Source: Longimicrobiales bacterium (GTDB taxonomy: Bacteria > Gemmatimonadota > Gemmatimonadetes > Longimicrobiales > Gaopeijiaceae). From it: 64,000 nt of DNA. Positions 1-64,000 of the stretch are shown in pieces. The notes under the pieces were generated by a model. It saw nothing but the letters and a program-made list of their open reading frames with translations. It was not told the DNA's origin and searched no databases. Position numbers and translations under genes: made by a program. The stretch covers positions 1 to 64,000 of the forward strand of contig JANQDZ010000029.1 of assembly GCA_028278645.1 (NCBI GenBank), in the 5' to 3' direction. The first letter of the stretch is position 1; each line of letters opens with the position of its first letter.

Positions 1-1
1 C

Positions 2-1048
2 ACAGAACGCATCTATATGCGGCCAGGATCGGTCATGGGGGCGGCGACCCCGGTGGGTGGCTCTGGGGAGAAGGCTCCCGAGAAGATCGTCTCGGCCATG
101 CGCAGCCAGATGCGGGCGTTGGCTGAAACCCGCGGGTTGGATCCGGAAGTGGCAGCGGCCATGGTGGATGAGGACATCGAGGTCGAAGGCGTTGTCGAAG
201 CCGGGAAGCTCCTCACACTTACGACTTCCGAGGCGGTCGAGATCGGGTATGCCGCCGAGGTGGAAGACTGGGATGCCCTCCTGGCCGAGCTCGGTATTGA
301 GGGAGCCCCGACCCATGCCATGCAGGTGAACTGGGCCGAACGCATCGTCAGGTTCCTCTCGAATCCCATCGTGGCCCCATTCCTCCTCTCCTTGGGGTTC
401 CTGGGCCTTATCGCTGAAATCAAATCCCCGGGAATCGGGATCGCCGGTTTTGCCGGCCTCCTCTCGTTGGCCCTTTTCTTCGGCTCCCACCTGATCCTTG
501 GGCTGGCCGGAATGGAGGACCTCATCATCTTCGGTGCGGGAGTGGTCCTGATTGCGGTGGAAGTTTTTGTGGTGCCGGGGTTCGGCCTGTTCGGGGTCCT
601 GGGAGGAGTGGGGGTGTTGGGAGGCGTGTATCTGAGCCTCATCGGGGGCACGCCCATGCTCACGGATTTTGCTCAGGCGGGGGGCATTTTGACAGCCAGC
701 CTCCTCATCATCCTCATTACTTCATGGGCTCTCCTGCGCCACCTTCCCCAGAGTAGTCGCCTTGCCCGGAGTGGGGTCTTCCTCCTGGCCAAAGGCGACC
801 GGGAGGAGGGTTGGGCCTCCGCCTCACCCCGTCCGGACCTCCTGGGCCGGGAAGGGGAGGCGCTGACGGACCTTCGCCCGGCGGGTACGGTTTTGATCGG
901 AGAAGAAAGAGTCGACGCGGTTTCCGAGGCAGAGTGGATCGAGGAGGGGACGGAGGTTCGCGTCGTGAGTTCGGAAGGTTACCGACTTGTCGTACGGCCG
1001 CTCCGCACCATGGACGCGGAGGACGACGCGGCGCCGGAGAATGCCTGA
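2..1048 (+). CDS. NfeD family membrane protein, 5'-truncated by window edge
   Basis: The reading frame is open to the left edge of the window, so only the C-terminal part of the gene is present. The first methionine (base 17) lies inside a conserved stretch (IYMRPGSVMGAATPV) that belongs to the ClpP-like serine protease half of long NfeD proteins, so it is not a true start. After about 110 residues of the protease tail come four to five hydrophobic segments (roughly residues 115-240). A soluble C-terminal OB-fold-like domain of about 80 residues (from near LLGREGEALTDLRP) follows. NfeD proteins work with flotillin-like proteins at the membrane, and the next gene is a FloA flotillin 86 bp downstream, the usual pairing. 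The catalytic Ser/Lys cannot be checked here. Confidence 0.9.
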   Translation, partial: TERIYMRPGSVMGAATPVGGSGEKAPEKIVSAMRSQMRALAETRGLDPEVAAAMVDEDIEVEGVVEAGKLLTLTTSEAVEIGYAAEVEDWDALLAELGIEGAPTHAMQVNWAERIVRFLSNPIVAPFLLSLGFLGLIAEIKSPGIGIAGFAGLLSLALFFGSHLILGLAGMEDLIIFGAGVVLIAVEVFVVPGFGLFGVLGGVGVLGGVYLSLIGGTPMLTDFAQAGGILTASLLIILITSWALLRHLPQSSRLARSGVFLLAKGDREEGWASASPRPDLLGREGEALTDLRPAGTVLIGEERVDAVSEAEWIEEGTEVRVVSSEGYRLVVRPLRTMDAEDDAAPENA

Positions 1049-1134
1049 ATCGATCACGGTTTTTTTGACCAGATATTGCTCCCTTTCCTGAGGCCCGCGG
1101 CGAGCGGGTCCGGTTTTGACGGAGGTTTGGCTAG

Positions 1135-2130
1135 ATGCAGCCTGAACAAGTGCTTTTGACCATCGTCCCCTTCGTTGCCATTGCCTTTATCCTCATCCTG
1201 GCGTGGGCCATCCCGGTGCGACTGTGGATCGAGGCGATCTCGGCCGGAGTCCGGGTCGGGATCGGATACCTCGTGGGAATGCGCCTCCGGAAGGTGAGTC
1301 CGCCTGCCGTGGTTCGCCCACTGATCTGGGCCAACAAGGCTGGACTGGACCTTCACATCGCCGATCTCGAGGCCCATTACCTGGCTGGGGGCTCGGTCGA
1401 TCGGGTGGTCCGTGCCCTCATCAGCGCCGACAAGGCGAGCATCGAACTGGCGTTTCGCCAGGCAGCCGCCATCGACCTAGCTGGCCGGAACGTCCTCGAG
1501 GCGGTCCAGGTGTCGGTGAATCCCAAGGTCATCAACACCCCTCGGGTCGCCGCCATGGCAAAAGACGGGATTCAGCTCATCGCCGTAGCTCGGGTCACGG
1601 TTCGGGCCAACATCAACCGCCTGGTTGGTGGGGCCGGTGAAGAGACGATTCTGGCCCGGGTTGGTGAGGGAATCGTGTCCACCATCGGCTCGTCCGACAC
1701 CCACAAGCTGGTTCTCCAGGATCCGGACAACATTTCGAAGACCGTTCTCCAGAAGGGATTGGACTCGGGAACCGCCTTCGAGATCCTCTCCATCGATATC
1801 GCCGACGTGGACGTCGGGAAGAACATCGGCGCCGAGCTCCAGACCGACCAGGCCGAAGCCGATAAGCGGGTGGCCCAGGCCCGGGCGGAAGAACGGCGGG
1901 CCATGGCCGTGGCGAAGGAACAGGAGATGAAGGCAGAGGTCCAGGAGATGAGAGCCCGGGTGGTGGAGGCTCAGGCCCAGGTACCGTTGGCCATGGCCGA
2001 GGCATTCCGGGAAGGGAACCTCGGGATCATGGACTACATGAAGTACAAGAACATCGAATCGGACACCTCCATGCGGGACGCCATCGCCGGGGAAGGGGAT
2101 GATTCACCGACGACAGGGCCGGGGAACTAG
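1135..2130 (+). CDS. floA: Flotillin-like protein FloA
   Basis: This 331-residue protein matches the FloA (YqfA) family. It has an N-terminal hydrophobic hairpin (about residues 7-25 and 33-50), an SPFH/band-7-like domain with family stretches such as [18 protein letters not shown], and an Ala/Glu-rich coiled coil (about residues 235-290, [19 protein letters not shown]). FloA scaffolds functional membrane microdomains. The ATG follows TGACGGAGGTTTGGCTAG, giving a clear GGAGG ribosome site. It is downstream of an NfeD gene, as in Bacillus where the two form an operon. The length equals the family norm. Family assignment is confident; the physiological role in this organism is inferred. Confidence 0.93.
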
Positions 2131-2133
2131 GCT

Positions 2134-2817
2134 GTGGAGGACGGCGGTCTCTTCTTCTGGTTGATCATCTTCGCGGTGGCCGTCCTTCAAGGGATTGGCC
2201 AGAAGAAAAAAAAGCCCGGGCAGAAACCAGGCCAGAAGCCAGGACAGCTCCCGGGGCAGGGAAGACCGGGAGGCTCCATACCCGGGCCCGCCCAACGCCG
2301 GCCCGACACCCCTGGGGAGGCTTCCCCACTGCCCACCTCCGAACGGCCCCAGCCGGAGGTGAAGGAGAAATCCTCGGAAGGGATGATCCCGGCGGAGATC
2401 TGGGAGGAAATCCTCGGCTTGGCCCAAGGCAAACCTCCCCGGCCGAAGCCCTCTCCCCCGGTGGATATGGAGGAAGCTTCTGCATCGCGCAGGGTGGAGG
2501 AGCGGGTCCCGGAGCCGGTCGGCCGGGAACGGGATCCGGCGACTGCAGTGGCTAGGAGGGAAACGAGACCTCCCCCCGAAAAGAGGGAGTTCCCGAAATC
2601 TCATGGGGCCCATGCTGCGCTTCACGAAACGAAGCCGTCGGATGTGGCGTCCCGACTCTCGGTGGCCCCGGAGCCTTCGGCGAAGGAAGAGAGGAGCACA
2701 TCAGGGGACGGGCCGAGATCCAGGCTTTTCGGGGACGGGTCGACAGAGGAGCTCCGGAAGGCCGTCATCCTCCAAGAGGTGCTGGGCCCGCCGTTGGCGT
2801 TTCGGGAGGATCGTTAG
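2134..2817 (+). CDS. Hypothetical membrane-anchored protein with Lys/Pro/Gly-rich linker
   Basis: A 227-residue protein of no recognised family. It starts at GTG only 3 bp after the floA stop, so it is probably translated with floA. Residues 6-21 form one transmembrane segment (FFWLIIFAVAVLQGI). A basic low-complexity linker follows, with KPGQ repeats and then Pro-rich and charged sequence. A short C-terminal patch (TEELRKAVILQEVLGPPLAFRE) looks helical and could be a docking motif. The order TM, disordered linker, short C-terminal helix suggests an accessory of the NfeD-FloA unit, which is inference from position only. A strong hairpin terminator begins within 10 bp of the stop codon. Confidence 0.7.
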   Translation: MEDGGLFFWLIIFAVAVLQGIGQKKKKPGQKPGQKPGQLPGQGRPGGSIPGPAQRRPDTPGEASPLPTSERPQPEVKEKSSEGMIPAEIWEEILGLAQGKPPRPKPSPPVDMEEASASRRVEERVPEPVGRERDPATAVARRETRPPPEKREFPKSHGAHAALHETKPSDVASRLSVAPEPSAKEERSTSGDGPRSRLFGDGSTEELRKAVILQEVLGPPLAFREDR

Positions 2818-2823
2818 GCGAGG

Positions 2824-2890
2824 AAAAAAGAAGGAGCACCGGTAATCAGCCACCGATAAGAAGGTTGGCGACGGCCGGTGCTCCTTTTTG
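2824..2890. terminator. Bidirectional intrinsic terminator between convergent genes
   Basis: A perfect 12-bp inverted repeat (AAGGAGCACCGG at 2831-2842, CCGGTGCTCCTT at 2875-2886) is flanked by an A-run on the left and a T-run on the right, so it can act on both strands. The stop codon (2846-2848) and last codons of the minus-strand gene lie inside the 32-nt loop and one arm. Confidence 0.85.
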
Positions 2891-4591
2891 CGCCGTAACC
2901 TGGACGGGATCCGTCCTTTCCTCCCCCACCACGGCCCTTACGGTCAATCGAATGTCCGGAGGTACACCGCAGGCGGTGTAGTGGCCCGTGGAGTCGGTGG
3001 TGGTTTGGAGTTCCCTTATCCTCTCGACCAGCCCACTCTCCAACCGCCCTTCGTAGCTGCTCCAGCTCACCGTCACCCCCGCACCCGGGATGGGCTCTCC
3101 CGTCCGAGCGTCCCGCAAGAAGCCAACTACCGCCGAGTTCCCGTCCTTCAGGGTCTGGATGTCACATGTCACCGCCAAGTGGGTGCCGGTGGCCGGAATA
3201 CCAAGGGTCACCGTGGTGACCACCCCGGGCGAAATCGCCACCGGCATCCCTTGGGCGTAGATGGCCAGGGAATCAAGCCGAGGATGGGTGAACGCAACGG
3301 TAAATGCCCCTTCCGGTAGGTTTGAGATGGAGAAGCCACCGTCGGAATCGGATTCCCCCGAATAGGAGGTCCCAGAAAGGAAAACCGTGGCCCCGGCCAG
3401 GGGGGCCTGCCGAATCCCGTCCCAGACCTGACCTTCCAGAGTCCCTCTTTGGAGGTCCTCGGAGACCACCGCTCGGTCCAGGGAGGAGTACCGGAGAATC
3501 TCCCCACCCACTTCCTTGATGCCCACCAGACGAACCCTGGACTCGCCCCGGGATCCCGACCTCGTAAAATCGACCCCCATCACGGGCATTCGTATCCACC
3601 ATTTCCTGACGATCCAAGCCCCAGTGGGAAGGTGTTCAAAATCCACCTCACCATGAGCTATTCCGTATGCCTCCGGCCAAGGAGCCCACGTGTACGTGTA
3701 CTCCAGATTGTCGAGCCGTGACGTTTCCGAATCGAGCCACAGCGTGCCGGTTATGTCCGGCATACGTCCGCGGCTCACGGGTTCGAACGAGAGGCCCACG
3801 GCCTGGGGTCGGTCCCTGTCCAGCGTGAGGTTGAAGCAGTGTGTATCCAGGAAGAGGTCGGAAAGGAGGACCGAGGCATCTGGTCCGAAGTAGTCGTAGC
3901 CTCCCTCCTCCGAACGCCGAACGAACCCTTCGGTGAGAAGGTCCTCTGCCGGCAGACTCCGGATTGGGCTCGAGGACACGCCGGACTGATGTTGCCTGGT
4001 TTCGTTGCGGACCGTTCGTTCGGTTTCGTCCAATTCCCGCTCGTAGCGAGCCATCTCGAATCGGAAAGAACCCTCCCTCTCTGTCCAGTTCTGGACCGTT
4101 AGGGCCTTCCTCGCCTCCTCCCAGACCGAGGCGACCTGCAGTCCCTCACCAGGCCGGACCAGACAACGCTGGGTGCCTTCGACCCGGATCTCCTCCAGCT
4201 CGATGGCTGTTTTTGCCGCTTCAAGCCGGATCCCGAATCGGTCAGCCGCCTGGAGCTGGAACGGATCGGAGGTGACGGTTTCATACCCAATCCGCTCTGC
4301 CCGGAGGGTATAGGTGCCAGGGGCCGGTGCGGAGATCAAAAACCGGCCGGAAGGGTTGGTGAGATACCCTCCGGCCTCTTCGCCCGCCTCGTTCAAGAGG
4401 AGGACGAGGGTGCCCTCGATGGGTTCCCCGTTCTCCAGATCCAAGACTCGGCCCTGGACGACCTGGCCCTGGCTGGGTTGGACCGCGGACCCCAGAAGGC
4501 TGGCGGTCAACAGGACCGCCAACCAACCGGGTTGGGATCTACATCTGGCCCGTAGCCATCTTCCGGAGGACCGTATGGAGGATGCCGCCAT
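2846..4591 (-). CDS. Secreted protein with carboxypeptidase-regulatory-like domains
   Basis: A 581-residue exported protein. A basic n-region and a hydrophobic core (LAVLLTASLLGS) form a signal peptide cut near residue 42. A carboxypeptidase regulatory-like beta-sandwich follows (about 44-120, VVQGRVLDLENGEPIEGTLVLL). A middle region of about 250 residues has no recognised fold. Two further sandwich repeats lie at about 395-460 and 490-575 (GQVWDGIRQAPLAGATVFLSG; GFLRDARTGEPIPGAGV). Such proteins in this phylum are usually periplasmic or surface-exposed, and some resemble the plug-side of TonB-dependent receptors, but there is no barrel here. The ATG overlaps the 3' end of acnA by 53 bp with only a weak ribosome site, so the true start may be the downstream TTG just before the hydrophobic core. 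Confidence 0.78.
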   Translation of the reverse strand: MAASSIRSSGRWLRARCRSQPGWLAVLLTASLLGSAVQPSQGQVVQGRVLDLENGEPIEGTLVLLLNEAGEEAGGYLTNPSGRFLISAPAPGTYTLRAERIGYETVTSDPFQLQAADRFGIRLEAAKTAIELEEIRVEGTQRCLVRPGEGLQVASVWEEARKALTVQNWTEREGSFRFEMARYERELDETERTVRNETRQHQSGVSSSPIRSLPAEDLLTEGFVRRSEEGGYDYFGPDASVLLSDLFLDTHCFNLTLDRDRPQAVGLSFEPVSRGRMPDITGTLWLDSETSRLDNLEYTYTWAPWPEAYGIAHGEVDFEHLPTGAWIVRKWWIRMPVMGVDFTRSGSRGESRVRLVGIKEVGGEILRYSSLDRAVVSEDLQRGTLEGQVWDGIRQAPLAGATVFLSGTSYSGESDSDGGFSISNLPEGAFTVAFTHPRLDSLAIYAQGMPVAISPGVVTTVTLGIPATGTHLAVTCDIQTLKDGNSAVVGFLRDARTGEPIPGAGVTVSWSSYEGRLESGLVERIRELQTTTDSTGHYTACGVPPDIRLTVRAVVGEERTDPVQVTAQKGAPAVANLLIGG

Positions 4592-7286
4592 TCTGGTAGT
4601 ACTCGATCTCCACCTGCGAATCCAGGCGGACGTCCACGTTAAACTCGGTCACGAACCCGTCGTCGCTTTGAGCCCTGACAGTCAGCTTCCCGCGAGGCTC
4701 GAGGTCGTTCTCGATCCCGATGATATCAAAGGTCTCACGCCCGGTGAGGCCCAGGGATTCGAGGGTGTCGCCGGCCTCGTACTGAAGAGGAAGGACACCC
4801 ATCCCGACCAGGTTACTCCTATGAATACGCTCAAAACTCTCGGCGACTACAGCTTTCACACCCAAAAGGGCGGTGCCTTTCGCGGCCCAGTCCCTGGAAC
4901 TCCCGGTCCCGTACTCCTTGCCCGCCAAGACCAGAAGCGGCGTTCCTTGGGCCTGATATTCCATTGCAGCATCGTATATGGAGGTAACCTCACCACCCGG
5001 GAGTTTCAGGGTATAGCCGCCCTCCTTGTCTTCTAATAGGAGATTCCGGATCCGGACGTTCCCGAAGGTGCCCCGCATCATCACCTCGTGATTCCCTCGG
5101 CGGGACCCAAAGGTGTTGAACTCGTACGGTTCTACGCCCTTCTCCTGAAGATACCGGCCGGCTGGCTCCGACTTGGGAATCGCGCTAGCAGGAGAGATGT
5201 GGTCGGTGGTAACGGAGCGTCCCAGGGAAGCCAGGACCCTTGCTCCCTCGATATTCTCGAACTCAGGCACGTCCAGGCTCATTCCGTGAAAAAACGGTGG
5301 ATCCTGGATATAGGTCGACTCCCCGTCCCAGTCGTAAAGGCTGCTCTCGGCCGGCACAGGAAGGGCCTGCCAGAGGGCGTCGCCGTCGAACACACTCCCG
5401 TACCGCTCCTCGAACATTTCCGGCTTGAGCGAGCTGGCTATCGTCTCCCGGATCTCTTCCGGCGACGGCCAGATGTCGGCCAGGAACACCGGGTTTCCGT
5501 CCGAGTCCTGGCCAAGGGGATCGTTGTAGACGTCCAGGTCGATACGGCCGGCCAGGGCGAACGCCACCACGAGGATCGGAGAAGCCAGGTAGTTCGCTCT
5601 GACGTTGGAATGGACCCTGGCTTCGAAATTCCGATTGCCGCTCAGGATGGACGTTACCACAAGGCCGTTGTCGACCACGGCGTCCTGTATGGAGTCGGGC
5701 AGCGGACCTGAGTTCCCGATGCAGGTGGTGCATCCGTACCCCACCACCTGGAACTTGAGCTTCTCCAGATAAGGGAGAAGATCCGCAGCCGTGAGGTACT
5801 CCGTAACCACCTGGGAGCCTGGGGCGAGACTGGTTTTCACCCACGGCTTCACCGCCATCCCCTTCTCGACAGCCTTTTTGGCCAAAAGGCCGGCCCCGAC
5901 CATCACGGACGGGTTGGAGGTGTTGGTGCAGGAGGTGATGGCCGCGATAACGATGCTCCCATCTTCGACGGAAACCTCCTCCCCCGCCAGGTCGATTGTC
6001 ACGCTCCGGCGGGTCTCCTGGGCCGTGGCGACGCCGCCTGCCTCCTCCGGAGAATCGAGTGAGAATCCCGCGGGGACCAACTGAGGGAGCCCGGCTCCGA
6101 AGGCGGATTTCAGGTTGGCCAGTGAGATTCGGTCTTGTGGGCGCTTCGGTCCGGCGACGCTGGGTTCAATTGTGGACATGTCCAGATCGAGGACCGACGT
6201 GTACCGGGGATCGGGTGTTCCGTCGGTCCGGAAGAGGCCCATCTCCTTGCTCACCCGCTCCACCCGCTCCACGAGCTCCGCCCCTCGGCCGGTGCCCTCG
6301 AGGAACCCCAGAGTCACATCATCTACTGGGAAGAACCCAACGGTGGCTCCGTATTCCGGGCCCATGTTCGCAAGCGTTGCGCGGTCAGGGAGGGTGAGGT
6401 TCGACAGCCCCGGACCGAAATATTCGACGAACCGGCCGACGACTCCGTGTTCCCGGAGCATTTCCACTGCCCTCAGGACCAGGTCGGTAGCTGTGGCGCC
6501 TTCCGGCAGGGATCCGGACAGGCGCACGCCCACCACCTCTGGGAGGAGCATGTAGTACGGCTGGCCCAGCAGAACCGCCTCCGCTTCGATTCCTCCCACT
6601 CCCCAACCCACAACGCCCAACCCGTTGATCATGGTCGTGTGGGAATCGGTTCCCACCACGGTGTCCGGATAGGCCAGGAAACGTCCCGCCTCGTCCCGTC
6701 GGTGAACCACCGATGCCAGGTATTCGAGGTTCACCTGGTGTACGATTCCGGTGCCCGGAGGCACGACGCTGAAGTCCTCGAAAGCCTCCTGTGCCCAGCG
6801 GAGTAGAGCATACCGTTCCCGATTCCGTTCGAATTCCTTCTCGACGTTCTGTTGGAAGGCCTCAGCGGTTCCGAAGTGGTCCACCTGAACTGAGTGGTCG
6901 ATTACCAGGTCGGCCGGGACCACAGGGTTGATCCTCCGAGGGTCGCCCCCCATGGCTGACAGGGCGGAGCGCATGGACGCCAGGTCTACCACTGCGGGCA
7001 CGCCGGTGAAATCCTGGAGGACCACTCGGCTGGGCATAAACGGGAAGGATGTCCCGGAGTTCGTGGGGCTCCAGGAAGCCACCGTCCTGACGTCATCCTC
7101 TCCCACGAAGCCTTTTCCAGCGTTCCGGAGGGTGTTCTCCAGTAGAACCCGAATGGAGAAGGGGAGGGAGTCCAATGCCACCAAGCCCTCCTCTTCGAGG
7201 CGCGGCAGTCGGTAGAAGGAAGTTGGTCCTTCGGGAAGGTCCAGCTCGGTAAGGGCGCCAAAAGGATCGATAATGGAAGAAGCCAC
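4539..7286 (-). CDS. acnA: Aconitate hydratase A
   Basis: A 915-residue protein of the AcnA/IRP1 class, which interconverts citrate and isocitrate in the TCA cycle in the cytoplasm. The three cysteine ligands of the 4Fe-4S cluster are present: C453 in SCTNTSNP, and C519 and C522 in YGCTTCIGNSG. The N-terminal part carries the substrate-site stretch QDFTGVPAVVDLA and VGTDSHTTMINGLGVVGWGVGG. The swivel domain is recognised by GSSRDWAAKGT. The start is GTG at 7284-7286 with GGGAG six bases upstream. The length is normal for the family. A monomeric isocitrate dehydrogenase, the next TCA step, lies on the same strand about 6 kb upstream in gene order. Confidence 0.97.
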   Translation of the reverse strand: MASSIIDPFGALTELDLPEGPTSFYRLPRLEEEGLVALDSLPFSIRVLLENTLRNAGKGFVGEDDVRTVASWSPTNSGTSFPFMPSRVVLQDFTGVPAVVDLASMRSALSAMGGDPRRINPVVPADLVIDHSVQVDHFGTAEAFQQNVEKEFERNRERYALLRWAQEAFEDFSVVPPGTGIVHQVNLEYLASVVHRRDEAGRFLAYPDTVVGTDSHTTMINGLGVVGWGVGGIEAEAVLLGQPYYMLLPEVVGVRLSGSLPEGATATDLVLRAVEMLREHGVVGRFVEYFGPGLSNLTLPDRATLANMGPEYGATVGFFPVDDVTLGFLEGTGRGAELVERVERVSKEMGLFRTDGTPDPRYTSVLDLDMSTIEPSVAGPKRPQDRISLANLKSAFGAGLPQLVPAGFSLDSPEEAGGVATAQETRRSVTIDLAGEEVSVEDGSIVIAAITSCTNTSNPSVMVGAGLLAKKAVEKGMAVKPWVKTSLAPGSQVVTEYLTAADLLPYLEKLKFQVVGYGCTTCIGNSGPLPDSIQDAVVDNGLVVTSILSGNRNFEARVHSNVRANYLASPILVVAFALAGRIDLDVYNDPLGQDSDGNPVFLADIWPSPEEIRETIASSLKPEMFEERYGSVFDGDALWQALPVPAESSLYDWDGESTYIQDPPFFHGMSLDVPEFENIEGARVLASLGRSVTTDHISPASAIPKSEPAGRYLQEKGVEPYEFNTFGSRRGNHEVMMRGTFGNVRIRNLLLEDKEGGYTLKLPGGEVTSIYDAAMEYQAQGTPLLVLAGKEYGTGSSRDWAAKGTALLGVKAVVAESFERIHRSNLVGMGVLPLQYEAGDTLESLGLTGRETFDIIGIENDLEPRGKLTVRAQSDDGFVTEFNVDVRLDSQVEIEYYQNGGILHTVLRKMATGQM

Positions 7287-7382
7287 AATTAACTCCCGCT
7301 GGTTTCGGTCTTTTTCTTTTCTTTTTTCCTCCGGGGCCGGCCGCGAAACCCGGCCACCGTGCTCTTAAAGAATCAGCCCTCA

Positions 7383-7412
7383 ATCATAAGGGTTCCGGTG
7401 GCCCGGTGACAG
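7383..7412 (-). promoter_or_regulatory. Possible sigma-70-type promoter of acnA
   Basis: On the minus strand a TATGAT -10-like box (7383-7388) is preceded by CTGTCA (7407-7412) at an 18-bp spacing, about 100 bp upstream of the acnA GTG. The match is moderate and was found by eye. Confidence 0.3.
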
Positions 7413-7536
7413 ACGGGGAGGGGCCCCCCGGACGGTTGATTCGTGGCCACTCGGGTTGTGCGGGATTTTGGCGGCGATGCAGGAGTCCTGGAGTGCCCTT
7501 GTGGCGCCTGTCGAGGTCGGGCTACCATGCTCCGCC

Positions 7537-8529
7537 ATGAGCAAAGTCCTCAAGCTGTATGGGCCTGGCGACCTTCGTTACGAGGAGCACCACCTTCCCG
7601 TCCTGGGTCCCCGGGACGTACGCGTCCGAACACGCCTGGGAGCCATCAGTGCGGGCACGGAAGGAGCGTGGTACTTCGGAACCGATCCCCAGCTGGATCC
7701 GGGGTTCAAGCCGGGTAGGGTCGCCCGGCCCAAATTCCCCAAGCTGTTGGGCTACGAGAAGTTGGCGGTGGTGGAGGATGTGGGAGGCGAAGTCGATTCT
7801 CTGGTCCCGGGCCAGCGTGTGGTGGGGCACTACGGGCATGCCGAAGAGTTTGTCCTGCCGGCGGAAGGGCTCATCCCGGTTCCGGACCACGTCGACGACG
7901 TGGAAGCCGTGGCCTACTCCCTTTCCACCGTGGCCCTCCATGCCATTCGTAGGTCCCGACTCCAGATTGGCGACGATGTGTTGATCACCGGTCAGGGGTT
8001 CATCGGCCTCATGGCCGTGAAGCTCTGTCGCCTGGCAGGGGCCGGCCGCATCGCGGTCACGGATCCGTATCCCCTTCGGAGGGACCTGGGCCTGAGGTCG
8101 GGTGCCGATGAAGCTCTGGACCCAGGAGCCTGCGACGTTGCCGCAACTCTCGCCGGAGGGCCGTCTGGAGGCCTTTTCGACGTGGCGCTGGAAACTTCCT
8201 CGTCTTTCGAAGCCCTCCACGACGCCATGGGCTCGGTACGGCGGAACGGACGCATCTGTGTGCTCTCCCAGCTAAAAGGGGACTACCCCGCCCACCCGCT
8301 GTTCGGTCTGGAATTCCATTTGGAGGAGCTGGAGTTGATCACGGCCGATGGCCGCGGAGACGTGGACAAGCTCACCCGTTGGTACTTCCACGCACTGGGC
8401 CGCGGAGAAATCCCCGGGATCCGCAACCTGATCTCTCACAGCATACCCTTCTCAGACTTGGAGTCGGGATTCCGGCTAATGGAGGCCGAGCCGGAGTCCG
8501 TGATCAAAATCCTCGTCACTTATTCGTGA
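7537..8529 (+). CDS. MDR-superfamily (alcohol dehydrogenase-like) oxidoreductase lacking zinc ligands
   Basis: A 330-residue medium-chain dehydrogenase/reductase. It has an N-terminal GroES-like fold (about 1-130) and a Rossmann domain with the dinucleotide motif GQGFIG and an acidic residue after the second strand (VTDPYPLRR), which favours NAD(H). The catalytic zinc cysteine found in classical members is replaced (SAGTEGAWYFG), the GHE motif reads GYEKLA, and the four structural-zinc cysteines are missing, so a zinc-independent mechanism is likely. The chosen ATG begins the conserved domain; an in-frame upstream ATG at 7456 would add 27 unconserved residues. It heads a plus-strand run with an M28 peptidase (11 bp downstream) and two antiporters. 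The substrate is unknown. Confidence 0.85.
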   Translation: MSKVLKLYGPGDLRYEEHHLPVLGPRDVRVRTRLGAISAGTEGAWYFGTDPQLDPGFKPGRVARPKFPKLLGYEKLAVVEDVGGEVDSLVPGQRVVGHYGHAEEFVLPAEGLIPVPDHVDDVEAVAYSLSTVALHAIRRSRLQIGDDVLITGQGFIGLMAVKLCRLAGAGRIAVTDPYPLRRDLGLRSGADEALDPGACDVAATLAGGPSGGLFDVALETSSSFEALHDAMGSVRRNGRICVLSQLKGDYPAHPLFGLEFHLEELELITADGRGDVDKLTRWYFHALGRGEIPGIRNLISHSIPFSDLESGFRLMEAEPESVIKILVTYS

Positions 8530-8540
8530 GCGGAGCTCGG

Positions 8541-10262
8541 ATGTCTGTTCAGGAATTGTTCGGCCAACTCTCCCTGGAGCGGGCCTGGGAACACCTTTAT
8601 TGGCTGGAGAAGCACGCTCCCAACCGGATTTCTGGGACTCCGGGCCAGGAGCGGGCTGCTGAGTATTTTGTGGACCAGCTGATCGGGTATGGGTTGGATG
8701 CTCGCCTGGACGCGTTCACCGCATACCGGAGCGTTCCGCTGCGTGGTGGCCTGACCGTCCTCTCCCCAGAGACCTTCGAGATTCCCTGCGAGCCCTGTGG
8801 GCATATTGCCTCCACCTCTGACGAAGGCGTGGAGGTGGACCTGGTCTATCTGGGACCCGGGTCCGAGGAGTCGTATTCGGGAAAGGACGTAAAAGGCGCG
8901 GCGGTCCTGACCGAGATCTCTTCGGGACCGTCCCGGCCGAAAAAAGCCGCCATCGCCGCGTCCCACGGGGCGGCCGCCATCGTATACCTGAACTGGGGTC
9001 GCCCGGAGTTCGACACTATTCCTTGCGGGGCCATCAAGTGCGTCTGGGGGAACCCCACTCGAGCCACCTTGGCCGATGTGCCTCAGATCGCAGCCCTGGG
9101 GGTCTCGAGGGCCGCCGGCGATAAGCTCATAGCAATGCTGGAGCGAGGGCCTGTCCGGGCGCGTCTCGTGGCCCAAGCCTCGAGGGATTGGGGGCCGCTG
9201 ACCCAGCCATGGGCCCGGCTCGGTGCCCCGGGGAATACCACAGGGGATTTCCTCCTGATCGGTGGCCATCACGACGCTTGGGAACCCGGCATGACCGACA
9301 ACGCCGCCGGGAATGCTCTGAAGCTCGAGCTGGCAAGGATCTTCGCCGCCCACAAAGACGTTCTGACGCGGGACATCGTCTTCGGATTCTGGAACGGCCA
9401 TGAGATCGGAGACTATGAGGGGTCCACCTGGTTCGGGGACCACTACTGGGACGACCTCGACCGCCACTGCGTGGCCTATTTTAACGTCGATACGGTGGGC
9501 TCCCGATGGAGCTCTTTTTACCTCGGCGATTCAACGCCGGAGCTGACGAGCTTCCATCGACGGATCGAATCGGAGGTGCTGGGTGTCGAAACCGGCCACC
9601 GGCGCCTGAACCGCGACAACGAACATCCCTTCTTCGGGCTCGGGCTCCCGGCCCTGGAGGGGCGTTTTCATTTTTCCCCCGAACAGATCGAAGAGTGGGG
9701 TGGGGCAAGGGGGAGTTGGTGGTGGCACTCCAAGGCGGACACCCTGGACAAGATCGACAGAGGGCGGTACGAGGAAACGGCGAAGATCTTCGCCGCCTAC
9801 ACATGGGAGATGTGTACCTGCCCCGTCCTCCCCATGGATTTCTCCGGTTGGGGGACCCAGATCCAGGAGTCGGTCCAAGCTATGGAAGAGGTTGGCGGTG
9901 GGCGGTTTGATCTGGCACTGCCGGTGGCTCCTTTTGTGGACGCTGTGTCCAGCCTGAAGAGAGCGACGACTTCAGAAAGAGAGGATGTCCGGATAGCCAA
10001 ACTGAACAGGGCCCTCATGCGTCTGAGCCGCCACCTGCTGCCGGCTTTTGAGACGTTCGGGGGCCGGTATGAACAGGACCTCTATGAACTGGACGCTCTC
10101 ACCAGCCCCGTTCCGGCTCTACATGCCCTTGGAGAGCTCGCCGGGTCCGCACCGGACTCGGAGCTTTCGCACCTGCTCTTTACCGAACTGACCCGGCAGC
10201 GGAATCGCTTGTCTGACGCTCTTCGCTGGGCGACCGAGGAGATGCTGGAGGCCATTGGGTAA
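8541..10262 (+). CDS. M28-family metallopeptidase with PA domain, altered catalytic base
   Basis: A 573-residue protein resembling the glutamate carboxypeptidase II / aminopeptidase branch of M28. A PA-type insert (about 95-215) sits within the catalytic domain. Zinc ligands can be placed at H243 (GGHHDAW), D253 (GMTDNAAG, bridging), E288, D317 (FNVDTVG) and H396 (WWHSKADTLDKID). In M28 enzymes the residue just before the zinc-binding Glu is also Glu and is the general base; here the pair is H287-E288 (WNGHEIG). A helical dimerisation-like region follows (about 440-573). No signal peptide is visible, so the protein is probably cytoplasmic. The ATG follows AGCGGAGCTCGG. The stop codon overlaps the next start (TAATG), so it is coupled to the antiporter genes. 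Confidence 0.88.
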   Translation: MSVQELFGQLSLERAWEHLYWLEKHAPNRISGTPGQERAAEYFVDQLIGYGLDARLDAFTAYRSVPLRGGLTVLSPETFEIPCEPCGHIASTSDEGVEVDLVYLGPGSEESYSGKDVKGAAVLTEISSGPSRPKKAAIAASHGAAAIVYLNWGRPEFDTIPCGAIKCVWGNPTRATLADVPQIAALGVSRAAGDKLIAMLERGPVRARLVAQASRDWGPLTQPWARLGAPGNTTGDFLLIGGHHDAWEPGMTDNAAGNALKLELARIFAAHKDVLTRDIVFGFWNGHEIGDYEGSTWFGDHYWDDLDRHCVAYFNVDTVGSRWSSFYLGDSTPELTSFHRRIESEVLGVETGHRRLNRDNEHPFFGLGLPALEGRFHFSPEQIEEWGGARGSWWWHSKADTLDKIDRGRYEETAKIFAAYTWEMCTCPVLPMDFSGWGTQIQESVQAMEEVGGGRFDLALPVAPFVDAVSSLKRATTSEREDVRIAKLNRALMRLSRHLLPAFETFGGRYEQDLYELDALTSPVPALHALGELAGSAPDSELSHLLFTELTRQRNRLSDALRWATEEMLEAIG

Positions 10263-11674
10263 TGGATCTGGGCTGGCTTTCCCTCCTCCCACCCCTCCTG
10301 GCCATCGGTTTGGCGATCTGGACCAAGCAGGTTTATCCCTCGTTGTTCCTCGGGATTTGGCTGGCGTGGACCATTCTGGCTGATTGGAATCCCTTTCGGG
10401 GGCTCGTGAGAGCCGTGGATGGTCTGGTGGATGTGTTTTCCGATCCCGACCGGGCCATGATTATCCTGCTCACCGTCATGATCGGGGCCCTCCTCACACT
10501 CACCCAGTTCACGGGTGGGATGAGCGGGTTCGTGACCTGGGTGACTCGAAGGGGGATCGTAAGGTCGAAGTGGTCGGCCGGGCTCATGGCCTGGGCCCTC
10601 TCACTGGTCATCATGGTCGAGTCCACCATCGGGATCCTGGTTTCCGGGGCCGTAACCCGACCCCTTTTCGACCGGCTGGGAATGTCCAGAGAACGGTTGA
10701 GCTACATCCTGGACGCCATGTGTTCGCCGAAGACCATGCTGATCCCATTGAACACTTTTGGCGCGTACGTCCTCGGGCTTCTGATCACTCAGGAGGTGGA
10801 GTCTCCGGTGGGGCTCTTGGCGGCCGCGACCCCGTTGAACTTTTATGCGATCCTGGCTGTGGGATCGGCCCTCCTCGTAGGGCTTTCCGATTGGTCCTTC
10901 GGGCCCATGGCCGCTGCCGAAAGACGGGTCCGGGAAGAGGGAAAAGCCCTCAGGGATGGGGCCGAACCCCTGGTTGCTGGAGAGGCTTTGGCTGTGCACG
11001 TGAAGGAGGGGATCACGCCCAGCCCTCTGAACCTTCTGGTCCCGGTAGTAGCCATGGTCGTGGCTCTTCCCATACTTCTGGTGGTTACCGGGGGCGGGAA
11101 TATCACCCGCGGGAACGGATCGGCTTCGGCGTTCTGGGCTGTCCTTATTGGCCTCGCTCTGGGCTCCCTCATGTACCGAATGAGGTCGATGGTGACCCTG
11201 AAAGAGGTCACCGACATGTTCATGAAGGGGGTCGGTGGAATGGTGCCGGTGGGGCTTCTTCTGGTTCTCGCCTTTGGGATCGGAGACGCCTGCCAGGCGC
11301 TGGGCACAGGCCCTTACGTGGCAGGGATTGCCGAAGCGGGCCTGGCGCCGCCGTTGATCCCGGCGGTTCTGTTTGTCACCGCCGGAATCACCGCCTTTGC
11401 CACAGGGACCTCTTTCGGCACTTGGGCCATCATGATTCCCATCGTGGTGCCAATGACCGGCCTCATCGATCTTCACCCGGGCCTGGCTGTGGGGGCGGTT
11501 CTGAGCGGAGGCCTGTTCGGAGACCACGCTTCCCCCATTTCCGATTCCACCATAATCGCCACCATGGCGGCCGGAACCAACCATATCGACCACGTTCGGA
11601 CCCAGCTTCCGTATGCTCTTTCTTTGGCGGGCCTCTCCATCGGGTGCTTTCTCATTTTTGGCCTGGTTCTCTGA
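10262..11674 (+). CDS. NhaC-family Na+/H+ (or carboxylate/H+) antiporter, copy 1
   Basis: A 470-residue integral membrane protein with about 11-12 hydrophobic segments and the NhaC-family C-terminal signature (GDHASPISDSTIIATMAAGTNHIDHVRTQLPYAL). NhaC relatives exchange sodium for protons, and some members exchange malate/lactate or amino acids. Its ATG shares one base with the stop codon of the M28 peptidase gene, implying translational coupling. The downstream gene is a clear paralogue. Placement in one operon with a cytoplasmic peptidase and an oxidoreductase suggests an organic substrate could be involved, but the sequence alone does not decide this. Confidence 0.9.
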   Translation: MDLGWLSLLPPLLAIGLAIWTKQVYPSLFLGIWLAWTILADWNPFRGLVRAVDGLVDVFSDPDRAMIILLTVMIGALLTLTQFTGGMSGFVTWVTRRGIVRSKWSAGLMAWALSLVIMVESTIGILVSGAVTRPLFDRLGMSRERLSYILDAMCSPKTMLIPLNTFGAYVLGLLITQEVESPVGLLAAATPLNFYAILAVGSALLVGLSDWSFGPMAAAERRVREEGKALRDGAEPLVAGEALAVHVKEGITPSPLNLLVPVVAMVVALPILLVVTGGGNITRGNGSASAFWAVLIGLALGSLMYRMRSMVTLKEVTDMFMKGVGGMVPVGLLLVLAFGIGDACQALGTGPYVAGIAEAGLAPPLIPAVLFVTAGITAFATGTSFGTWAIMIPIVVPMTGLIDLHPGLAVGAVLSGGLFGDHASPISDSTIIATMAAGTNHIDHVRTQLPYALSLAGLSIGCFLIFGLVL

Positions 11675-11680
11675 TCCGGC

Positions 11681-13096
11681 ATGGATGCCTACGGCTTCCT
11701 CTCCCTCTTCCCGCCCGTCCTGGCCCTGGGAATGGCCATCCGCACAAAGCAGGTCTATCCCTCGCTCCTCTTGGGGATCTGGTTGGGATTCACGATCCAG
11801 AACGGATGGAATCCGGTTACCGGGGTCGTCTCTTCGGTGGAGGCATTGGTCGGGGTGTTCGGGGACCGGGACCGGACCCTGACGATTCTCCTGAGCCTTC
11901 TAATCGGCGCCCTCATCGCTTTCACTCAGTACTCGGGGGGGATGAAGGGTTTTGTGGAGAGGGTTTCCAGGGCCGGCCTGGCCAAGAGCCGTCGCTCGGC
12001 GGGAGTCCTGGCTTGGGCCATCGGCACTGTGATCTTCGTGGAGGCAAACATCGGGGTTTTTGTTTCGGGCCCCGTGTCCCGGCCCATCTTCGATCGCCTC
12101 CGCATTTCGCGGGAAAAGCTGGCTTACATCCTTGACTCCACGGCAGCGGCCAAAGCCACGGTCATCCCCATCAACTCCTGGGGGGCCTACATCATCGGCT
12201 TGCTGGCTGTCCAGGGCCTGGAGAACCCCTTGAGGGTTATGCTCTCGGCCATCCCCCTCAACCTCTACGCACTCCTTGCCATACTTTCGTCTCTGTTTGT
12301 GGCGTGGTTCGGTGTGGACCTCGGTCAAATGCGGGGCGCGGAGATGCGGGTCCGGGAAGAGGGCAAGTTCCTGCGGGACGGAGCCGAGCCGTTGGTGGCA
12401 AACGAGGTTCTAATGTTGGAGCCGAAGGCCGGAGCGCCTCCCCGGGCCATGAATATGGTCCTTCCCCTGGTCACCCTGGTTGTGGCGGTTCTGGCTGCGC
12501 TCTGGGTAACCGGGAGCGGGAATATCATGAACGGCGCTGGAGCCGCTTCGGTTTTTTGGGCACTGGGCATATGCTTATCCGCGAGCGCCATCTTCTACCG
12601 AGTCCAGGGAGTTCTAACCCTTGGTGAGGTCACGGAGATGTTCATGAAAGGGGTGGGGGGGCTCATCCCCATCGCGGTCCTTTTGATGATGGCTTTTGTC
12701 ATCGGAGATGTCTGCCAGGCCATGGGGACCGGAGCCTACGTGGCGGGTGTCGTAGAAGGGGGGCTACCCAGTTTCCTGATACCGGCTGCTTTGTTCGTCG
12801 TGGCGGGGATCACTTCTTTCTCCACCGGCACCTCCTGGGGAACATGGGCCATCATGATCCCCATCGCCGTCCCCATGATCGGCATCCTGGATCTCAATCC
12901 GAGCTTGGTGATCGCTTCGGTGTTGGGAGGAGGGATCTTCGGGGACCACTGCTCGCCCATCTCCGACAGCACGATCATGGCTTCCATGGCTGCCGGGACG
13001 GACCACATCGACCACGTACGAACCCAACTTCCCTATGCGTTGGCGGTGGGTGGAGTGACCGTGGCTGCCTATCTCATCCTTGGAGCGGTCCTGTAG
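11681..13096 (+). CDS. NhaC-family antiporter, copy 2 (tandem paralogue)
   Basis: A 471-residue membrane protein collinear with the preceding gene along its whole length. Shared blocks include TKQVYPSL, LIGAL...TQ..GGM.GFV, TGTS.GTWAIMIPI and GDH.SPISDSTI, so this is a tandem duplication that has since diverged. It starts 6 bp after the stop of copy 1. Differences fall in the first periplasmic loops and in the putative substrate segments (MVESTIGILVSG against FVEANIGVFVSG). The pair may have different substrates, or may work together as some paired transporters do, which is inference. A GC-rich hairpin lies about 160 bp downstream. Confidence 0.9.
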   Translation: MDAYGFLSLFPPVLALGMAIRTKQVYPSLLLGIWLGFTIQNGWNPVTGVVSSVEALVGVFGDRDRTLTILLSLLIGALIAFTQYSGGMKGFVERVSRAGLAKSRRSAGVLAWAIGTVIFVEANIGVFVSGPVSRPIFDRLRISREKLAYILDSTAAAKATVIPINSWGAYIIGLLAVQGLENPLRVMLSAIPLNLYALLAILSSLFVAWFGVDLGQMRGAEMRVREEGKFLRDGAEPLVANEVLMLEPKAGAPPRAMNMVLPLVTLVVAVLAALWVTGSGNIMNGAGAASVFWALGICLSASAIFYRVQGVLTLGEVTEMFMKGVGGLIPIAVLLMMAFVIGDVCQAMGTGAYVAGVVEGGLPSFLIPAALFVVAGITSFSTGTSWGTWAIMIPIAVPMIGILDLNPSLVIASVLGGGIFGDHCSPISDSTIMASMAAGTDHIDHVRTQLPYALAVGGVTVAAYLILGAVL

Positions 13097-13254
13097 GGCG
13101 CCGAAATCGGCTGAACTGATCTCGGTCGAAACCCCTCTGCGCCACTTGGTCGGTGGCTTCCCCCAGGGCCACCTCTCGCGCCCAGCGTCGGCCAGGTATG
13201 GAGCCAGAGAACCCAGGTCCGGGTTTTCTACAACGTATGACCTCCTATGCAGAA

Positions 13255-13278
13255 GGGCGGGCCCCCGTGGGCCCGCCC
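13255..13278. terminator. GC-rich hairpin between convergent transcription units
   Basis: A perfect 10-bp stem (GGGCGGGCCC, loop CCGT, GGGCCCGCCC) lies between the end of the antiporter operon and the end of the isocitrate dehydrogenase gene. There is no T-run on either side, so termination is probable but not certain. Confidence 0.55.
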
Positions 13279-13330
13279 CTGGTTAGGCGCTGATGCAAGT
13301 CCGAGGCGGAAGTAAGACGCCCCGGGCCGA

Positions 13331-15556
13331 CTACAACTCCTCGATGATCCCGTTCAGGGTCGCACTCGGGCACATGGCCGAGGTGGCCGAGTCTTCGTCA
13401 GGCTTGTAGTAGCCGCCAACGTTCTGGGACGGTCCTTGGGCTCCGTTCAACTCCGAAAGGATCAGATCCTCATTCTCCTCCAGAGCCGCGGCGACGGGTC
13501 CGAACCGCTCAGCCAAAACAGGGTTGGCCTTCTGGTCGGCCAATGCCCGAGCCCAATACAGGGTCAGGTAAAACGTACTGCCTCGGTTGTCGAGCTCGTG
13601 GACCTTCCGGGAGGGTGACCGGGCGTTCCGGAGATAGCTGGCGGTGGCTGCATCCAAGGCCTCGCCCAGCATCAGGGCCTCCGCATTGTTGAACTGCTCA
13701 CCCAGGTGTTGGAGAGAGGCTCCCAGGGCCATGTACTCGCCCAAGGAGTCCCACCGCAGGTGTCCCTCCTTCTCGAACTGCTGCACGTGTTTCGGGGCCG
13801 AACCCCCGGCTCCGGTCTCGAACAGCCCGCCGCCGTTCAGGAGGGGCACGATGGACAACATCCGGGCGCTGGTCCCGATCTCCAGGATGGGGAACAAGTC
13901 CGTCAGGTAGTCTCTCAGCACGTTTCCTGTGACTGAGATGGTGTCCTCGCCACGGCGGATTCTGTCGAGAGAGAACTGCATGGCCTCGACCGGAGGAAGG
14001 ATTTCCACCTGCACGCCGTCGGTGTCCATCTCGTTCAAGTAGGCGACCACCTTCTGGATCAACTCGGCGTCGTGGGCTCTGTCCTTATCGAGCCAGAATA
14101 CGGCCGGGGCCCCTGTGGCTTTGGCCCTCCGGACCGCGAGTTTCACCCAGTCCCGAATCGGTGCGTCTTTGGCCTGACACGCACGCCAGATATCACCCTC
14201 CTCGACCTGGTGCTCCAGGAGAGGTCGGCCCGCACCATCCACCACCCTCATGGAGCCGTTGGACGGTACTTCGAAGGTCTTGTCGTGGGAGCCGTACTCC
14301 TCGGCCTTCTGGGCCATGAGACCCACGTTGGGGACGTTCCCCATGGTGGTGGGATCAAACTGGCCGTGGGCCTGGATATCCTTCACCATCGTTCCATAAA
14401 TGCCGGCATAGCTGGAATCCGGAATCACGGCCTTGCAGTCCTGGAGCTCCCCGTCGGCATTCCACATACGCCCCGAGTCACGGATCATCGGCGGCATGGA
14501 GGCGTCGATTATGATATCGCTGGGAACGTGGAGGTTGGTGATTCCCTTGTCGGAATCGACCATGGCGATCCCTGGGCCGGTCTCGAATACGGCTTGGATG
14601 TCCGCTTCAATCTCCGCCCGTTTCTCCTCGTGGAGGTCTCCGATTTTCGCCAGCACGTCACCGAATCCCTGATTCGGATCCACGCCTAGCTCGTCGAAGA
14701 GTTCACCATGCTTCTCGAACAGATCTGCGAAGAACGCCCGAACGCAGTGCCCGAAGATGATGGGGTCGGAAACCTTCATCATTGTTGCCTTCATGTGGAG
14801 GGAGAAAAGGACCCCCTTCTCCTTCGCATCCGCCACCTCTTTACCGAGGAAATCCACTAAGGCGTTCTTGCTCATGAAGGTTGCGTCCAGCACCTCGCCT
14901 GCCTGAAGCGGGAGAAACTCTTTCAGGACGGTGACAGTGCCGTCGTCGGCTTCATGTTCGATTCGGGCGGTTGTCGCTTCCCTCAGGGTGGTTGCCTTTT
15001 CGTTGCTCCGGAAATCTCCCCCGGTCATGTGGGAAACATGGGTGTGGGACACCTCCGGCCAAGCCCTCATTCGGGGGGGGTTCTCCCTGGCGAACTCTTT
15101 CACGGATTTGGGTGCTCGACGGTCCGAATTCCCCTGCCGAAGAACAGGGTTCACAGCGCTACCCTTCACTGAGTCGTACCTGTCCTTGATCGCCTTCTCC
15201 TCGTCATTCGAGGGTTCCTCCGGGTAGTTCGGGAGACCGTACCCTTTGGCCTGCAGCTCGGCGATGCATTCCTTCATCTGTGGGATCGAGGCGCTGATAT
15301 TCGGAAGCTTGATCACGTTGGCTTCCGGCAGCTCTACCAGCTCTCCCAATTCAGCCAGATCGTCCGAAACCCGCTGGGCCTCTTCGAGAGCGTCAGGAAA
15401 GACCGCCAGGATTCGCCCGGCAAGGGAGATGTCTCGGGTCTCGACCGGGACACCGGTTGCTCCGGCAAAAGCACGAATTACGGGCAGAAAGGCATAGGTG
15501 GCGAGGGCAGGAGCTTCGTCGGTCCATGTATAAATGATGGAGGGTGACTTTTTCAT
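13331..15556 (-). CDS. icd: NADP-dependent isocitrate dehydrogenase, monomeric type
   Basis: A 741-residue protein of the monomeric IDH family (IDH-II). It converts isocitrate to 2-oxoglutarate with NADP in the cytoplasm. The start [20 protein letters not shown] matches the family N-terminus; an in-frame upstream ATG at 15646 would add 30 unconserved residues. Family blocks include [55 protein letters not shown] and [21 protein letters not shown]. The length is standard. It supplies NADPH and 2-oxoglutarate and complements the nearby aconitase gene. The gene faces the antiporter operon and ends about 50 bp from the shared hairpin. Confidence 0.97.
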
Positions 15557-15703
15557 TGAATCACTTTTCTGATTTGGACTGTGGGGGCCCTTTTCGGACC
15601 GCGGTCGTATTCCCCTTTTCCAGATACTCCTCAAAGCCGGCAGCACCTCATTCCGCGGCCGGCGGAAGACGAAGGGTAGGGTGGAAACGGGCCGGAGACA
15701 ATA

Positions 15704-15741
15704 CGGAAAAGGCCCGGGATTCCATCAAGGGATCCCGGGCC
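15704..15741 (-). terminator. Rho-independent terminator of the serine hydrolase gene
   Basis: On the minus strand a perfect 10-bp stem (GGCCCGGGAT with ATCCCGGGCC, arms 15732-15741 and 15711-15720, 11-nt loop) is followed directly by TTTTCC. It lies about 25 bp past the stop of the gene ending at 15767. Confidence 0.85.
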
Positions 15742-15766
15742 CAAAAGTGGTCGCTGTTCGACGGCG

Positions 15767-17266
15767 TCAGCCTCCTTCCGGATACACCTTGTTCCGGTAG
15801 TTGAGAGGGGTCCTCATGCGGACCACCCGTCCACTGTCATCGGTGTCGAAGATGACCTCGGAACCAGGCCGACTTTCACTCCCAGGGCGCCGGAAAGTGT
15901 CCCCTTCAACGTGCTCGAGGGGTCGGACGGATGGGCTGTCGGAGGGAAGGCCAATGGTCCCGATTCCCTCGCCCCAATGAACGACCACCGTCTCGTCCCC
16001 GCCAAGGCCTCCAGTGTAGGTTCCCAGGTACTTCGTGAAGTCGATGGGGGGGGTCTCGGGCTCCTCCTTCTTCTCCGCCTCTTCTTCTGCTTCCGGGTCC
16101 GCCTCTTTCTCCGCTTTCTTCACCTCGGCCAACAGCGGTTCCTTCACCAGGTCGTAGATCCCGTTCAGATATTTTCCGGCGTTGACCGTGGCGTTCACCG
16201 CGACGGCCACACCGATCTTGTCCTCGTTTTGCATCAAAAACTGGGACCGGAAGCCCGGGCAGCTTCCGCCGTGGCCGACGAAGGTGTCTCCCTCCCTGGC
16301 GGACATGGAGAACCCGAGTCCTCGCATCGTGGTGGACCCCGGGGTGGCGAAGTGTACCCGCTGCATCTCGGCCAGGGTGTAGCCGTGGAGGAGCTCCTCT
16401 TTGTCCCCCCTGAGTCGGAACTGCCATTGAGCGAACTTCGCCAGATCTTCCACTGTCGAAGCGAACCCAGCTGCCGGGGCAATCCCCTCCGCTTCGAAGA
16501 ATCGGGCCGGGTTTCGGTGGCCCTTCCTTGTGATATTCCCATATCCCACTGCCAGCTGACCACCCACGTGTTGGGAAGGCATCTCGGGGTACGTATCGTC
16601 CATCCCCAACGGGTCGAGGATGTGCTCCCTGATGTAGGCGTCGTACGGTTGACCCGAAGCTTCTTCCACGATGTAACCCAGCAGGGAAAGTCCGAGGTTG
16701 GAATACTGGTATCGAGTTTGGGAGGAGTAGAGCGTTTCCTGGTTGCTGAGATGGTCGATGACCTGGTCCTTGGTGGGGAATTCGAATTCCGGGCCGCTCC
16801 AATAAGGGAAATCGGCTTCCCGGGGAAGTCCCCCAGAGTGGGTGAGAAGGCTCTCGACCGTGATGGGGGTGGAGTCCTCGTACTTCTGCTTGAGGTCGAA
16901 GAAGTCAAGGTGTTTGGATATGGGATCGGACAGTTGGAGCTTCCCCTGATCCCGGAGCTGCATGATGGCCACGCTCGTGAAGAGCTTGGAGATGGAGCAT
17001 ATGGAGTAAAGGGTGTTGGTGTCGGCCGGCCGCCCTTGTTCCAGGTCGGCCATTCCCACGGCCCCACTCCAGACCAGGTTTTGGTCGTGAACGATCGATG
17101 CCGAGAGCCCCGGCAGCCTTTCATAGTCCTTCTGCGCATCCAACCAGAGCTCCACCACGGCCAGAGCTTCTTCCAAAGACCCGGTTCGTCCCGAGGTCTG
17201 GGCGGAGGAAAGGGCAGGGAAGAGAAGAGGAAGAGCGGTTATCGCAACGGCCAGGGTGCGTAGCAT
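15767..17266 (-). CDS. Secreted serine hydrolase, beta-lactamase class C / DD-peptidase-like
   Basis: A 499-residue exported hydrolase. A Sec signal peptide (residues 1-23, cut after SSAQ-like sequence) precedes a class C beta-lactamase-type domain with the catalytic SxxK tetrad S91-I-S-K94 and a YSN motif (QYSNLGLSLLGY). A C-terminal charged, Glu/Lys-rich linker (about 380-410) leads to a small beta-rich tail domain often seen in this family. Such enzymes hydrolyse esters, peptides or peptidoglycan stem peptides; the substrate is not readable here. The start at 17266 is preferred because GGAGG lies five bases upstream; an ATG 15 bp earlier falls before this site. A terminator follows. Confidence 0.88.
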   Translation of the reverse strand: MLRTLAVAITALPLLFPALSSAQTSGRTGSLEEALAVVELWLDAQKDYERLPGLSASIVHDQNLVWSGAVGMADLEQGRPADTNTLYSICSISKLFTSVAIMQLRDQGKLQLSDPISKHLDFFDLKQKYEDSTPITVESLLTHSGGLPREADFPYWSGPEFEFPTKDQVIDHLSNQETLYSSQTRYQYSNLGLSLLGYIVEEASGQPYDAYIREHILDPLGMDDTYPEMPSQHVGGQLAVGYGNITRKGHRNPARFFEAEGIAPAAGFASTVEDLAKFAQWQFRLRGDKEELLHGYTLAEMQRVHFATPGSTTMRGLGFSMSAREGDTFVGHGGSCPGFRSQFLMQNEDKIGVAVAVNATVNAGKYLNGIYDLVKEPLLAEVKKAEKEADPEAEEEAEKKEEPETPPIDFTKYLGTYTGGLGGDETVVVHWGEGIGTIGLPSDSPSVRPLEHVEGDTFRRPGSESRPGSEVIFDTDDSGRVVRMRTPLNYRNKVYPEGG

Positions 17267-17497
17267 CGGGTCCTCCTTCAATACGCAGTGAGGGCGGCGA
17301 ATGGTGAAGGGTAAGGGGGGAAAAGGTTGCTCGCTACCTCAGGCGGGCGTCAATGGTGTTCACCACCAGTTCTCCGAATTCCGAGCTATGGGTCGCCCTG
17401 TCACATTCCATGATCCGGCCGGGATTCCTCCTGGAGAATGCCGGGGAAGAGGGGCGCCAGGCCCGTCATGGTACGTTCTTCCGGGCCAGCCAGGCCG

Positions 17498-18904
17498 TCA
17501 TGACGCCCCTTCGGGAAAGCAAGCTACGATCTTCTGGATCAAGGTGGTTGCGAAAGGTGTCTCCCCCCTCAGCTGCCGGTTCTGGTTCCCCTGCCTGACC
17601 ACCACCAGGTCAAGGCTCGGGATGACATAACTGTGGTTCAGGTTGTGTCCACGGGACATAAAGAGGTCCGGCGGAACGCCTTCAAGTCGATCTTGAATCC
17701 AGAAGGTGTAACCGTATGGTGACGGTGTACTTCCGTCATCCCTCCTATACCGGCTTGTAGCAAGGTTCAGCCACCCTTCCGGCACCAGCTGGGTGCCCTC
17801 CCACCGGCCCCCGTTCAACCAAAGGTAGGCCAAACGTGCAAAATCACGGGCAGTACACCGGAAGGTGCTCCCGACGACCGAGTTGTACCCCATGGGGCTG
17901 GCGCTTTTATCAGCGCCGTATGCGTCGCAGCCCTCGCTCCCTCCGACCCCCCAACCCGGTTCGCTGGAGAAGTTCAACTCCCTCCCGTCGGAGTAGGGCA
18001 TGTCCCGAAAGCCATTCTTTTTGATTCCTTCGGGCAAACCAATGGGGCCGAGTACCCGATCGTACAGGTACGGACCCACCTGCTCCCCGGACAGATTCCG
18101 CATGGCCAGGGCCATCTGCTCGAGGCCATAGTTGCTGTAGTTGAACTCCGATCCCGGAAAGAACCTCAGGGTATGGTGGGCCGGTATGTCCTCGAAACCC
18201 CACCATCCGAAGCAATACTCGTACATCTGGAATGGCCCGGTGTATCCCGGGAAATGGGATCGGGTGGTGGGAGCCAGCCATGGCTCACGGGTTTCGTGCC
18301 CGGACGTCATGGAGATGACGTGCTTCACCTTGATCCGCGTTTTCCTCTCATCGGTCAGAGGTTGATCCCAGATCTGCGGGATCAGCGAATCCTCCTTCGA
18401 AGACCCGACCAGATACGTGTCCAACGTGACCCGGTCATTGTACTCGTCCAGAAAAACGCCCACTGCGGTTCCGAAGACCGATTTCGTGGAAGACTTCATG
18501 TCATTGCAGGTTTTGGCTGTCCACGGTTGGGGCCCGCCCTCGGCACCCGTCGTGTAACTCTCCGCCACGATGTGTCCCTTGTACACGACCACCAGGGCAC
18601 CTCCGTAGCTGGAGGTGACGTGGTTGGTGTCGTGGTAGGTGATGGCCTCTTCCAGGAGGTCCTTGTTCAGGCCCAACTCCGACGGATCGGTTACCCGCCA
18701 GCCACCATCCTGCTCGGAGGGGGGGAAATACGGGCTCTGGAGGCGGCCCCTGCTGGGAGCCTGTGGGCCCTTCAGACCGCTCGGGGAGTCGGAGGCTGCC
18801 TGGAGATGCCTGGGTAGGGTCATAAGGCCCACGCCTGCCGCTCCGGCCCCTGCCAGTTTCAGGAGCTTCCTCCGAGAGATGGACTCTTGGTGTCGATCGG
18901 CCAT
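17498..18904 (-). CDS. Tat-exported serine hydrolase, beta-lactamase family
   Basis: A 468-residue protein. The N-terminus has a twin-arginine signal (SRRKLLKLAGAGAAGVGLM, residues 10-28), so the protein is exported folded. The hydrolase domain carries SxxK as S138-S139-T140-K141 and a YSN motif (FNYSNYGLEQMA). The C-terminal half includes SVVGSTFRCTARDFARLAYLWLNGG, common in EstB/6-aminohexanoate hydrolase-like relatives. Substrate unknown. The gene is divergent from the kinase gene starting at 19140, and the 235 bp between them hold three imperfect direct repeats. It precedes another hydrolase gene of the same superfamily on the same strand, 231 bp away. Confidence 0.88.
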   Translation of the reverse strand: MADRHQESISRRKLLKLAGAGAAGVGLMTLPRHLQAASDSPSGLKGPQAPSRGRLQSPYFPPSEQDGGWRVTDPSELGLNKDLLEEAITYHDTNHVTSSYGGALVVVYKGHIVAESYTTGAEGGPQPWTAKTCNDMKSSTKSVFGTAVGVFLDEYNDRVTLDTYLVGSSKEDSLIPQIWDQPLTDERKTRIKVKHVISMTSGHETREPWLAPTTRSHFPGYTGPFQMYEYCFGWWGFEDIPAHHTLRFFPGSEFNYSNYGLEQMALAMRNLSGEQVGPYLYDRVLGPIGLPEGIKKNGFRDMPYSDGRELNFSSEPGWGVGGSEGCDAYGADKSASPMGYNSVVGSTFRCTARDFARLAYLWLNGGRWEGTQLVPEGWLNLATSRYRRDDGSTPSPYGYTFWIQDRLEGVPPDLFMSRGHNLNHSYVIPSLDLVVVRQGNQNRQLRGETPFATTLIQKIVACFPEGAS

Positions 18905-18985
18905 GGCTTCCTCATCCGCTTTCCGATTGTTGGTGTCCGGCCAAAATGTGCCCTTAGTTGCTCCGGTGCGAGGGTCATGTCCGGG

Positions 18986-19049
18986 TTTATCAGGACGGGC
19001 GCCCCCCTTTTCGCAGGACTGGTGGCCCTTTTCTCAGGACGGGTTGCCC
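18986..19049. repeat. Three imperfect 21-22 bp tandem repeats upstream of kinase gene
   Basis: Three head-to-tail units (18986-19007, 19008-19028, 19029-19049) each contain a T-rich start, then CAGGAC, then G-rich and C-rich ends. The third and second units differ at only a few positions. They lie in the divergent intergenic region between the Tat hydrolase gene and the kinase gene, where an activator or repressor array would be expected. Confidence 0.6.
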
Positions 19050-19139
19050 AGCGTTTTCCCGGCGGCTTTTTCCTTTTCGCGTTTGGGAGGAAAGCCTATT
19101 GTGGGACGACATCTCTCCCACCTATCAGAGGTCCAAGCC

Positions 19140-22100
19140 ATGAAGTGCCCCCGTTGCAACGCGGATAACCCTGCAACTTCGACCTTCTGCGGGAAATGCT
19201 CTACCCGCCTCCGAGGGTCCACCGACACACCCTTCGATCCCAGGCCACACCACCTGGACACCGACCGGGTCATTGGCGGGAAGTATGAGGTCGCCGAGGA
19301 GATCGGCCGAGGTGGCATGGGAGTGGTGTACAAGGCCTGGGACAACCAGCTAAAACGTTGGGTGGCCCTGAAGTTCCTCCCGTCTAGCGTCGCCGATTCC
19401 GAAGAGCTCAGGGAGAGGTTCCTTCTTGAGGCCCAGGCGGCGGCAGCCCTTTCCCATCCCAACATCTGTGTCATCCACGAGGTGGGGGAGGATGAAGGCC
19501 AGTCTTTCATCGCCATGGAATTCGTCGAAGGAGAAACCCTTCGACAAAAGACCAAGAGAGGTGCTCTGGAGGCGGAGGAAGCGACGGCTCTTTTTGGCCA
19601 GGTAGCTGCCGGCCTGCAAGAAGCCCACCAGAAGGGGATTGTCCACCGGGACATAAAGAGCGGGAACATCATGGTGACGGAGAGGGGCCAGGCGAAGATC
19701 ATGGACTTCGGTCTGGCCAAGCTTCGAGGTGGACCTGACCTGACCAAGACCGACACCACCCTCGGGACCGTCGGCTACATGTCCCCGGAACAGGCTTCGG
19801 CGGAGGACACCGACCACCGGACCGATCTTTGGTCTGCCGGCGTGGTCCTGTACGAGCTCCTTATTGGAGAGCTCCCCTTCCGCGGTACCCACGAGGTGGC
19901 GGTCATTCACGCGATCCTCCATGAGGACCCAAGACCCATCGAAGGCCGGACACCCCCTGTTCCGGCGGGCCTCCAGCAGATCATCGCCCGGGCTCTCCAG
20001 AAAGACCCAGCCGACCGGTACGGGGCAGCATCGGAGATCCTGGCCGAACTCTCGGAGTTCGAGGAGGGGGTGAGGGCGGAAGCGGCCGGGGTCCTTAATG
20101 TACGATCACTGGTTCAAAAACTACGTCGTCCGGTAGTGGCCATACCGACCGCCGTCGGTGTTCTGGGAGTAGCCGCCGTGGCTTTCTGGTTCACCCAACG
20201 CCAGGCCGACATCCGCTGGGCCAGGGAGGAGGCCCTCCCGGAGATCGAACGTCTAATCGGAGAAAACGACGTCTGGAGGAACCTAGTGCCGCCCTATCGG
20301 CTTGCGGTGCAGGCCGAAGAGATCCTGGGAGACGACCCCGAGTTGGCTCGACTTTTTCATGAGACATCCCGGGAGATCAACGTTCTCACGGAGCCCCAGG
20401 GGGCCAGCGTTTTCTACAAGGAGTACGAGAATCCCGACGCCGAATGGGAGTTTCTCGGCGTCACTCCGATCGAGGGTGTCCGGGTACCCATCGGGATCTT
20501 CCGGTGGAAGGTGGAGAAGGAGGGGTATGAAACCGTCCTTGCGGTGGCTTCGAGCTGGAATGTCGGTGGGGAGGAGGACCTTGTCACGGGCTTCGATTTC
20601 TTCCGCACCCTGGAAGAGGTAGGGGACCCACCCGGAGGAATGGTCCGTGTGGAAGCCACCGAAACCCTTCACGGACCTTTAGGTCATTTCTACATCGGCC
20701 GTTTTGAGGTGACCAACCAGGAGTATAAGGCTTTTGTGGATGCCGGTGGCTATGCGAACCGAGAGTACTGGCAGCATACGTTCATGGAGGATGGCCGGGA
20801 GCTAGCCTGGGAGGAAGCCCAAAGCAGGTTTTCGGATCAGACCGGTCGGCCAGGCCCGGCGAGCTGGTTGGGAGGCGACTACCCCCAGGGTCAGGATGAC
20901 TACCCGGTCTCCGGGGTCAGCTGGTACGAAGCTGCGGCGTATGCGGAGTTCGTTGGGATGAGCCTTCCAACCGTTACTCACTGGAACGTGGCGAGGGGAG
21001 CCTACACGCCGTTCATCATATGGCCCCAGCTCGGGGGTTTTGGGGCCTTCGCTCCATTCACAAACTTCGGCGGCCAGGGGCCCGTTCCTGTGGGGAGTCT
21101 CGCTGGGGTCACGGCGTATGGAGCCTTCGACATGCCCGGGAATGTCAGGGAGTGGTGCTGGAACGAGACGGCTCTGGGGCGGGTGGTGAGGGGTGGCTCC
21201 TGGGAGGACAACACCTATGAGTTCGAACACGAAACACGCTCACCGCCCATGGACCGATCCTTGAGGAACGGAATCCGCCTGGTGTTTTACCCCGATCAGG
21301 AGTCCCTGCCTGACGCGGTATTCGGGTTCAGGGAGCCGCAGCTGGGCTTCGATGTTCGCGCCCAGTCACCGGTGTCCGACGAGCTGTTCCAGGTATATCG
21401 GGAACAGTTCGCCTACGACCCAACCGACCTCAATCACGAGGTTGAGTACAGTGTTGAAAGCCCCGGCGGGTGGACTCACGAGTTTGTTTCCTTCGATGCG
21501 GCCTACGGAGACGAGCGTGTTCTGGGCCACCTGTTCCTTCCCTCGAACGCTTCGCCCCCCTATCAGACCGTCGTCTATTTCCCTGGCTCGGCGTCCGCAT
21601 GGATGCCTTCCAGTGAAAGGATCGAGGACTACTACGAGTTCACGATGTTCCTGACCTACCTGATCAGGAATGGGCGGGCGGTGTTTTATCCCGTCTATCA
21701 GGGAACGTTTGAGCGAAGCAGCCCGGAGTATATGGCCCTCCTCGATGTGACCGACAACTGGTCCACATACGCCTACAGCGAGCTCGTCATCCAACAGGTC
21801 AAGGATCTCAGGAGGAGCATCGATTACCTAGAGGATCGGCCGGATATCGATAACGGACGGCTGGCGTACTATGGGATGAGTTGGGGTGCAGCAATGGCCG
21901 CCATCAACCTGGCCGTTGAGGATCGGTTCCAAACCAGCGTCTTGATTGGCGGAGGCCTTGCTGGGTTGGGACGCCCCGAGACCGCTGATCTCACGTATGT
22001 ACACCGGGTCCAAACTCCGACGCTGATCATCAACGGGAGGTATGATGTGTTCTTCCCTCCCGAGACCTCTTCTCGACCTCTGTTGGATCTCATGGGGACC

Positions 22101-22217
22101 CCGGATGAACACAAGCGCCTGCTCCTCTACGAGACCGATCACATTCCGCCCCGCACCGAGTACGTTAAAGAGGCTTTGGCTTGGTTGGAGACGTACCTGG
22201 GGCCGGTGAACCGGTAG
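19140..22217 (+). CDS. Zinc-ribbon Ser/Thr kinase - SUMF1-like - alpha/beta hydrolase fusion
   Basis: A 1025-residue fusion. An N-terminal zinc ribbon (C3, C6, C17, C20) precedes a Hanks-type kinase domain (about 48-315) with the glycine loop GRGGMG, ATP-binding K78, catalytic D171 and N176 (HRDIKSGN) and D189 (DFG). One transmembrane helix follows (about 330-350). The extracytoplasmic part has a PEGA-like region (about 400-470), a formylglycine-generating-enzyme-like (SUMF1) domain (about 505-720, with GNVREW and VVRGGSW), and an alpha/beta hydrolase domain with S914 (GMSWGA), D969 and H1001 as the likely triad. All kinase residues are intact. The start is chosen at ATG 19140 because the zinc ribbon begins there; the frame is open further upstream without conserved sequence. 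Confidence 0.92.
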   Translation: MKCPRCNADNPATSTFCGKCSTRLRGSTDTPFDPRPHHLDTDRVIGGKYEVAEEIGRGGMGVVYKAWDNQLKRWVALKFLPSSVADSEELRERFLLEAQAAAALSHPNICVIHEVGEDEGQSFIAMEFVEGETLRQKTKRGALEAEEATALFGQVAAGLQEAHQKGIVHRDIKSGNIMVTERGQAKIMDFGLAKLRGGPDLTKTDTTLGTVGYMSPEQASAEDTDHRTDLWSAGVVLYELLIGELPFRGTHEVAVIHAILHEDPRPIEGRTPPVPAGLQQIIARALQKDPADRYGAASEILAELSEFEEGVRAEAAGVLNVRSLVQKLRRPVVAIPTAVGVLGVAAVAFWFTQRQADIRWAREEALPEIERLIGENDVWRNLVPPYRLAVQAEEILGDDPELARLFHETSREINVLTEPQGASVFYKEYENPDAEWEFLGVTPIEGVRVPIGIFRWKVEKEGYETVLAVASSWNVGGEEDLVTGFDFFRTLEEVGDPPGGMVRVEATETLHGPLGHFYIGRFEVTNQEYKAFVDAGGYANREYWQHTFMEDGRELAWEEAQSRFSDQTGRPGPASWLGGDYPQGQDDYPVSGVSWYEAAAYAEFVGMSLPTVTHWNVARGAYTPFIIWPQLGGFGAFAPFTNFGGQGPVPVGSLAGVTAYGAFDMPGNVREWCWNETALGRVVRGGSWEDNTYEFEHETRSPPMDRSLRNGIRLVFYPDQESLPDAVFGFREPQLGFDVRAQSPVSDELFQVYREQFAYDPTDLNHEVEYSVESPGGWTHEFVSFDAAYGDERVLGHLFLPSNASPPYQTVVYFPGSASAWMPSSERIEDYYEFTMFLTYLIRNGRAVFYPVYQGTFERSSPEYMALLDVTDNWSTYAYSELVIQQVKDLRRSIDYLEDRPDIDNGRLAYYGMSWGAAMAAINLAVEDRFQTSVLIGGGLAGLGRPETADLTYVHRVQTPTLIINGRYDVFFPPETSSRPLLDLMGTPDEHKRLLLYETDHIPPRTEYVKEALAWLETYLGPVNR

Positions 22218-22246
22218 GGCCGGCCGCAAGGTCCCGTGGCATTGGA

Positions 22247-22279
22247 GGGGGGAGGCACAGAGTGCCGCCCCCCTTTTTT
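22247..22279 (+). terminator. Rho-independent terminator after the kinase fusion gene
   Basis: GGGGGG and GGCAC arms (22247-22258) pair with GTGCC and CCCCCC (22262-22273) across an AGA loop, with one A/G mismatch, followed by six T. It lies 30 bp past the stop codon. Confidence 0.92.
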
Positions 22280-22357
22280 CTCCTTGCGCTAGCGCGATCG
22301 GGCCCTGCCAAAGAATAATGGGGGCTGACCCCGTCCTCTAAAACACGTGAGGAGATC

Positions 22358-23662
22358 ATGGAAACGAGCTCCGCTGAACGACGCACCCCGTACCCCCCGG
22401 TGTTCTGGGTAGCCAACGGGATCGAAGTGCTGGAGCGGTTTGCCTATTACGGCATTTACTTCGGCTTCGGCATCTACATGACCGAGCTGGGCTACTCACG
22501 AGCGGAGCTCGGGATCGTCCAGAGCATCTTCCTCCTGCTGTCCTACGGAATTCCGGTGATCTCCGGGACCTTCGCAGACCGCTATGGTTTCAAGAAGGTC
22601 CTCATCGTTTCCTACCTGGCGTACTTGCCAGCCATCTTACTGCTGATCTTCACGAAGTCATTCTCGGGCATCGCCCTGACAATGCTGTCCATCGGATTGG
22701 CGGCCGGGATCTTCAAACCGCTTATCGCCGGTACGGTCCGAGCGGTGACGGACAAGACGAACAAGACCCTGGGATTCGGGATCTTCTACGCGATGGTGAA
22801 CGTGGGAGGCTCCTTCGGACCGATCGTTCTGGGCAAGCTGAGGGCGATCTCCTGGGATTACGCGTTCATGGCGGCTGCGGCTTCCATCGTGGTGATGCTA
22901 CTGATCACCATATTCTTTTACGATGAGCCACCCAGGGAAACCGAAGGCGAATCCCTTGGGAAAAAGATGAGCGAAATCTGGATCGCCCTGTCGGATCTGA
23001 AGTTCACATTCCTCCTCATTCTCCTCGGCTTGTTTTTCTGGCTCCCATTCTGGGTGTTTTTCAACCTCTGCGCCGTCTACGTCGACACCAACCTCGATAC
23101 TGCGAGGCTCTACCAGAGCATTGCCGGGGTTTTGGGAACGGGCTTCGCCAACTTTCTCTCTCAGGTCGGAGAGGACGGTCAAAGGAGGATACTGGGCGAA
23201 ACCATTTCCCACACCGGGTGGATCATCATGGTCCTCCAGGTCTTCGTCTCGAGAGTAGCGGAGAAGTACAAGGCCATGCCGGTATTCCTGTTCGGGCTGT
23301 TCCTGATCGCCGTCGGCTTCGGCGTGATAGGCCTCGCCAGCATCTCCGCTCCCGCCATCATCTTCCTCGGCATCGCCATTTTTGCTGTGGGTGAGATGGT
23401 CTCGTCCCCGCGGATTCAGGAGTACATCACCTGGATCGCGCCGAAAGAGAAAGCCGGCCAATACATGGGCATGAACTTCCTCGCCATCATGATCGGGGCG
23501 GCATTGAGCGGCGTGACCTACACGGCCCTTTCCGGGCACTTCAACGAGATGGGTAGGCCCGATTACGTGTGGTACGTCCTCGGGGTCCACGCGATCCTGG
23601 CCATAATCGTCTTTGTCCTATTCACAAAATTTGCTGGTGAGTTCAAAGAGCGGGACGAATAG
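22358..23662 (+). CDS. POT/PTR-type peptide transporter of the MFS
   Basis: A 434-residue membrane protein with about 12 transmembrane segments. The first helix contains the POT-family proton-coupling signature ExxERFxYY (E23, E26, R27, Y30, Y31: EVLERFAYYG). POT carriers import di- and tripeptides with protons. The central loop and a long segment near residues 255-290 (FLSQVGEDGQRRILGE) are unusual for short POTs. It opens a plus-strand cluster with an M24 peptidase and a lipoprotein hydrolase, which fits peptide import and use. A ribosome site (GAGGAG) lies a few bases before the ATG. The exact substrate is inferred. Confidence 0.85.
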   Translation: METSSAERRTPYPPVFWVANGIEVLERFAYYGIYFGFGIYMTELGYSRAELGIVQSIFLLLSYGIPVISGTFADRYGFKKVLIVSYLAYLPAILLLIFTKSFSGIALTMLSIGLAAGIFKPLIAGTVRAVTDKTNKTLGFGIFYAMVNVGGSFGPIVLGKLRAISWDYAFMAAAASIVVMLLITIFFYDEPPRETEGESLGKKMSEIWIALSDLKFTFLLILLGLFFWLPFWVFFNLCAVYVDTNLDTARLYQSIAGVLGTGFANFLSQVGEDGQRRILGETISHTGWIIMVLQVFVSRVAEKYKAMPVFLFGLFLIAVGFGVIGLASISAPAIIFLGIAIFAVGEMVSSPRIQEYITWIAPKEKAGQYMGMNFLAIMIGAALSGVTYTALSGHFNEMGRPDYVWYVLGVHAILAIIVFVLFTKFAGEFKERDE

Positions 23663-23673
23663 GGGAGGGGACC

Positions 23674-24855
23674 ATGCTGGTAAAAGAGAAGGTCGACCAG
23701 GCGGTGGGGATCCTGCAGGAATACAAAACGGACTGCTGGATCACCTTCGTTCGGGAAAGCGGGATGATGCGCGATCCCATGATGGACTATCTGTGTCCTG
23801 CCGACATGACCTGGCATTCTGCCTTCATCATCACCAGGTCCGGTGGGACCCACGCCATCGTGGGCCAAATGGAGAAGCTCACCATCGAAGAGATGGGTGT
23901 CTATCAGACTGTCTCCGGATACGTGGAAGGGATCAAGTCCGAGCTCCTCGACACCCTGAAGGCCATCAATCCTCGGACCATCGCGGTCAATTATTCGGTG
24001 AACAGCGAAGTGTGCGACGGCATCACCCACGGGATGTTCCTCACCCTCCAGGAGATGCTTTCGGAAATCGGTTTCGAAGACCGGCTGGTTTCGGCGGAGA
24101 AGATCGCATCAAGTGTGAAGGCGCGAAAAACCGGGACCGAGGTCGAGCGGATGCAGAGGGCCATCGGGCATACGCTGGACATCTTCTCGCTGGTGAAGGA
24201 TTTCATCCAGCCCGGAAAAACAGAGAAAGAGATCGCAGCCTTCATGACCGCCGAAGCCGAGCGGAGGGGCCTGGGGTTCGGGTGGGATCCTGCACACTGC
24301 CCTGCCGTTTTTACGGGGCCCGATACGGCCGGCGCCCATTATCAACCCACCGATCGGGAGGTCGAACGGGGCCATGTGCTGAACATGGACTTCGGGTTGA
24401 AGGTAGCGGACTACACCTCCGACCTCCAAAGGACGTTCTACATCCTGGAGGCCGGTGAGACCGAAGCTCCGCCTGAGGTACAAAAGGGCTTTGAGACGAT
24501 CCTCACGGCCATTGAGAAGTCCCGTGGGGCTTTGGTACCGGGCGTTCAAGGGGTGGAGATCGACAAGATCGCCCGGGAGCACGTCGTCTCCCAGGGTTAC
24601 GATGAGTTCCCGCATGGGCTGGGTCACCAGGTGGGTCGGTTCGCCCACGACGGGACCGCGCTGCTCGGGCCCGCATGGGAGAAGTATGCCACCAAACCCT
24701 TCGAGCCCATTGAAGAGAACATGGTGTTCACCATCGAACCCCGCCTCATGGTCCCCAACCGGGGTACGGTGACCGTGGAAGAGATGGTCCTTGTGAAGGC
24801 CGGTGGAGCGGAGTATCTGGCCGAGCCCCAGAAAGAGCTGTTACTGATTGGATGA
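23674..24855 (+). CDS. M24-family metallopeptidase (Xaa-Pro dipeptidase/aminopeptidase-like)
   Basis: A 393-residue pita-bread-fold peptidase. A creatinase-like N-terminal domain (about 1-150) precedes the catalytic domain. All five metal ligands can be placed: two Asp (NMDFGLK and DYTSDLQRT), His (GLGHQVG), and two Glu (FTIEPRLM and VEEMVLV). The family cleaves Xaa-Pro bonds at the N-terminus of peptides in the cytoplasm. The gene starts 11 bp after the peptide transporter gene with a strong GGGGAGGGG ribosome site, so the two are probably co-transcribed: imported peptides would be substrates. No signal peptide is present. Confidence 0.92.
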   Translation: MLVKEKVDQAVGILQEYKTDCWITFVRESGMMRDPMMDYLCPADMTWHSAFIITRSGGTHAIVGQMEKLTIEEMGVYQTVSGYVEGIKSELLDTLKAINPRTIAVNYSVNSEVCDGITHGMFLTLQEMLSEIGFEDRLVSAEKIASSVKARKTGTEVERMQRAIGHTLDIFSLVKDFIQPGKTEKEIAAFMTAEAERRGLGFGWDPAHCPAVFTGPDTAGAHYQPTDREVERGHVLNMDFGLKVADYTSDLQRTFYILEAGETEAPPEVQKGFETILTAIEKSRGALVPGVQGVEIDKIAREHVVSQGYDEFPHGLGHQVGRFAHDGTALLGPAWEKYATKPFEPIEENMVFTIEPRLMVPNRGTVTVEEMVLVKAGGAEYLAEPQKELLLIG

Positions 24856-24866
24856 GGAGGTGACCA

Positions 24867-26252
24867 ATGCGAGTTAAGAAGATGGATACAAGCCGCTTGT
24901 GGCTCCTGGGTCTCGTCCTGGGAGTCGCATCCGGGTGTGCCCAGCCGGCTTCGGACGTGGCCTTCCATAGTGATCGCGTTCCCCTCGACGGTTGGATGCA
25001 ATACAGCGATGTGGCGGATGCGGGGTTCGACGCGCAAAAGCTGGAAACGGCAAGGGGCACCTGGGAGACGCTCCCGTCCTCTGCGTTCCTCGTCGTCAAG
25101 AATGGCGCCGTGGTAGCCGCATGGGGCGATGTGGGCCGGCGGTTTATGTGCCACTCGGTTCGGAAGAGCTTCCTTTCCGCCCTGTACGGCATCTATTGGG
25201 ATCGGGGAGAGATCGATCTGAACAAAACCCTGGCGGACCTAGGCATTGACGATACCCCCGATCCTTTGCTCGAGGCCGAGAAGCGGGCGAGGATCCTGGA
25301 TCTTCTGAAAGCTCGTTCAGGTGTCTTCCACCCGGCGGCTTACGCCGGACGCACGGACTCGCGGCCTCGAGGGAGCGAAGGCCCAGGTCGCTATTTCGCC
25401 TACAACAACTGGGACTTCAACACCTCCGCCACCATTCTCATGCAGGAGACCGGCGAGGACGTCTTCGAAGCCTACGACCAGTATTTCGCCCAACCTCTTC
25501 AGATGGAGGACTGGCGGACTTCGGACGGGTACTACCACTACGAGCTGGATAAGTCCCAGTACCCGGCCTATCCGTTCCGGATGTCGGCCCGGGATGCCGC
25601 CCGCTTTGGCCTTCTCTTCGCGAGGGGAGGCGTCTGGGGCGACGAACGGATCCTCTCCGAGCACTGGGTCAACAGGAGCTCGGCCCTCTACTCCATCGAC
25701 AACGACGTATTCGGGTATGGCTTCTACTGGTGGATTTCGAGGGAAGCCAGATTCGCCCAGTACGGCATGTATTCAGCTCAGGGCGTCGGCAACCAGATGA
25801 TCGCCGTGTTGCCCAAGCTGGACATGGTGATCGTGAACCGGGCGAATACATACGGGGACGAAGGTACGCCAATGGCCGATCTCCTGAATCTGATCGAGGA
25901 GGTTCTGGAGGCCCGGACGGGGCATCCGGTCGCGGACCCGTCTCTCAGTCCTTTGGAAGTAAACGCCGACCCGCTGATCACCTCGGTGCCTAACGACCAA
26001 CTGGAAGAGTTTGTGGGTACGTGGGACTATCCACCTGCGGTCCTCGGCGAACCTGCCATTACGACGGTGGAGATCACCTTGGGTGAAGGCCATTTGGTGG
26101 GATTCACACCTGTCGGGGGCACTTTTAAGCTCTACCTGCAGGAAGACGGCACCCTGCACCAGGAAGACAGTTTCACACGGTACGCCCCGGTGAGGGACGC
26201 CGACGGGACCCTCGCAGGGATTGCCGACGTGGAGATGGTGGAGGGCGGATAG
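24867..26252 (+). CDS. Lipoprotein serine hydrolase, beta-lactamase family
   Basis: A 461-residue lipoprotein. The signal peptide ends in a lipobox (VASGC, C24). The catalytic domain carries the SxxK tetrad S97-V-R-K100 and a YNN motif (FAYNNWDFN), as in class C beta-lactamases, DD-peptidases and esterases. The C-terminal 100 residues form a beta-rich extension. The ATG is 11 bp downstream of the M24 peptidase stop and follows GAGGAGGTGACC. Position in a peptide-use operon suggests action on D-amino-acid or peptide-like compounds outside the inner membrane, which is inference. It is the third member of this superfamily in 11 kb. Confidence 0.88.
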   Translation: MRVKKMDTSRLWLLGLVLGVASGCAQPASDVAFHSDRVPLDGWMQYSDVADAGFDAQKLETARGTWETLPSSAFLVVKNGAVVAAWGDVGRRFMCHSVRKSFLSALYGIYWDRGEIDLNKTLADLGIDDTPDPLLEAEKRARILDLLKARSGVFHPAAYAGRTDSRPRGSEGPGRYFAYNNWDFNTSATILMQETGEDVFEAYDQYFAQPLQMEDWRTSDGYYHYELDKSQYPAYPFRMSARDAARFGLLFARGGVWGDERILSEHWVNRSSALYSIDNDVFGYGFYWWISREARFAQYGMYSAQGVGNQMIAVLPKLDMVIVNRANTYGDEGTPMADLLNLIEEVLEARTGHPVADPSLSPLEVNADPLITSVPNDQLEEFVGTWDYPPAVLGEPAITTVEITLGEGHLVGFTPVGGTFKLYLQEDGTLHQEDSFTRYAPVRDADGTLAGIADVEMVEGG

Positions 26253-26293
26253 GAGAGCCGGAGTAGCCCAATCAGGCGAGGGGTGTATCTTGT

Positions 26294-26315
26294 GCCGGGC
26301 TCCCGGTGGCCCGGC
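26294..26315 (+). terminator. Hairpin after the lipoprotein hydrolase gene
   Basis: A 7-bp perfect stem (GCCGGGC, 8-nt loop, GCCCGGC) lies 42 bp past the stop codon. No T-run follows directly, so it may attenuate rather than stop transcription into the DUF819 gene. Confidence 0.35.
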
Positions 26316-26395
26316 TCCGGATGACGGGGAGTTTCGTCGTGAAGCCGTTTGAGATTTTTGTTTTTTAACCGCTGACTCAGATCCAGGGGATATTC

Positions 26396-27646
26396 ATGGA
26401 GAACGGTGCGCCGCTCGTCACTAACGATGCCGTCGTCCTGGCCATGCTCGCTGTCATTCTCGGCTTTGTGTTCTATACCGAGAAAAGTGAACATCCCTTC
26501 TGGAAGAAGTTCTACACGTACGTCCCTGGACTCCTCCTCTGCTACTTCCTGCCATCCCTCCTCAACACCTTTGGGATCGCCAGCGCCGAGGACTCGCGAC
26601 TCTACTTCGTGAGTTCACGGTATTTACTACCGGCCTGCCTCGTTCTCCTAACCCTATCCATCGATCTCCCGGCCATCGTTCGCCTCGGTTACAAAGCTGT
26701 AGCCATGTTCTTGACAGGGACGGTCGGGATCCTGATCGGCGGGCCGATCGCTCTGATCATCATGGGCTACATAAGCCCGGAGACGGTGGGCGGAACGGGC
26801 CCTGAGGCCGTCTGGCGGGGTCTCACGACGGTGGCCGGGAGCTGGATCGGCGGTGGCGCCAACCAGACGGCCATGAAGGAGGTTTTTGAGGTAGGTGACG
26901 CGGTCTTCTCGCAGATGGTGGCCGTCGACGTGATCGTCGCCAACGTTTGGATGGCGGTGCTCCTTTTCCTAGCCGGTAGGCACAAACAGATCGATGCCCG
27001 CACGGGGGCTGATACCTCCGCCATCGCGGACCTCCAGGAGCGGGTGGAGAGGTTCCAGGCCCAGCATTCCCGGGTCCTCAACCTCCCGGACCTCATGTTC
27101 ATCTTGGCCGTCGGCTTCGGAATCACCGGGGTCGGTCACGCTGCTGGCACCTGGATTGCTGATTGGATTGGAGCCAACGCTCCGGCCCTGGAGCGGTTGA
27201 GCCTTACGAGTTCGTTCTTCTGGCTGGTTGTAATAGCCACGTCTCTGGGTCTCGTTCTATCCTTCACCCCTTTAAAACAGCTCGAAGGGGCTGGAGCCTC
27301 GCGAATCGGCTCTGCGATGTTGTACTTCCTTGTCGCGTCCATCGGGTTGGGCATGGATATCGGGGCCGTACTCACGAACCCGGGCCTCTTCGTCTTGGGC
27401 GGGATCTGGATGGCGATCCACGCGCTCCTCCTCCTCAGCGTCGCCAAGCTTATCAATGCTCCGCTCTTCTACATGGCGGTGGGAAGTCAGGCGAACGTTG
27501 GGGGTGCAGCTTCGGCCCCCGTGGTGGCTTCGGCGTTCCACCCGAGCCTCGCACCGGTGGGCGTGCTCCTGGCGGTCTTCGGCTATGCCCTGGGGACCTA
27601 CGCAGCCTGGATCTGCGGGCTGATCATGCAGGCGGTAGCCGGATGA
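26396..27646 (+). CDS. DUF819 family membrane protein (YjcL-like)
   Basis: A 416-residue protein with about 11 hydrophobic segments. Family marks include SSRYLLPACLVLLTLSID, a glycine-rich GSWIGGGANQTAMKE and the C-terminal VGSQANVGGAASAPVVASAF. The pattern of two glycine/asparagine-rich re-entrant-like stretches resembles other ion-coupled carriers, so a transporter role is likely, though no substrate is established for the family. A ribosome site (AGGGG) is six bases from the ATG. It sits 143 bp after the peptide cluster and 27 bp before an MFS gene on the same strand. Confidence 0.87.
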   Translation: MENGAPLVTNDAVVLAMLAVILGFVFYTEKSEHPFWKKFYTYVPGLLLCYFLPSLLNTFGIASAEDSRLYFVSSRYLLPACLVLLTLSIDLPAIVRLGYKAVAMFLTGTVGILIGGPIALIIMGYISPETVGGTGPEAVWRGLTTVAGSWIGGGANQTAMKEVFEVGDAVFSQMVAVDVIVANVWMAVLLFLAGRHKQIDARTGADTSAIADLQERVERFQAQHSRVLNLPDLMFILAVGFGITGVGHAAGTWIADWIGANAPALERLSLTSSFFWLVVIATSLGLVLSFTPLKQLEGAGASRIGSAMLYFLVASIGLGMDIGAVLTNPGLFVLGGIWMAIHALLLLSVAKLINAPLFYMAVGSQANVGGAASAPVVASAFHPSLAPVGVLLAVFGYALGTYAAWICGLIMQAVAG

Positions 27647-27673
27647 GGGTAAGAGAGGGGCCCGACTGAGCCC

Positions 27674-29011
27674 ATGCTCCAAGGCACGGCCACCTTCCTG
27701 AAGACCGAGCCTGAAGTCATCGCTCTTTCCTTCGCCCGCATGGCGGACGCGTTGGGAAACAGCCTCCTGATCATCGTCTTGCCTCTCTACATCGCGGCAC
27801 AACCCTCCCCGTGGGCGGGTCTCCCCACCGAAGTCTTGGTGGGGATCGTCATCTCCCTCTACGGCTTTCTGTTCGCCTTCGCACAGCCCTTCGCCGGGGC
27901 CGCAAGCGACCGAGCCGGGAAGCGAAAGCCGTTCATTCTTGCGGGGCTCGCCCTCATGACCCTGGCGACCCTGGGATTCATGTTCGCGGAACAATACCCG
28001 TGGATCATCGTCCTTCGATGTTTTCAGGGGATTGGGGTCGCCCTGATCATCCCGTCGGTCCTCGCCCTGATATCCCAGGTCACCGAAAAGCGGAATCGTG
28101 GGAATGCCATGGGAGTCTACAGCACGTTCCGCATGATTGGTTTTGCGTCCGGGCCCCTCATAGCAGGCGTTCTCCAGGTCTACTTCGGCTTCAACGCCAC
28201 TTTCCTGGTGGGTGCCGCCTTCCTCACCGCGGCCTGGATCCTGGTCCAGGTGACAGTGCATGAGAGGCCTCGGATTTCGGAATTCGCTGAGGGTGGCGGA
28301 ACCTCCGGGCCGACGCCGGGGGAGGGCCAAGCTTTCGAGGCCGAAAAGGCGGCCGGACGTGGAGCCGTTGACACAACCGGTCATCCAACCGGTAGCCCCC
28401 ACATTGGGAAGCGCCCGTTCCTTCCGTCGTCAACGATGCTGGCTCTCATGGTCAGCACGATCGTCCTTGCCGCCTCGCTCTCCATGATTTCTGCCCTTGA
28501 GAACGAGTTCAATGACCGCCTCTCCCAGACGGCCATTGGGTTCGGGATCGCCTTTAGCGCTTTGACTGTGGCCCGTCTGGTCGTCCAAATCCCCATCGGC
28601 CGACTTTCGGACCGGATTGGGCGGAAAAGTCTTATCGTCGGAGGAATGATCGCTCTGGCACCCCTGACGGTCCTCTTCGGCTACGTGACGTCCACTACCG
28701 AGCTCGTGGGTCTCCGCCTCCTCCAGGGTGTGGCCACCGCAGGGGTGGCGGCCCCTGCCTTCGCTTTGGCCGGTGACCTGGCCAAGAAGGGAGGAGAGGG
28801 CCGAGAGATGTCCTATGTCACCATGGGTTTCGGCCTGGGGTTGGGCATCGGACCTCTCCTGGCTGGGGCTTTGGCAGGCTACATCGGCTTCGAGGTTCCA
28901 TTCTACGTGGTAGGTGCCATGTCTTTGGTGGCGGCTGGGCTGGTGTGGCGTTGGGCGGAAGAGAGCATCGCACCCGGCGAATGGGCGGTGGATGAGGTGG
29001 GAAGTACCTGA
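27674..29011 (+). CDS. MFS transporter, probable drug/metabolite efflux type
   Basis: A 445-residue protein with 12 predicted membrane segments in two halves, joined by a polar loop of about 60 residues (about 195-250). The MFS loop 2-3 motif is present in both halves (GAASDRAGKRKPF; GRLSDRIGRKSL). The pattern fits the DHA1-type exporters. It is the last gene of the plus-strand cluster that starts with the peptide transporter, 27 bp after the DUF819 gene. What it exports is unknown; amino acids or peptide products are plausible from context only. Confidence 0.88.
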   Translation: MLQGTATFLKTEPEVIALSFARMADALGNSLLIIVLPLYIAAQPSPWAGLPTEVLVGIVISLYGFLFAFAQPFAGAASDRAGKRKPFILAGLALMTLATLGFMFAEQYPWIIVLRCFQGIGVALIIPSVLALISQVTEKRNRGNAMGVYSTFRMIGFASGPLIAGVLQVYFGFNATFLVGAAFLTAAWILVQVTVHERPRISEFAEGGGTSGPTPGEGQAFEAEKAAGRGAVDTTGHPTGSPHIGKRPFLPSSTMLALMVSTIVLAASLSMISALENEFNDRLSQTAIGFGIAFSALTVARLVVQIPIGRLSDRIGRKSLIVGGMIALAPLTVLFGYVTSTTELVGLRLLQGVATAGVAAPAFALAGDLAKKGGEGREMSYVTMGFGLGLGIGPLLAGALAGYIGFEVPFYVVGAMSLVAAGLVWRWAEESIAPGEWAVDEVGST

Positions 29012-29075
29012 GCGGCCACCTCTGACCAAAAACCCCCGCAACTTTTTTCCCCATGGGGGCGTCCAACCAAAAGCC

Positions 29076-29100
29076 GTCTATAGACACTCTGTCTATAGAC
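29076..29100. promoter_or_regulatory. Tandem palindromic operator, two GTCTATAGAC sites
   Basis: The perfect 10-bp palindrome GTCTATAGAC occurs at 29076-29085 and again at 29091-29100, 15 bp apart, and each copy is followed by ACTC. It lies about 50 bp upstream of the padR start codon, so autoregulation of the padR-permease unit is the likely purpose. TATAGA within a site could also serve as a -10 box. Confidence 0.75.
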
Positions 29101-29146
29101 ACTCCGTGGACATCCGGTTTTCCGAAGATTCCAGGGGAGAAACACC

Positions 29147-29515
29147 GTGGGAAAAAGCGATCGGGACCCGAGGGAACTCATCCCCCTCAAGCCGGATGTA
29201 TTCCTCATACTCAGTATACTGGCCAGGGGTGTCCGCCACGGTTACGGGATCATGCAGGCCGCCCATACGTGGCCAGGTGGGGGCATGGAGATCCAGGCCG
29301 GGGCCCTCTACCGACGTTTGAAGTGGATGATGGCCGAAGGCTTGATCCAGGAAGTCCGACCTGTTAATCGATCCGAGGACCCTTCAGAGCGAAAACGGGA
29401 TTATGGGTTGACGCCCTTCGGGCGTTTGGTGGCCCGGGAAGAGGCCAAGCGGATGGCAGGTCTCCTGGCGGCCGCACGGGATGCCGAGCTCGTTCCCGGC
29501 GCCGAGGGAGCGTAA
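29147..29515 (+). CDS. PadR-family transcriptional regulator, ADOP-linked (1)
   Basis: A 122-residue winged-helix protein. The PadR core (LKPDVFLILSILARGVRHGYGIMQ, then GALYRRLKWMMAEGLIQE) covers residues 12-95, with a short C-terminal helix for dimerisation. The start is GTG at 29147 with GGGGAG seven bases upstream. The gene ends 6 bp before a large duplicated-permease gene, the standard pairing in Gemmatimonadota and Acidobacteriota. Two palindromic sites upstream suggest that it represses its own promoter. No ligand-binding domain is apparent. Confidence 0.92.
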   Translation: MGKSDRDPRELIPLKPDVFLILSILARGVRHGYGIMQAAHTWPGGGMEIQAGALYRRLKWMMAEGLIQEVRPVNRSEDPSERKRDYGLTPFGRLVAREEAKRMAGLLAAARDAELVPGAEGA

Positions 29516-29521
29516 AACGCC

Positions 29522-32257
29522 ATGGGCGTTTACCTCCGTCGGTGGCTGCTGGGTGCGATCTGTGCCGGCTACGAAGTGTTTCTTCGTTCCTTTCCGAAGG
29601 CCTTCCGGGACCAGGTAGGGGAGGACATCTCGCTTGCCTTCAAACAGGGTTGCGGATCGGCCCTTGAGGGTGCCGGGTTTATTGCGGCCATAGCCTATGC
29701 CTGGCGGGGTTACAAAGACGCCTTGAAGGAGGGGTTTGCGGAGAGAAGAGCGTCTCCTCCCGCCCCCTACGCCGATCGAGCCAAAACAAGGAACCATACC
29801 GTGGACAACCTCTTCCTGGATCTTCGCTTTTCTCTGAGGGCGCTCAGGAAACGCCCGGTGTTTTCCGGGATCGCGATCTTCGTCCTCGCCCTGGGGATCG
29901 GATCTGCCACGGCCATTTTCTCGGTGGTGAATGGCGTACTTTTAAAGCCGTTTCCCTACCCGGACGTCGATCGGCTCGTAGTTCTTTGGAACTCCAATCC
30001 GGAAAGGGGCCAAGACGAGTATCGGATGGCAGCTAGAGGGTTTTTTGAACTCCAACGATCCACGTCGGCTTTTTCGGGAATGGCCGTGGCTGCGGGAGCC
30101 ACTGCAAACCTCACCAGCCCGGATCTTCCACCGTCCCGGGTGAACGGGTCCCTCATTTCGGCCGATTTTTTCCAGGTGCTCGGCGTTCAACCGGTCATGG
30201 GCCGAAGCTTCCGGCCAGAGGAAAACCTCGGTGAACACCGGGTGGTCCTTTTAAGTCATTCGTTATGGGCCGATCGGTTCGGGGGGGACCCCGAGATCAT
30301 AGGGAAGAGGATCGAGATGGACGGGATCCAGGTGGAAGTGGTAGGGGTGATGCCGCGGGTATCCCTCCCAATGGGAGGCTCTTCCCTGAGCCTTCCCGGG
30401 CCGGACGTCCATCTGTTTTGGCGGCCCCTCGATTACGACCAGGCGTGGATCTCTCAGTTCGCGGCACATGTCATGGCCGTTGTTGCCCGCCTGGAACCGG
30501 AGGCCGGGATCTTCCAGGCACGCCAACAGGCCGCATCGGTTGCTTTGTCCCTCGTAAGCGGTGACCAGGCCCCGGAGGGAGAGGAAATCCTGGTTCGTCC
30601 GCTTAAAGAGCAGATCGTCGGGGATATCAGGAGAAACCTACTTGTCCTCTTCGCGGCGGTGGGCCTCCTTCTGGTCCTGGCCTGCGGAAACGTCGCCAAC
30701 CTCCTCCTCACGCGAGCCAAGGATCGGGAACGGGAACTCGCGGTGAGAGCGGCCCTGGGTGCGGGGCGGCCCCGGTTGGTGACACAAAACCTCATGGAAA
30801 CCCTTATTCTTGGCTCTTTTGGGGGGCTGCTGGGTTTGGCCTTGGCACGATGGGGCTCCTCATACTTGGTGGGGAACCTTCCCGAGAACCTCCCTCGGCA
30901 AAGCGAGATCGGAGTGGACGGGTCGGTCCTTCTCTTCACCGTCGGGATCTCTATCGGTGCGTCCCTCTTGGCCATGCTGGTGCCCACGGTCCGAATTGTG
31001 GGCAGGGAGGCAGTAGGTGGTCTGAAAGAGAGCGGGAGAGGAGCCACCTCGGGAATCGGCAAGAACAGAACCAACCGAGCGATCGTTGTCGGACAGGTCG
31101 CTTTGGCAACCGTTCTCTTGTTCGCAGCTGGGTTGCTTTTCCGAAGTCTCCAAACCCTCTCCCGTGTAGACCCGGGCTTTCGATCTGAGGGCGTGACCAT
31201 CGCCCAACTCATGCTACCCGAGATGAAGTACGGGGAGGTGGGTCAGGTTATGTCTTTTTATGATCAGCTTCGTGAACGGGTCGAGGCGCTACCCGGAGTG
31301 TCCGACGTGGCGTTTGCCATGGATCACCCGCTGCAAACCACCTGGTGGAACGGGATCCGTCTGTTGGACCGGGCTCCTCCCGATCCCGAAGAGAGTCCCA
31401 TAGCCATATTCCGACCCGTAAGCGATCGGTACTTCGAGACCGTGGGGATACCGGTTTCGGAAGGAAGGAGCTTTGATTCCGGGGATCGGTTTTCAGATCA
31501 TCCCGTGATGTTGGTAAACCAGGCTCTCGTCCAGCGATATTTCAACGGTGAGAGTCCTTTGGGTGAAAGGATCGGGTTTACCGTAGGACGGAATATCTGG
31601 GGGGAGGAAGCGCCCACGACCTTCGAAATCGTCGGCGTTATCGAGAATGTCCGGTTCAACGGGCTCAGGATGCCGTCCGAGCCGGCCTTTCACATCCCCA
31701 TGCACCAGTTCCCGTACGGAGCTGTGAAGCTTCTGGTCAGGGGCTCAGGTACCATCGGTGATATCCCTGGCCTCATCCAAGACCAGGTGTGGGCTGTGGA
31801 TCCGGATCTCCCGGTGACAAACATCAGGACCTTAGATCAGGTCCTCGCGGAGGTCATGGCACAGGATCGATTCAACGTGCTACTCCTTCAGTACTTTGCT
31901 CTGGTGGCTCTGACCCTGGCCGCTGCGGGGATCTATGGGATTCTCAACTATGTGGTCTCTCAGAGAAAACCCGAAATCGGCGTTCGGGTGGCTTTGGGAG
32001 CTCAGACCTCGTCCGTTCTCGGGTCCGTTGTGGTGGACGCTCTTCGGCTGGGCGGGCTGGGGCTCGGAATCGGACTGGTCGCAGGTTTGGGCGTCTCGCG
32101 GTTCCTAGAAGTACTTCTGTTCGAGGTCCCGCCCCACGACCTGTTGGTCATCTCCGGCGTATGCTCGGTCCTGGGGCTGGTGACGTTGGGCTCGGGCGTG
32201 GTCCCCGCCCTGCGAGCGGCCCGGACGGATCCCATGGACGCCCTTCGGCCGGAGTGA
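29522..32257 (+). CDS. ADOP-type ABC transporter permease (duplicated FtsX/MacB-like) (1)
   Basis: A 911-residue inner-membrane protein. An N-terminal prefix (about 1-77, with FLRSFPKAFRDQVGEDI) typical of PadR-linked permeases is followed by two MacB-like repeats. Each repeat has a first transmembrane helix (about 115-137; about 515-540), a large periplasmic MacB-PCD domain and a three-helix FtsX domain (about 360-490 and 790-905). No ATPase is encoded next to it, as is usual for this orphan class. MacB relatives couple ATP hydrolysis to export of lipoproteins, peptides or drugs across the envelope by mechanotransmission. The substrate is unknown. It is probably co-transcribed with the padR gene 6 bp upstream. 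Confidence 0.93.
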   Translation: MGVYLRRWLLGAICAGYEVFLRSFPKAFRDQVGEDISLAFKQGCGSALEGAGFIAAIAYAWRGYKDALKEGFAERRASPPAPYADRAKTRNHTVDNLFLDLRFSLRALRKRPVFSGIAIFVLALGIGSATAIFSVVNGVLLKPFPYPDVDRLVVLWNSNPERGQDEYRMAARGFFELQRSTSAFSGMAVAAGATANLTSPDLPPSRVNGSLISADFFQVLGVQPVMGRSFRPEENLGEHRVVLLSHSLWADRFGGDPEIIGKRIEMDGIQVEVVGVMPRVSLPMGGSSLSLPGPDVHLFWRPLDYDQAWISQFAAHVMAVVARLEPEAGIFQARQQAASVALSLVSGDQAPEGEEILVRPLKEQIVGDIRRNLLVLFAAVGLLLVLACGNVANLLLTRAKDRERELAVRAALGAGRPRLVTQNLMETLILGSFGGLLGLALARWGSSYLVGNLPENLPRQSEIGVDGSVLLFTVGISIGASLLAMLVPTVRIVGREAVGGLKESGRGATSGIGKNRTNRAIVVGQVALATVLLFAAGLLFRSLQTLSRVDPGFRSEGVTIAQLMLPEMKYGEVGQVMSFYDQLRERVEALPGVSDVAFAMDHPLQTTWWNGIRLLDRAPPDPEESPIAIFRPVSDRYFETVGIPVSEGRSFDSGDRFSDHPVMLVNQALVQRYFNGESPLGERIGFTVGRNIWGEEAPTTFEIVGVIENVRFNGLRMPSEPAFHIPMHQFPYGAVKLLVRGSGTIGDIPGLIQDQVWAVDPDLPVTNIRTLDQVLAEVMAQDRFNVLLLQYFALVALTLAAAGIYGILNYVVSQRKPEIGVRVALGAQTSSVLGSVVVDALRLGGLGLGIGLVAGLGVSRFLEVLLFEVPPHDLLVISGVCSVLGLVTLGSGVVPALRAARTDPMDALRPE

Positions 32258-32599
32258 TGGCCCACCAAACCCTGGCCGAGGTCTGGTAGCGAGCTTTCCC
32301 TCAGCCTCCCTCCCAGGTAGGATGGTCCGGTCACTGATTCCAAGAGAGGCCGAGAAACCAATGAAAGCCAAGCGCACCTTCTTGAAGGTCGGCACCTGAT
32401 CAGAAACTCATCGACGGGTTTTTACGGGCCTCGGATTTCCGCTTCGAGTGTTCCGAGATCGTCGGTAGGACGTTCGATGGTGTCGAGGACCATGCCGCAC
32501 ACCTCCGGGCAGGCGGATGTGCTGAGCTGATCGAGGTTTTGGCGGGAGGGTGAACGCGGGCGGGAGGGTGACAGCAGCCTTAACTGATCCCCCATGCTC
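32258..32599. other. Non-coding stretch with possible decayed sequence
   Basis: These 342 bp hold no supported gene. A 12-codon plus-strand frame (MKAKRTFLKVGT, 32361-32399) follows a GAGAGG stretch. A minus-strand frame ending at 32422 (SACPEVCGMVLDTIERPTDD) looks protein-like but has no credible start. A GGCGGGAGGGTGA motif occurs twice, 17 bp apart, near 32541-32572. It is probably an intergenic scar between the permease gene and the convergent cyclase gene. Confidence 0.4.
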
Positions 32600-35224
32600 T
32601 TACCGGTACTCCTCCAGCAAGGCCTGAAAAACCGGATCGTCACGGATCGGGTCCAGGAGGGGATCGACCCGCAGTGTGTTCACGCTGACCGATGATTGAT
32701 TCGAGAGGACGGTCCGCAGGTGGCTGACGGCTTGATCGGCCAGCCCTGCTTGAGCTAGGATCCTGGCCGCGGATGCATAGGTCCTGTAGGTGGAGAGGGC
32801 GTCCCCGGCTTCCCGCCTCAATTCCACGGCCTGGGACGCGGTTCTTTCGGCGTCGGCCGTCCTTCCAAGGCCCGCGTAGGCAAAACCTAAAGCGATGAGG
32901 ATCCGTTCATCGTTCGGATTGGCCGGGACCAAAGGTTCCAAATCCACTCTGGCTGAGTCGAAGGCGGCAAGGGCTTCCGGATCGGCCCCCCGGAGGCCAT
33001 GGGCCCAACCTGAGCAAACCTCCCTGGGCAGGTAGGTCACCTGGGTCTCAAACACCGTTTCCGGGTGGGCTTCAAGGAAGTCGAGCAGTCCTTCGGCGTC
33101 ACGCTCCCACATTGCCAGATTCACCCTCGCGAGATCGATTTCTGGCAGGTGGAGGTCGGGTGGGAGGGTGGAAACGACGGCCCGGAGAGTGTCGAGTTGG
33201 CCCCTCCAATGGATATAGACCTGTCCCTTTTGGATGGCGGCGTCGAAGAGGTCGGGAGCCAGGGTCGAAGCCCGATCATAGGCTTCCACAGCTTCCTCGT
33301 ACCGTCGGGTGAACCCGAAGCTATGACCGCCCAGATCATAAAAAAGTGTGGGGTTTCGCGGGTTCAGCTCGGTGGCTAGCTCGAAGGCCGTATGGACCTC
33401 CGGCCAGTTCCCCAAACGCCGATGGGTGTACCCGATCCTTGCAATGATCTCTGCATCGTTGGGCAGCCCCTCTAATGCTCTCTCGTACGCCGCCAGTGCC
33501 TCGCTGAACCGTCCTCTGACGTAGTGCATCCAAGCCAGCGCTTCGTGGGCTTGGGGAAGGTCCGGCTGGAGCCGAAGGGCCTCCTCCGCCTGATCCCTCT
33601 GGGCTTCCCACCTTTCCTCGGACGGGTCAAACCGCTCCCAAAACATCCTCCCGTAAACCCGGGAGAGGGCAGCACGGGCGTGGGCGTAGGTCGGATCGAG
33701 CTCAATCGCGCGCTCATAGAGCTCCGCGGCCGCTCCCAGGTCGGACTGGCGGTACCCCGGACGGGTGTCATAGCCCCGGCCCTGGAGGAAAAAGTCGTAT
33801 GCTTCCAGGTTCTCCGTTCCGATGCGACCGAGTTCTTCCCTTTCCTCGGGGGTCACATTCGCTCGGAGCGTATCGGCGATGGCCTGGGCGATCTCGCCCT
33901 GGATAGATAGGAGGTTCTCCACGGAGAGGGGCCGGTCGTAGGAGGCCGCCCATGCGTTTTCGTCGGTGCGAGTATCGATGAGGTTCACGCTGAGCCGCAC
34001 CGTATCCCCGGCTCTCAACAACCCACCTTCCAGGATGTACGTGACCCCCAAGTCCTGGGCTATCTCGCCAGAGGTCTTTGGGGAATCTCTGAACTGCATC
34101 ACCGACTGCCTGGAGATGACCTTCAGACCGCTGATCTTGGTCATCCGGGTCAGGATTTCGTCGTGTATACCGTCGGCGAAGTAGGCGTCGACCTGTTCCC
34201 CGCTTCGGTTCACCCACGGTAGGGCAGCAACCGACGGGCGATCGTCGGCCGAGGGAGCGTCCACCCCTCCCCCGGACCGGGCGTCCGGGGAGACTCGGTC
34301 CCCCCCTGGGAGCAGGGTGAGAGCCCCACCTCCCATCGCCAGGAGTACGGCGATGATGAGGACCTCTGCCGGCTGGATCCTCTGCCGGCCCGTCGCTCCA
34401 TGGAACCAAGCCACGACAAGGACTACAAAGAAACCCACGAAGGCCAGGAGCCCCAGGGCCTGGTTGACCAACGGGGGCCAGAAGAGCCGGTCGCCGGCAA
34501 AGCCAGCTATCTGAAGTATTACCCAGGCACTGGCAAGGTAGATGAGGGCCCAGGGGAGAAGCGCTCTTTCCTTCGCCTGCCGGAGGAAAGCCTCTCCCGG
34601 CCCGACGGGCGGCTTGGGGACCGGAGTGCCGTCGTCTGAAAGGATGACCAGGGGCTCGAAGGCTTCCGGGCCTTCGCTCTCCGTCTTTGTGCGGACCTCT
34701 TCAATGCTCGGGATGGAAACCCCGTCATTCGAGATTGCGAAGACACTGAGCTTGTAGGAGACGTTCTTCAGGGTCACCGCCCCGATGGAGACAGCGGAGA
34801 TCGAGGTGTGGTTCTTGATCTCATCAAAAACCTTCCCAGACACCATCACCCCGCCGGGGGAAGCCAGGGCCTCGATCCTGGAGGCCACGTTGACCCCGTC
34901 TCCGTAGACACCGTCTTCGTCGTGAGCAATGTCTCCCGTGTGGACGCCGATACGGAGGGGGATCAGCGGCTCCTTACCGACTTCCCGCTGGATCTCGACG
35001 GCACATTCAACCGCCTTCACGGCGCTTGGGAAGATGCTGAGGGTCCCATCCCCATAGTACTGGAGGACCTCACCTCCGAACCGCTCCACGGCGGAAGAGA
35101 GGATCATCCGATGGCGATCTCGCTGGGTCCTGGCTTCGCCCTCGTCTTCCTGCATGAGCGCGGTGTAGCCCACCATGTCGGCAAACATGATGGCCGCGAG
35201 GCGTCGGGTCCGTCCTTCAGCCAT
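32600..35224 (-). CDS. Class III cyclase-like domain protein with TM, TolB-like and TPR modules
   Basis: An 874-residue signalling protein. A class III nucleotide cyclase homology domain spans residues 8-170, a membrane region of three to four helices spans about 222-310, a TolB/FlgO-like domain spans about 335-460 (VAALPWVNRSGEQVDAYFADGI) and TPR repeats fill about 470-860. Metal-binding D16 and D59 and the transition-state N112 and R116 are present. The adenine-recognising Lys is Q55, and the partner Asp seven residues before N112 is G105. Nucleotide specificity is therefore altered or the domain is a non-catalytic sensor. The ATG is preceded by no clear ribosome site. Full-length proteins of this architecture are common in soil bacteria. 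Confidence 0.88.
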   Translation of the reverse strand: MAEGRTRRLAAIMFADMVGYTALMQEDEGEARTQRDRHRMILSSAVERFGGEVLQYYGDGTLSIFPSAVKAVECAVEIQREVGKEPLIPLRIGVHTGDIAHDEDGVYGDGVNVASRIEALASPGGVMVSGKVFDEIKNHTSISAVSIGAVTLKNVSYKLSVFAISNDGVSIPSIEEVRTKTESEGPEAFEPLVILSDDGTPVPKPPVGPGEAFLRQAKERALLPWALIYLASAWVILQIAGFAGDRLFWPPLVNQALGLLAFVGFFVVLVVAWFHGATGRQRIQPAEVLIIAVLLAMGGGALTLLPGGDRVSPDARSGGGVDAPSADDRPSVAALPWVNRSGEQVDAYFADGIHDEILTRMTKISGLKVISRQSVMQFRDSPKTSGEIAQDLGVTYILEGGLLRAGDTVRLSVNLIDTRTDENAWAASYDRPLSVENLLSIQGEIAQAIADTLRANVTPEEREELGRIGTENLEAYDFFLQGRGYDTRPGYRQSDLGAAAELYERAIELDPTYAHARAALSRVYGRMFWERFDPSEERWEAQRDQAEEALRLQPDLPQAHEALAWMHYVRGRFSEALAAYERALEGLPNDAEIIARIGYTHRRLGNWPEVHTAFELATELNPRNPTLFYDLGGHSFGFTRRYEEAVEAYDRASTLAPDLFDAAIQKGQVYIHWRGQLDTLRAVVSTLPPDLHLPEIDLARVNLAMWERDAEGLLDFLEAHPETVFETQVTYLPREVCSGWAHGLRGADPEALAAFDSARVDLEPLVPANPNDERILIALGFAYAGLGRTADAERTASQAVELRREAGDALSTYRTYASAARILAQAGLADQAVSHLRTVLSNQSSVSVNTLRVDPLLDPIRDDPVFQALLEEYR

Positions 35225-35406
35225 GGAGGTAGTTGCTCATTTCGGCCGTGAGTGAAGATCGAATGGAAGGTGCCGGCCGGTTTCCTCGGGGCTCGTTTAC
35301 CTCGTTTACTCCGGTCGGTCACCAGCAGGCAAGATGATGACCCCCGAGGCGGAAGATCAAGCATTCTGTGAAGGGAACGGCGCCCTCGAGTAGGGTGGGG
35401 GAGTCC

Positions 35407-36681
35407 TCAACCGCCGTCTCTGACCAACCTCACGAAATTCTCGATCCGGATCGCGTCTCCCTGGGGTCCGTGGCCGGTGGGCCATTGGGCCGCATCGCCG
35501 GTTTTTGGATCACTCCGCTGGGCCCCGGCTCCATGCACATCGATCCACTGGCCGTTCATGTACCCCATGGCGCGTCCGAAGCAGATGTAAGCTGCGTATC
35601 CGCCCGGAGTCGCGGAGTTGTTAGCGTGGGTGGTGCTGGTCCAGAACGCCGGAAAGTCTACCTGGCCAGCCTCATTCACCATCTCCGTGATCCCGAATAA
35701 AGGATCGAGGGCCGCCGATCCCGTCGCGTCCGGCGACCGGGCATAGTCCACCAGGCCCTGGAGCTCTTTGGCGTTGGGCAGGCGCCAGTCCTGGTGCCCG
35801 AGGAACCCTTGGGCGTTTTTCTCCTGGACCCAGGCCAGGGCATCGCCCCAGGTCATCCCGGTGCCGCTGTCATCGCGACTCCACATGAGTCCGCTTCCCT
35901 GGTCTGTGACCGTGCCGTCCCCGTGGTCCACCAGTTCGTTCTCTCCATACCCCGCTTCCCCCCGCACGAATAGGACATAGTAACTCTTCCCATTCGGGTC
36001 CATGGGGGTGGCACCTGCCGGATACCCTTTGATTCGGCCGTCGGCGAAGTTCACGCCGAACATGGTGGTGTTCCCGCCCATGGTGGTGGAGGTGTAAAGG
36101 GTAGAGGTGGCGAATTGGGCGTCGATGAGGCGCTCACCAACAGAGGTGTCTCCGTACCCGAAGCCGAAGACGTCGTCATTCAGGAAAGGCCTGAGGTCCC
36201 CGGAAGCCAGCTCCATCGGCCCGCTGATGTCCTCCCCCCGAAAGTCCATCAATGAATAGAGCTCTTTGATGGTGGGGACCCGCCAATCGGTATATCCCCC
36301 AACCGAAAGGGTGGCGGCGTACCCCATGGCTTGGCTGTAGGTGAGCTTGTCGGAAGCGTTGATGGCCCCGTTGCCGTCCAGATCCGTGGTTTGGGTCCAC
36401 ATCAGGTTGGTGTTCAGATCCGTTACGGTGCCGTCTCCGTTTCGGGAGTAAGCTGGGAAGGCCCCGTCGTGTTGGGCGTCTTGGCCAAAAAAGGGAGCTC
36501 CGGAGGTGGGGCAGGGGATCTCGACGAGCGCGTTGAAACACCTCTCCTGGCCCGTGTCCACGACCGTCTTCTCGACCTCTGGTGCGGTCAGCTCCGAAAC
36601 GGGGACGTCCGTGGGATCAGTACAGGCCCACACCGCCACCATCGCCGCCATCACCACCCGGTACCCCGTCGCCCAGCTCAT
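35407..36681 (-). CDS. Lipoprotein with two DUF1566 (Lcl-type) domains
   Basis: A 424-residue exported protein with a probable lipoprotein signal (cysteine at residue 20). Two DUF1566 repeats are visible: about 75-150 (NGDGTVTDLNTNLMW ... YTDWRVPTIKEL) and about 265-350 (HGDGTVTDQGSGLMW ... HQDWRLPNAKEL), each carrying the D-W-R-(V/L)-P signature. Between the GTVTD and DWR marks of the first repeat lies a dockerin/EF-hand-like loop (DLDGNGAINASDKL) that may bind calcium. The family is linked to surface adhesion, including the Legionella collagen-like protein C-terminus. Function here is unknown. The ribosome site AAAGGAGGTAGGA is near-ideal, suggesting high expression. Confidence 0.85.
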   Translation of the reverse strand: MSWATGYRVVMAAMVAVWACTDPTDVPVSELTAPEVEKTVVDTGQERCFNALVEIPCPTSGAPFFGQDAQHDGAFPAYSRNGDGTVTDLNTNLMWTQTTDLDGNGAINASDKLTYSQAMGYAATLSVGGYTDWRVPTIKELYSLMDFRGEDISGPMELASGDLRPFLNDDVFGFGYGDTSVGERLIDAQFATSTLYTSTTMGGNTTMFGVNFADGRIKGYPAGATPMDPNGKSYYVLFVRGEAGYGENELVDHGDGTVTDQGSGLMWSRDDSGTGMTWGDALAWVQEKNAQGFLGHQDWRLPNAKELQGLVDYARSPDATGSAALDPLFGITEMVNEAGQVDFPAFWTSTTHANNSATPGGYAAYICFGRAMGYMNGQWIDVHGAGAQRSDPKTGDAAQWPTGHGPQGDAIRIENFVRLVRDGG

Positions 36682-36797
36682 TCCTACCTCCTTTGACCAC
36701 GGACCCTCGCTTCGACCTGCTACCAGGCCCTCAACCGGTTAGAGGGGAATCGGGCTGGAAACGTTAAGCCGGGTCGTGGAGAAGGCCTACCGATGAC

Positions 36798-39122
36798 TCA
36801 GGAGAGCACCACACCTTCCATGGCTTTCTCCAACTCCCTGGCCGTGGTCAGGAACTCGTCCAGTCTCATCTCTCTGAAGAAAAGGAGGCCATGGGTCGAT
36901 CTTACCTGCGGCCGGGTACTCTCATAAAAGGTGTTCTTCCCGACCAGCAGTTGGATCTGTTTCAACTGTTCCACCCAGATCCGCCGGGTCAGGTCACTGA
37001 ATTTTCCATCGTGTTGATAGCTCGGGAAAGAAGCATCCACCTGGCTCAGGTAGCTATTGGTGAAGGCGCTGTCCATCACGCTCATGGCGTTCAGCGATAC
37101 GGGACAAATCACGTTTGCCTCAGCGGGGTGGAACCGATACCACACGTTCCTGTACCCCCAGATCCGGAGGTCCGAAAGGTCTTCCTCCTCACTCCAGGTC
37201 CGAAGGGCTTGGGCGATCACCTGCAAGACCTTGTAGTGGGTGTCGGGGCCACTGCCTTCCGGATCAAATGCGAGGCTGACCACCGTGGGTTTGATCTCCC
37301 GGAGCTTCTCGAGGACAGGCTCCACATCCCTTTCCAGTTTGGGTTGGTCGGAGAAAACCTCCCCGGTATAAAACCCTAGTCTCAGGTGGTGCACCTTGTC
37401 GGTCTCCACACCGAGATGAGCCCAGACCAATTCCTCTTCATATTCCCTGATCATGCCCTTGAGCTTTTGGACATCCGGGCTGTTTATCTCTCCGTCATAG
37501 CTCCCATCCAGGATCATCAGCAGATGGTCGATCTTCCCTCGGAGCTGCGCGATGCTCTCTAGCCCGTACAAGCCCACCATGTCTCGAACGACGCGGTGCG
37601 CCAGCCCCCGTCGGAGTTCATAGTCCTCGCCGGAAGCAACCTTGAGCAGGTAGTGGTGGACGTCCTTGGCACGCTTGTACTTGTACCCCGACTCGAAGAA
37701 GTCTGAATAGGCCGTCATCTGCATCTGGCCATTGTCCAGAAAAAGCCTCGCGTCCTCCAAAGCTCTGATCACGAACCCGTTGGTGACGGCGGTGAAACCC
37801 GAGGTCAGCACCGAGAAGTAGTTTGTGTTGGTTTCGTGCCGGACCAGCCTCTGAATGAGCGGATTGATCCCCAGCATGATGTCATCGTGGTGCGGACCAG
37901 TGTGGTAGAACACCTCGTTTTTCCTGGTCACCATGCCACGCTCGAACTTTTGCTTCGTGGACCTGATAACCCCTGGGACCGTGTCCTCGCTCAGGTCGGG
38001 GATCAGCCGACAATGCCGATCCGCCTTCAGATCCTCTAAAGTGAGATGATGGCCGTACTTACCGAGCTTGGAACAGAGATCGATCACAGCTCTATCGGTC
38101 TTGGCCTGAGACCACTCGCCTCGATCGTAGAAGGCATCTACTGAAGCCTCGAGGGCGCTGGCCGCCCCGGTAGTGAGGAAGAACCGGGCCCGTTCCAGGT
38201 TCCCCAGGACACTTGCGGGACGGAGGACGGAGGCTTTGGCCTCCAGCGCCTCTTTCACCACCCCGGCTTTGGCTTCCCCGGCTGCGAAGATCAGCGCCAC
38301 AGCATCTGGGTTATGAGTGATGGTATCGAGGCCGATTGTGATGACCAGCCGGTTCCGAGAAACCTCGATCCCTCCCAGATCCCCTGCGGAAACCGCCTGG
38401 GTTTCGAAGTTGACTTCGGTCAGTCTCGTGGTGGAATAGCGGTCCGACCCCCTGACATTAAAAGCGATATGGCCGTCAGGCCCAATCCCGCCGAGGAAGA
38501 ACCCGATCCCCCCTTTGTCTCGGATCCTCTGCTCGTATTCCGAACACCAGTTGTCGATGGAGAAAATCGAGCCTTGCTGGATTTTCTCGAACTGGCTTTT
38601 CGGCTCCCTATACCTCAAGGAGAGGTCCACCTGGAAGTCCGGGAACACTTCGGAATAGCGGCGACCTCCGGCCAGGGGGATCTCATCACAGTTGATCAGA
38701 AGGGCGTTGTCGAGGTCGAGCCCGAAGCCGCTGACGTAGTACTTCTCCACATAGTTATGGAAGCTGTTGTGCTGCCTCGAACTGATGGGGTAGAACTCGT
38801 CGATTTGTACGAAATGGAGGTCCTTCAACGAAGGCCTCTTCAGGTCCTGCAGGCCATATTTGGTCCTGAGATTGACGACGTTCTCGCTCTCCCAATTTTC
38901 GAGGATGTGCTGGGTCCATTTGATGAAGTATTCCGGTGTTTTTCCGGTGGGCAGGCTGATTACCCCGTCCGGATTTTGGCTTACCCATTCCAGGAATCGT
39001 AGAGACGTGAGCAACCCCAGGAGAGGGAAGTTCTCCGCGACGATGTAGGGGATATTTGTGTTCACTTCCGGGGAACCGGAAAGCTCGTAAAAGACCGACT
39101 CGACCCTCGATTCAAAGCGCAT
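36798..39122 (-). CDS. Glucosamine-6-phosphate deaminase (NagB-like) fused to PIG-L-like deacetylase
   Basis: A 774-residue two-domain protein. The N-terminal half (about 15-340) is a NagB/RpiA-type isomerase with the substrate-site marks ISLPTGKTP, the catalytic-region IDEFYPI, and GGIGPDGHIAFN. The C-terminal half (about 390-720) is a PIG-L (LmbE) domain with the zinc motif PHHDDIMLG in place of the usual PHPDD. Together they could deacetylate an N-acetylglucosamine derivative and convert glucosamine-6-phosphate to fructose-6-phosphate. Long NagB proteins with this tail are known in Bacteroidota. ATG 39122 is preferred because a purine-rich AAAAGAG precedes it; ATG 39149 would add nine residues. 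It is divergent from a sulfatase gene, consistent with aminosugar polymer use. Confidence 0.9.
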   Translation of the reverse strand: MRFESRVESVFYELSGSPEVNTNIPYIVAENFPLLGLLTSLRFLEWVSQNPDGVISLPTGKTPEYFIKWTQHILENWESENVVNLRTKYGLQDLKRPSLKDLHFVQIDEFYPISSRQHNSFHNYVEKYYVSGFGLDLDNALLINCDEIPLAGGRRYSEVFPDFQVDLSLRYREPKSQFEKIQQGSIFSIDNWCSEYEQRIRDKGGIGFFLGGIGPDGHIAFNVRGSDRYSTTRLTEVNFETQAVSAGDLGGIEVSRNRLVITIGLDTITHNPDAVALIFAAGEAKAGVVKEALEAKASVLRPASVLGNLERARFFLTTGAASALEASVDAFYDRGEWSQAKTDRAVIDLCSKLGKYGHHLTLEDLKADRHCRLIPDLSEDTVPGVIRSTKQKFERGMVTRKNEVFYHTGPHHDDIMLGINPLIQRLVRHETNTNYFSVLTSGFTAVTNGFVIRALEDARLFLDNGQMQMTAYSDFFESGYKYKRAKDVHHYLLKVASGEDYELRRGLAHRVVRDMVGLYGLESIAQLRGKIDHLLMILDGSYDGEINSPDVQKLKGMIREYEEELVWAHLGVETDKVHHLRLGFYTGEVFSDQPKLERDVEPVLEKLREIKPTVVSLAFDPEGSGPDTHYKVLQVIAQALRTWSEEEDLSDLRIWGYRNVWYRFHPAEANVICPVSLNAMSVMDSAFTNSYLSQVDASFPSYQHDGKFSDLTRRIWVEQLKQIQLLVGKNTFYESTRPQVRSTHGLLFFREMRLDEFLTTARELEKAMEGVVLS

Positions 39123-39378
39123 CTGCGTTGGCTCTTTTCTCTCCCGCATAGCTCAGGGGGGGACGTGGGCATTGTATTCAACCTGCCACCCCGATTCAAT
39201 CTCGATTCGAGGTTCGACCTGGGGAAGGGTTCGCCCCCATCGCTCGCGGTTCAGGCATGCTGGCGCATGGGGATCCCGGCCGGTAACCTCTCCAGCGCAC
39301 CTCACCAGCTCCATCGAGGAGGCGACCTCGATCCGGGGGAGATGACGACCCGGGGCCAAAGCCTTTGAGGATGATCCG

Positions 39379-40983
39379 ATGAGACGAAGGGAATTCGTAC
39401 GAAACTGTGCTGGGGCTGTGGGGGGCGTGCTCTTCGCCGGTTCCGGTGCTTGCCGGGGAAAGATGACGCCGGACCGGAAGCCCAACATCATCCTCTTCAT
39501 GGTGGATGACATGGGCTGGCAGGATACCTCGGTACCCTTCCACACCGAGCCAACCGTGTGGAATTCCCTCTATCGGACACCGAACATGGAGCGGCTGGCC
39601 ACCGGGGGCATGCGCTTCACGCAGGCATACTCAGCGAGCCCGGTTTGCAGCCCCACCAGGGTCAGCATGATGACGGGCCTGAATCCTGCTCGAACCCGGG
39701 TCACCGATTGGGTTGGCCACGGCCGATACGAGAACCGGTATGTCCAGGCTCCCGAATGGGAGGTGGACGGCCTCCAACCAGGCCAAGAAGAAACGCTGCC
39801 AGAGCTTCTTGGCCGGGGTGGGTACCGGACCATCCATATCGGGAAAGGGCATTTTGGAGGCAGTGGAACACCCGGCGCGGATCCTACTCGCCTGGGCTTT
39901 GAAGTGGCCATCGGTGGAAGCCGACCAGGCAGTCCCGACGGCTCTTATTTCCTACCCTGGGATTCGATCCGGTATCCGGGGCTGGAGAGCTATCCACCGC
40001 AGACCTACATCAACGACGCTTTGACGCAGGAAGCCAACAAACAGATCGATCGGGCGGTGGCCGACGGAGTGCCGTTCTTCATGAACATGGCCCACTACGC
40101 GGTTCACACCCCCATCATCGGTCAGGGCGACCCCGCCTTCCTCGACAAGTACGGCGACCGGCCTGATCCCGAGGACGATTACGCGGCACTCCTGGAATCG
40201 ATGGACGCAAGCCTGGGCGCGATCCTGGACAACCTGGAGCGCCACGGGGTAGCCGAAGAAACGCTGGTCGTTTTTTTCTCCGACAATGGGGGCCTCTCCA
40301 ACCACACCCGTAGTGACGGGGCCGTCTACGAAGCCCCTGGCGTCACCGACTTCCGGTTCGAGCGGGACAGGCACAACAGCCCGCTGAAAGGAGGGAAGGG
40401 TTCCGCCTACGAAGGTGGGGTGAGGGTACCCATGATCGTGAGCTGGGCTGGTCCGTCGCAGAGCCGTTCCACCGGCGCCCACCGGCTCCCTATTACACCG
40501 GGCTCCGTCTGCGCCAGCCCGGTCATCAGCGACGACCTCCTCCCCACGCTATTGAGTGCCGCTGGACTCTCCCACACCCGGGAACCCAGCCGAGAGCTCG
40601 ACGGAGTGGATCTGTCTCCGCTCCTTTCCGGTGGGGATTTCTCCGATCCCGAACGGCCCCTCTTTTTCCACTATCCGCACCAGTGGTACCGGGACGTTGG
40701 TGTCGGGTTGGGTATCCAACCGTTCACCGCCATGCGAAAAGGGCGCTGGAAGCTGATCTACTTCTATGGTGACGGATACAAGGATGGACGCGGCCTCGAT
40801 CCGTGGTTCGAGCTTTATGACCTAAACGCGGACGTAGGGGAGGCCGTTGATCTGGCCCAATCCCGGTCAGAGGTGGTTCAAAGCCTCGCCCAGGAGATGC
40901 ACGACTGGATGGTGGGAGCCGGGGCTCAGACACCGGTGAGTAAAGCCACGAACGAACCTGTTCCCCTTCCGCGAGCCGATTGA
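39379..40983 (+). CDS. Exported sulfatase, cysteine-type
   Basis: A 534-residue sulfatase of the alkaline phosphatase superfamily. Metal-binding VDDMGW follows an export signal that begins MRRREFVRN and ends near a GSGAC site, so it could be Tat-exported and lipidated. The formylglycine site is C90 in CSPTR, the classical CxPxR pattern, so a formylglycine-generating enzyme is needed; this window has only a SUMF1-like domain inside a kinase fusion. Downstream marks include FFSDNGG and LKGGKGSAYEGGVRVPMI. It probably desulfates a glycan or an aryl sulfate outside the cytoplasm. The divergent neighbour is an aminosugar-processing NagB/PIG-L protein. Confidence 0.92.
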   Translation: MRRREFVRNCAGAVGGVLFAGSGACRGKMTPDRKPNIILFMVDDMGWQDTSVPFHTEPTVWNSLYRTPNMERLATGGMRFTQAYSASPVCSPTRVSMMTGLNPARTRVTDWVGHGRYENRYVQAPEWEVDGLQPGQEETLPELLGRGGYRTIHIGKGHFGGSGTPGADPTRLGFEVAIGGSRPGSPDGSYFLPWDSIRYPGLESYPPQTYINDALTQEANKQIDRAVADGVPFFMNMAHYAVHTPIIGQGDPAFLDKYGDRPDPEDDYAALLESMDASLGAILDNLERHGVAEETLVVFFSDNGGLSNHTRSDGAVYEAPGVTDFRFERDRHNSPLKGGKGSAYEGGVRVPMIVSWAGPSQSRSTGAHRLPITPGSVCASPVISDDLLPTLLSAAGLSHTREPSRELDGVDLSPLLSGGDFSDPERPLFFHYPHQWYRDVGVGLGIQPFTAMRKGRWKLIYFYGDGYKDGRGLDPWFELYDLNADVGEAVDLAQSRSEVVQSLAQEMHDWMVGAGAQTPVSKATNEPVPLPRAD

Positions 40984-41392
40984 TTGAGGATGACCCTGCC
41001 CAAGGACCACGTACCTCTTCTGGCTTTTTCGCCACTCTTCCTTTCTTGCCGGGATTTCGGTTCTCGTTCGCTGGACCATTCCACAGGGTCCGAAATGGCG
41101 GTTCCACAATCCAGAACCGGCCTGATCGCCCAGCTTCTTTTTGACGGAGGTCAGGAGAACTCGGCTGATCCGGGCCTGGGGGGGACCCTGGTGGGGAGCC
41201 CCTCCCTCGACGCCTTCCGGAGCCTCCGCTCCGACGTCGACGGGTATCCGGGGTGGACCCATGGGGGTGATCGCCGTATCGATACAACGGGCGGAGGGGG
41301 GGTAAACCGGTGAACCTGAGCAGCCTCGGCTCACCAATGTGGAAGTTGCTCGTGACTTCTCAAACTCAGACCGATCGAGAGGGGCCAGCGCC
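40984..41392. other. Intergenic region, no gene supported
   Basis: These 409 bp lie between the sulfatase and the M14 carboxypeptidase. Frames on both strands are open for 100-200 codons, but the translations are low-complexity (Arg/Pro/Gly-rich) and match nothing recognisable. No terminator with a T-run, RNA motif or repeat was seen. The promoter of the M14 gene probably lies here. Confidence 0.5.
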
Positions 41393-43363
41393 ATGAACTC
41401 CATTCGGGCCAGCCTTACCCATGTCCTTTTGATTCTTTCTGTCTTCCTTGCTTCCGGCGGACCCTCCGCCTCCCATGCCCAGAGAGTGCCCATCGACTTC
41501 GATGATTTCCACGGGTACACGGGAACAGTCGAATACTTGTTCGCCGTAGCAGAAGCCTACCCGAACATCACCGAGCTTTTCGAGATCGGAAAGAGCACGC
41601 TTGGCGAGCGCCCAATCTACGTGCTCGTTGTCACGGATATGAGTAACGGCACGACCATCGACGAACATGTCCCTTTGAGGAACATGCGAGAGGAGCAGGT
41701 ACAGAACGTGCCGTCGATGAAGCCCTATCATGGAAAACCGGGGCACCTGATCAGCGCTTCCACCCACGGGAATGAGTTCACCGGCACCGAGGTCAGTCTT
41801 TATACGATCGACAAGCTGGTCACGGGGTACGGCTCCGATCCCGAGATCACCCGACTGGTGGAGAACGTCGCCTTCTACTTCCTCCCCATCGTTAACCCGG
41901 ACGGCGTGTACAGCAGCGTTGAAGGGGACATCTCCCAGCGAGCCAACAGCATGGCCGTGGACGATGATGGGGACGGGCGAGTGAACGAAGACGGTCCTGA
42001 AGATTTGAATGGCGATGGGCACATCACCCAGTTCCGGTACAAGGACCCGGAAGGGGGTTTTGTGATGGACGATGTCGATCCGCGGCTGATGATCAGGCTT
42101 GGTCGGGGAGGAACGACCTCGAAACCGAGGTACTCGGTCATTACTGAGGATATGGATAACGACGGCGACGGAGAGCGAGGTGAGGACGGAGACCGGGGAA
42201 TCGATCTGAACCGAAACTACCCGCAGGGATGGTGGAGGGACGAGAAAACCGGGGGAGGGTCCGGCGATTACCCCCTGTCCGCGGAGGAAACCAGGGCCGA
42301 GGCGGAGTTCCTCACCAACAACCCGAACATCCTGGTCGCCCAGACCTACCACACCTCCGGGGGTTTTACCTACCGGGCAATGGGCACCGCTCCCCACACC
42401 TCCATGGACCCGAGGGACGTGGCTGTCTTCGACCGGATCATGGGCAAACGGTATCTGGAAATCATCGAGGAGGAGGTTCCGGAAGCTTGGACGGTGAGCG
42501 GATCGCTGGATGAGTTCAAAGACCGACTCCGGGAATCGTCCGATAATCAGTATGCGATCATGAGGGGCTATGAGCTTCCAAGAGGCTGGCGCGTGAGCTA
42601 CAACGAGGTCGAGGACAGACGATACAGCTACGGGATGGCCGCCGATTGGATGTTCAAGCAGCTGGGCATGTTCGCCATTTGTACCGAGCTCTGGAATTCC
42701 GAGAAGGACATGCGGGGGATTCCCACGTTCACCGGTGAGGCGGCCCGGACCGAACGGGAGAGAGCCCTTTTGGCATATCAGGATGAAGAGTTTGGCGGGA
42801 GGTTCTTCGTTCCGTGGGAGAGGTTCAACCATCCGGAGCTGGGCCAGGGGGAGATCGGGGGCTGGATTCCTCGGTACAGAGGCGGCAACGCCTTCCCAGG
42901 AGAAACCCTGGTGGAAGTTGCCGACAGGCACGCCCGGTTCGAGCTGTTCAGGGCCGGCCTGCTCCCTGACATCCAGATTGTGGACGCGAAGGCAGAGGTC
43001 CTGTCGTCCTCAGAAGGCACCAGGGTGGTGGAGGTTTCCGCAGTGGTTGAGAACCATGGCGTGCTGGCGACCCATACCGCAGACGGCGCCGAGCTGGCGG
43101 GCAACCGCGAGGATGTCGTGTGGCTCATCGGTGATCGGGACCGGGTGCGATTCCTCCAGGGGTCCGCATTCCAAAAGATCGGAGTGCTCGGGGGCGCGGA
43201 GCCCATCCCCGGTTTCGAGGATGAGTACCGGGCCGATGGCGCTCCAGCGAACCGTCGGGAAGTCAGCTGGCTGATCGCCGTAGAGGGAGATTCACCCCTC
43301 AAAGTGGTCGTCTCTTCCCAAAAGGGCGGCACCAAGGTTGAGGAGCTGAGGATCGGCGGTTAG
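41393..43363 (+). CDS. Secreted M14 zinc carboxypeptidase
   Basis: A 656-residue exported peptidase. After a Sec signal peptide (residues 1-29, cut near SHAQ) comes an M14 domain (about 35-445). Zinc ligands H125 and E128 (STHGNE) and H320 (QTYHTSGG), the substrate-binding NRNYPQ, and the catalytic E432 (CTELWN) are all visible. Two acidic Asp/Gly-rich inserts (about 186-215 and 247-265; DDDGDGRVNEDG, DLNGDGH, DNDGDGERGEDGD) resemble calcium-binding EF-hand/thrombospondin loops. The last 200 residues are beta-rich. ATG 41393 is chosen because it starts the signal peptide. The enzyme would trim C-terminal residues from extracellular peptides. Confidence 0.92.
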   Translation: MNSIRASLTHVLLILSVFLASGGPSASHAQRVPIDFDDFHGYTGTVEYLFAVAEAYPNITELFEIGKSTLGERPIYVLVVTDMSNGTTIDEHVPLRNMREEQVQNVPSMKPYHGKPGHLISASTHGNEFTGTEVSLYTIDKLVTGYGSDPEITRLVENVAFYFLPIVNPDGVYSSVEGDISQRANSMAVDDDGDGRVNEDGPEDLNGDGHITQFRYKDPEGGFVMDDVDPRLMIRLGRGGTTSKPRYSVITEDMDNDGDGERGEDGDRGIDLNRNYPQGWWRDEKTGGGSGDYPLSAEETRAEAEFLTNNPNILVAQTYHTSGGFTYRAMGTAPHTSMDPRDVAVFDRIMGKRYLEIIEEEVPEAWTVSGSLDEFKDRLRESSDNQYAIMRGYELPRGWRVSYNEVEDRRYSYGMAADWMFKQLGMFAICTELWNSEKDMRGIPTFTGEAARTERERALLAYQDEEFGGRFFVPWERFNHPELGQGEIGGWIPRYRGGNAFPGETLVEVADRHARFELFRAGLLPDIQIVDAKAEVLSSSEGTRVVEVSAVVENHGVLATHTADGAELAGNREDVVWLIGDRDRVRFLQGSAFQKIGVLGGAEPIPGFEDEYRADGAPANRREVSWLIAVEGDSPLKVVVSSQKGGTKVEELRIGG

Positions 43364-43413
43364 CCCTCGGTCGACCGGATTGCGGGGGGCCTGGGGCGGG
43401 GATCTTCCTCGCC

Positions 43414-44310
43414 TCAAGCCGTCCGGGTCTTCGCCCTTGACGCGGCTTTTTTGCTCCATTCCAAGCTCGTTCGGAGAGCCCCCAGTTCCTCGTCGGAGAT
43501 GGGATATTGGTGTTCACGACCGGGGAAGGCACCACTCCGGACTTCCTCCCGGTAGCTTTTGAATGCTTCGGACATGATCTCGGAGAGGTTCGCGTAACGC
43601 CGAACGAACCGTGGGGTGAAGGCTTCGAAAAGTCCCAGGATGTCGTGGACGATCAGCAACTGGCCATCGCAGGCCCCACCAGCCCCAATGGACAACACGG
43701 GGATGCTCACCCGCTCCTTGATCAGCTCGGCCACCTCTGCCGGAACCGCTTCGATCAGGAGCGCGAAAGCGCCAGCCTTCTCAACCGCTTCGGCGTCCCG
43801 GATCAGCCGGAGGGCCGAATCTGCGTCCTTCCCCTGGGATCGAAGCCCTCCCTGTTGGGTGTAGGCCTGGGGCGTGAGCCCGACATGGCCCATCACCGGT
43901 ATACCCGCGTCGGTGATTGCTTCGATCCGGCTGGCCATCCGCCGGCCCCCCTCGAGCTTCACCGCATCCACCCCTGCCTCGGCCATGAAACGTCCGGCGT
44001 TTTTGACGGCTGTTTCGTCCGAGGGTTGGTAGGACATGTAAGGCATATCACCGATCACGAAGGCATAGCGGGCCGCACGGGTTACAGCCCGGCTCAAGGT
44101 GATCATCTCGTCCATGGTGATGGTTAGGGTAGTCTCGTGGCCGAGGAGGCACATGGCGGCCGAGTCGCCGACGAGGATCATTTCGATTCCGGCCCGGTCT
44201 TCCAGGAGCGCGGTTGGATAGTCGTAGGCGGTCAGGAAGGAGATTTTCTCTCCCCGCCGCTTCATCTCATTGATATGAGGGATCGTGATCTTTTTTCTTT
44301 CGTCAGTCAT
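43414..44310 (-). CDS. panB: 3-methyl-2-oxobutanoate hydroxymethyltransferase (ketopantoate hydroxymethyltransferase)
   Basis: A 298-residue TIM-barrel enzyme that makes ketopantoate from 2-oxoisovalerate and 5,10-methylene-THF, the first committed step of pantothenate/CoA synthesis. Family marks include LTAYDYPTA, VGDSAAMCLLGHETT, DAVKLEGG, MGHVGLTPQ and PVLSIGAGGACDGQLLI. The length is standard apart from a short basic tail. ATG 44310 overlaps the stop of metB by 8 bp (ATGACTGA), so it is translationally coupled to metB. It is the third gene of a SAM-riboswitch-controlled operon with metX and metB. Confidence 0.95.
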   Translation of the reverse strand: MTDERKKITIPHINEMKRRGEKISFLTAYDYPTALLEDRAGIEMILVGDSAAMCLLGHETTLTITMDEMITLSRAVTRAARYAFVIGDMPYMSYQPSDETAVKNAGRFMAEAGVDAVKLEGGRRMASRIEAITDAGIPVMGHVGLTPQAYTQQGGLRSQGKDADSALRLIRDAEAVEKAGAFALLIEAVPAEVAELIKERVSIPVLSIGAGGACDGQLLIVHDILGLFEAFTPRFVRRYANLSEIMSEAFKSYREEVRSGAFPGREHQYPISDEELGALRTSLEWSKKAASRAKTRTA

Positions 44311-45514
44311 CTTGGGCCACCGCGCAAAGGACCGAGCCGGGTTCATCAACCACTTTCTGGACCGAAACCGCGTCCAGAGCGATCCGGAGGTCTTGGAGGA
44401 GGTCCTCGGTGGCTTCGATCCCCACCGAGAGTCTCAAAAGTGAATCTCTGATGCCCGCCTTGCGGCGGGCTTCTTCATCCATCGAGGCGTGGGTCATGGT
44501 GGCAGGATGGGAGATCAGACTCTCCACTCCTCCCAGCGACTCGGCGAGGGAGAAACACCGGAGCCGCCCCACGAAAGCCTCAAGGTCCTCCTGCCCTCCC
44601 GTCAGCTCGAAGCTGACCATGGCCCCGAAGCCATCTTGTTGACGGGCGGCTATGGCGTGTCCCGGGTGACTGGAAAGGCCGGGATAGTGGACCAGGCCCA
44701 CGGCCGGATGCCCCTCGAGGAACTCCGCCACGGCTTGGGCGTTCCGTTGGTGGATGTCCATCCGGGCGTGAAGGGTCCTGATGCCCCGAAGGGTCAGGTA
44801 GCTATCGAAGGCTGATCCAGCCAAGCCCAACGAATTGGCCCACCAGGCCACCTCTTCCAGCAGATGGGCGTTAGCGCAAACGACCGCCCCTCCAACCACG
44901 TCGCTGTGCCCGTTCAAGTACTTCGTGGTGGAGTGGACCACCAGGTCCGCCCCGAGTTGGACAGGGCGCTGAAGCACGGGGGACAGGAAGGTGTTGTCCA
45001 ACACCACCCATGCTCCAACGACCCGGGCCAACTCAGAGATTTTCCTCACGTCCGTGATGCGGAGGAGGGGATTGCTGGGGGTCTCCACCCAAATCATCCG
45101 GGCGCCTTCGAAGGCCGCCGGGGTGAGGTTTCGGCTGTCTGTCTGGTCGAGGAATTTGACCTTGAAAGCTCCTTTCTCGGCCAACGCCTTCATTAAACGA
45201 TGAGTTCCGCCGTAGCAGTCGTGGGGCGCTACTAGCAGGTCGCCAGGCTCCAGGAGCTGGAGGGCCAGGGTCACCGCGGCCATGCCCGTGGGAGTGACAA
45301 CGGCCCCGGCGCCGACCTCCAGGTCGGCTATAGCCCGGGCCAGGTGATCTCTCGTGGGATTTCCTGATCTTGAGTAGTCGTACTCCGGCTCGACCCCCAG
45401 AGCGGGAAAGGTGAAGGTGGTGGAGAGGTGGATGGGCGGGATCACCGCCCCATGATGTGCATCGGTACCCAATGCCGCTCTGACGGACCGGGTTTCGGAT
45501 CGAAGGTCGCTCAT
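44303..45514 (-). CDS. metB: PLP-dependent trans-sulfuration enzyme (cystathionine gamma-synthase type)
   Basis: A 403-residue Cys/Met-metabolism PLP enzyme. The PLP lysine is K198 (HSTTKYLNGHSD), with the family marks YSRSGNPTRDHL, GMAAV, WVETPSNPLLRITD and LAESLGGVESLISHPATMTH. Given the upstream metX gene, it most likely condenses an activated homoserine with cysteine to cystathionine, or directly with sulfide. Its ATG overlaps the metX stop by 4 bp (ATGA), and its stop overlaps panB. MetB and direct-sulfhydrylation enzymes cannot be told apart confidently by eye. Confidence 0.93.
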   Translation of the reverse strand: MSDLRSETRSVRAALGTDAHHGAVIPPIHLSTTFTFPALGVEPEYDYSRSGNPTRDHLARAIADLEVGAGAVVTPTGMAAVTLALQLLEPGDLLVAPHDCYGGTHRLMKALAEKGAFKVKFLDQTDSRNLTPAAFEGARMIWVETPSNPLLRITDVRKISELARVVGAWVVLDNTFLSPVLQRPVQLGADLVVHSTTKYLNGHSDVVGGAVVCANAHLLEEVAWWANSLGLAGSAFDSYLTLRGIRTLHARMDIHQRNAQAVAEFLEGHPAVGLVHYPGLSSHPGHAIAARQQDGFGAMVSFELTGGQEDLEAFVGRLRCFSLAESLGGVESLISHPATMTHASMDEEARRKAGIRDSLLRLSVGIEATEDLLQDLRIALDAVSVQKVVDEPGSVLCAVAQDD

Positions 45515-46599
45515 GAGAGTACTCCCTCCCGGTCCAGGGTCCGGGTCAGTATGGTCCCGATTGCCTCCACCTCTTTCAGGAAGGCATCGTGTCCGTAGAT
45601 GGACCCGATCCGGTGGTGCCGGCAGGGACCGGCCAGCTCCGCTTCCAACTCCTCCATGAGCCAGACCGGGACAAGTGTATCCGACTCGACCGAAATCAGG
45701 TCCGTGCTGACCTTGACCGAGGCCGGGTGGACCTCGTGGATATCGATGGACAGTGAGAGGCAGAGGAAAGCTTCGGGGGTGATCCGCGTACAGAACTTCT
45801 CACCCTGCGCAAGGAGGTAATTTTCGACCTCGAACCGATAGTCACCCCCGACGGTTATGGAAGCGGTGTCGAACCGTCCTTCGAACTCCTCGATGGAACG
45901 GTAGGTGGTCATGGCCAGAGCTCTGGAGAGCGCTAATCCGTCAGCCACCGTTCCGCTGGCTTCACCCAACTCGACGATCCGCCGTTGGACGACACGGTGA
46001 GCGGTAGCCATGGGGTGGGTGCGATGGGCGCCGCTGATTACCACGAGCCGGGCCACCTGGTCGGGAAATTCGGCAGCGAAGGCCAAACCCACCATGCCTC
46101 CGTAGGAGGATCCGACGAAGGTGTGGATCGGTCCCGTTCCGACGGCTTCGAGCACCTGGCGCAGGGCTCGGGCTTGGTCGCGGGAAGAAATGACAGGGTA
46201 CGGACGGGGGACCGGAGGGCCCTCACGGCCCGACTCCTCTGGCTCTCCACCCGTTCGGAACTCGGTGGCGTGCTTCCCGAGCCAGTCGATTCCCAGCACC
46301 CGGAACCGGTTGGTGTCGATCGGTAGACCGGGTCCCACCATCTCACTCCACCAGCCCGAAGGCCCCGAGAGGGTCCCAGCGGTCACGTCCCGGGTGGGAC
46401 CGGTCACGTCGCGGGTGGCGGAGATCCCACCGAGGGCCACCACCAGTGGGCCGTCATCAGGACCCACGAGGGAGTAGTGGACCTCGCCCCCCAAAAGAAC
46501 ATCACCGGATTCGAGTTCGAAAGCTCCCGGCAAAGGAACCGCGGCCTTTTGGATCGAGCTCGGCCGATTCCCAGCAGTCTCTAACGCAGATAGTGACAA
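45511..46599 (-). CDS. metX: Homoserine O-acyltransferase (MetX family)
   Basis: A 362-residue alpha/beta hydrolase-fold acyltransferase that activates homoserine for methionine synthesis. The triad is S165 (GSSYGGM), D307 (ESDTLVP) and H337 (IYGHDAF). The GGISA oxyanion-region motif resembles succinyl-using MetX-type enzymes more than the acetyl-using ones with LTGD, so O-succinylation is a reasonable inference. The frame begins at TTG 46599, at the end of the terminator T-run, six bases after GAGG in the hairpin arm; an in-frame TTG 22 codons later is an alternative. A 21-bp in-frame tandem duplication (TRDVTGP/TRDVTAG, residues 62-75) follows the GGISA motif. Confidence 0.93.
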   Translation of the reverse strand: MSLSALETAGNRPSSIQKAAVPLPGAFELESGDVLLGGEVHYSLVGPDDGPLVVALGGISATRDVTGPTRDVTAGTLSGPSGWWSEMVGPGLPIDTNRFRVLGIDWLGKHATEFRTGGEPEESGREGPPVPRPYPVISSRDQARALRQVLEAVGTGPIHTFVGSSYGGMVGLAFAAEFPDQVARLVVISGAHRTHPMATAHRVVQRRIVELGEASGTVADGLALSRALAMTTYRSIEEFEGRFDTASITVGGDYRFEVENYLLAQGEKFCTRITPEAFLCLSLSIDIHEVHPASVKVSTDLISVESDTLVPVWLMEELEAELAGPCRHHRIGSIYGHDAFLKEVEAIGTILTRTLDREGVLS

Positions 46600-46658
46600 A
46601 AAAAACCTCGCTTCCTCCAGGTCTGATCACCCTCATCAGATTCCTGGGAGATTCGAGG
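46598..46658 (-). terminator. Intrinsic terminator in the metX leader (riboswitch expression platform)
   Basis: On the minus strand a long hairpin (46658-46606) has CCTCG/CGAGG at its base, CTCC-AGG/CCTGGAG in the middle and TCTGAT/ATCAGA at the top, followed by eight T (46605-46598). It lies 56 nt downstream of the SAM aptamer and just before metX. Confidence 0.92.
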
Positions 46659-46713
46659 TGTGGCCGACGCCCGCCGGGCGCCATTCCCGACAAGTACGGT
46701 CGGAAAAGCCCAT

Positions 46714-46832
46714 CCCATCTCTCGGGGACTCTTTTCTCTCGTCCCCGCAGGAATTAGCACCTTCCCGGAAGCGGCTGCTTCCGATGGTTGCTCCGGCGTC
46801 AAAGGGCCTGTCCCTCAGCCGGTCTTGATGAG
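46714..46832 (-). ncRNA. SAM-I (S-box) riboswitch aptamer
   Basis: Read on the minus strand, the 119-nt segment has the SAM-I core. P1 is CTCATC (46832-46827) with GATGGG (46719-46714). P2 contains the conserved GAGGGAC and GGCCC and a closing GCCGG, then GCAACC. P3 is CGGAAGC/GCTTCCG, followed by the invariant GGTGCTAATTCC, and P4 is CGGGGAC/GTCCCCG. It is followed by an intrinsic terminator and the metX-metB-panB operon, so high SAM should stop transcription. Confidence 0.95.
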
Positions 46833-46840
46833 GTTCCGGA

Positions 46841-46869
46841 AGGCTAAAAAAAGCTCCGCTGGTAGTCAA
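46841..46869 (-). promoter_or_regulatory. Putative promoter of the metX leader
   Basis: On the minus strand, TTGACT (46869-46864) and TAGCCT (46846-46841) are separated by exactly 17 bp. The predicted start of transcription would fall a few bases before the P1 helix of the SAM aptamer, where it should be. Confidence 0.6.
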
Positions 46870-46993
46870 GAGTTTTTGACGGAATTTTCGCCGGCTGTAC
46901 CGAAGGCCAACGGAGAAAGGGGAAGAACTTACGGTTGAGGTGGCGGCCGGCCTCTGCCTTGCCCGCCGGCCCGTGGCCTTCGACATTCCCGAC

Positions 46994-47049
46994 CGAAGCC
47001 CCGAAGCCCCGAAGCCCCGAAGCCCCGAAGCCCCGAAGCCCCGAAGCCC
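46994..47049. repeat. Seven perfect copies of the 8-bp repeat CGAAGCCC
   Basis: The unit CGAAGCCC is repeated seven times without mismatch, ending 21 bp before the aminotransferase start codon and about 125 bp upstream of the divergent metX promoter. A perfect short tandem repeat at this position could vary in copy number and change promoter spacing or the leader of the aminotransferase mRNA. Confidence 0.92.
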
Positions 47050-47070
47050 CGCACATCAGCCGAGATAATC

Positions 47071-48369
47071 ATGGGTCTCTTCTCCGACAGAACAGCGCTC
47101 ATCGACACCGAAAACGCCTTCAAAGTCGGTCCGTACATCGCCCGACTGGAGGGGGCCGGACACAGGATCATCAAGGCGAATCTGGGCGAACCGGATTTTC
47201 GACTCCCAGAGCACATCGCAGACGAGGTCAAACGCCAGATCGACAACGACTTGACGCACTACGTGGACCCCCAGGGGATCTTCCCCTTGCGGGAAGCGGT
47301 GGCCGCTTCCATGGGGCCCCGTCGCGGGTTGGAGATCGAGGCGGATCGGGTGGTGGTTTTCCCCGGTGCCAAACCGCCCATCGGGCTCTGCCAACAGACC
47401 TACTGCAACCCCGGAGACGAGGTCATATATCCCAGCCCGGGCTTCCCTATCTACGAATCCTTCATTGGGTATGTCGGTGCCAAACCGGTCCCCCTTCATC
47501 TTGAGGAGGAGCGAGGGTTCGCCTTCTCCGGCGAGGATCTCGCCAGCCTGATCACCGACCGGACCAAACTGGTCTTTCTCTGCTTTCCCTCGAATCCTAC
47601 CGGGGGCGTGGCGTCGCGAGAGGAGATGGAAAGCATAGCGGCCGTCATACGGGAGCAGGCTCCGCCGGATTGCCGCGTTTACTCCGACGAGGTCTACGAG
47701 AACATCCTTTTCGACGACGCAGACCACGTCTCAATCGCCTCCTTCACCGGAATGGCGGAGCGGACCGTGATCGTGTCAGGCGCATCCAAGTCCTATTCCT
47801 GGACTGGAGGCCGAATCGGTTGGGCGGTATTCCCGACGGCCGAAGAGGCTCAGGTCTTCAAGAACCTGAACATCAACTACTTCTCTTGTGTCCCGGCCTA
47901 CAATCAGATGGGAGCGAAGCTTGCCATAGAGTCGCCCGTGAGCCCATCGGGGATCGGGAGGATGGTCTCGGCGTTCCAGGAGCGAAGGGACGTAGTCGTT
48001 GCAGGACTGAACGGTATCGATGGCGTGACGTGCCAAATCCCGCGGGGGGCATTCTACGTTTTTCCGAATATCGGAGAAGCGTGCGAGGCTCTAGGAGCCG
48101 TCGAGGCTTTCGAGGGGCTCCCCGCCGAGGTCCGATCCCAAACCAGCCCATCGACCCTTTTTCAGATGTTCCTTCTTTTCCGATACCACGTAGCCACCCT
48201 GGATCGGAGGTCGTTCGGGAAGCTCGGTGCGGGGGGCAAGCACTTCCTCCGCATATCCATCGCCACCGGGATGGACGACTTAAGGGAGGCGGTGGAGCGC
48301 CTCGGGCGGGCTTGTGAGGACGTGGAGGGATTTGCTGCGTATCTGGAATCGGGGAATCCGCTGTATTAA
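47071..48369 (+). CDS. Class I/II pyridoxal-phosphate aminotransferase
   Basis: A 432-residue fold-type I aminotransferase of the aspartate aminotransferase-like group. The PLP lysine is K240 (SGASKSYSWTGGRIG), with SNPTGG (N175), YSDEVYE (D206) and a C-terminal FLRISIA arginine site. Two short inserts (about 340-375) set it apart from typical AspC-like enzymes. Substrate pair unknown; aspartate, alanine or aromatic amino acids are possible. The ribosome site before the ATG is weak (GAGATAATC). The promoter region contains the seven-copy 8-bp repeat. It is divergent from the methionine operon, whose precursor homoserine derives from aspartate. Confidence 0.92.
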   Translation: MGLFSDRTALIDTENAFKVGPYIARLEGAGHRIIKANLGEPDFRLPEHIADEVKRQIDNDLTHYVDPQGIFPLREAVAASMGPRRGLEIEADRVVVFPGAKPPIGLCQQTYCNPGDEVIYPSPGFPIYESFIGYVGAKPVPLHLEEERGFAFSGEDLASLITDRTKLVFLCFPSNPTGGVASREEMESIAAVIREQAPPDCRVYSDEVYENILFDDADHVSIASFTGMAERTVIVSGASKSYSWTGGRIGWAVFPTAEEAQVFKNLNINYFSCVPAYNQMGAKLAIESPVSPSGIGRMVSAFQERRDVVVAGLNGIDGVTCQIPRGAFYVFPNIGEACEALGAVEAFEGLPAEVRSQTSPSTLFQMFLLFRYHVATLDRRSFGKLGAGGKHFLRISIATGMDDLREAVERLGRACEDVEGFAAYLESGNPLY

Positions 48370-48462
48370 GGACCGGGGAGCCATTGATCCGGTCTCACCG
48401 TCTTCCAACAATAGACTGCAAAGGCCCTTCAGGGGTTCAGCACCGCCGACGGCCGGGGGCTC

Positions 48463-48515
48463 TTGATAGTAGTCCTGCACTGTAGTACTAATGGGAACAC
48501 GCACCTCCTACAGTG
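48463..48515 (+). promoter_or_regulatory. Promoter with inverted-repeat operator upstream of second padR gene
   Basis: TTGATA (48463-48468) and TACTAA (48486-48491) are 17 bp apart. An 8-bp inverted repeat, CACTGTAG (48478-48485) and CTACAGTG (48508-48515), brackets the -10 box and the expected start site. It ends 21 bp before the padR ATG, consistent with autorepression. Confidence 0.55.
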
Positions 48516-48536
48516 TGACAGAAATCGAGCTAATCC

Positions 48537-48902
48537 ATGTCAAAGAGCCTCGGTGAATTCGAACAAGCCATCCTATTTGCTCTCCTCGAGTTGGCCGAGG
48601 ATGACGCCTACGGGGTCCGTATCCGGGAGGTCATCGAGGATCGTACCGGCAGGACCATCTCCTCGGGGGCGGTTTACACAGCCCTTGATAGGATGGAGGA
48701 CCGGGGCCTGGTGGAGAGTACCCTGGGCGAACCCACGGCGATTAGAGGTGGCCGACGGAAACGCATGTACCGGCTGAGACCAGAAGGCGCCGAGACGCTC
48801 CTCAGATCGGTTAGGCACTTCCAGCAAATTTCGGCCGGACTCCTCCCTCGATTGGAGGCCCGCCTCGGAGGGGGAGCTCCGGCCACCGGGACCGGATCAT
48901 GA
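48537..48902 (+). CDS. PadR-family transcriptional regulator, ADOP-linked (2)
   Basis: A 121-residue winged-helix protein with a typical PadR core (FEQAILFALLELAEDDAYGVRIREVIEDRTGR, then GAVYTALDRMEDRGLVES) at residues 5-90 and a short C-terminal helix. Its stop codon overlaps the ATG of the downstream permease by 4 bp (ATGA), so the two are translationally coupled. An 8-bp inverted repeat in the promoter is the likely binding site. It differs clearly in sequence from the other two PadR proteins in the window, so each probably recognises its own operator. Confidence 0.92.
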   Translation: MSKSLGEFEQAILFALLELAEDDAYGVRIREVIEDRTGRTISSGAVYTALDRMEDRGLVESTLGEPTAIRGGRRKRMYRLRPEGAETLLRSVRHFQQISAGLLPRLEARLGGGAPATGTGS

Positions 48903-51580
48903 TGCTCGGCCGAGGACTGGCCGCCATAATCCGTGGCCGCGGTGCCGAGGGCCTCCGTGGGGATCTCGAAGAGGCCCACCGAAGAAGGGTGGCTTCTGGC
49001 CGAAAGAAGCCAGGCAGGGCCTACGCGGCCGACGCCCTCCGATCGCTCCTGTCCTGGTATAGCCCTGCTGAGATCGGCAGACGTAGCCGTAGGGCCAGGA
49101 TGGATGGATCTCGATCCCGTCCCCCCGCCGAGGTGCCGCGGGGAAGGGAATGGGACGGATGGAGAAGGGATCTCCTGCTTGCCATTCGTGGTCTTAGCCG
49201 GAAGCCTGGGTCAGCGGCTTTGGTCCTCTTCACTCTGTCTCTGGGCATCGGGGTCAGCGTCACGGTATTCACGGTCTTTAATACCCTCGTCCTCAGGCCC
49301 CTGCCGTTCGGCGACTCCGACGCACTAATCCGCATTCGCCAGACCCACGAGGTCCCGGGGCAGCCTCCCCGGGCCACTTCGGTCACCGGGCAGAACTTCA
49401 CGGCTTGGCGGGAGGGGGCGGCCCAGTTCTCGGACATGGCGGCTGCTCGGTACCGCACCCTCACGCTGTCTGGGGAAGGGTCAGCGGAGCGGGTGGTGGG
49501 GATCGGTGCAACCTGGAACCACTTCCGGGTGCTAGGCGTGGCACCAGTCCTGGGCAGGACGTTCCAAGCCGACGAGGACAGAGCGGGGAGCCCAGCTCCG
49601 GTGGCCGTCATCTCCCACAGCCTGTGGAGTCGCCGATTCGGTCAGGCCCTCGAGGCTGTAGGAAGTGAGATGGTGATAAACGGGCGCCCGCACACCGTCC
49701 TCGGGGTCTTGCCGCCGGGGTTTCGGTACCCGTACTCGGCCGAGATCTGGGTTCCCCTGGGGTTGGGCCCGGAATCGGAGGAGTGGACCCGGGGCAACCT
49801 GAATATCTCGGCCCGCCTCGGTCCAGGCTCCTCCATCCAGCTCGCCCGGGAGGAGATGGAGGCCGTCGCCCAACGCCTGGAGGAAGAGCGTCCCGAAACC
49901 AACGAGGGCGTTGGTGTGGCTCTGGTTACAATCGAGGCCGAGGTTCTGGAGGGGATGGATGCCAAAGTGAAGGCTCTGCTGGGGGCTGCCCTCTTCGTAC
50001 TCCTCATCGCCTGTGCCAACGTGGCCACCATCGTCATGGCCCGGTTGCAACGGGCACAGGCTGAGATGGCCGTCCGCCTCGCTTTGGGTGCCAGTCGGCG
50101 CGATATGGCCCGTCCTATCCTCGCCGAAGGTCTCGTCTTGGGCCTGTCGGCTGGATTCATTGGGATTGTCCTCGCCGCGTGGGCCGGCCCGGCCCTGTCG
50201 GCAATGAGTCCTGTAGACGACCTCGGCCCCTTCTTCCAGTCCATCCGGGTAGACGAGCAGGTGGTGGCATTCGGCATTGGGGCCGGTCTGGTGGTAGCGA
50301 TTCTGTTCTCCCTCCCTGCCATCTTTCACGCCACCGATGCCCGGATCGGATCTCTCCTACGGGGCGTGAGGGGCGTGGTGGGAAACCGTCGGGAGCGGAG
50401 GGTCCTGGACGGATTAGTGGTTGCTGAGGTGGCGATCGCTGTGGTCCTCCTCACGGGCGCGGGCCTCATGCTGAAGACTCTCCAGAACCTCCAACGCCGC
50501 GAAATGGGCATCGAACCCCGGGGACTTGTGACTTTTGGTGTGGCTCCTTCCATCGGGGGTTATGAAGCCCTGCCCGACCGCCTGGCGTTCCTCGACCGGG
50601 TATTGGAGCGGGTCGAGGCGATCCCCGAAGTGGAGACTGTAGGCTTCACCAATTTCAACCCGTTGAGGGATCAAGGATGGAGTGCAGCGCTTTGGCCCGA
50701 GGGAGACCCGTCCTTCCCCGAAGGCCAAACCCTACCGGTGAACCATCGCGGTGTATCCCACGGTTACTTCCAGGCGGCGGGGACCGAACTGGTGGCTGGC
50801 CGGGGGTTCACACGGGCCGACGACACCGATGCGCCTCATGTCGTGGTTCTCAGCGAGAGCCTAGCGGAAGGACTCTGGCCGGGTGAGAGCGCTCTGGGTC
50901 GTCGTGTGAGGGCAGGGCTACCGTCCACGGGCGGACCTGTTTTCACTGTGGTGGGGGTGGCCGAGAATGTTGCCGACTTTGGGGTCCTCAGCGATACCTG
51001 GTATCGTCCTTATCGGCAGGACCCAACGGAGTTCACGACCCGGACCTTGGAGGTCTTCGTCAGAACCACCGACCAACCCACCGCCGTCATTGAGAGAGTC
51101 CGGCAGGTGATACAGGAGATCGATCCGAACCTCCCCGTGTTCCGCATTGAGACGGGGGAGGAAATCGTTCGGTTCGAGCGCCGTGGAGAGACTTTCACCA
51201 CCTTTCTCCTCGCCCTTTTTGCCTCCATGGGCCTTCTCCTGGCCGCTGTCGGGATCTACGGAGTCCTTTCCCATGCAGTGACCCGTCGGTGGCAAGAGTT
51301 GAGTGTTCGGGTTGCGTTGGGCGCGAAGGCGGGTACGATCCTGGGCCTTGTGCTTGGAGGGTCGTTCTCCGTCGTCGGGTTGGGCCTTCTGTTGGGTCTT
51401 GGTGCCGCCGGAGTTCTGACCAGGTTCATCTCGAGCTTCCTGGTAGGCGTGAGTCCTTTGGATCCCGGCGTTTTCTGCGCCATCGCAGTCGGGACTCTGT
51501 CCGTAGCCGGCCTTGCGGGAGGAATCCCGGCATGGAGGGCCACTCGGGTGGACCCGAGGACGGCTTTGCAGGAAGAGTAG
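48899..51580 (+). CDS. ADOP-type ABC transporter permease (duplicated FtsX/MacB-like) (2)
   Basis: An 893-residue membrane protein with the same plan as the permease at 29.5 kb. A basic N-terminal prefix (about 1-75, AEGLRGDLEEAHRRRVASG) precedes a first membrane helix (about 100-122), a MacB-PCD periplasmic domain, a first FtsX domain (about 355-480), a second MacB-PCD domain and a final FtsX domain (about 775-890, VRVALGAKAGTILGLVLGGSF). It has no own ATPase. The ATG overlaps the padR stop. The export substrate is unknown. The prefix, although diverged, is the same type of module as in the other ADOP permease and in the DUF2723 protein downstream. Confidence 0.93.
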   Translation: MMLGRGLAAIIRGRGAEGLRGDLEEAHRRRVASGRKKPGRAYAADALRSLLSWYSPAEIGRRSRRARMDGSRSRPPAEVPRGREWDGWRRDLLLAIRGLSRKPGSAALVLFTLSLGIGVSVTVFTVFNTLVLRPLPFGDSDALIRIRQTHEVPGQPPRATSVTGQNFTAWREGAAQFSDMAAARYRTLTLSGEGSAERVVGIGATWNHFRVLGVAPVLGRTFQADEDRAGSPAPVAVISHSLWSRRFGQALEAVGSEMVINGRPHTVLGVLPPGFRYPYSAEIWVPLGLGPESEEWTRGNLNISARLGPGSSIQLAREEMEAVAQRLEEERPETNEGVGVALVTIEAEVLEGMDAKVKALLGAALFVLLIACANVATIVMARLQRAQAEMAVRLALGASRRDMARPILAEGLVLGLSAGFIGIVLAAWAGPALSAMSPVDDLGPFFQSIRVDEQVVAFGIGAGLVVAILFSLPAIFHATDARIGSLLRGVRGVVGNRRERRVLDGLVVAEVAIAVVLLTGAGLMLKTLQNLQRREMGIEPRGLVTFGVAPSIGGYEALPDRLAFLDRVLERVEAIPEVETVGFTNFNPLRDQGWSAALWPEGDPSFPEGQTLPVNHRGVSHGYFQAAGTELVAGRGFTRADDTDAPHVVVLSESLAEGLWPGESALGRRVRAGLPSTGGPVFTVVGVAENVADFGVLSDTWYRPYRQDPTEFTTRTLEVFVRTTDQPTAVIERVRQVIQEIDPNLPVFRIETGEEIVRFERRGETFTTFLLALFASMGLLLAAVGIYGVLSHAVTRRWQELSVRVALGAKAGTILGLVLGGSFSVVGLGLLLGLGAAGVLTRFISSFLVGVSPLDPGVFCAIAVGTLSVAGLAGGIPAWRATRVDPRTALQEE

Positions 51581-51691
51581 GACCAGGGTAGGCCTGCTGC
51601 TTGGTCGAACCAGGGCAGAGGTGAACCTCCCCTGTTGGTTTTTCCTGCTTCTCTCGGGGAAGTGGATACCTGGCTTACCTCGGACTATGTC

Positions 51692-51720
51692 TTGCCTCGC
51701 TATAACGCGCCGCGATATAT
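51692..51720 (+). promoter_or_regulatory. Promoter overlapped by near-perfect palindrome, third padR gene
   Basis: TTGCCT (51692-51697) and TATATT (51715-51720) are 17 bp apart. A palindrome with 9-bp arms, TATAACGCG (51701-51709) and CGCGATATA (51711-51719), one mismatch and a 1-bp centre, covers the spacer and most of the -10 box. Binding there would block RNA polymerase. Confidence 0.68.
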
Positions 51721-51804
51721 TCCAGAGCGAAGAAAACTGACCGAGTTCCTCGGCCCTTTTTCACTTGGTTACTCCTTCCTCCCTCCTTCAGGCCGGAGAA
51801 TAAC

Positions 51805-52170
51805 ATGAAGGATTCCCACGGCGATCTGGAAGAGCTGACTCCCCTGTCGACGCCCGTCTTCGAAATCCTATTAGCCCTCGCAGACGCGGACCGGCACGGT
51901 TACGCCATTATGCAGGAGGTGGAGGAGCGAACAGAGGGAACCGTTCGCCTCGGGCCCGGCACCCTATACGGGGCAATCAAACGCCTTCGTGAGAAAGGGC
52001 TGATTAAGGAACGGTTTGATGAGCCGGAGTCGGGGGAACAGGAGCGCCGGCGGGTCTACTCCCTGACAGGGCGGGGTCGTGCGCTAGCCGTCCTTGAGTC
52101 CAGACGGCTGGCACGGCTGGTGGAGTCGGCCCGGGCGAAATGTCTGATCGAGGCCGGAGTAGACGCGTGA
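51805..52170 (+). CDS. PadR-family transcriptional regulator linked to DUF2723 gene (3)
   Basis: A 121-residue winged-helix protein with a PadR core (STPVFEILLALADADRHGYAIMQEVEERTEGTVRLGPGTLYGAIKRL) at residues 12-90 and a C-terminal helix (ALAVLESRRLARLVESARAK). The ATG follows GGCCGGAGAATAAC. Its stop codon overlaps the GTG start of the next gene (GTGA), implying coupling. The strong palindromic site about 85 bp upstream is the probable operator. In this family a PadR of this kind normally controls an ADOP permease; here the partner is a DUF2723 protein. Confidence 0.92.
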   Translation: MKDSHGDLEELTPLSTPVFEILLALADADRHGYAIMQEVEERTEGTVRLGPGTLYGAIKRLREKGLIKERFDEPESGEQERRRVYSLTGRGRALAVLESRRLARLVESARAKCLIEAGVDA

Positions 52171-54782
52171 GCACCATCCGATTGTACGGGCTTCTACTTC
52201 GGGCCTACCCGACCTCATTTCGGTCCGAGTACGGACCGGAGATGCTGAACACGATCCAACAGCTTGCGGCGCGTAGGGAGTACCGAGGTTCAATTGGACG
52301 GGTACGCCTTGGCCTACGGACGGTTCCGGACCTTCTAAGAGGAGCCGCGGTTGAGAGGATTCGGGAAGCCAAGGGATCCGGAGTTCGCCCGTCATACGGC
52401 TACGCCCTGGGGGCGGCTGCGGGGGTGTGGGTTCTTTATGTCGTTACCCTGGCTCCCACGGCGGCCTTCTGGGACGCGGGGGAGTACATAACCGCCGCCC
52501 ATATCCTCGGCATCCCGCATCCACCAGGGAACCCACTTTTTGTCCTCATCGCTCACGCCTGGGAGAAGGTTCTCTCCCCGCTGGATCTATCCGTAGCGGT
52601 CTGCATCAACCTGCTCAGCGCCAGCGCCAGTGCGATGGCGCACGGGTTTTGGTTCCTCGTGATGGAGCGCCTACTGCTGGCTTGGACTCCTAACCGCACG
52701 GTCCGGAGGGTAGGGGCCCTGACGGCGGTGCTGGTGAGCGCCACGGCTTTCACGGTCTGGAACCAGAGTAACGTGAACGAGAAGGTGTATACCCTCAGTC
52801 TGTTGAGCGTGGCGGCAGTTTCGTGGCTCGCTCTTGTATGGCGGGACAAGCGTTCGGTTGGAGGAGGGGATGCCCGGTGGCTGGTGCTGGTTGCTTTCCT
52901 TATTGCCCTAACCGCTTCGAACCACCTCATGGGTGTTCTCGTAGCCCCGGCCGTCCTGGCCATGGTTCTTATGACCAGGGCAAGGTCCCTGGTACGCCCG
53001 AGGGTATGGCTTGGTGCGGCGGTGCTGGGAGCGCTGGCTCTCTCTGTGCACCTCTTCCTGCCATACCGGGCTGCCCAGGGTCCGATTCTTTCCGAGGGTG
53101 ACCCACGATGCGAGCAATGGACAGATGCTGTGGTGAGCCTTTACACCTGGGGAGGGAGCACGATTCCCGGCCTCGGATGGAAGTTGCCGGACGGTTGCGC
53201 GGCCCTTTCCAGTTCATTGAGCCGGGAGCAATACAGGAAACCTCCCGTGGACCAGGATCCCACGGTTTACCCCTACCAGGACCTTCCCCGTAGCCCTGGA
53301 CTGATCAGGGCACAGCTGGTCCAGTATGCTCAGTACTTCGACTGGCAGTGGGCCCGTTCGATTACGGGCCACGCGACGGTATTTGGGGGAGCACGCCCGT
53401 TGGTCACCCTCCTCTTCCTCGCGCTTGGGCTGTTCGGGGCAGCCGCCCACGTCCGAAGAGACCGCGCAGGGGGAACCTACGTGGGAGTGTTGTTCCTGAC
53501 TTATTCCATTGGCCTGGTCTGGTATCTCAACTTTAAATACGGGTATTCCCTCGAATGGGATCGCTTTCCAAGCCCAGATGCGCACGAGGTACGGGAGCGA
53601 GACTACTTCTTCATGATTGGGTTCAGTGTGTGGGGGCTCTGGGTCGGGTGCGGTCTCACTACGCTGTGGCAGCGCGTGGCAGGCTGGATAGAGCGAAACC
53701 GAGCCTTCCTCCGGCCCAAGATCCTGCCATCCGGGGAATCGTGGCCTTCTCCGTTGTTGGCTGCATCGCCGGTGCTTTTCCTGGCGTTGGTTCCGATGGG
53801 GTTGAACTGGAGCTGGGCGACCCGGGCTGACGACTGGGCCGCCCGTGACTTCGCGTACAACATGCTCATGAGCGTCGAACCGTACGGGATACTCTTCACC
53901 TACGGTGACAATGACACGTTTCCGCTTTGGTATCTCCAAGAGGTGGAAGGGGTTCGACGCGATGTCACGGTTGCGGTGACGAGCTACCTGAATACCTCTT
54001 GGTACGTGAAGCAACTCCGGGACCTCTCACATCCGTGCTCCCCGGGGGAAGATCCCTCGCTCGACCCGACTCGAATCATCTGCCAACGCCCGTATCAACC
54101 AAGGAATATGCCACCTGCGCTGCTAGCCGTAGGGGTCCCTGCGAGCATGCCTCCGCCCGGTGACTCGGCCTTCCCACTCTCCGACAAGGAGATCGAATCC
54201 ATCACGGCCGTGACTCAGCTAACCGATCGGCCCATCCGGTATACCGCTGGCGCCATAGACGCGGTTATCCCCGAGGGAACCATCCTCGAACCGGCTGATA
54301 CTTTTGTGGCCGTCGTCCTGCAGCGGAACCTCGGGAAGCGACCGATCCACTTCTCGGCACCGGCACCAACACTTAGGCGGTTGGGGTTGGAAGACTATGG
54401 GGTCAGGGTCGGTTTGACGATCCAACTAGATGAGAACCTACCCTCTCCGGACCGGCGAAGATCGGATCTTTTAGCCTCTCCCCAACCGGGGGAGGACCCG
54501 CTGCGCAGGGTTCTGATTCCCGGAGCAAGTGATATCGGCCTAAGGACCCCTTACATCGACGTCACCCGGACTGATACCCTATTCGATACCGTATTCCGAC
54601 GTCGTGGCCATCTCTTGGACCCAGATAGGCCCTGGGCGGATCCCGCGACGAACAGTATCCTGATGCAATACGCTTCAGCCCATCTTTCACTGGCGGCAGC
54701 CTGGGAGGCACTGGGCGAGAGGGACCGCTCCAGCCATCATTTTGAACGCTATACATGGTGGATGGACCGGGGGACTGAATAG
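52167..54782 (+). CDS. DUF2723 membrane protein (putative glycosyltransferase) with ADOP-type N-terminal prefix
   Basis: An 871-residue membrane protein. Residues 1-65 (LYGLLLRAYPTSFRSEYGPEM ... VPDLLRGAAVERI) match the short prefix usually found at the N-terminus of PadR-linked ADOP permeases. About 11 membrane helices of a DUF2723 protein follow, with the active-site-like FWDAGEYITAAHILGIPHPPGNPL near residues 102-125, a pattern shared with lipid-linked-sugar mannosyltransferases. A C-terminal soluble region (about 555-871) contains GDNDTFPLWYLQEVEGVRRDV. GTG 52167 is chosen because it overlaps the padR stop (GTGA) and has GGAG seven bases upstream. It probably glycosylates an envelope component; the acceptor is unknown. 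Confidence 0.88.
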   Translation: MSTIRLYGLLLRAYPTSFRSEYGPEMLNTIQQLAARREYRGSIGRVRLGLRTVPDLLRGAAVERIREAKGSGVRPSYGYALGAAAGVWVLYVVTLAPTAAFWDAGEYITAAHILGIPHPPGNPLFVLIAHAWEKVLSPLDLSVAVCINLLSASASAMAHGFWFLVMERLLLAWTPNRTVRRVGALTAVLVSATAFTVWNQSNVNEKVYTLSLLSVAAVSWLALVWRDKRSVGGGDARWLVLVAFLIALTASNHLMGVLVAPAVLAMVLMTRARSLVRPRVWLGAAVLGALALSVHLFLPYRAAQGPILSEGDPRCEQWTDAVVSLYTWGGSTIPGLGWKLPDGCAALSSSLSREQYRKPPVDQDPTVYPYQDLPRSPGLIRAQLVQYAQYFDWQWARSITGHATVFGGARPLVTLLFLALGLFGAAAHVRRDRAGGTYVGVLFLTYSIGLVWYLNFKYGYSLEWDRFPSPDAHEVRERDYFFMIGFSVWGLWVGCGLTTLWQRVAGWIERNRAFLRPKILPSGESWPSPLLAASPVLFLALVPMGLNWSWATRADDWAARDFAYNMLMSVEPYGILFTYGDNDTFPLWYLQEVEGVRRDVTVAVTSYLNTSWYVKQLRDLSHPCSPGEDPSLDPTRIICQRPYQPRNMPPALLAVGVPASMPPPGDSAFPLSDKEIESITAVTQLTDRPIRYTAGAIDAVIPEGTILEPADTFVAVVLQRNLGKRPIHFSAPAPTLRRLGLEDYGVRVGLTIQLDENLPSPDRRRSDLLASPQPGEDPLRRVLIPGASDIGLRTPYIDVTRTDTLFDTVFRRRGHLLDPDRPWADPATNSILMQYASAHLSLAAAWEALGERDRSSHHFERYTWWMDRGTE

Positions 54783-55150
54783 GGCTGGATCCTCCCTTCA
54801 CCCTGCCGGACCCCTCCGCCTGTTCCCGGGCACCTTCCCTCAGGCTGACTAGGTCAGATCGGCCGGGATTCCCCGGTATTTAGCCGCAACCGCTTTCGCC
54901 GGTGGTACTTGCGAGATCTATTTCTCATGAAGTTTTTCTTGACACTTAACCATGTTAAAGCCTAGCGATGTCGGTTATGGACCGGCCTATCCGCAATTCC
55001 TGCGGGACCGTTCGCCGCCATTTTTAGCGTGATGAGGAGCCATGCCAGGCCTGCCCTGGCCTGGTGTGGTCTGGAGGGAACCCTGGTTCTTTCGCCCATG
55101 GCCGCGATCGAGTGTACAGCCGGATGACCCAATCGTAACGGAGGTAGATC
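54783..55150 (+). promoter_or_regulatory. Leader region of cupin-kinase operon: -35-like box, TTAAC/GTTAA repeat, hairpin
   Basis: This 368-bp gene-free stretch contains TTGACA (54939-54944) overlapped downstream by an inverted repeat TTAAC-CAT-GTTAA (54946-54958). No good -10 box follows at the usual spacing, so an alternative sigma factor or an activator may be involved. At 55041-55068 a CCAGGCC/GGCCTGG stem with a 6-nt loop (extendable by four weaker pairs) would form in the 5' untranslated RNA. No terminator was seen after the DUF2723 gene. Confidence 0.4.
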
Positions 55151-55522
55151 GTGAGTATCCCTACGGCCTTTGATCTTTCGAAAATGGAACTTCTCATGGA
55201 CGCTGACGGCGTTGAGGTCCGTCGAGGCCAAGCCGGGCCGGACAAAACCCTCCTTTGGATCAAGGCCCCGAAAGGTTTTGATTTCGGCCCAGCCCTCAAG
55301 GGTCTCCCTCACGACATGTGCTGCTGTGAGCACTGGGGGATGATCACGTCCGGGCGGATGAACATCACCACCCATGACGGGCAGTCATTGTCCTTGACCT
55401 CCGGCCAGGCCTTCCACCTACTTCCCGGACACCTCCCGGAATTTCCAGAAGATTGCTCCTGGTACGAGTTCTCGCCGACTGACCAGGCCGAGCGCCTTCT
55501 CTCTCACATGGGCCTTGGTTAA
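55151..55522 (+). CDS. Small cupin-like protein with CCC motif
   Basis: A 123-residue protein with a single cupin-like barrel (about 30-118). The conserved block reads DMCCCEHWGMITSGRM, with three consecutive cysteines (57-59) next to H61, at the position where relatives have a D-x-C-x-C-P-H-W-G motif. The Cys/His cluster may bind a metal. There is no signal peptide. The start is GTG 55151, with GGAGG six bases upstream. A serine/threonine kinase gene starts 60 bp downstream on the same strand, and the two are probably co-transcribed. Function unknown; a small-molecule or metal sensor would fit the context. Confidence 0.82.
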   Translation: MSIPTAFDLSKMELLMDADGVEVRRGQAGPDKTLLWIKAPKGFDFGPALKGLPHDMCCCEHWGMITSGRMNITTHDGQSLSLTSGQAFHLLPGHLPEFPEDCSWYEFSPTDQAERLLSHMGLG

Positions 55523-55582
55523 GGAAGGACTCACGAACGAGGCCGTTCACAAGGAGGACTACTTGTACTTTTTGGTCTGTCT

Positions 55583-57817
55583 ATGACGCGGATTTGGGAG
55601 AGGTACGAACTTACCGATGAGCTGGGCCGGGGCGGCATGGCGGTGGTCCATCGGGCTCGAGATGGTCGCCACGGCCGGGACGTCGCGGTCAAGGTGATGC
55701 TGCCTGCGGTGGCTGAAGCCATTGGGCCCGGGAGGTTTCTTCGCGAAATCGAGACCGCCGCGCGACTTCAACACCCCCATATCGTTCCGGTCTTCGACTC
55801 CGGGGAAGCAGACGGCCAGCTGTTCTTTGTAATGCCCCTGATCGAAGGCGAGTCTCTACGTGACGCTTTGGACCGTGACGGCCGACTCCCGGTCGGGGAG
55901 GCGGTGCGGATCGTGCGGGAAGTCGCTGATGCGCTCGAATACGCCCACGGCGAGGGCGTGATCCACCGCGATCTGAAGCCGGCGAACATACTGATGAACC
56001 GCGGGCATGCTATGCTCAGCGACTTCGGCGTCGCCCAGGTATGCGGAAACGATGCCCGGACGACGCTGACAGGGGCAGGCATGGCTTTGGGGACCCCGGC
56101 ATACATGAGCCCCGAATTAGCTGCTGGTGATAACGACGTGGGCCCGGCCTCCGACGTCTACGCACTGGGATGTATCCTCTCGGAGCTGCTCACGGGCGAG
56201 CCCGTTTTCGACGGTCCCAACTTTCAGGCCATCCTGGTCAAACGTCTCACCACCGATGCGCCCCGTGTACGGACGCGGCGTCCTGAGGTCCCAATGGCAT
56301 GCGACGAGGCCATTGCTCGTGCCCTGCACCGTGATCCGGCGGATCGCTTCAGGAGCGCACGGGAATTTGGGGACGCCCTCGCCGATTGCGATGCACCTGG
56401 GCCGGGCCCACGAGACCTGGCCGGCGACCGGTCGATCGTGGTGCTTCCGTTCGACAACCTCTCACCCGAGCGAGACGATGCCTACCTCGCCGACGGCCTG
56501 ACGGAGGAGTTAACAGCGGACCTCAGCCGTATCAACTCGCTCCGTGTGATCGCCCGTAACTCGGCCGCCGCCGCCCATCAACGGACCCGGGACCTGAAAG
56601 AGATTGCACAGCTCCTGGACGTCAGATTTCTGCTTGAAGGGAGTGTACGGCGCGCCGGTTCGCAGCTCCGTATCACAGCGCAGTTGATTGACGGGACCAC
56701 CGACGCCCACCTCTGGGCCGAGAAGTACTCCGGCACCATGGATGACGTGTTCGAGATGCAGGAACGCATCTCGGGAAGCATCGTCGAGGAGTTGCGTACC
56801 CGACTCACCGCGGAGGATAAGGCCGAGCGGTCGGTTCCGGTGACCGACACTGAGACCTACGAACTCTACTTGCGGGCGAGGCACATGTTGGGCCAGTCCC
56901 CCCAGCACCTGCCCGACGCAACCCGTCTGCTGGAGGAGGTGATGCGGCGGGATGCGCAGTTTGCCCCGGCTTACACCGCCCTCGGCACGCCGTTGATGGT
57001 CAGCTCGATCTTCGGCTACATCGAGCCTCAGACGGCGTGGGCGCGGATCCAGGAGCTGGCCGACCGAGCTCTGGGAGCTGACCCCCGGTCCGGGCCGGCA
57101 CACCAACTCCTGGCAGCGGTGGCCGTGTTCCGTGATTGGCGGTGGGGCGATGCCGAGCGGCTCTATGCCAGGGCCGCCGAACTCGAACCAGGCGCAGGGT
57201 TCGACCACTTCCTGCACGCTTTCTTCCTTGCATTCACCGGCGACAAAGCTGCCGGCCTCCGCGCAGCGCGGGAGGGACGTCAGCTAGACCCGCTCAGCTT
57301 CATGGGCTTCCTGACCGAGGCCATGATGTTGGGCTACACTGGTGATTTCGACTCTGCCGCTCCGCTCGCGGAACGACCGATCGCCCTGGACCCCAACTAC
57401 GCTGAAGGCCACCATATCGCTGGGTACATCGAACTTGGCCGAAAGAACTTCGATCGGGCTGCGAAGCACCTGGAAAGCGCCGTCGAGTTGAGCCACCGTG
57501 CGAGCTGGCCGGTGGCCAAATATGGCTGTGCCCTGCATGGCCTGGGCCGAACCGACGAGGCCCGGGCGCTTCTGGAAGAGTTGGAAGCCCGAGCCGAAGA
57601 CGATCCGATGATCTGTGGGTCGGCGGTCGCGACACTGCATCTGCATCTCGGTGACCATTCGAGCTTCTACCGATGGATGTATCGAGCATACGATAGGCGC
57701 GATCCATTCGCCCTCGGACTCCATGGAGAATTCCTGTGGAACCCGGCCCGGTCCGAGCCCCAATTCCAGGACCTACTCACCCATGTTGGGCTGGAGGCCT
57801 CAGTGCCATCCGAGTGA
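55583..57817 (+). CDS. Serine/threonine protein kinase with TolB-like and TPR domains
   Basis: A 744-residue protein with a complete Hanks-type kinase domain (residues 8-265): GRGGMA loop, K37, HRDLKPAN (D130, N135) and DFG (D147). A TolB/FlgO-like domain (about 283-400, IVVLPFDNLSPERDDAYLADGLTEELT) and TPR-like helical repeats (about 430-740) follow. No transmembrane segment is visible between the kinase and the rest, unlike many relatives, so it may be cytoplasmic. The combination is common in Gemmatimonadota and related phyla. The 3' end overlaps the end of an oppositely oriented broken sigma factor gene by 18 bp. Confidence 0.92.
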   Translation: MTRIWERYELTDELGRGGMAVVHRARDGRHGRDVAVKVMLPAVAEAIGPGRFLREIETAARLQHPHIVPVFDSGEADGQLFFVMPLIEGESLRDALDRDGRLPVGEAVRIVREVADALEYAHGEGVIHRDLKPANILMNRGHAMLSDFGVAQVCGNDARTTLTGAGMALGTPAYMSPELAAGDNDVGPASDVYALGCILSELLTGEPVFDGPNFQAILVKRLTTDAPRVRTRRPEVPMACDEAIARALHRDPADRFRSAREFGDALADCDAPGPGPRDLAGDRSIVVLPFDNLSPERDDAYLADGLTEELTADLSRINSLRVIARNSAAAAHQRTRDLKEIAQLLDVRFLLEGSVRRAGSQLRITAQLIDGTTDAHLWAEKYSGTMDDVFEMQERISGSIVEELRTRLTAEDKAERSVPVTDTETYELYLRARHMLGQSPQHLPDATRLLEEVMRRDAQFAPAYTALGTPLMVSSIFGYIEPQTAWARIQELADRALGADPRSGPAHQLLAAVAVFRDWRWGDAERLYARAAELEPGAGFDHFLHAFFLAFTGDKAAGLRAAREGRQLDPLSFMGFLTEAMMLGYTGDFDSAAPLAERPIALDPNYAEGHHIAGYIELGRKNFDRAAKHLESAVELSHRASWPVAKYGCALHGLGRTDEARALLEELEARAEDDPMICGSAVATLHLHLGDHSSFYRWMYRAYDRRDPFALGLHGEFLWNPARSEPQFQDLLTHVGLEASVPSE

Positions 57818-58192
57818 AACGAGGCACGTAGAGGGATCCAGCTCTCCCTTCGTAAGCTCACCGTCTAAGGCGCCTCGGGTATCGTGGGCCTCCTTTTCAG
57901 GGGTTTCGTTTCCCATCTTTTGTACTGCGGAAGTGTGGGTCTTGGTGGCTCGGTAATCACCTATGCAAACGTTCGTGGCGAGTCGGTGGAGCCAGGCACG
58001 GAACGACCCCCGGGAGTTGAACGATCCTCGTTTCTCGAACGCGCGCTTCCAGATTTCTTGAAAGAGATCGTCGGCATGGTCGAGGTCGTTGGAATAGGCC
58101 CGGCTGACCATCTGAACCAGGGGTCCGACCTCGCGGATGATCTCCTAGAAGTACTTCGGCTCGCCACGTCCAAATCGAGCAGGATCAACCAC
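57800..58192 (-). pseudogene. Broken ECF sigma factor gene (in-frame amber, region 4 missing)
   Basis: The frame from GTG 58192 encodes an ECF sigma-70 region 2 (NDLDHADDLFQEIWKRAFE ... SFRAWLHRLATN), preceded by a typical N-terminal helix (EIIREVGPLVQMVSRAYS). An amber codon at 58147-58145 (codon 16) interrupts it; a CAG to TAG change would explain it. After region 2 the frame runs through an unrelated tail (KTHTSAVQKMGNETPEKE) and ends inside the converging kinase gene, so the -35-binding region 4 is absent. A shortened product from ATG 58111 (103 residues) is possible but would lack half of the normal protein. GTG 58192 overlaps the stop of the gene above it (TAGTG). Confidence 0.8.
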
Positions 58193-58644
58193 TAGACGCC
58201 CGACCTTCGAGGAGCGTGCAAACTCTCCCCACGTGACCGGAGCAGGATCAAAAGAAGGGCGAGTTCGGTTAAGGGCACCAGTAGGGGAACCCAGGCAAAA
58301 GGCTCTCCCGGGAACCGAATGGTGTTGCGGAGCCACTCCCTCGAAAATGCAAGTGGGATGAAAAAACCGACCGCCGTCAGCAGCCCGAATCCCCACCTGA
58401 GCGCCCTCCTCGAAGGGGGCGGGAGATTCATCGTCAGAACCCCCGCCATCAACCCCAGGAGTGCCGCTGGAAGGGAAAATACGGCTAGTGAAATTTCAAG
58501 TCTAATACCTCCACTAACCCCATCACTAGATGGCACTGCACCCAATCGCGTGCAAGCCACCTTGAAGGATACAGAGTGCCGAGGCCAACTGAATGCGGGT
58601 GTGGGTATGACACACAGGACAAGTGAAAACTCCGCCCGGGTCAT
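58192..58644 (-). CDS. Small hydrophobic membrane protein
   Basis: Up to 150 residues, of no recognised family. Three probable transmembrane segments lie in the last 100 residues (SLAVFSLPAALLGLMAGVLTM; FGLLTAVGFFIPLAF; WVPLLVPLTELALLLILL). The start is uncertain: the first 45 residues from ATG 58644 look unstructured and in-frame GTG codons exist further in. The stop codon overlaps the GTG of the broken sigma factor gene (TAGTG), as if the two were once a coupled pair, in which case this could have been a membrane partner or anti-sigma-like protein. That is inference only. Confidence 0.5.
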   Translation of the reverse strand: MTRAEFSLVLCVIPTPAFSWPRHSVSFKVACTRLGAVPSSDGVSGGIRLEISLAVFSLPAALLGLMAGVLTMNLPPPSRRALRWGFGLLTAVGFFIPLAFSREWLRNTIRFPGEPFAWVPLLVPLTELALLLILLRSRGESLHAPRRSGV

Positions 58645-58742
58645 TATCGGGTTCGAGAACGGTAAGAAAGCTGGGAGGATCGGGAACTCCCCTCATCAGG
58701 TGGTTTTCAATCTATAGGAGCCCCCGGACTACAGGAGCCACG

Positions 58743-59276
58743 ATGGCCCTTGGTTTTCGTTTTTTCCGCCGATTGCGTTGGTCGGTCTTCTGTCTCCTTC
58801 TTGCATTCCTTCAAGTGCCCGCCTCGGCGCAAACTCCTCCACATCTTAGAGTCGGACTTGGGGCTGCTATGAGTGGCGATTTGCTAGCCGGCGTTGGTGG
58901 TCATGGCTCGGTGGAGGTTTCGATGCGCCCGGACCGCCGATTCGACCTGCGGGCCGGTGCCTCTTTCGCCGCCGGCGAATTCCGTGGCCCGGTCGGGAAG
59001 GTAGTTTGGGGATTGGATCTCATTGGCGTGGCGACCTTCGGTGACCAGGAGAGACCCTATTTCGGATTGGGATTGGGGTATTCCCATACTGATCTGAGCC
59101 GTGACCAGCCCTTCTCCCATGACGCGGGCGCTACCTGGGTTGGAGGACTTGAGCTGGCAGGCCCGTCAGGGGTTTGGTTCTTGGAGATCCGACATCGCGT
59201 TTTCGGTACCACGTTCCGGAGCGGCGGTATAACCCGAGCCGTCCTACTCTTAACCATCGGGAAGAGGATCAGGTAA
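58743..59276 (+). CDS. Small secreted beta-barrel-like protein
   Basis: A 177-residue exported protein. The signal peptide (residues 1-29) ends at PASAQ. The rest alternates hydrophobic and polar residues in short strands (RVGLGAAMSGDLLAGVGGHGSVEVSM; YFGLGLGYSHTD; VLLLTIGKRI), which suits a small outer-membrane beta-barrel. The terminal strand ends in basic residues instead of the usual aromatic, so assembly as a barrel is not certain. It precedes an array of beta-propeller lipoprotein genes on the same strand by 80 bp. ATG 58743 is chosen because it opens the signal peptide. Confidence 0.7.
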   Translation: MALGFRFFRRLRWSVFCLLLAFLQVPASAQTPPHLRVGLGAAMSGDLLAGVGGHGSVEVSMRPDRRFDLRAGASFAAGEFRGPVGKVVWGLDLIGVATFGDQERPYFGLGLGYSHTDLSRDQPFSHDAGATWVGGLELAGPSGVWFLEIRHRVFGTTFRSGGITRAVLLLTIGKRIR

Positions 59277-59356
59277 GTGCAGGGTTGAGGTCTGGACGGT
59301 GCGGGTTGGCTGAACGCCGGCAGATGATCCCCGGACCCAACAGCAGGGAGGACCTT

Positions 59357-60718
59357 ATGGCACTCGGAGGCGGCATTTGGGAGACCCCTGTTACCTCTAA
59401 ACGGGCCCTCCGATTTTCTTTGGCCCTCTGGAGCCCCGCGGCGTTCCTGGGTGGCTGTTCTCCCGGCGATAGCCAAACCGACGGGGAGTTTTACGAGGTC
59501 CAGGACAGCTCCGGGGTCCAGATCGTCCTTAACCGGGGACCAGACGTTGGAGATGCAGGGAATCTCAGTCTGGAAGAGGACCTCCGCCTCGGGATCCTGG
59601 AAGGCGATCAGGAAGAACTCCTCTTCTTCAATATCCTCGACATTCTCATCGACGATAGTGAGAGGGTATTTGTCGGGAACGACCAGACGGGCACGGTCAG
59701 AGTCTTCGACCGGAACGGTGTTTTTATTCGGGAATTCGGGGGAAAAGGGGAGGGGCCATCCGAGATTCCACTGATGCTCAATGACCTGATGTGGGCAGGT
59801 GATCAGGTCGCGCTGATCGACTGGCAGGCCGGGGGGAAAACCGTTCTTTACGACACGACCGGGAAATTCTCCCGGTCATTCCGAAACACCCAACCGACCG
59901 GGATGAGGATCTCTCTTGCCGGGTTCACTCCGATCGGTTGGATCGGAACGGAGTCTAGTTCGGAACGCCCGGAGAACCCGGTTCCGGGCCAGGCTTACCC
60001 CCTCCCGGTCCAGATGCGACGGGTCGCGCCGTCCATGGATGGGCTTGAGGAGGTTCTTTTCGATCTCCCGCCGCGGATCCTCTACGGCAGAAGACACGGT
60101 GGGTTAGACTGGCCACTCTTCCACCCGCCCGGCGCATCCGGATTTGATGCCTCGGGAAACCACTACATAACCGTGTCAGGTCAGTACCGCATCGATGTCC
60201 GGAACCCGTCCGGAACACTCGTCCGATCAATCAGATGCACCCATGACCCGATTCCGATCACCGATGAGGATATAGAGGCGTACAAAGAGCTCGTGAGGAT
60301 CGAATATGACACCCTGAGTTGGATGTCAGCCTCGGAAAGGGAGCGTCAACTCCAGACCTACCTTGATCGAATCGAAGAACAGGCGTCGTTTCCGCGTCCT
60401 GATTTCCGACCTCCCTTGAGGACCCTTCTGGTGGGGAGAGACGGCTCTTTTTGGGTGGAGCGCCTGGATGGCCACGAACCGGCGAAATGGTGGCAGGAGC
60501 GGATGTCTGGAGGCTTCGGAAAAACGCCTACCGGAGAAACCGACTGGGATCTGTTCTCGGCGCCAGGGCGGCTCATTGGCAGCGTGCACCTTCCGCCCAG
60601 GTTCAAGCCAATGGCCGTCTCCGAAGAGTCGGTGGTTGGTGTTCTGAAAGACGAGTTCGACGTGGAGTACGTGGTGCGGTACCGGGTGAAGCTGGATGGA
60701 CAAATGGGCGGGGGGTGA
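59357..60718 (+). CDS. Six-bladed beta-propeller lipoprotein (1)
   Basis: A 453-residue lipoprotein. The lipobox is LGGC (C34). A conserved lead (VQDSSGVQIVLNRG) precedes propeller blades (about 70-440) that include IDDSERVFVGNDQTGTVRVFDRNGVF and GKGEGPSEIP. The C-terminal block KPMAVSEESVVGVLKDEFDVEYVVRYRV closes the propeller and marks the family. ATG 59357 has GGGAGG five bases upstream; the frame is open further upstream without conserved sequence. Such proteins in Gemmatimonadota are periplasmic or surface proteins of unknown function, often in paralogous arrays, and this array has at least three intact members. Confidence 0.88.
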   Translation: MALGGGIWETPVTSKRALRFSLALWSPAAFLGGCSPGDSQTDGEFYEVQDSSGVQIVLNRGPDVGDAGNLSLEEDLRLGILEGDQEELLFFNILDILIDDSERVFVGNDQTGTVRVFDRNGVFIREFGGKGEGPSEIPLMLNDLMWAGDQVALIDWQAGGKTVLYDTTGKFSRSFRNTQPTGMRISLAGFTPIGWIGTESSSERPENPVPGQAYPLPVQMRRVAPSMDGLEEVLFDLPPRILYGRRHGGLDWPLFHPPGASGFDASGNHYITVSGQYRIDVRNPSGTLVRSIRCTHDPIPITDEDIEAYKELVRIEYDTLSWMSASERERQLQTYLDRIEEQASFPRPDFRPPLRTLLVGRDGSFWVERLDGHEPAKWWQERMSGGFGKTPTGETDWDLFSAPGRLIGSVHLPPRFKPMAVSEESVVGVLKDEFDVEYVVRYRVKLDGQMGGG

Positions 60719-60745
60719 ATTACTCGGGCGGCCCCGCTTCACGGT

Positions 60746-60763
60746 GGACTTTGGGGAAAGTCC
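60746..60763 (+). other. Short perfect hairpin between propeller genes
   Basis: GGACTTT, a GGGG tetraloop, and AAAGTCC form a 7-bp perfect stem 27 bp after the stop codon of the first propeller gene. No T-run follows. It may slow or partly end transcription, or protect the 3' end of the upstream message. Confidence 0.35.
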
Positions 60764-60865
60764 GTTACTTGAACCACTCAGGTTTCACGGGGAACCGGGA
60801 ATTTGGCATCACACATAACGGCGGGCGTGCCGCAGCCTGCCGGTGATCGACAAAAGAGCCAAAGA

Positions 60866-62167
60866 ATGGTCATCGACACCTCCGTCCTCTCCTCACGCCC
60901 TCGGTGGGTCCTCGGTTTATTCTTCTTGATCCCATCGATCTCCTGTACCGATTCCATGGCCGAATCCCATGAATTTCGCCACGAGGTGCATGACGGGATT
61001 CCCCTGGCCATTACCACAGGCGGTCCCCGGTGGACGGGGGAGATCTTTGAGTATGAGTTCCAACTGTGCCTGAAAGAGGACGAGCGAGAAGAGTCTCTCT
61101 TGTACGAGCCGGAGGGGTTCCTCCTCGACGCAAATGGGTGGTTCTACGTCTCGGACGAGGGTAACCACCGCATCGCTGTGTTTGATCCGGAAGGCCGGTA
61201 TGTGCGTTCCATTGGGCGCGGAGGTCAGGGTCCGGGTGAATTCAGGTGGATCCAACCACTGGAGATTGAGACGGGGGTCCTGTCGGCCTTCGATCCCAAC
61301 CAATTGCGAGTCACTCGGTACCAACTCGACGGGACTCTGATAGAGGTTGTCCCACTCGATCGGGACGGATTGATAACCTCTATACGGGCCTACTGGGATC
61401 TTCCCAACGGAGAAGCGCTCCTCCGGAGCTTCAACCTCGGTGCGGAGCCAGGTAACGCGTCAGGCGTGGCTGGCCATCAGTCTCTCATGGTGTTCGAGAG
61501 GGCGGGGCATACGCTCTGGAGGCATGAAACGACGCCGGTCGCCATGGGAACCACCAAGATGATGTTCCTCGAAGGTGAGGAAGCCCCAATCCCGGTAGTC
61601 TTCCCATGGTCCCCAGCACCTGAGGCTGATTATCACCCTACCCAGGGCATCGTGGTGAGCCCTGGTACCGACTCGGAGCTGTACATCCTGGATACTTCTG
61701 GATCCCTCCTGCGCCGCATCCGCATCGAGCTCCAAGCCGAGCCCCCGACCGTGTCAGAAGTCGAAGAAGGGTTGGCCGCTGTGCAGGCGACCATCGAATC
61801 GATGGACGATCCCATGTCCAGAGCAATCTTCAGCCCTCGCCTCGAAGTCTTCGACGAGCCACCGGAGGCCAAGGCGCACTGGACCACTGTGGACGTGGAC
61901 GATGACGGATTCATCTGGCTTCGGTTGCCCGACCTCGCCATCTACCACCGTTCAGAACAGGTGTCCATCTCGTATCGGATCGTGAGTCCGGAGGGGGAGT
62001 ATCTGGGCATCACTACCATTCCGGAGGCGAGTTGGGCGAGGCCAACGAGGGGACGCCTCCTCACCAAACAGCTGGACCCGTCCTCCGGTGTCGAGTTGCT
62101 CTGTTCGTACGGGATTCGCCCACTGGTTCGGGATCTTGAGTACCCTATGGCGCGGGATGGACTCTGA
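60866..62167 (+). CDS. Six-bladed beta-propeller lipoprotein (2)
   Basis: A 433-residue lipoprotein. The signal peptide ends at IPSISC (C27). The propeller is NHL-like: blades include FLLDANGWFYVSDEGNHRIAVFDPEGRYVRSIGRGGQGPGEF, a classic pattern of this family, and TELYILDTSGSLLRRI-like strands further on. The C-terminus differs from its neighbours (CSYGIRPLVRDLEYPMARDG) and lacks the usual DVEYVV closing block. A weak ribosome site precedes ATG 60866. The NHL-like pattern supports protein or carbohydrate binding at the cell surface, but function is unknown. Confidence 0.87.
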   Translation: MVIDTSVLSSRPRWVLGLFFLIPSISCTDSMAESHEFRHEVHDGIPLAITTGGPRWTGEIFEYEFQLCLKEDEREESLLYEPEGFLLDANGWFYVSDEGNHRIAVFDPEGRYVRSIGRGGQGPGEFRWIQPLEIETGVLSAFDPNQLRVTRYQLDGTLIEVVPLDRDGLITSIRAYWDLPNGEALLRSFNLGAEPGNASGVAGHQSLMVFERAGHTLWRHETTPVAMGTTKMMFLEGEEAPIPVVFPWSPAPEADYHPTQGIVVSPGTDSELYILDTSGSLLRRIRIELQAEPPTVSEVEEGLAAVQATIESMDDPMSRAIFSPRLEVFDEPPEAKAHWTTVDVDDDGFIWLRLPDLAIYHRSEQVSISYRIVSPEGEYLGITTIPEASWARPTRGRLLTKQLDPSSGVELLCSYGIRPLVRDLEYPMARDGL

Positions 62168-62280
62168 TTGCCGCGGGCTATCATACCGGGAGAAGGATAG
62201 TCTTTCGGCGAGGCCAGAAGCTTCGAGATCTGTAGGTTCAGTGAGGGCTTGAATTAGACCTCTGATCGTCTGAGGAACCC

Positions 62281-63540
62281 ATGAGGAACCACCGACGGCT
62301 GGCAGCACTCACTACCGTGGTCCTTACAGCCTGCGGACCTGAATCCCAGAGCGAGTATGAAACCGGATTCGAGGTCAGGGATAGTGCGGGCATCACCATC
62401 TCCTCTAGCACCGATTCCGCGTGGCATGGGGAGAACCGGTGGGGAATTGATCCCGAGCCATCAATTGTGATTGGCACTCTCGAAGGAAACGATCCTCACA
62501 CCGCGTTTGGTCGGATATCAGCGGTGGATGTTTTTCCCGATGGCCGGATCCTTATAGCAGACGGCATGGCGAACGAAATTCGGGTTTTTGGAAGTGGCGG
62601 CAACTACCTGAACACCCTGGGCAGTGAGGGTCCCGGTCCGAGTGAGTTCGGCGGGCTCGGGCCGATCTCTGTACTGAACGGAGATTCTGTCGTCGGACGT
62701 GATATGGGAGCTTCCAGAAACGTAATCTTCGCATCCGATGGCACCGGGTCACGGACGGTGAGTGGGCCGTCTACGTATTGGAACGATCTGGTGGGAGTCC
62801 ACGTTGCAGCTTGGATGCCCGATGGTTCCTCGATCGTGACCCACTCTGTCCAGAGGTCCGAATACCCCGCTGGGACGAACCTTGTTAGAGCGGAATGGCA
62901 TCTGTTCGATCCCGACGGATACCACCTGGCTTTCATCGGGCGACTGCCTGAGATCCGAGCGCATAATGAAGGAGAGGGGAAAGCTCCTTTGGCCTTCTCC
63001 CGGCGGGCCGGGATCTATCCCGACTCGTCCGGCTTCTGGCATGGGTTCCCAGAGTCATGGGAACTTGTACACCATACCGCCAACGGAATCGACCGGATCG
63101 TGAGGATTAATCGGCAGCCGGCGTTGGTAACGGAAGAGATCAGGGAATCATACCGAGGTTGGGACGCCGAAGCTGGCCGAATTCAGGCTGAGGGCCTTCC
63201 ACCCAGGTTCAGGAGTATCGTCGAGGCCAGGGTCGCGGAGCGCAGGTTCGCGGAGCGGTTCCCGGCCTACCGCCGGTTCCTTATCTCGAAGGACGGCTTC
63301 TTCTGGCTGGCCAATTATGAATCAATCGAGGATCTGTCCAATCCTGCCAAGTCTTGGGGCGTTCCGTCGGAAGAAGAGGAATGGACCGTTCTTTCTCCGA
63401 GCGGACAGTGGTTGGGGACCGTCGCCGTGCCCCGTGGCGTGGCGATTCAGGCAGTGACCGAGGACCGGATCGTGGGGATCAAAAAGGACCTGGTGGATGT
63501 CCAGTATGTCGTGGTCCACAAGCTACTCAAACCCACCTGA
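62281..63540 (+). CDS. Six-bladed beta-propeller lipoprotein (3)
   Basis: A 419-residue lipoprotein with a short signal ending VVLTAC (C18). The lead EVRDSAGITISSSTD and blade elements (DVFPDGRILIADGMANEIRVFGSGG; GSEGPGPSEF) match the first propeller of the array. The C-terminal block (AVTEDRIVGIKKDLVDVQYVVVHKLL) is the family closing strand. GAGG lies five bases before the ATG. It is the last intact gene before a truncated paralogue at the window's right end. The three paralogues are diverged, so the array is not a recent duplication. Confidence 0.88.
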   Translation: MRNHRRLAALTTVVLTACGPESQSEYETGFEVRDSAGITISSSTDSAWHGENRWGIDPEPSIVIGTLEGNDPHTAFGRISAVDVFPDGRILIADGMANEIRVFGSGGNYLNTLGSEGPGPSEFGGLGPISVLNGDSVVGRDMGASRNVIFASDGTGSRTVSGPSTYWNDLVGVHVAAWMPDGSSIVTHSVQRSEYPAGTNLVRAEWHLFDPDGYHLAFIGRLPEIRAHNEGEGKAPLAFSRRAGIYPDSSGFWHGFPESWELVHHTANGIDRIVRINRQPALVTEEIRESYRGWDAEAGRIQAEGLPPRFRSIVEARVAERRFAERFPAYRRFLISKDGFFWLANYESIEDLSNPAKSWGVPSEEEEWTVLSPSGQWLGTVAVPRGVAIQAVTEDRIVGIKKDLVDVQYVVVHKLLKPT

Positions 63541-63782
63541 TCCCATCTGCGTGATCCCCCGTCCCGCATTCTCCCCTTCAATCCCTCCTGGCGGTACGGC
63601 GGAGAAAAGAGCCGCTTTTACACGCTGCAGCCCGGTTTGGTGTCTAACCCCTGGATAGACCTGGTCTCAGGCCAGAATGTCGAAGTCCGATTAGGATCGT
63701 GAAGACCGTCGCTCGTCGGAAACGGGCGGTGACCGAACCGAGCAACGGTCGGCGGGTGAAACCCTTCTTATGGGTGCGATAG

Positions 63783-63986
63783 GGAGCCCGAAGTGCCCGA
63801 GGTGCCTTTGTCACAACCGCCGAATGGACGGCTGTCTCCAACGAGGGTGTTTTCCTCGGAGCCATGGTTATGCCCGACAAATTCCGCCCACTCGAGTTCG
63901 GTACGGACTATTTCCTAGGAGTATGGAGGGACGAGATGGACGTGGAGTTGGTGCGGATGTACGAACTCCTCCGTAAGCCTGAGTAG
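63783..63986 (+). pseudogene. 3' remnant of a fourth six-bladed beta-propeller gene
   Basis: In one frame, 67 codons end with a block typical of the C-terminus of this family (FGTDYFLGVWRDEMDVELVRMYELL, cf. DEFDVEYVVRYRV in the first propeller gene). A stop codon lies just upstream in frame (63780-63782), and no other frame of the preceding 240 bp continues the propeller, so the 5' part of the gene is missing. An ATG at 63864 could in principle start a 40-residue peptide. Confidence 0.72.
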
Positions 63987-64000
63987 GGGACGAGCCGCGG

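Follow-up and report, generated by a model that had tools for sequence, protein, structure and literature searches.

A portable N-terminal prefix domain linked to padR genes on a bacterial TMEM260-like protein and other carriers: a candidate PadR-docking module

Results

A padR gene coupled to a fused TMEM260-like gene

The window, the whole 64,000-nucleotide stretch of DNA analysed here, comes from a draft Longimicrobiales genome of 4.9 Mb in 103 contigs. It contains a padR gene and, behind it, a frame open to 54782, which is where the original prediction had placed them (Table 1). The PadR product scores 67.4 bits against PF03551, for which the cut-off is 27, and is thus a member of the PadR family. 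Its nearest matches in the PDB are short PadR-family regulators (E 9e-9 to 3.5e-6). The second gene, 52167-54782, has a GTG start and encodes a fused protein of 871 aa. Its start/stop coupling to padR, also predicted, is seen directly in the sequence and is kept in four homologues. Because of this conservation the GTG at 52167, inside the GTGA, is preferred as the start codon and is likely to be the one used, rather than the ATG at 52140.

Table 1. Features of the locus, its upstream region and a comparison permease
Feature	Position	Strand	Basis or remark
Candidate PadR operator 1	51686-51704	.	TATGTCTTGCCTCGCTATA, 10/12 to TATATC-N7-GATATA
Sigma70-like promoter TTGCCT-18-TATATT	51692..51721	+	9/12, consensus match only; mean 0.2 such sites per shuffle
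Candidate PadR operator 2	51701-51719	.	TATAACGCGCCGCGATATA, 11/12 to TATATC-N7-GATATA
padR	51805..52170	+	121-aa PadR-family repressor; PF03551 E 1.1e-18
GTGA start/stop overlap coupling padR and the fused gene	52167..52170	+	Sequence; kept in L019, L047, L048, L049
Prefix domain, residues 1-68 of the fused protein	52167..52370	+	Three predicted helices; no Pfam/NCBIfam family
TMEM260-like multi-TM body (PF11028, formerly DUF2723; GT117-type)	52395..54782	+	Pfam match, TM helix 77-102
padR of the comparison ADOP permease	about 29099-29515	+	Stop-to-stop frame, directly upstream of the permease
Comparison ADOP permease with the same prefix and its own padR	29522..32257	+	Prefix profile and read-out

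Several neighbours lie outside the two-gene cassette. A class I/II aminotransferase gene (47071-48369) precedes a neighbouring ADOP permease (48899-51580) with a different, perm_prefix_2-like N-terminus. On the other side, a 123-aa frame without a Pfam match (55151-55522) is followed by a gene for a Ser/Thr protein kinase with TPR repeats (55583-57817).

PF11028, which Pfam now names 'Protein O-mannosyl-transferase TMEM260-like', spans residues 103-273 of the fused protein (E 3.4e-40; 138.2 bits against a gathering threshold of 24.2). By sequence, the body is a clear member of this TMEM260/GT117 protein O-mannosyltransferase family, and it may be an active glycosyltransferase. The MacB_PCD, FtsX and ADOP models have no match in the fused protein, which lacks the duplicated permease body of ADOP (TIGR03434). 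A full-length AlphaFold model, built on a four-row alignment and too poor for a fold test (pLDDT 54), gave no significant Foldseek match. The motif FWDAGEY comes after the TM1 helix, and its D103 and E106 are invariant among the aligned fused proteins. In GT-C enzymes the luminal loop that follows TM1, the first one, contains conserved acidic residues (PMC11292533). By analogy, the acidic catalytic-type motif FWDAGEY would lie in the first extracytoplasmic loop, which would leave the prefix on the cytoplasmic side.

The prefix domain

Residues 1-70 of the fused protein are covered by no Pfam or NCBIfam model. The conserved core of the prefix reads YP..FR.EYG.EM...F.D..R ... W ..... D. In 61 aligned prefixes P15 is invariant and R19 near-invariant, and Y7, L10, L11, Y14, F18, G23, M26, F30, D32, R35, W49 and D55 are strongly conserved; the window protein has replacements at F30, D32, R35 and W49. 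AlphaFold predicts three helices for the prefix alone (3-13, 16-35 and 43-69; pLDDT 67), and the same helices appear in the full-length model. No match to the prefix model was found in the PDB by Foldseek and VIA-align, a profile search of the PDB sequences returned chance-level matches only, and a literature search on DUF2723 and on 'permease prefix domain' found nothing.

As a single query, residues 1-70 retrieve from the host genome twelve other frames, 891-1044 aa long, the best with E 4.5e-7. The ADOP-length frames that were read out start with LY.LLLRLYP..FR.EYG.EM and continue as ADOP/MacB-like permeases, mostly behind a PadR frame. With a 16-sequence prefix profile, 20 places in the genome reach significance: 19 in ADOP-length frames, again of 891-1044 aa, and the fused gene itself. 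The profile thus recovers ADOP N-termini, the point set beforehand as the one on which the predicted match to the ADOP prefix could fail. On the same strand upstream there is a PadR in 18 of the 20 places, one of these (L072, at a contig end) being located only roughly. The likeness to the ADOP permeases (TIGR03434-type) comprises the same prefix, the same upstream PadR and often the same overlap; the difference is in the body, a duplicated FtsX/MacB permease in ADOP and TMEM260-like in the fused protein.

In the host genome and six relatives the prefix is carried by TMEM260 and by ADOPs, a few of which are broken or truncated; in the relatives, ADOP-length carriers were classed as ADOP by length. 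Fragments of other lengths in the relatives (L089-L096) were considered as further carriers and rejected, as they read out as truncated or broken ADOPs or noise. TMEM260 is therefore the sole other carrier seen in the profile-searched genomes of the window's order. The HAAS and perm_prefix_2 models match other ADOPs of the host genome, at loci different from those of this prefix. The host ADOPs carry at least three prefix types, and the one described here is unnamed in the Pfam and NCBIfam libraries. Some 40 ADOP-length frames with one of the three types are present in the 4.9 Mb, an unusual expansion.

Recurrence and ancestry of the fusion

A full-length search of 118 relatives gave four further prefix-TMEM260 proteins (G073, G082, G088 and G090), which align from residue 4-8 on. 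Directly upstream of each is a padR with 56-63% identity, and all four loci have a stop/start overlap between the two genes. The pair is therefore present in five Gemmatimonadota genomes of three families, namely the host and four genomes from two other families. At the thresholds used, no additional fused gene came up among 154 genomes from the order or 394 from the class, which makes the distribution a patchy one. When the surroundings of the fused loci were compared, the common element was the two-gene pair, with one further match between ADOP neighbours at 35% identity.

When the tree is built from the TMEM260 part alone, one clade (support 100/99) unites the five fused proteins and is separate from the plain TMEM260 copies, which group largely by family. 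The fusion is shown by this tree as a clade of single origin. The non-prefixed TMEM260 homologues examined, including both paralogues of the host genome, have neither the prefix nor a significant PadR alongside, and in this the fused protein differs from them. Could the fusion be an artefact of assembly or of gene calling, or have two neighbours been joined here by chance? The host assembly is a draft in 103 contigs, and nothing was found in favour of such a reading. We give it practically no credence, because the same architecture recurs in independent genomes; its presence in five genomes and three families and the single 100/99 clade refute it. The fusion is real and old, and not a unique assembly artefact, the other point set beforehand on which the original prediction could fail.

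PadR linkage and range of carriers

To keep the prefix itself out of the search, we built a profile from five PadRs alone, scanned a collection of 84,980 species with it and retained the 80 top-scoring loci. Judging by record titles, these come from at least six phyla: Gemmatimonadota, Acidobacteriota, Chloroflexota, Cyanobacteria, Actinomycetota (Rubrobacter, Agromyces) and Verrucomicrobia. The longest downstream frame carries the prefix in 69 of the 78 loci with a usable downstream frame. When all frames were read, the prefix was directly downstream of padR in 77 of the 78 (the exception is L100), a count that carries a bias, since the PadRs used as query had themselves been taken from loci with the prefix. 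The commonest arrangement is a 4-base overlap, GTGA or ATGA (30/69). Searches seeded with the prefix elsewhere in the phylum gave 23 loci, 21 of them with a PadR directly upstream; of the two without one, L227 is a truncated ADOP frame beside IS/integrase-like genes. For both prefix-seeded sets together the figure is 39/43.

The 69 sorted carriers comprise 23 ADOP permeases, 3 TMEM260 proteins and 43 others. The others include two proteins with Peptidase_S41, two signal peptidases I, a PP2C phosphatase (L105), a Clp_N protein with a glyoxalase domain (L156) and one with a weak Tiki/ChaN match below the cut-off (L149). Also among them are many unannotated proteins of about 100-440 aa, mostly with predicted TM segments. 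The PP2C and Clp_N/glyoxalase carriers, both from Ktedonobacterales, have no predicted TM segments and so argue against a purely membrane-insertion role of the prefix. In the S41 carriers (L145 and L160, Acidobacteriota) padR is followed by the prefix, one TM helix and then a protease of the C-terminal processing type. The signal peptidase carriers (L130 and L155, Bryobacterales) match Peptidase_S26 with E about 1e-43, start with the prefix and adjoin a padR; each is possibly an extra LepB under PadR control.

The list of fused bodies that the original prediction had proposed comprises ADOP, TMEM260, signal peptidase I, S41, PP2C, Clp_N/glyoxalase and small membrane proteins. The statement that the prefix is normally seen only on ADOP permeases does not survive this list, in which 43 of the 69 carriers are neither ADOP nor TMEM260. 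The idea of a portable module that defines PadR-controlled membrane proteins stands in part: the prefix is portable and PadR-linked (77/78, 18/20 and 21/23), but the PP2C and Clp_N/glyoxalase carriers have no predicted TM segment. These comparisons support the view of the prefix as a portable module tied to padR genes and attached to many unrelated proteins.

Candidate operator and promoter

The two candidate operators in the window overlap and lie 15 bp apart (51686..51719). Operators of these padR genes often form such arrays, overlapping with a 15-bp pitch and shared half-sites, as in L102, L116 and L121. Of 72 homologous regions upstream of padR, 65 contain the 19-bp palindrome TATATC-N7-GATATA at 10/12 or better, against about 1.1 expected, and in 32 of them it is perfect (12/12). 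It is found about 27-121 bp ahead of the padR start. The 4.9 Mb of the host genome contain a single copy of a strict form, TATANCGN5CGNTATA, and this copy lies over the padR promoter of the window. The sigma70-like site is the only promoter-like site of the region and overlaps both candidate operators. A general geometry of the -35 and -10 elements relative to the operator was considered and rejected, as an exact TTGACA is found in only seven loci and the window has TTGCCT; in those seven, the -10 region is the 3' operator half in six and the 5' half in one. From its position and conservation, the palindrome is probably the site that PadR binds, and local autoregulation of padR is the plain reading of the single strict site.

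Discussion

We consider it somewhat probable that an autorepressing PadR and a cytoplasmic, PadR-docking prefix form a self-contained regulatory cassette. PadR would repress its own gene by binding TATATC-N7-GATATA over its own promoter and would thereby control both padR and the coupled gene. The coupled gene would yield the TMEM260-type enzyme, with its N-terminal three-helix prefix remaining in the cytoplasm. The prefix would be a dedicated PadR-docking domain, through which the effector protein binds PadR. Bound PadR would be withdrawn from the DNA, or altered, so that the amount or state of the effector is reported to the promoter. The fused protein would then act like a membrane-anchored anti-repressor. 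There is precedent for the local part of this scheme in Listeria, where the PadRs LstR and Lmo0599 act chiefly on the operons that encode them (PMC6624303).

Linkage, coupling, the operator and the swapping of bodies suggest that PadR and the prefix are a unit into which different effectors plug. PadR and prefix distances correlate across 41 non-ADOP loci with unrelated bodies (r 0.62). For 38 loci, almost all of them ADOP, agreement with the prefix is closer for PadR than for the body (r 0.79 vs 0.62). The co-divergence is weak when the host's 17 paralogous pairs are taken by themselves (r 0.20, p 0.07), and the whole signal is confounded by shared descent. The unit and the correlations together lead us to favour a docking role, in which the prefix would bind PadR. 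Simple co-expression would also account for the linkage and the coupling.

Does this PadR need a protein partner at all? Many PadRs control transporters without one, and short PadRs such as LmrR bind drugs directly. The PadR of the window is homologous over most of its chain to such solved short proteins and therefore may need no partner. This is the main rival to docking: PadR would be an ordinary LmrR-like autorepressor that senses a small molecule, and the prefix, without contact to PadR, would serve its own protein. We hold such a ligand-sensing PadR to be rather unlikely, and equally so the role that the prefix would then have, for instance that of an element for membrane insertion, stability or oligomerisation kept by co-transcription. 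The bodies change completely while PadR and the prefix remain paired, and an insertion role leaves the PP2C and Clp_N/glyoxalase carriers unexplained. The gene organisation also differs from that of LmrR-type repressors, and here the proposed partner is a protein domain, with no drug ligand known.

Or is the prefix a divergent HAAS or perm_prefix_2 domain, and the locus a further member of a published system? A portable helical domain coupled to PadR has already been proposed for the dyad of HAAS and PadR-like wHTH (PMC11237479; Pfam PF22564, DUF1700, DUF1048), in which a GxP groove is suggested to pass the signal of HAAS on to PadR, as an alternative to two-component signalling. Both systems have an N-terminal domain of about three helices, a standalone coupled padR and fusions to diverse multi-TM and some intracellular proteins, and the HAAS paper includes FtsX/MacB fusions such as ACO32024.1 (PMC11237479). 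The prefix has the three consecutive helices, in a model of pLDDT 67, and the obligate standalone PadR neighbour. However, the HAAS, DUF1700, perm_prefix_1 and perm_prefix_2 models have no match in the 61 prefixes at E 1, none of which reaches the 35-bit threshold of NF038404 (perm_prefix_2), and hhalign against a 9-sequence HAAS set finds nothing. The GxP of HAAS helix 3 is also absent: helix 3 of the prefix has no conserved G or P, and its conserved residues are W49, D55, S/T59 and E63. Like the prefix, the NF038404 and perm_prefix_1 types are short N-terminal prefixes on ADOPs of the host genome. The motif order of perm_prefix_2 is weakly collinear with that of the prefix (hhalign P 8.7%, E 0.004), but the comparison is not significant and the core is another one (GDLEE..); both the HAAS and the perm_prefix_2 models mark other ADOPs. 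We therefore regard a divergent HAAS or perm_prefix_2 domain as possible but improbable.

The prefix system probably works like HAAS-PadR, while membership in the HAAS family is unsupported by sequence or profile matches such as PF22564 and DUF1700. What is known is the general concept, a portable helical domain coupled to PadR. What differs is the prefix sequence, with its core YP..FR.EYG.EM, and the set of proteins that bear the domain, which are here TMEM260, signal peptidase I, S41, PP2C and Clp_N. Whether the prefix is an undescribed PadR-docking family independent of HAAS, found in at least six phyla on at least six unrelated effector types with PadR partners that share one operator, is in our judgement evenly balanced. 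Part of this novelty falls if the published ADOP example ACO32024.1 carries the prefix.

Conclusions

ADOP permeases number dozens in genomes like that of the host, and for the extensions at their N-termini we found no role that had been tested. Should the prefix dock with PadR, a simple switch of effector and repressor would be present in such genomes in many copies, and a bacterial TMEM260 homologue would gain a regulatory link. The operator and the domain profile together allow the regulons to be listed. ADOP permeases, the TMEM260 body, signal peptidase I, an S41 protease and a PP2C phosphatase would then all be wired to transcription by one protein-protein switch.
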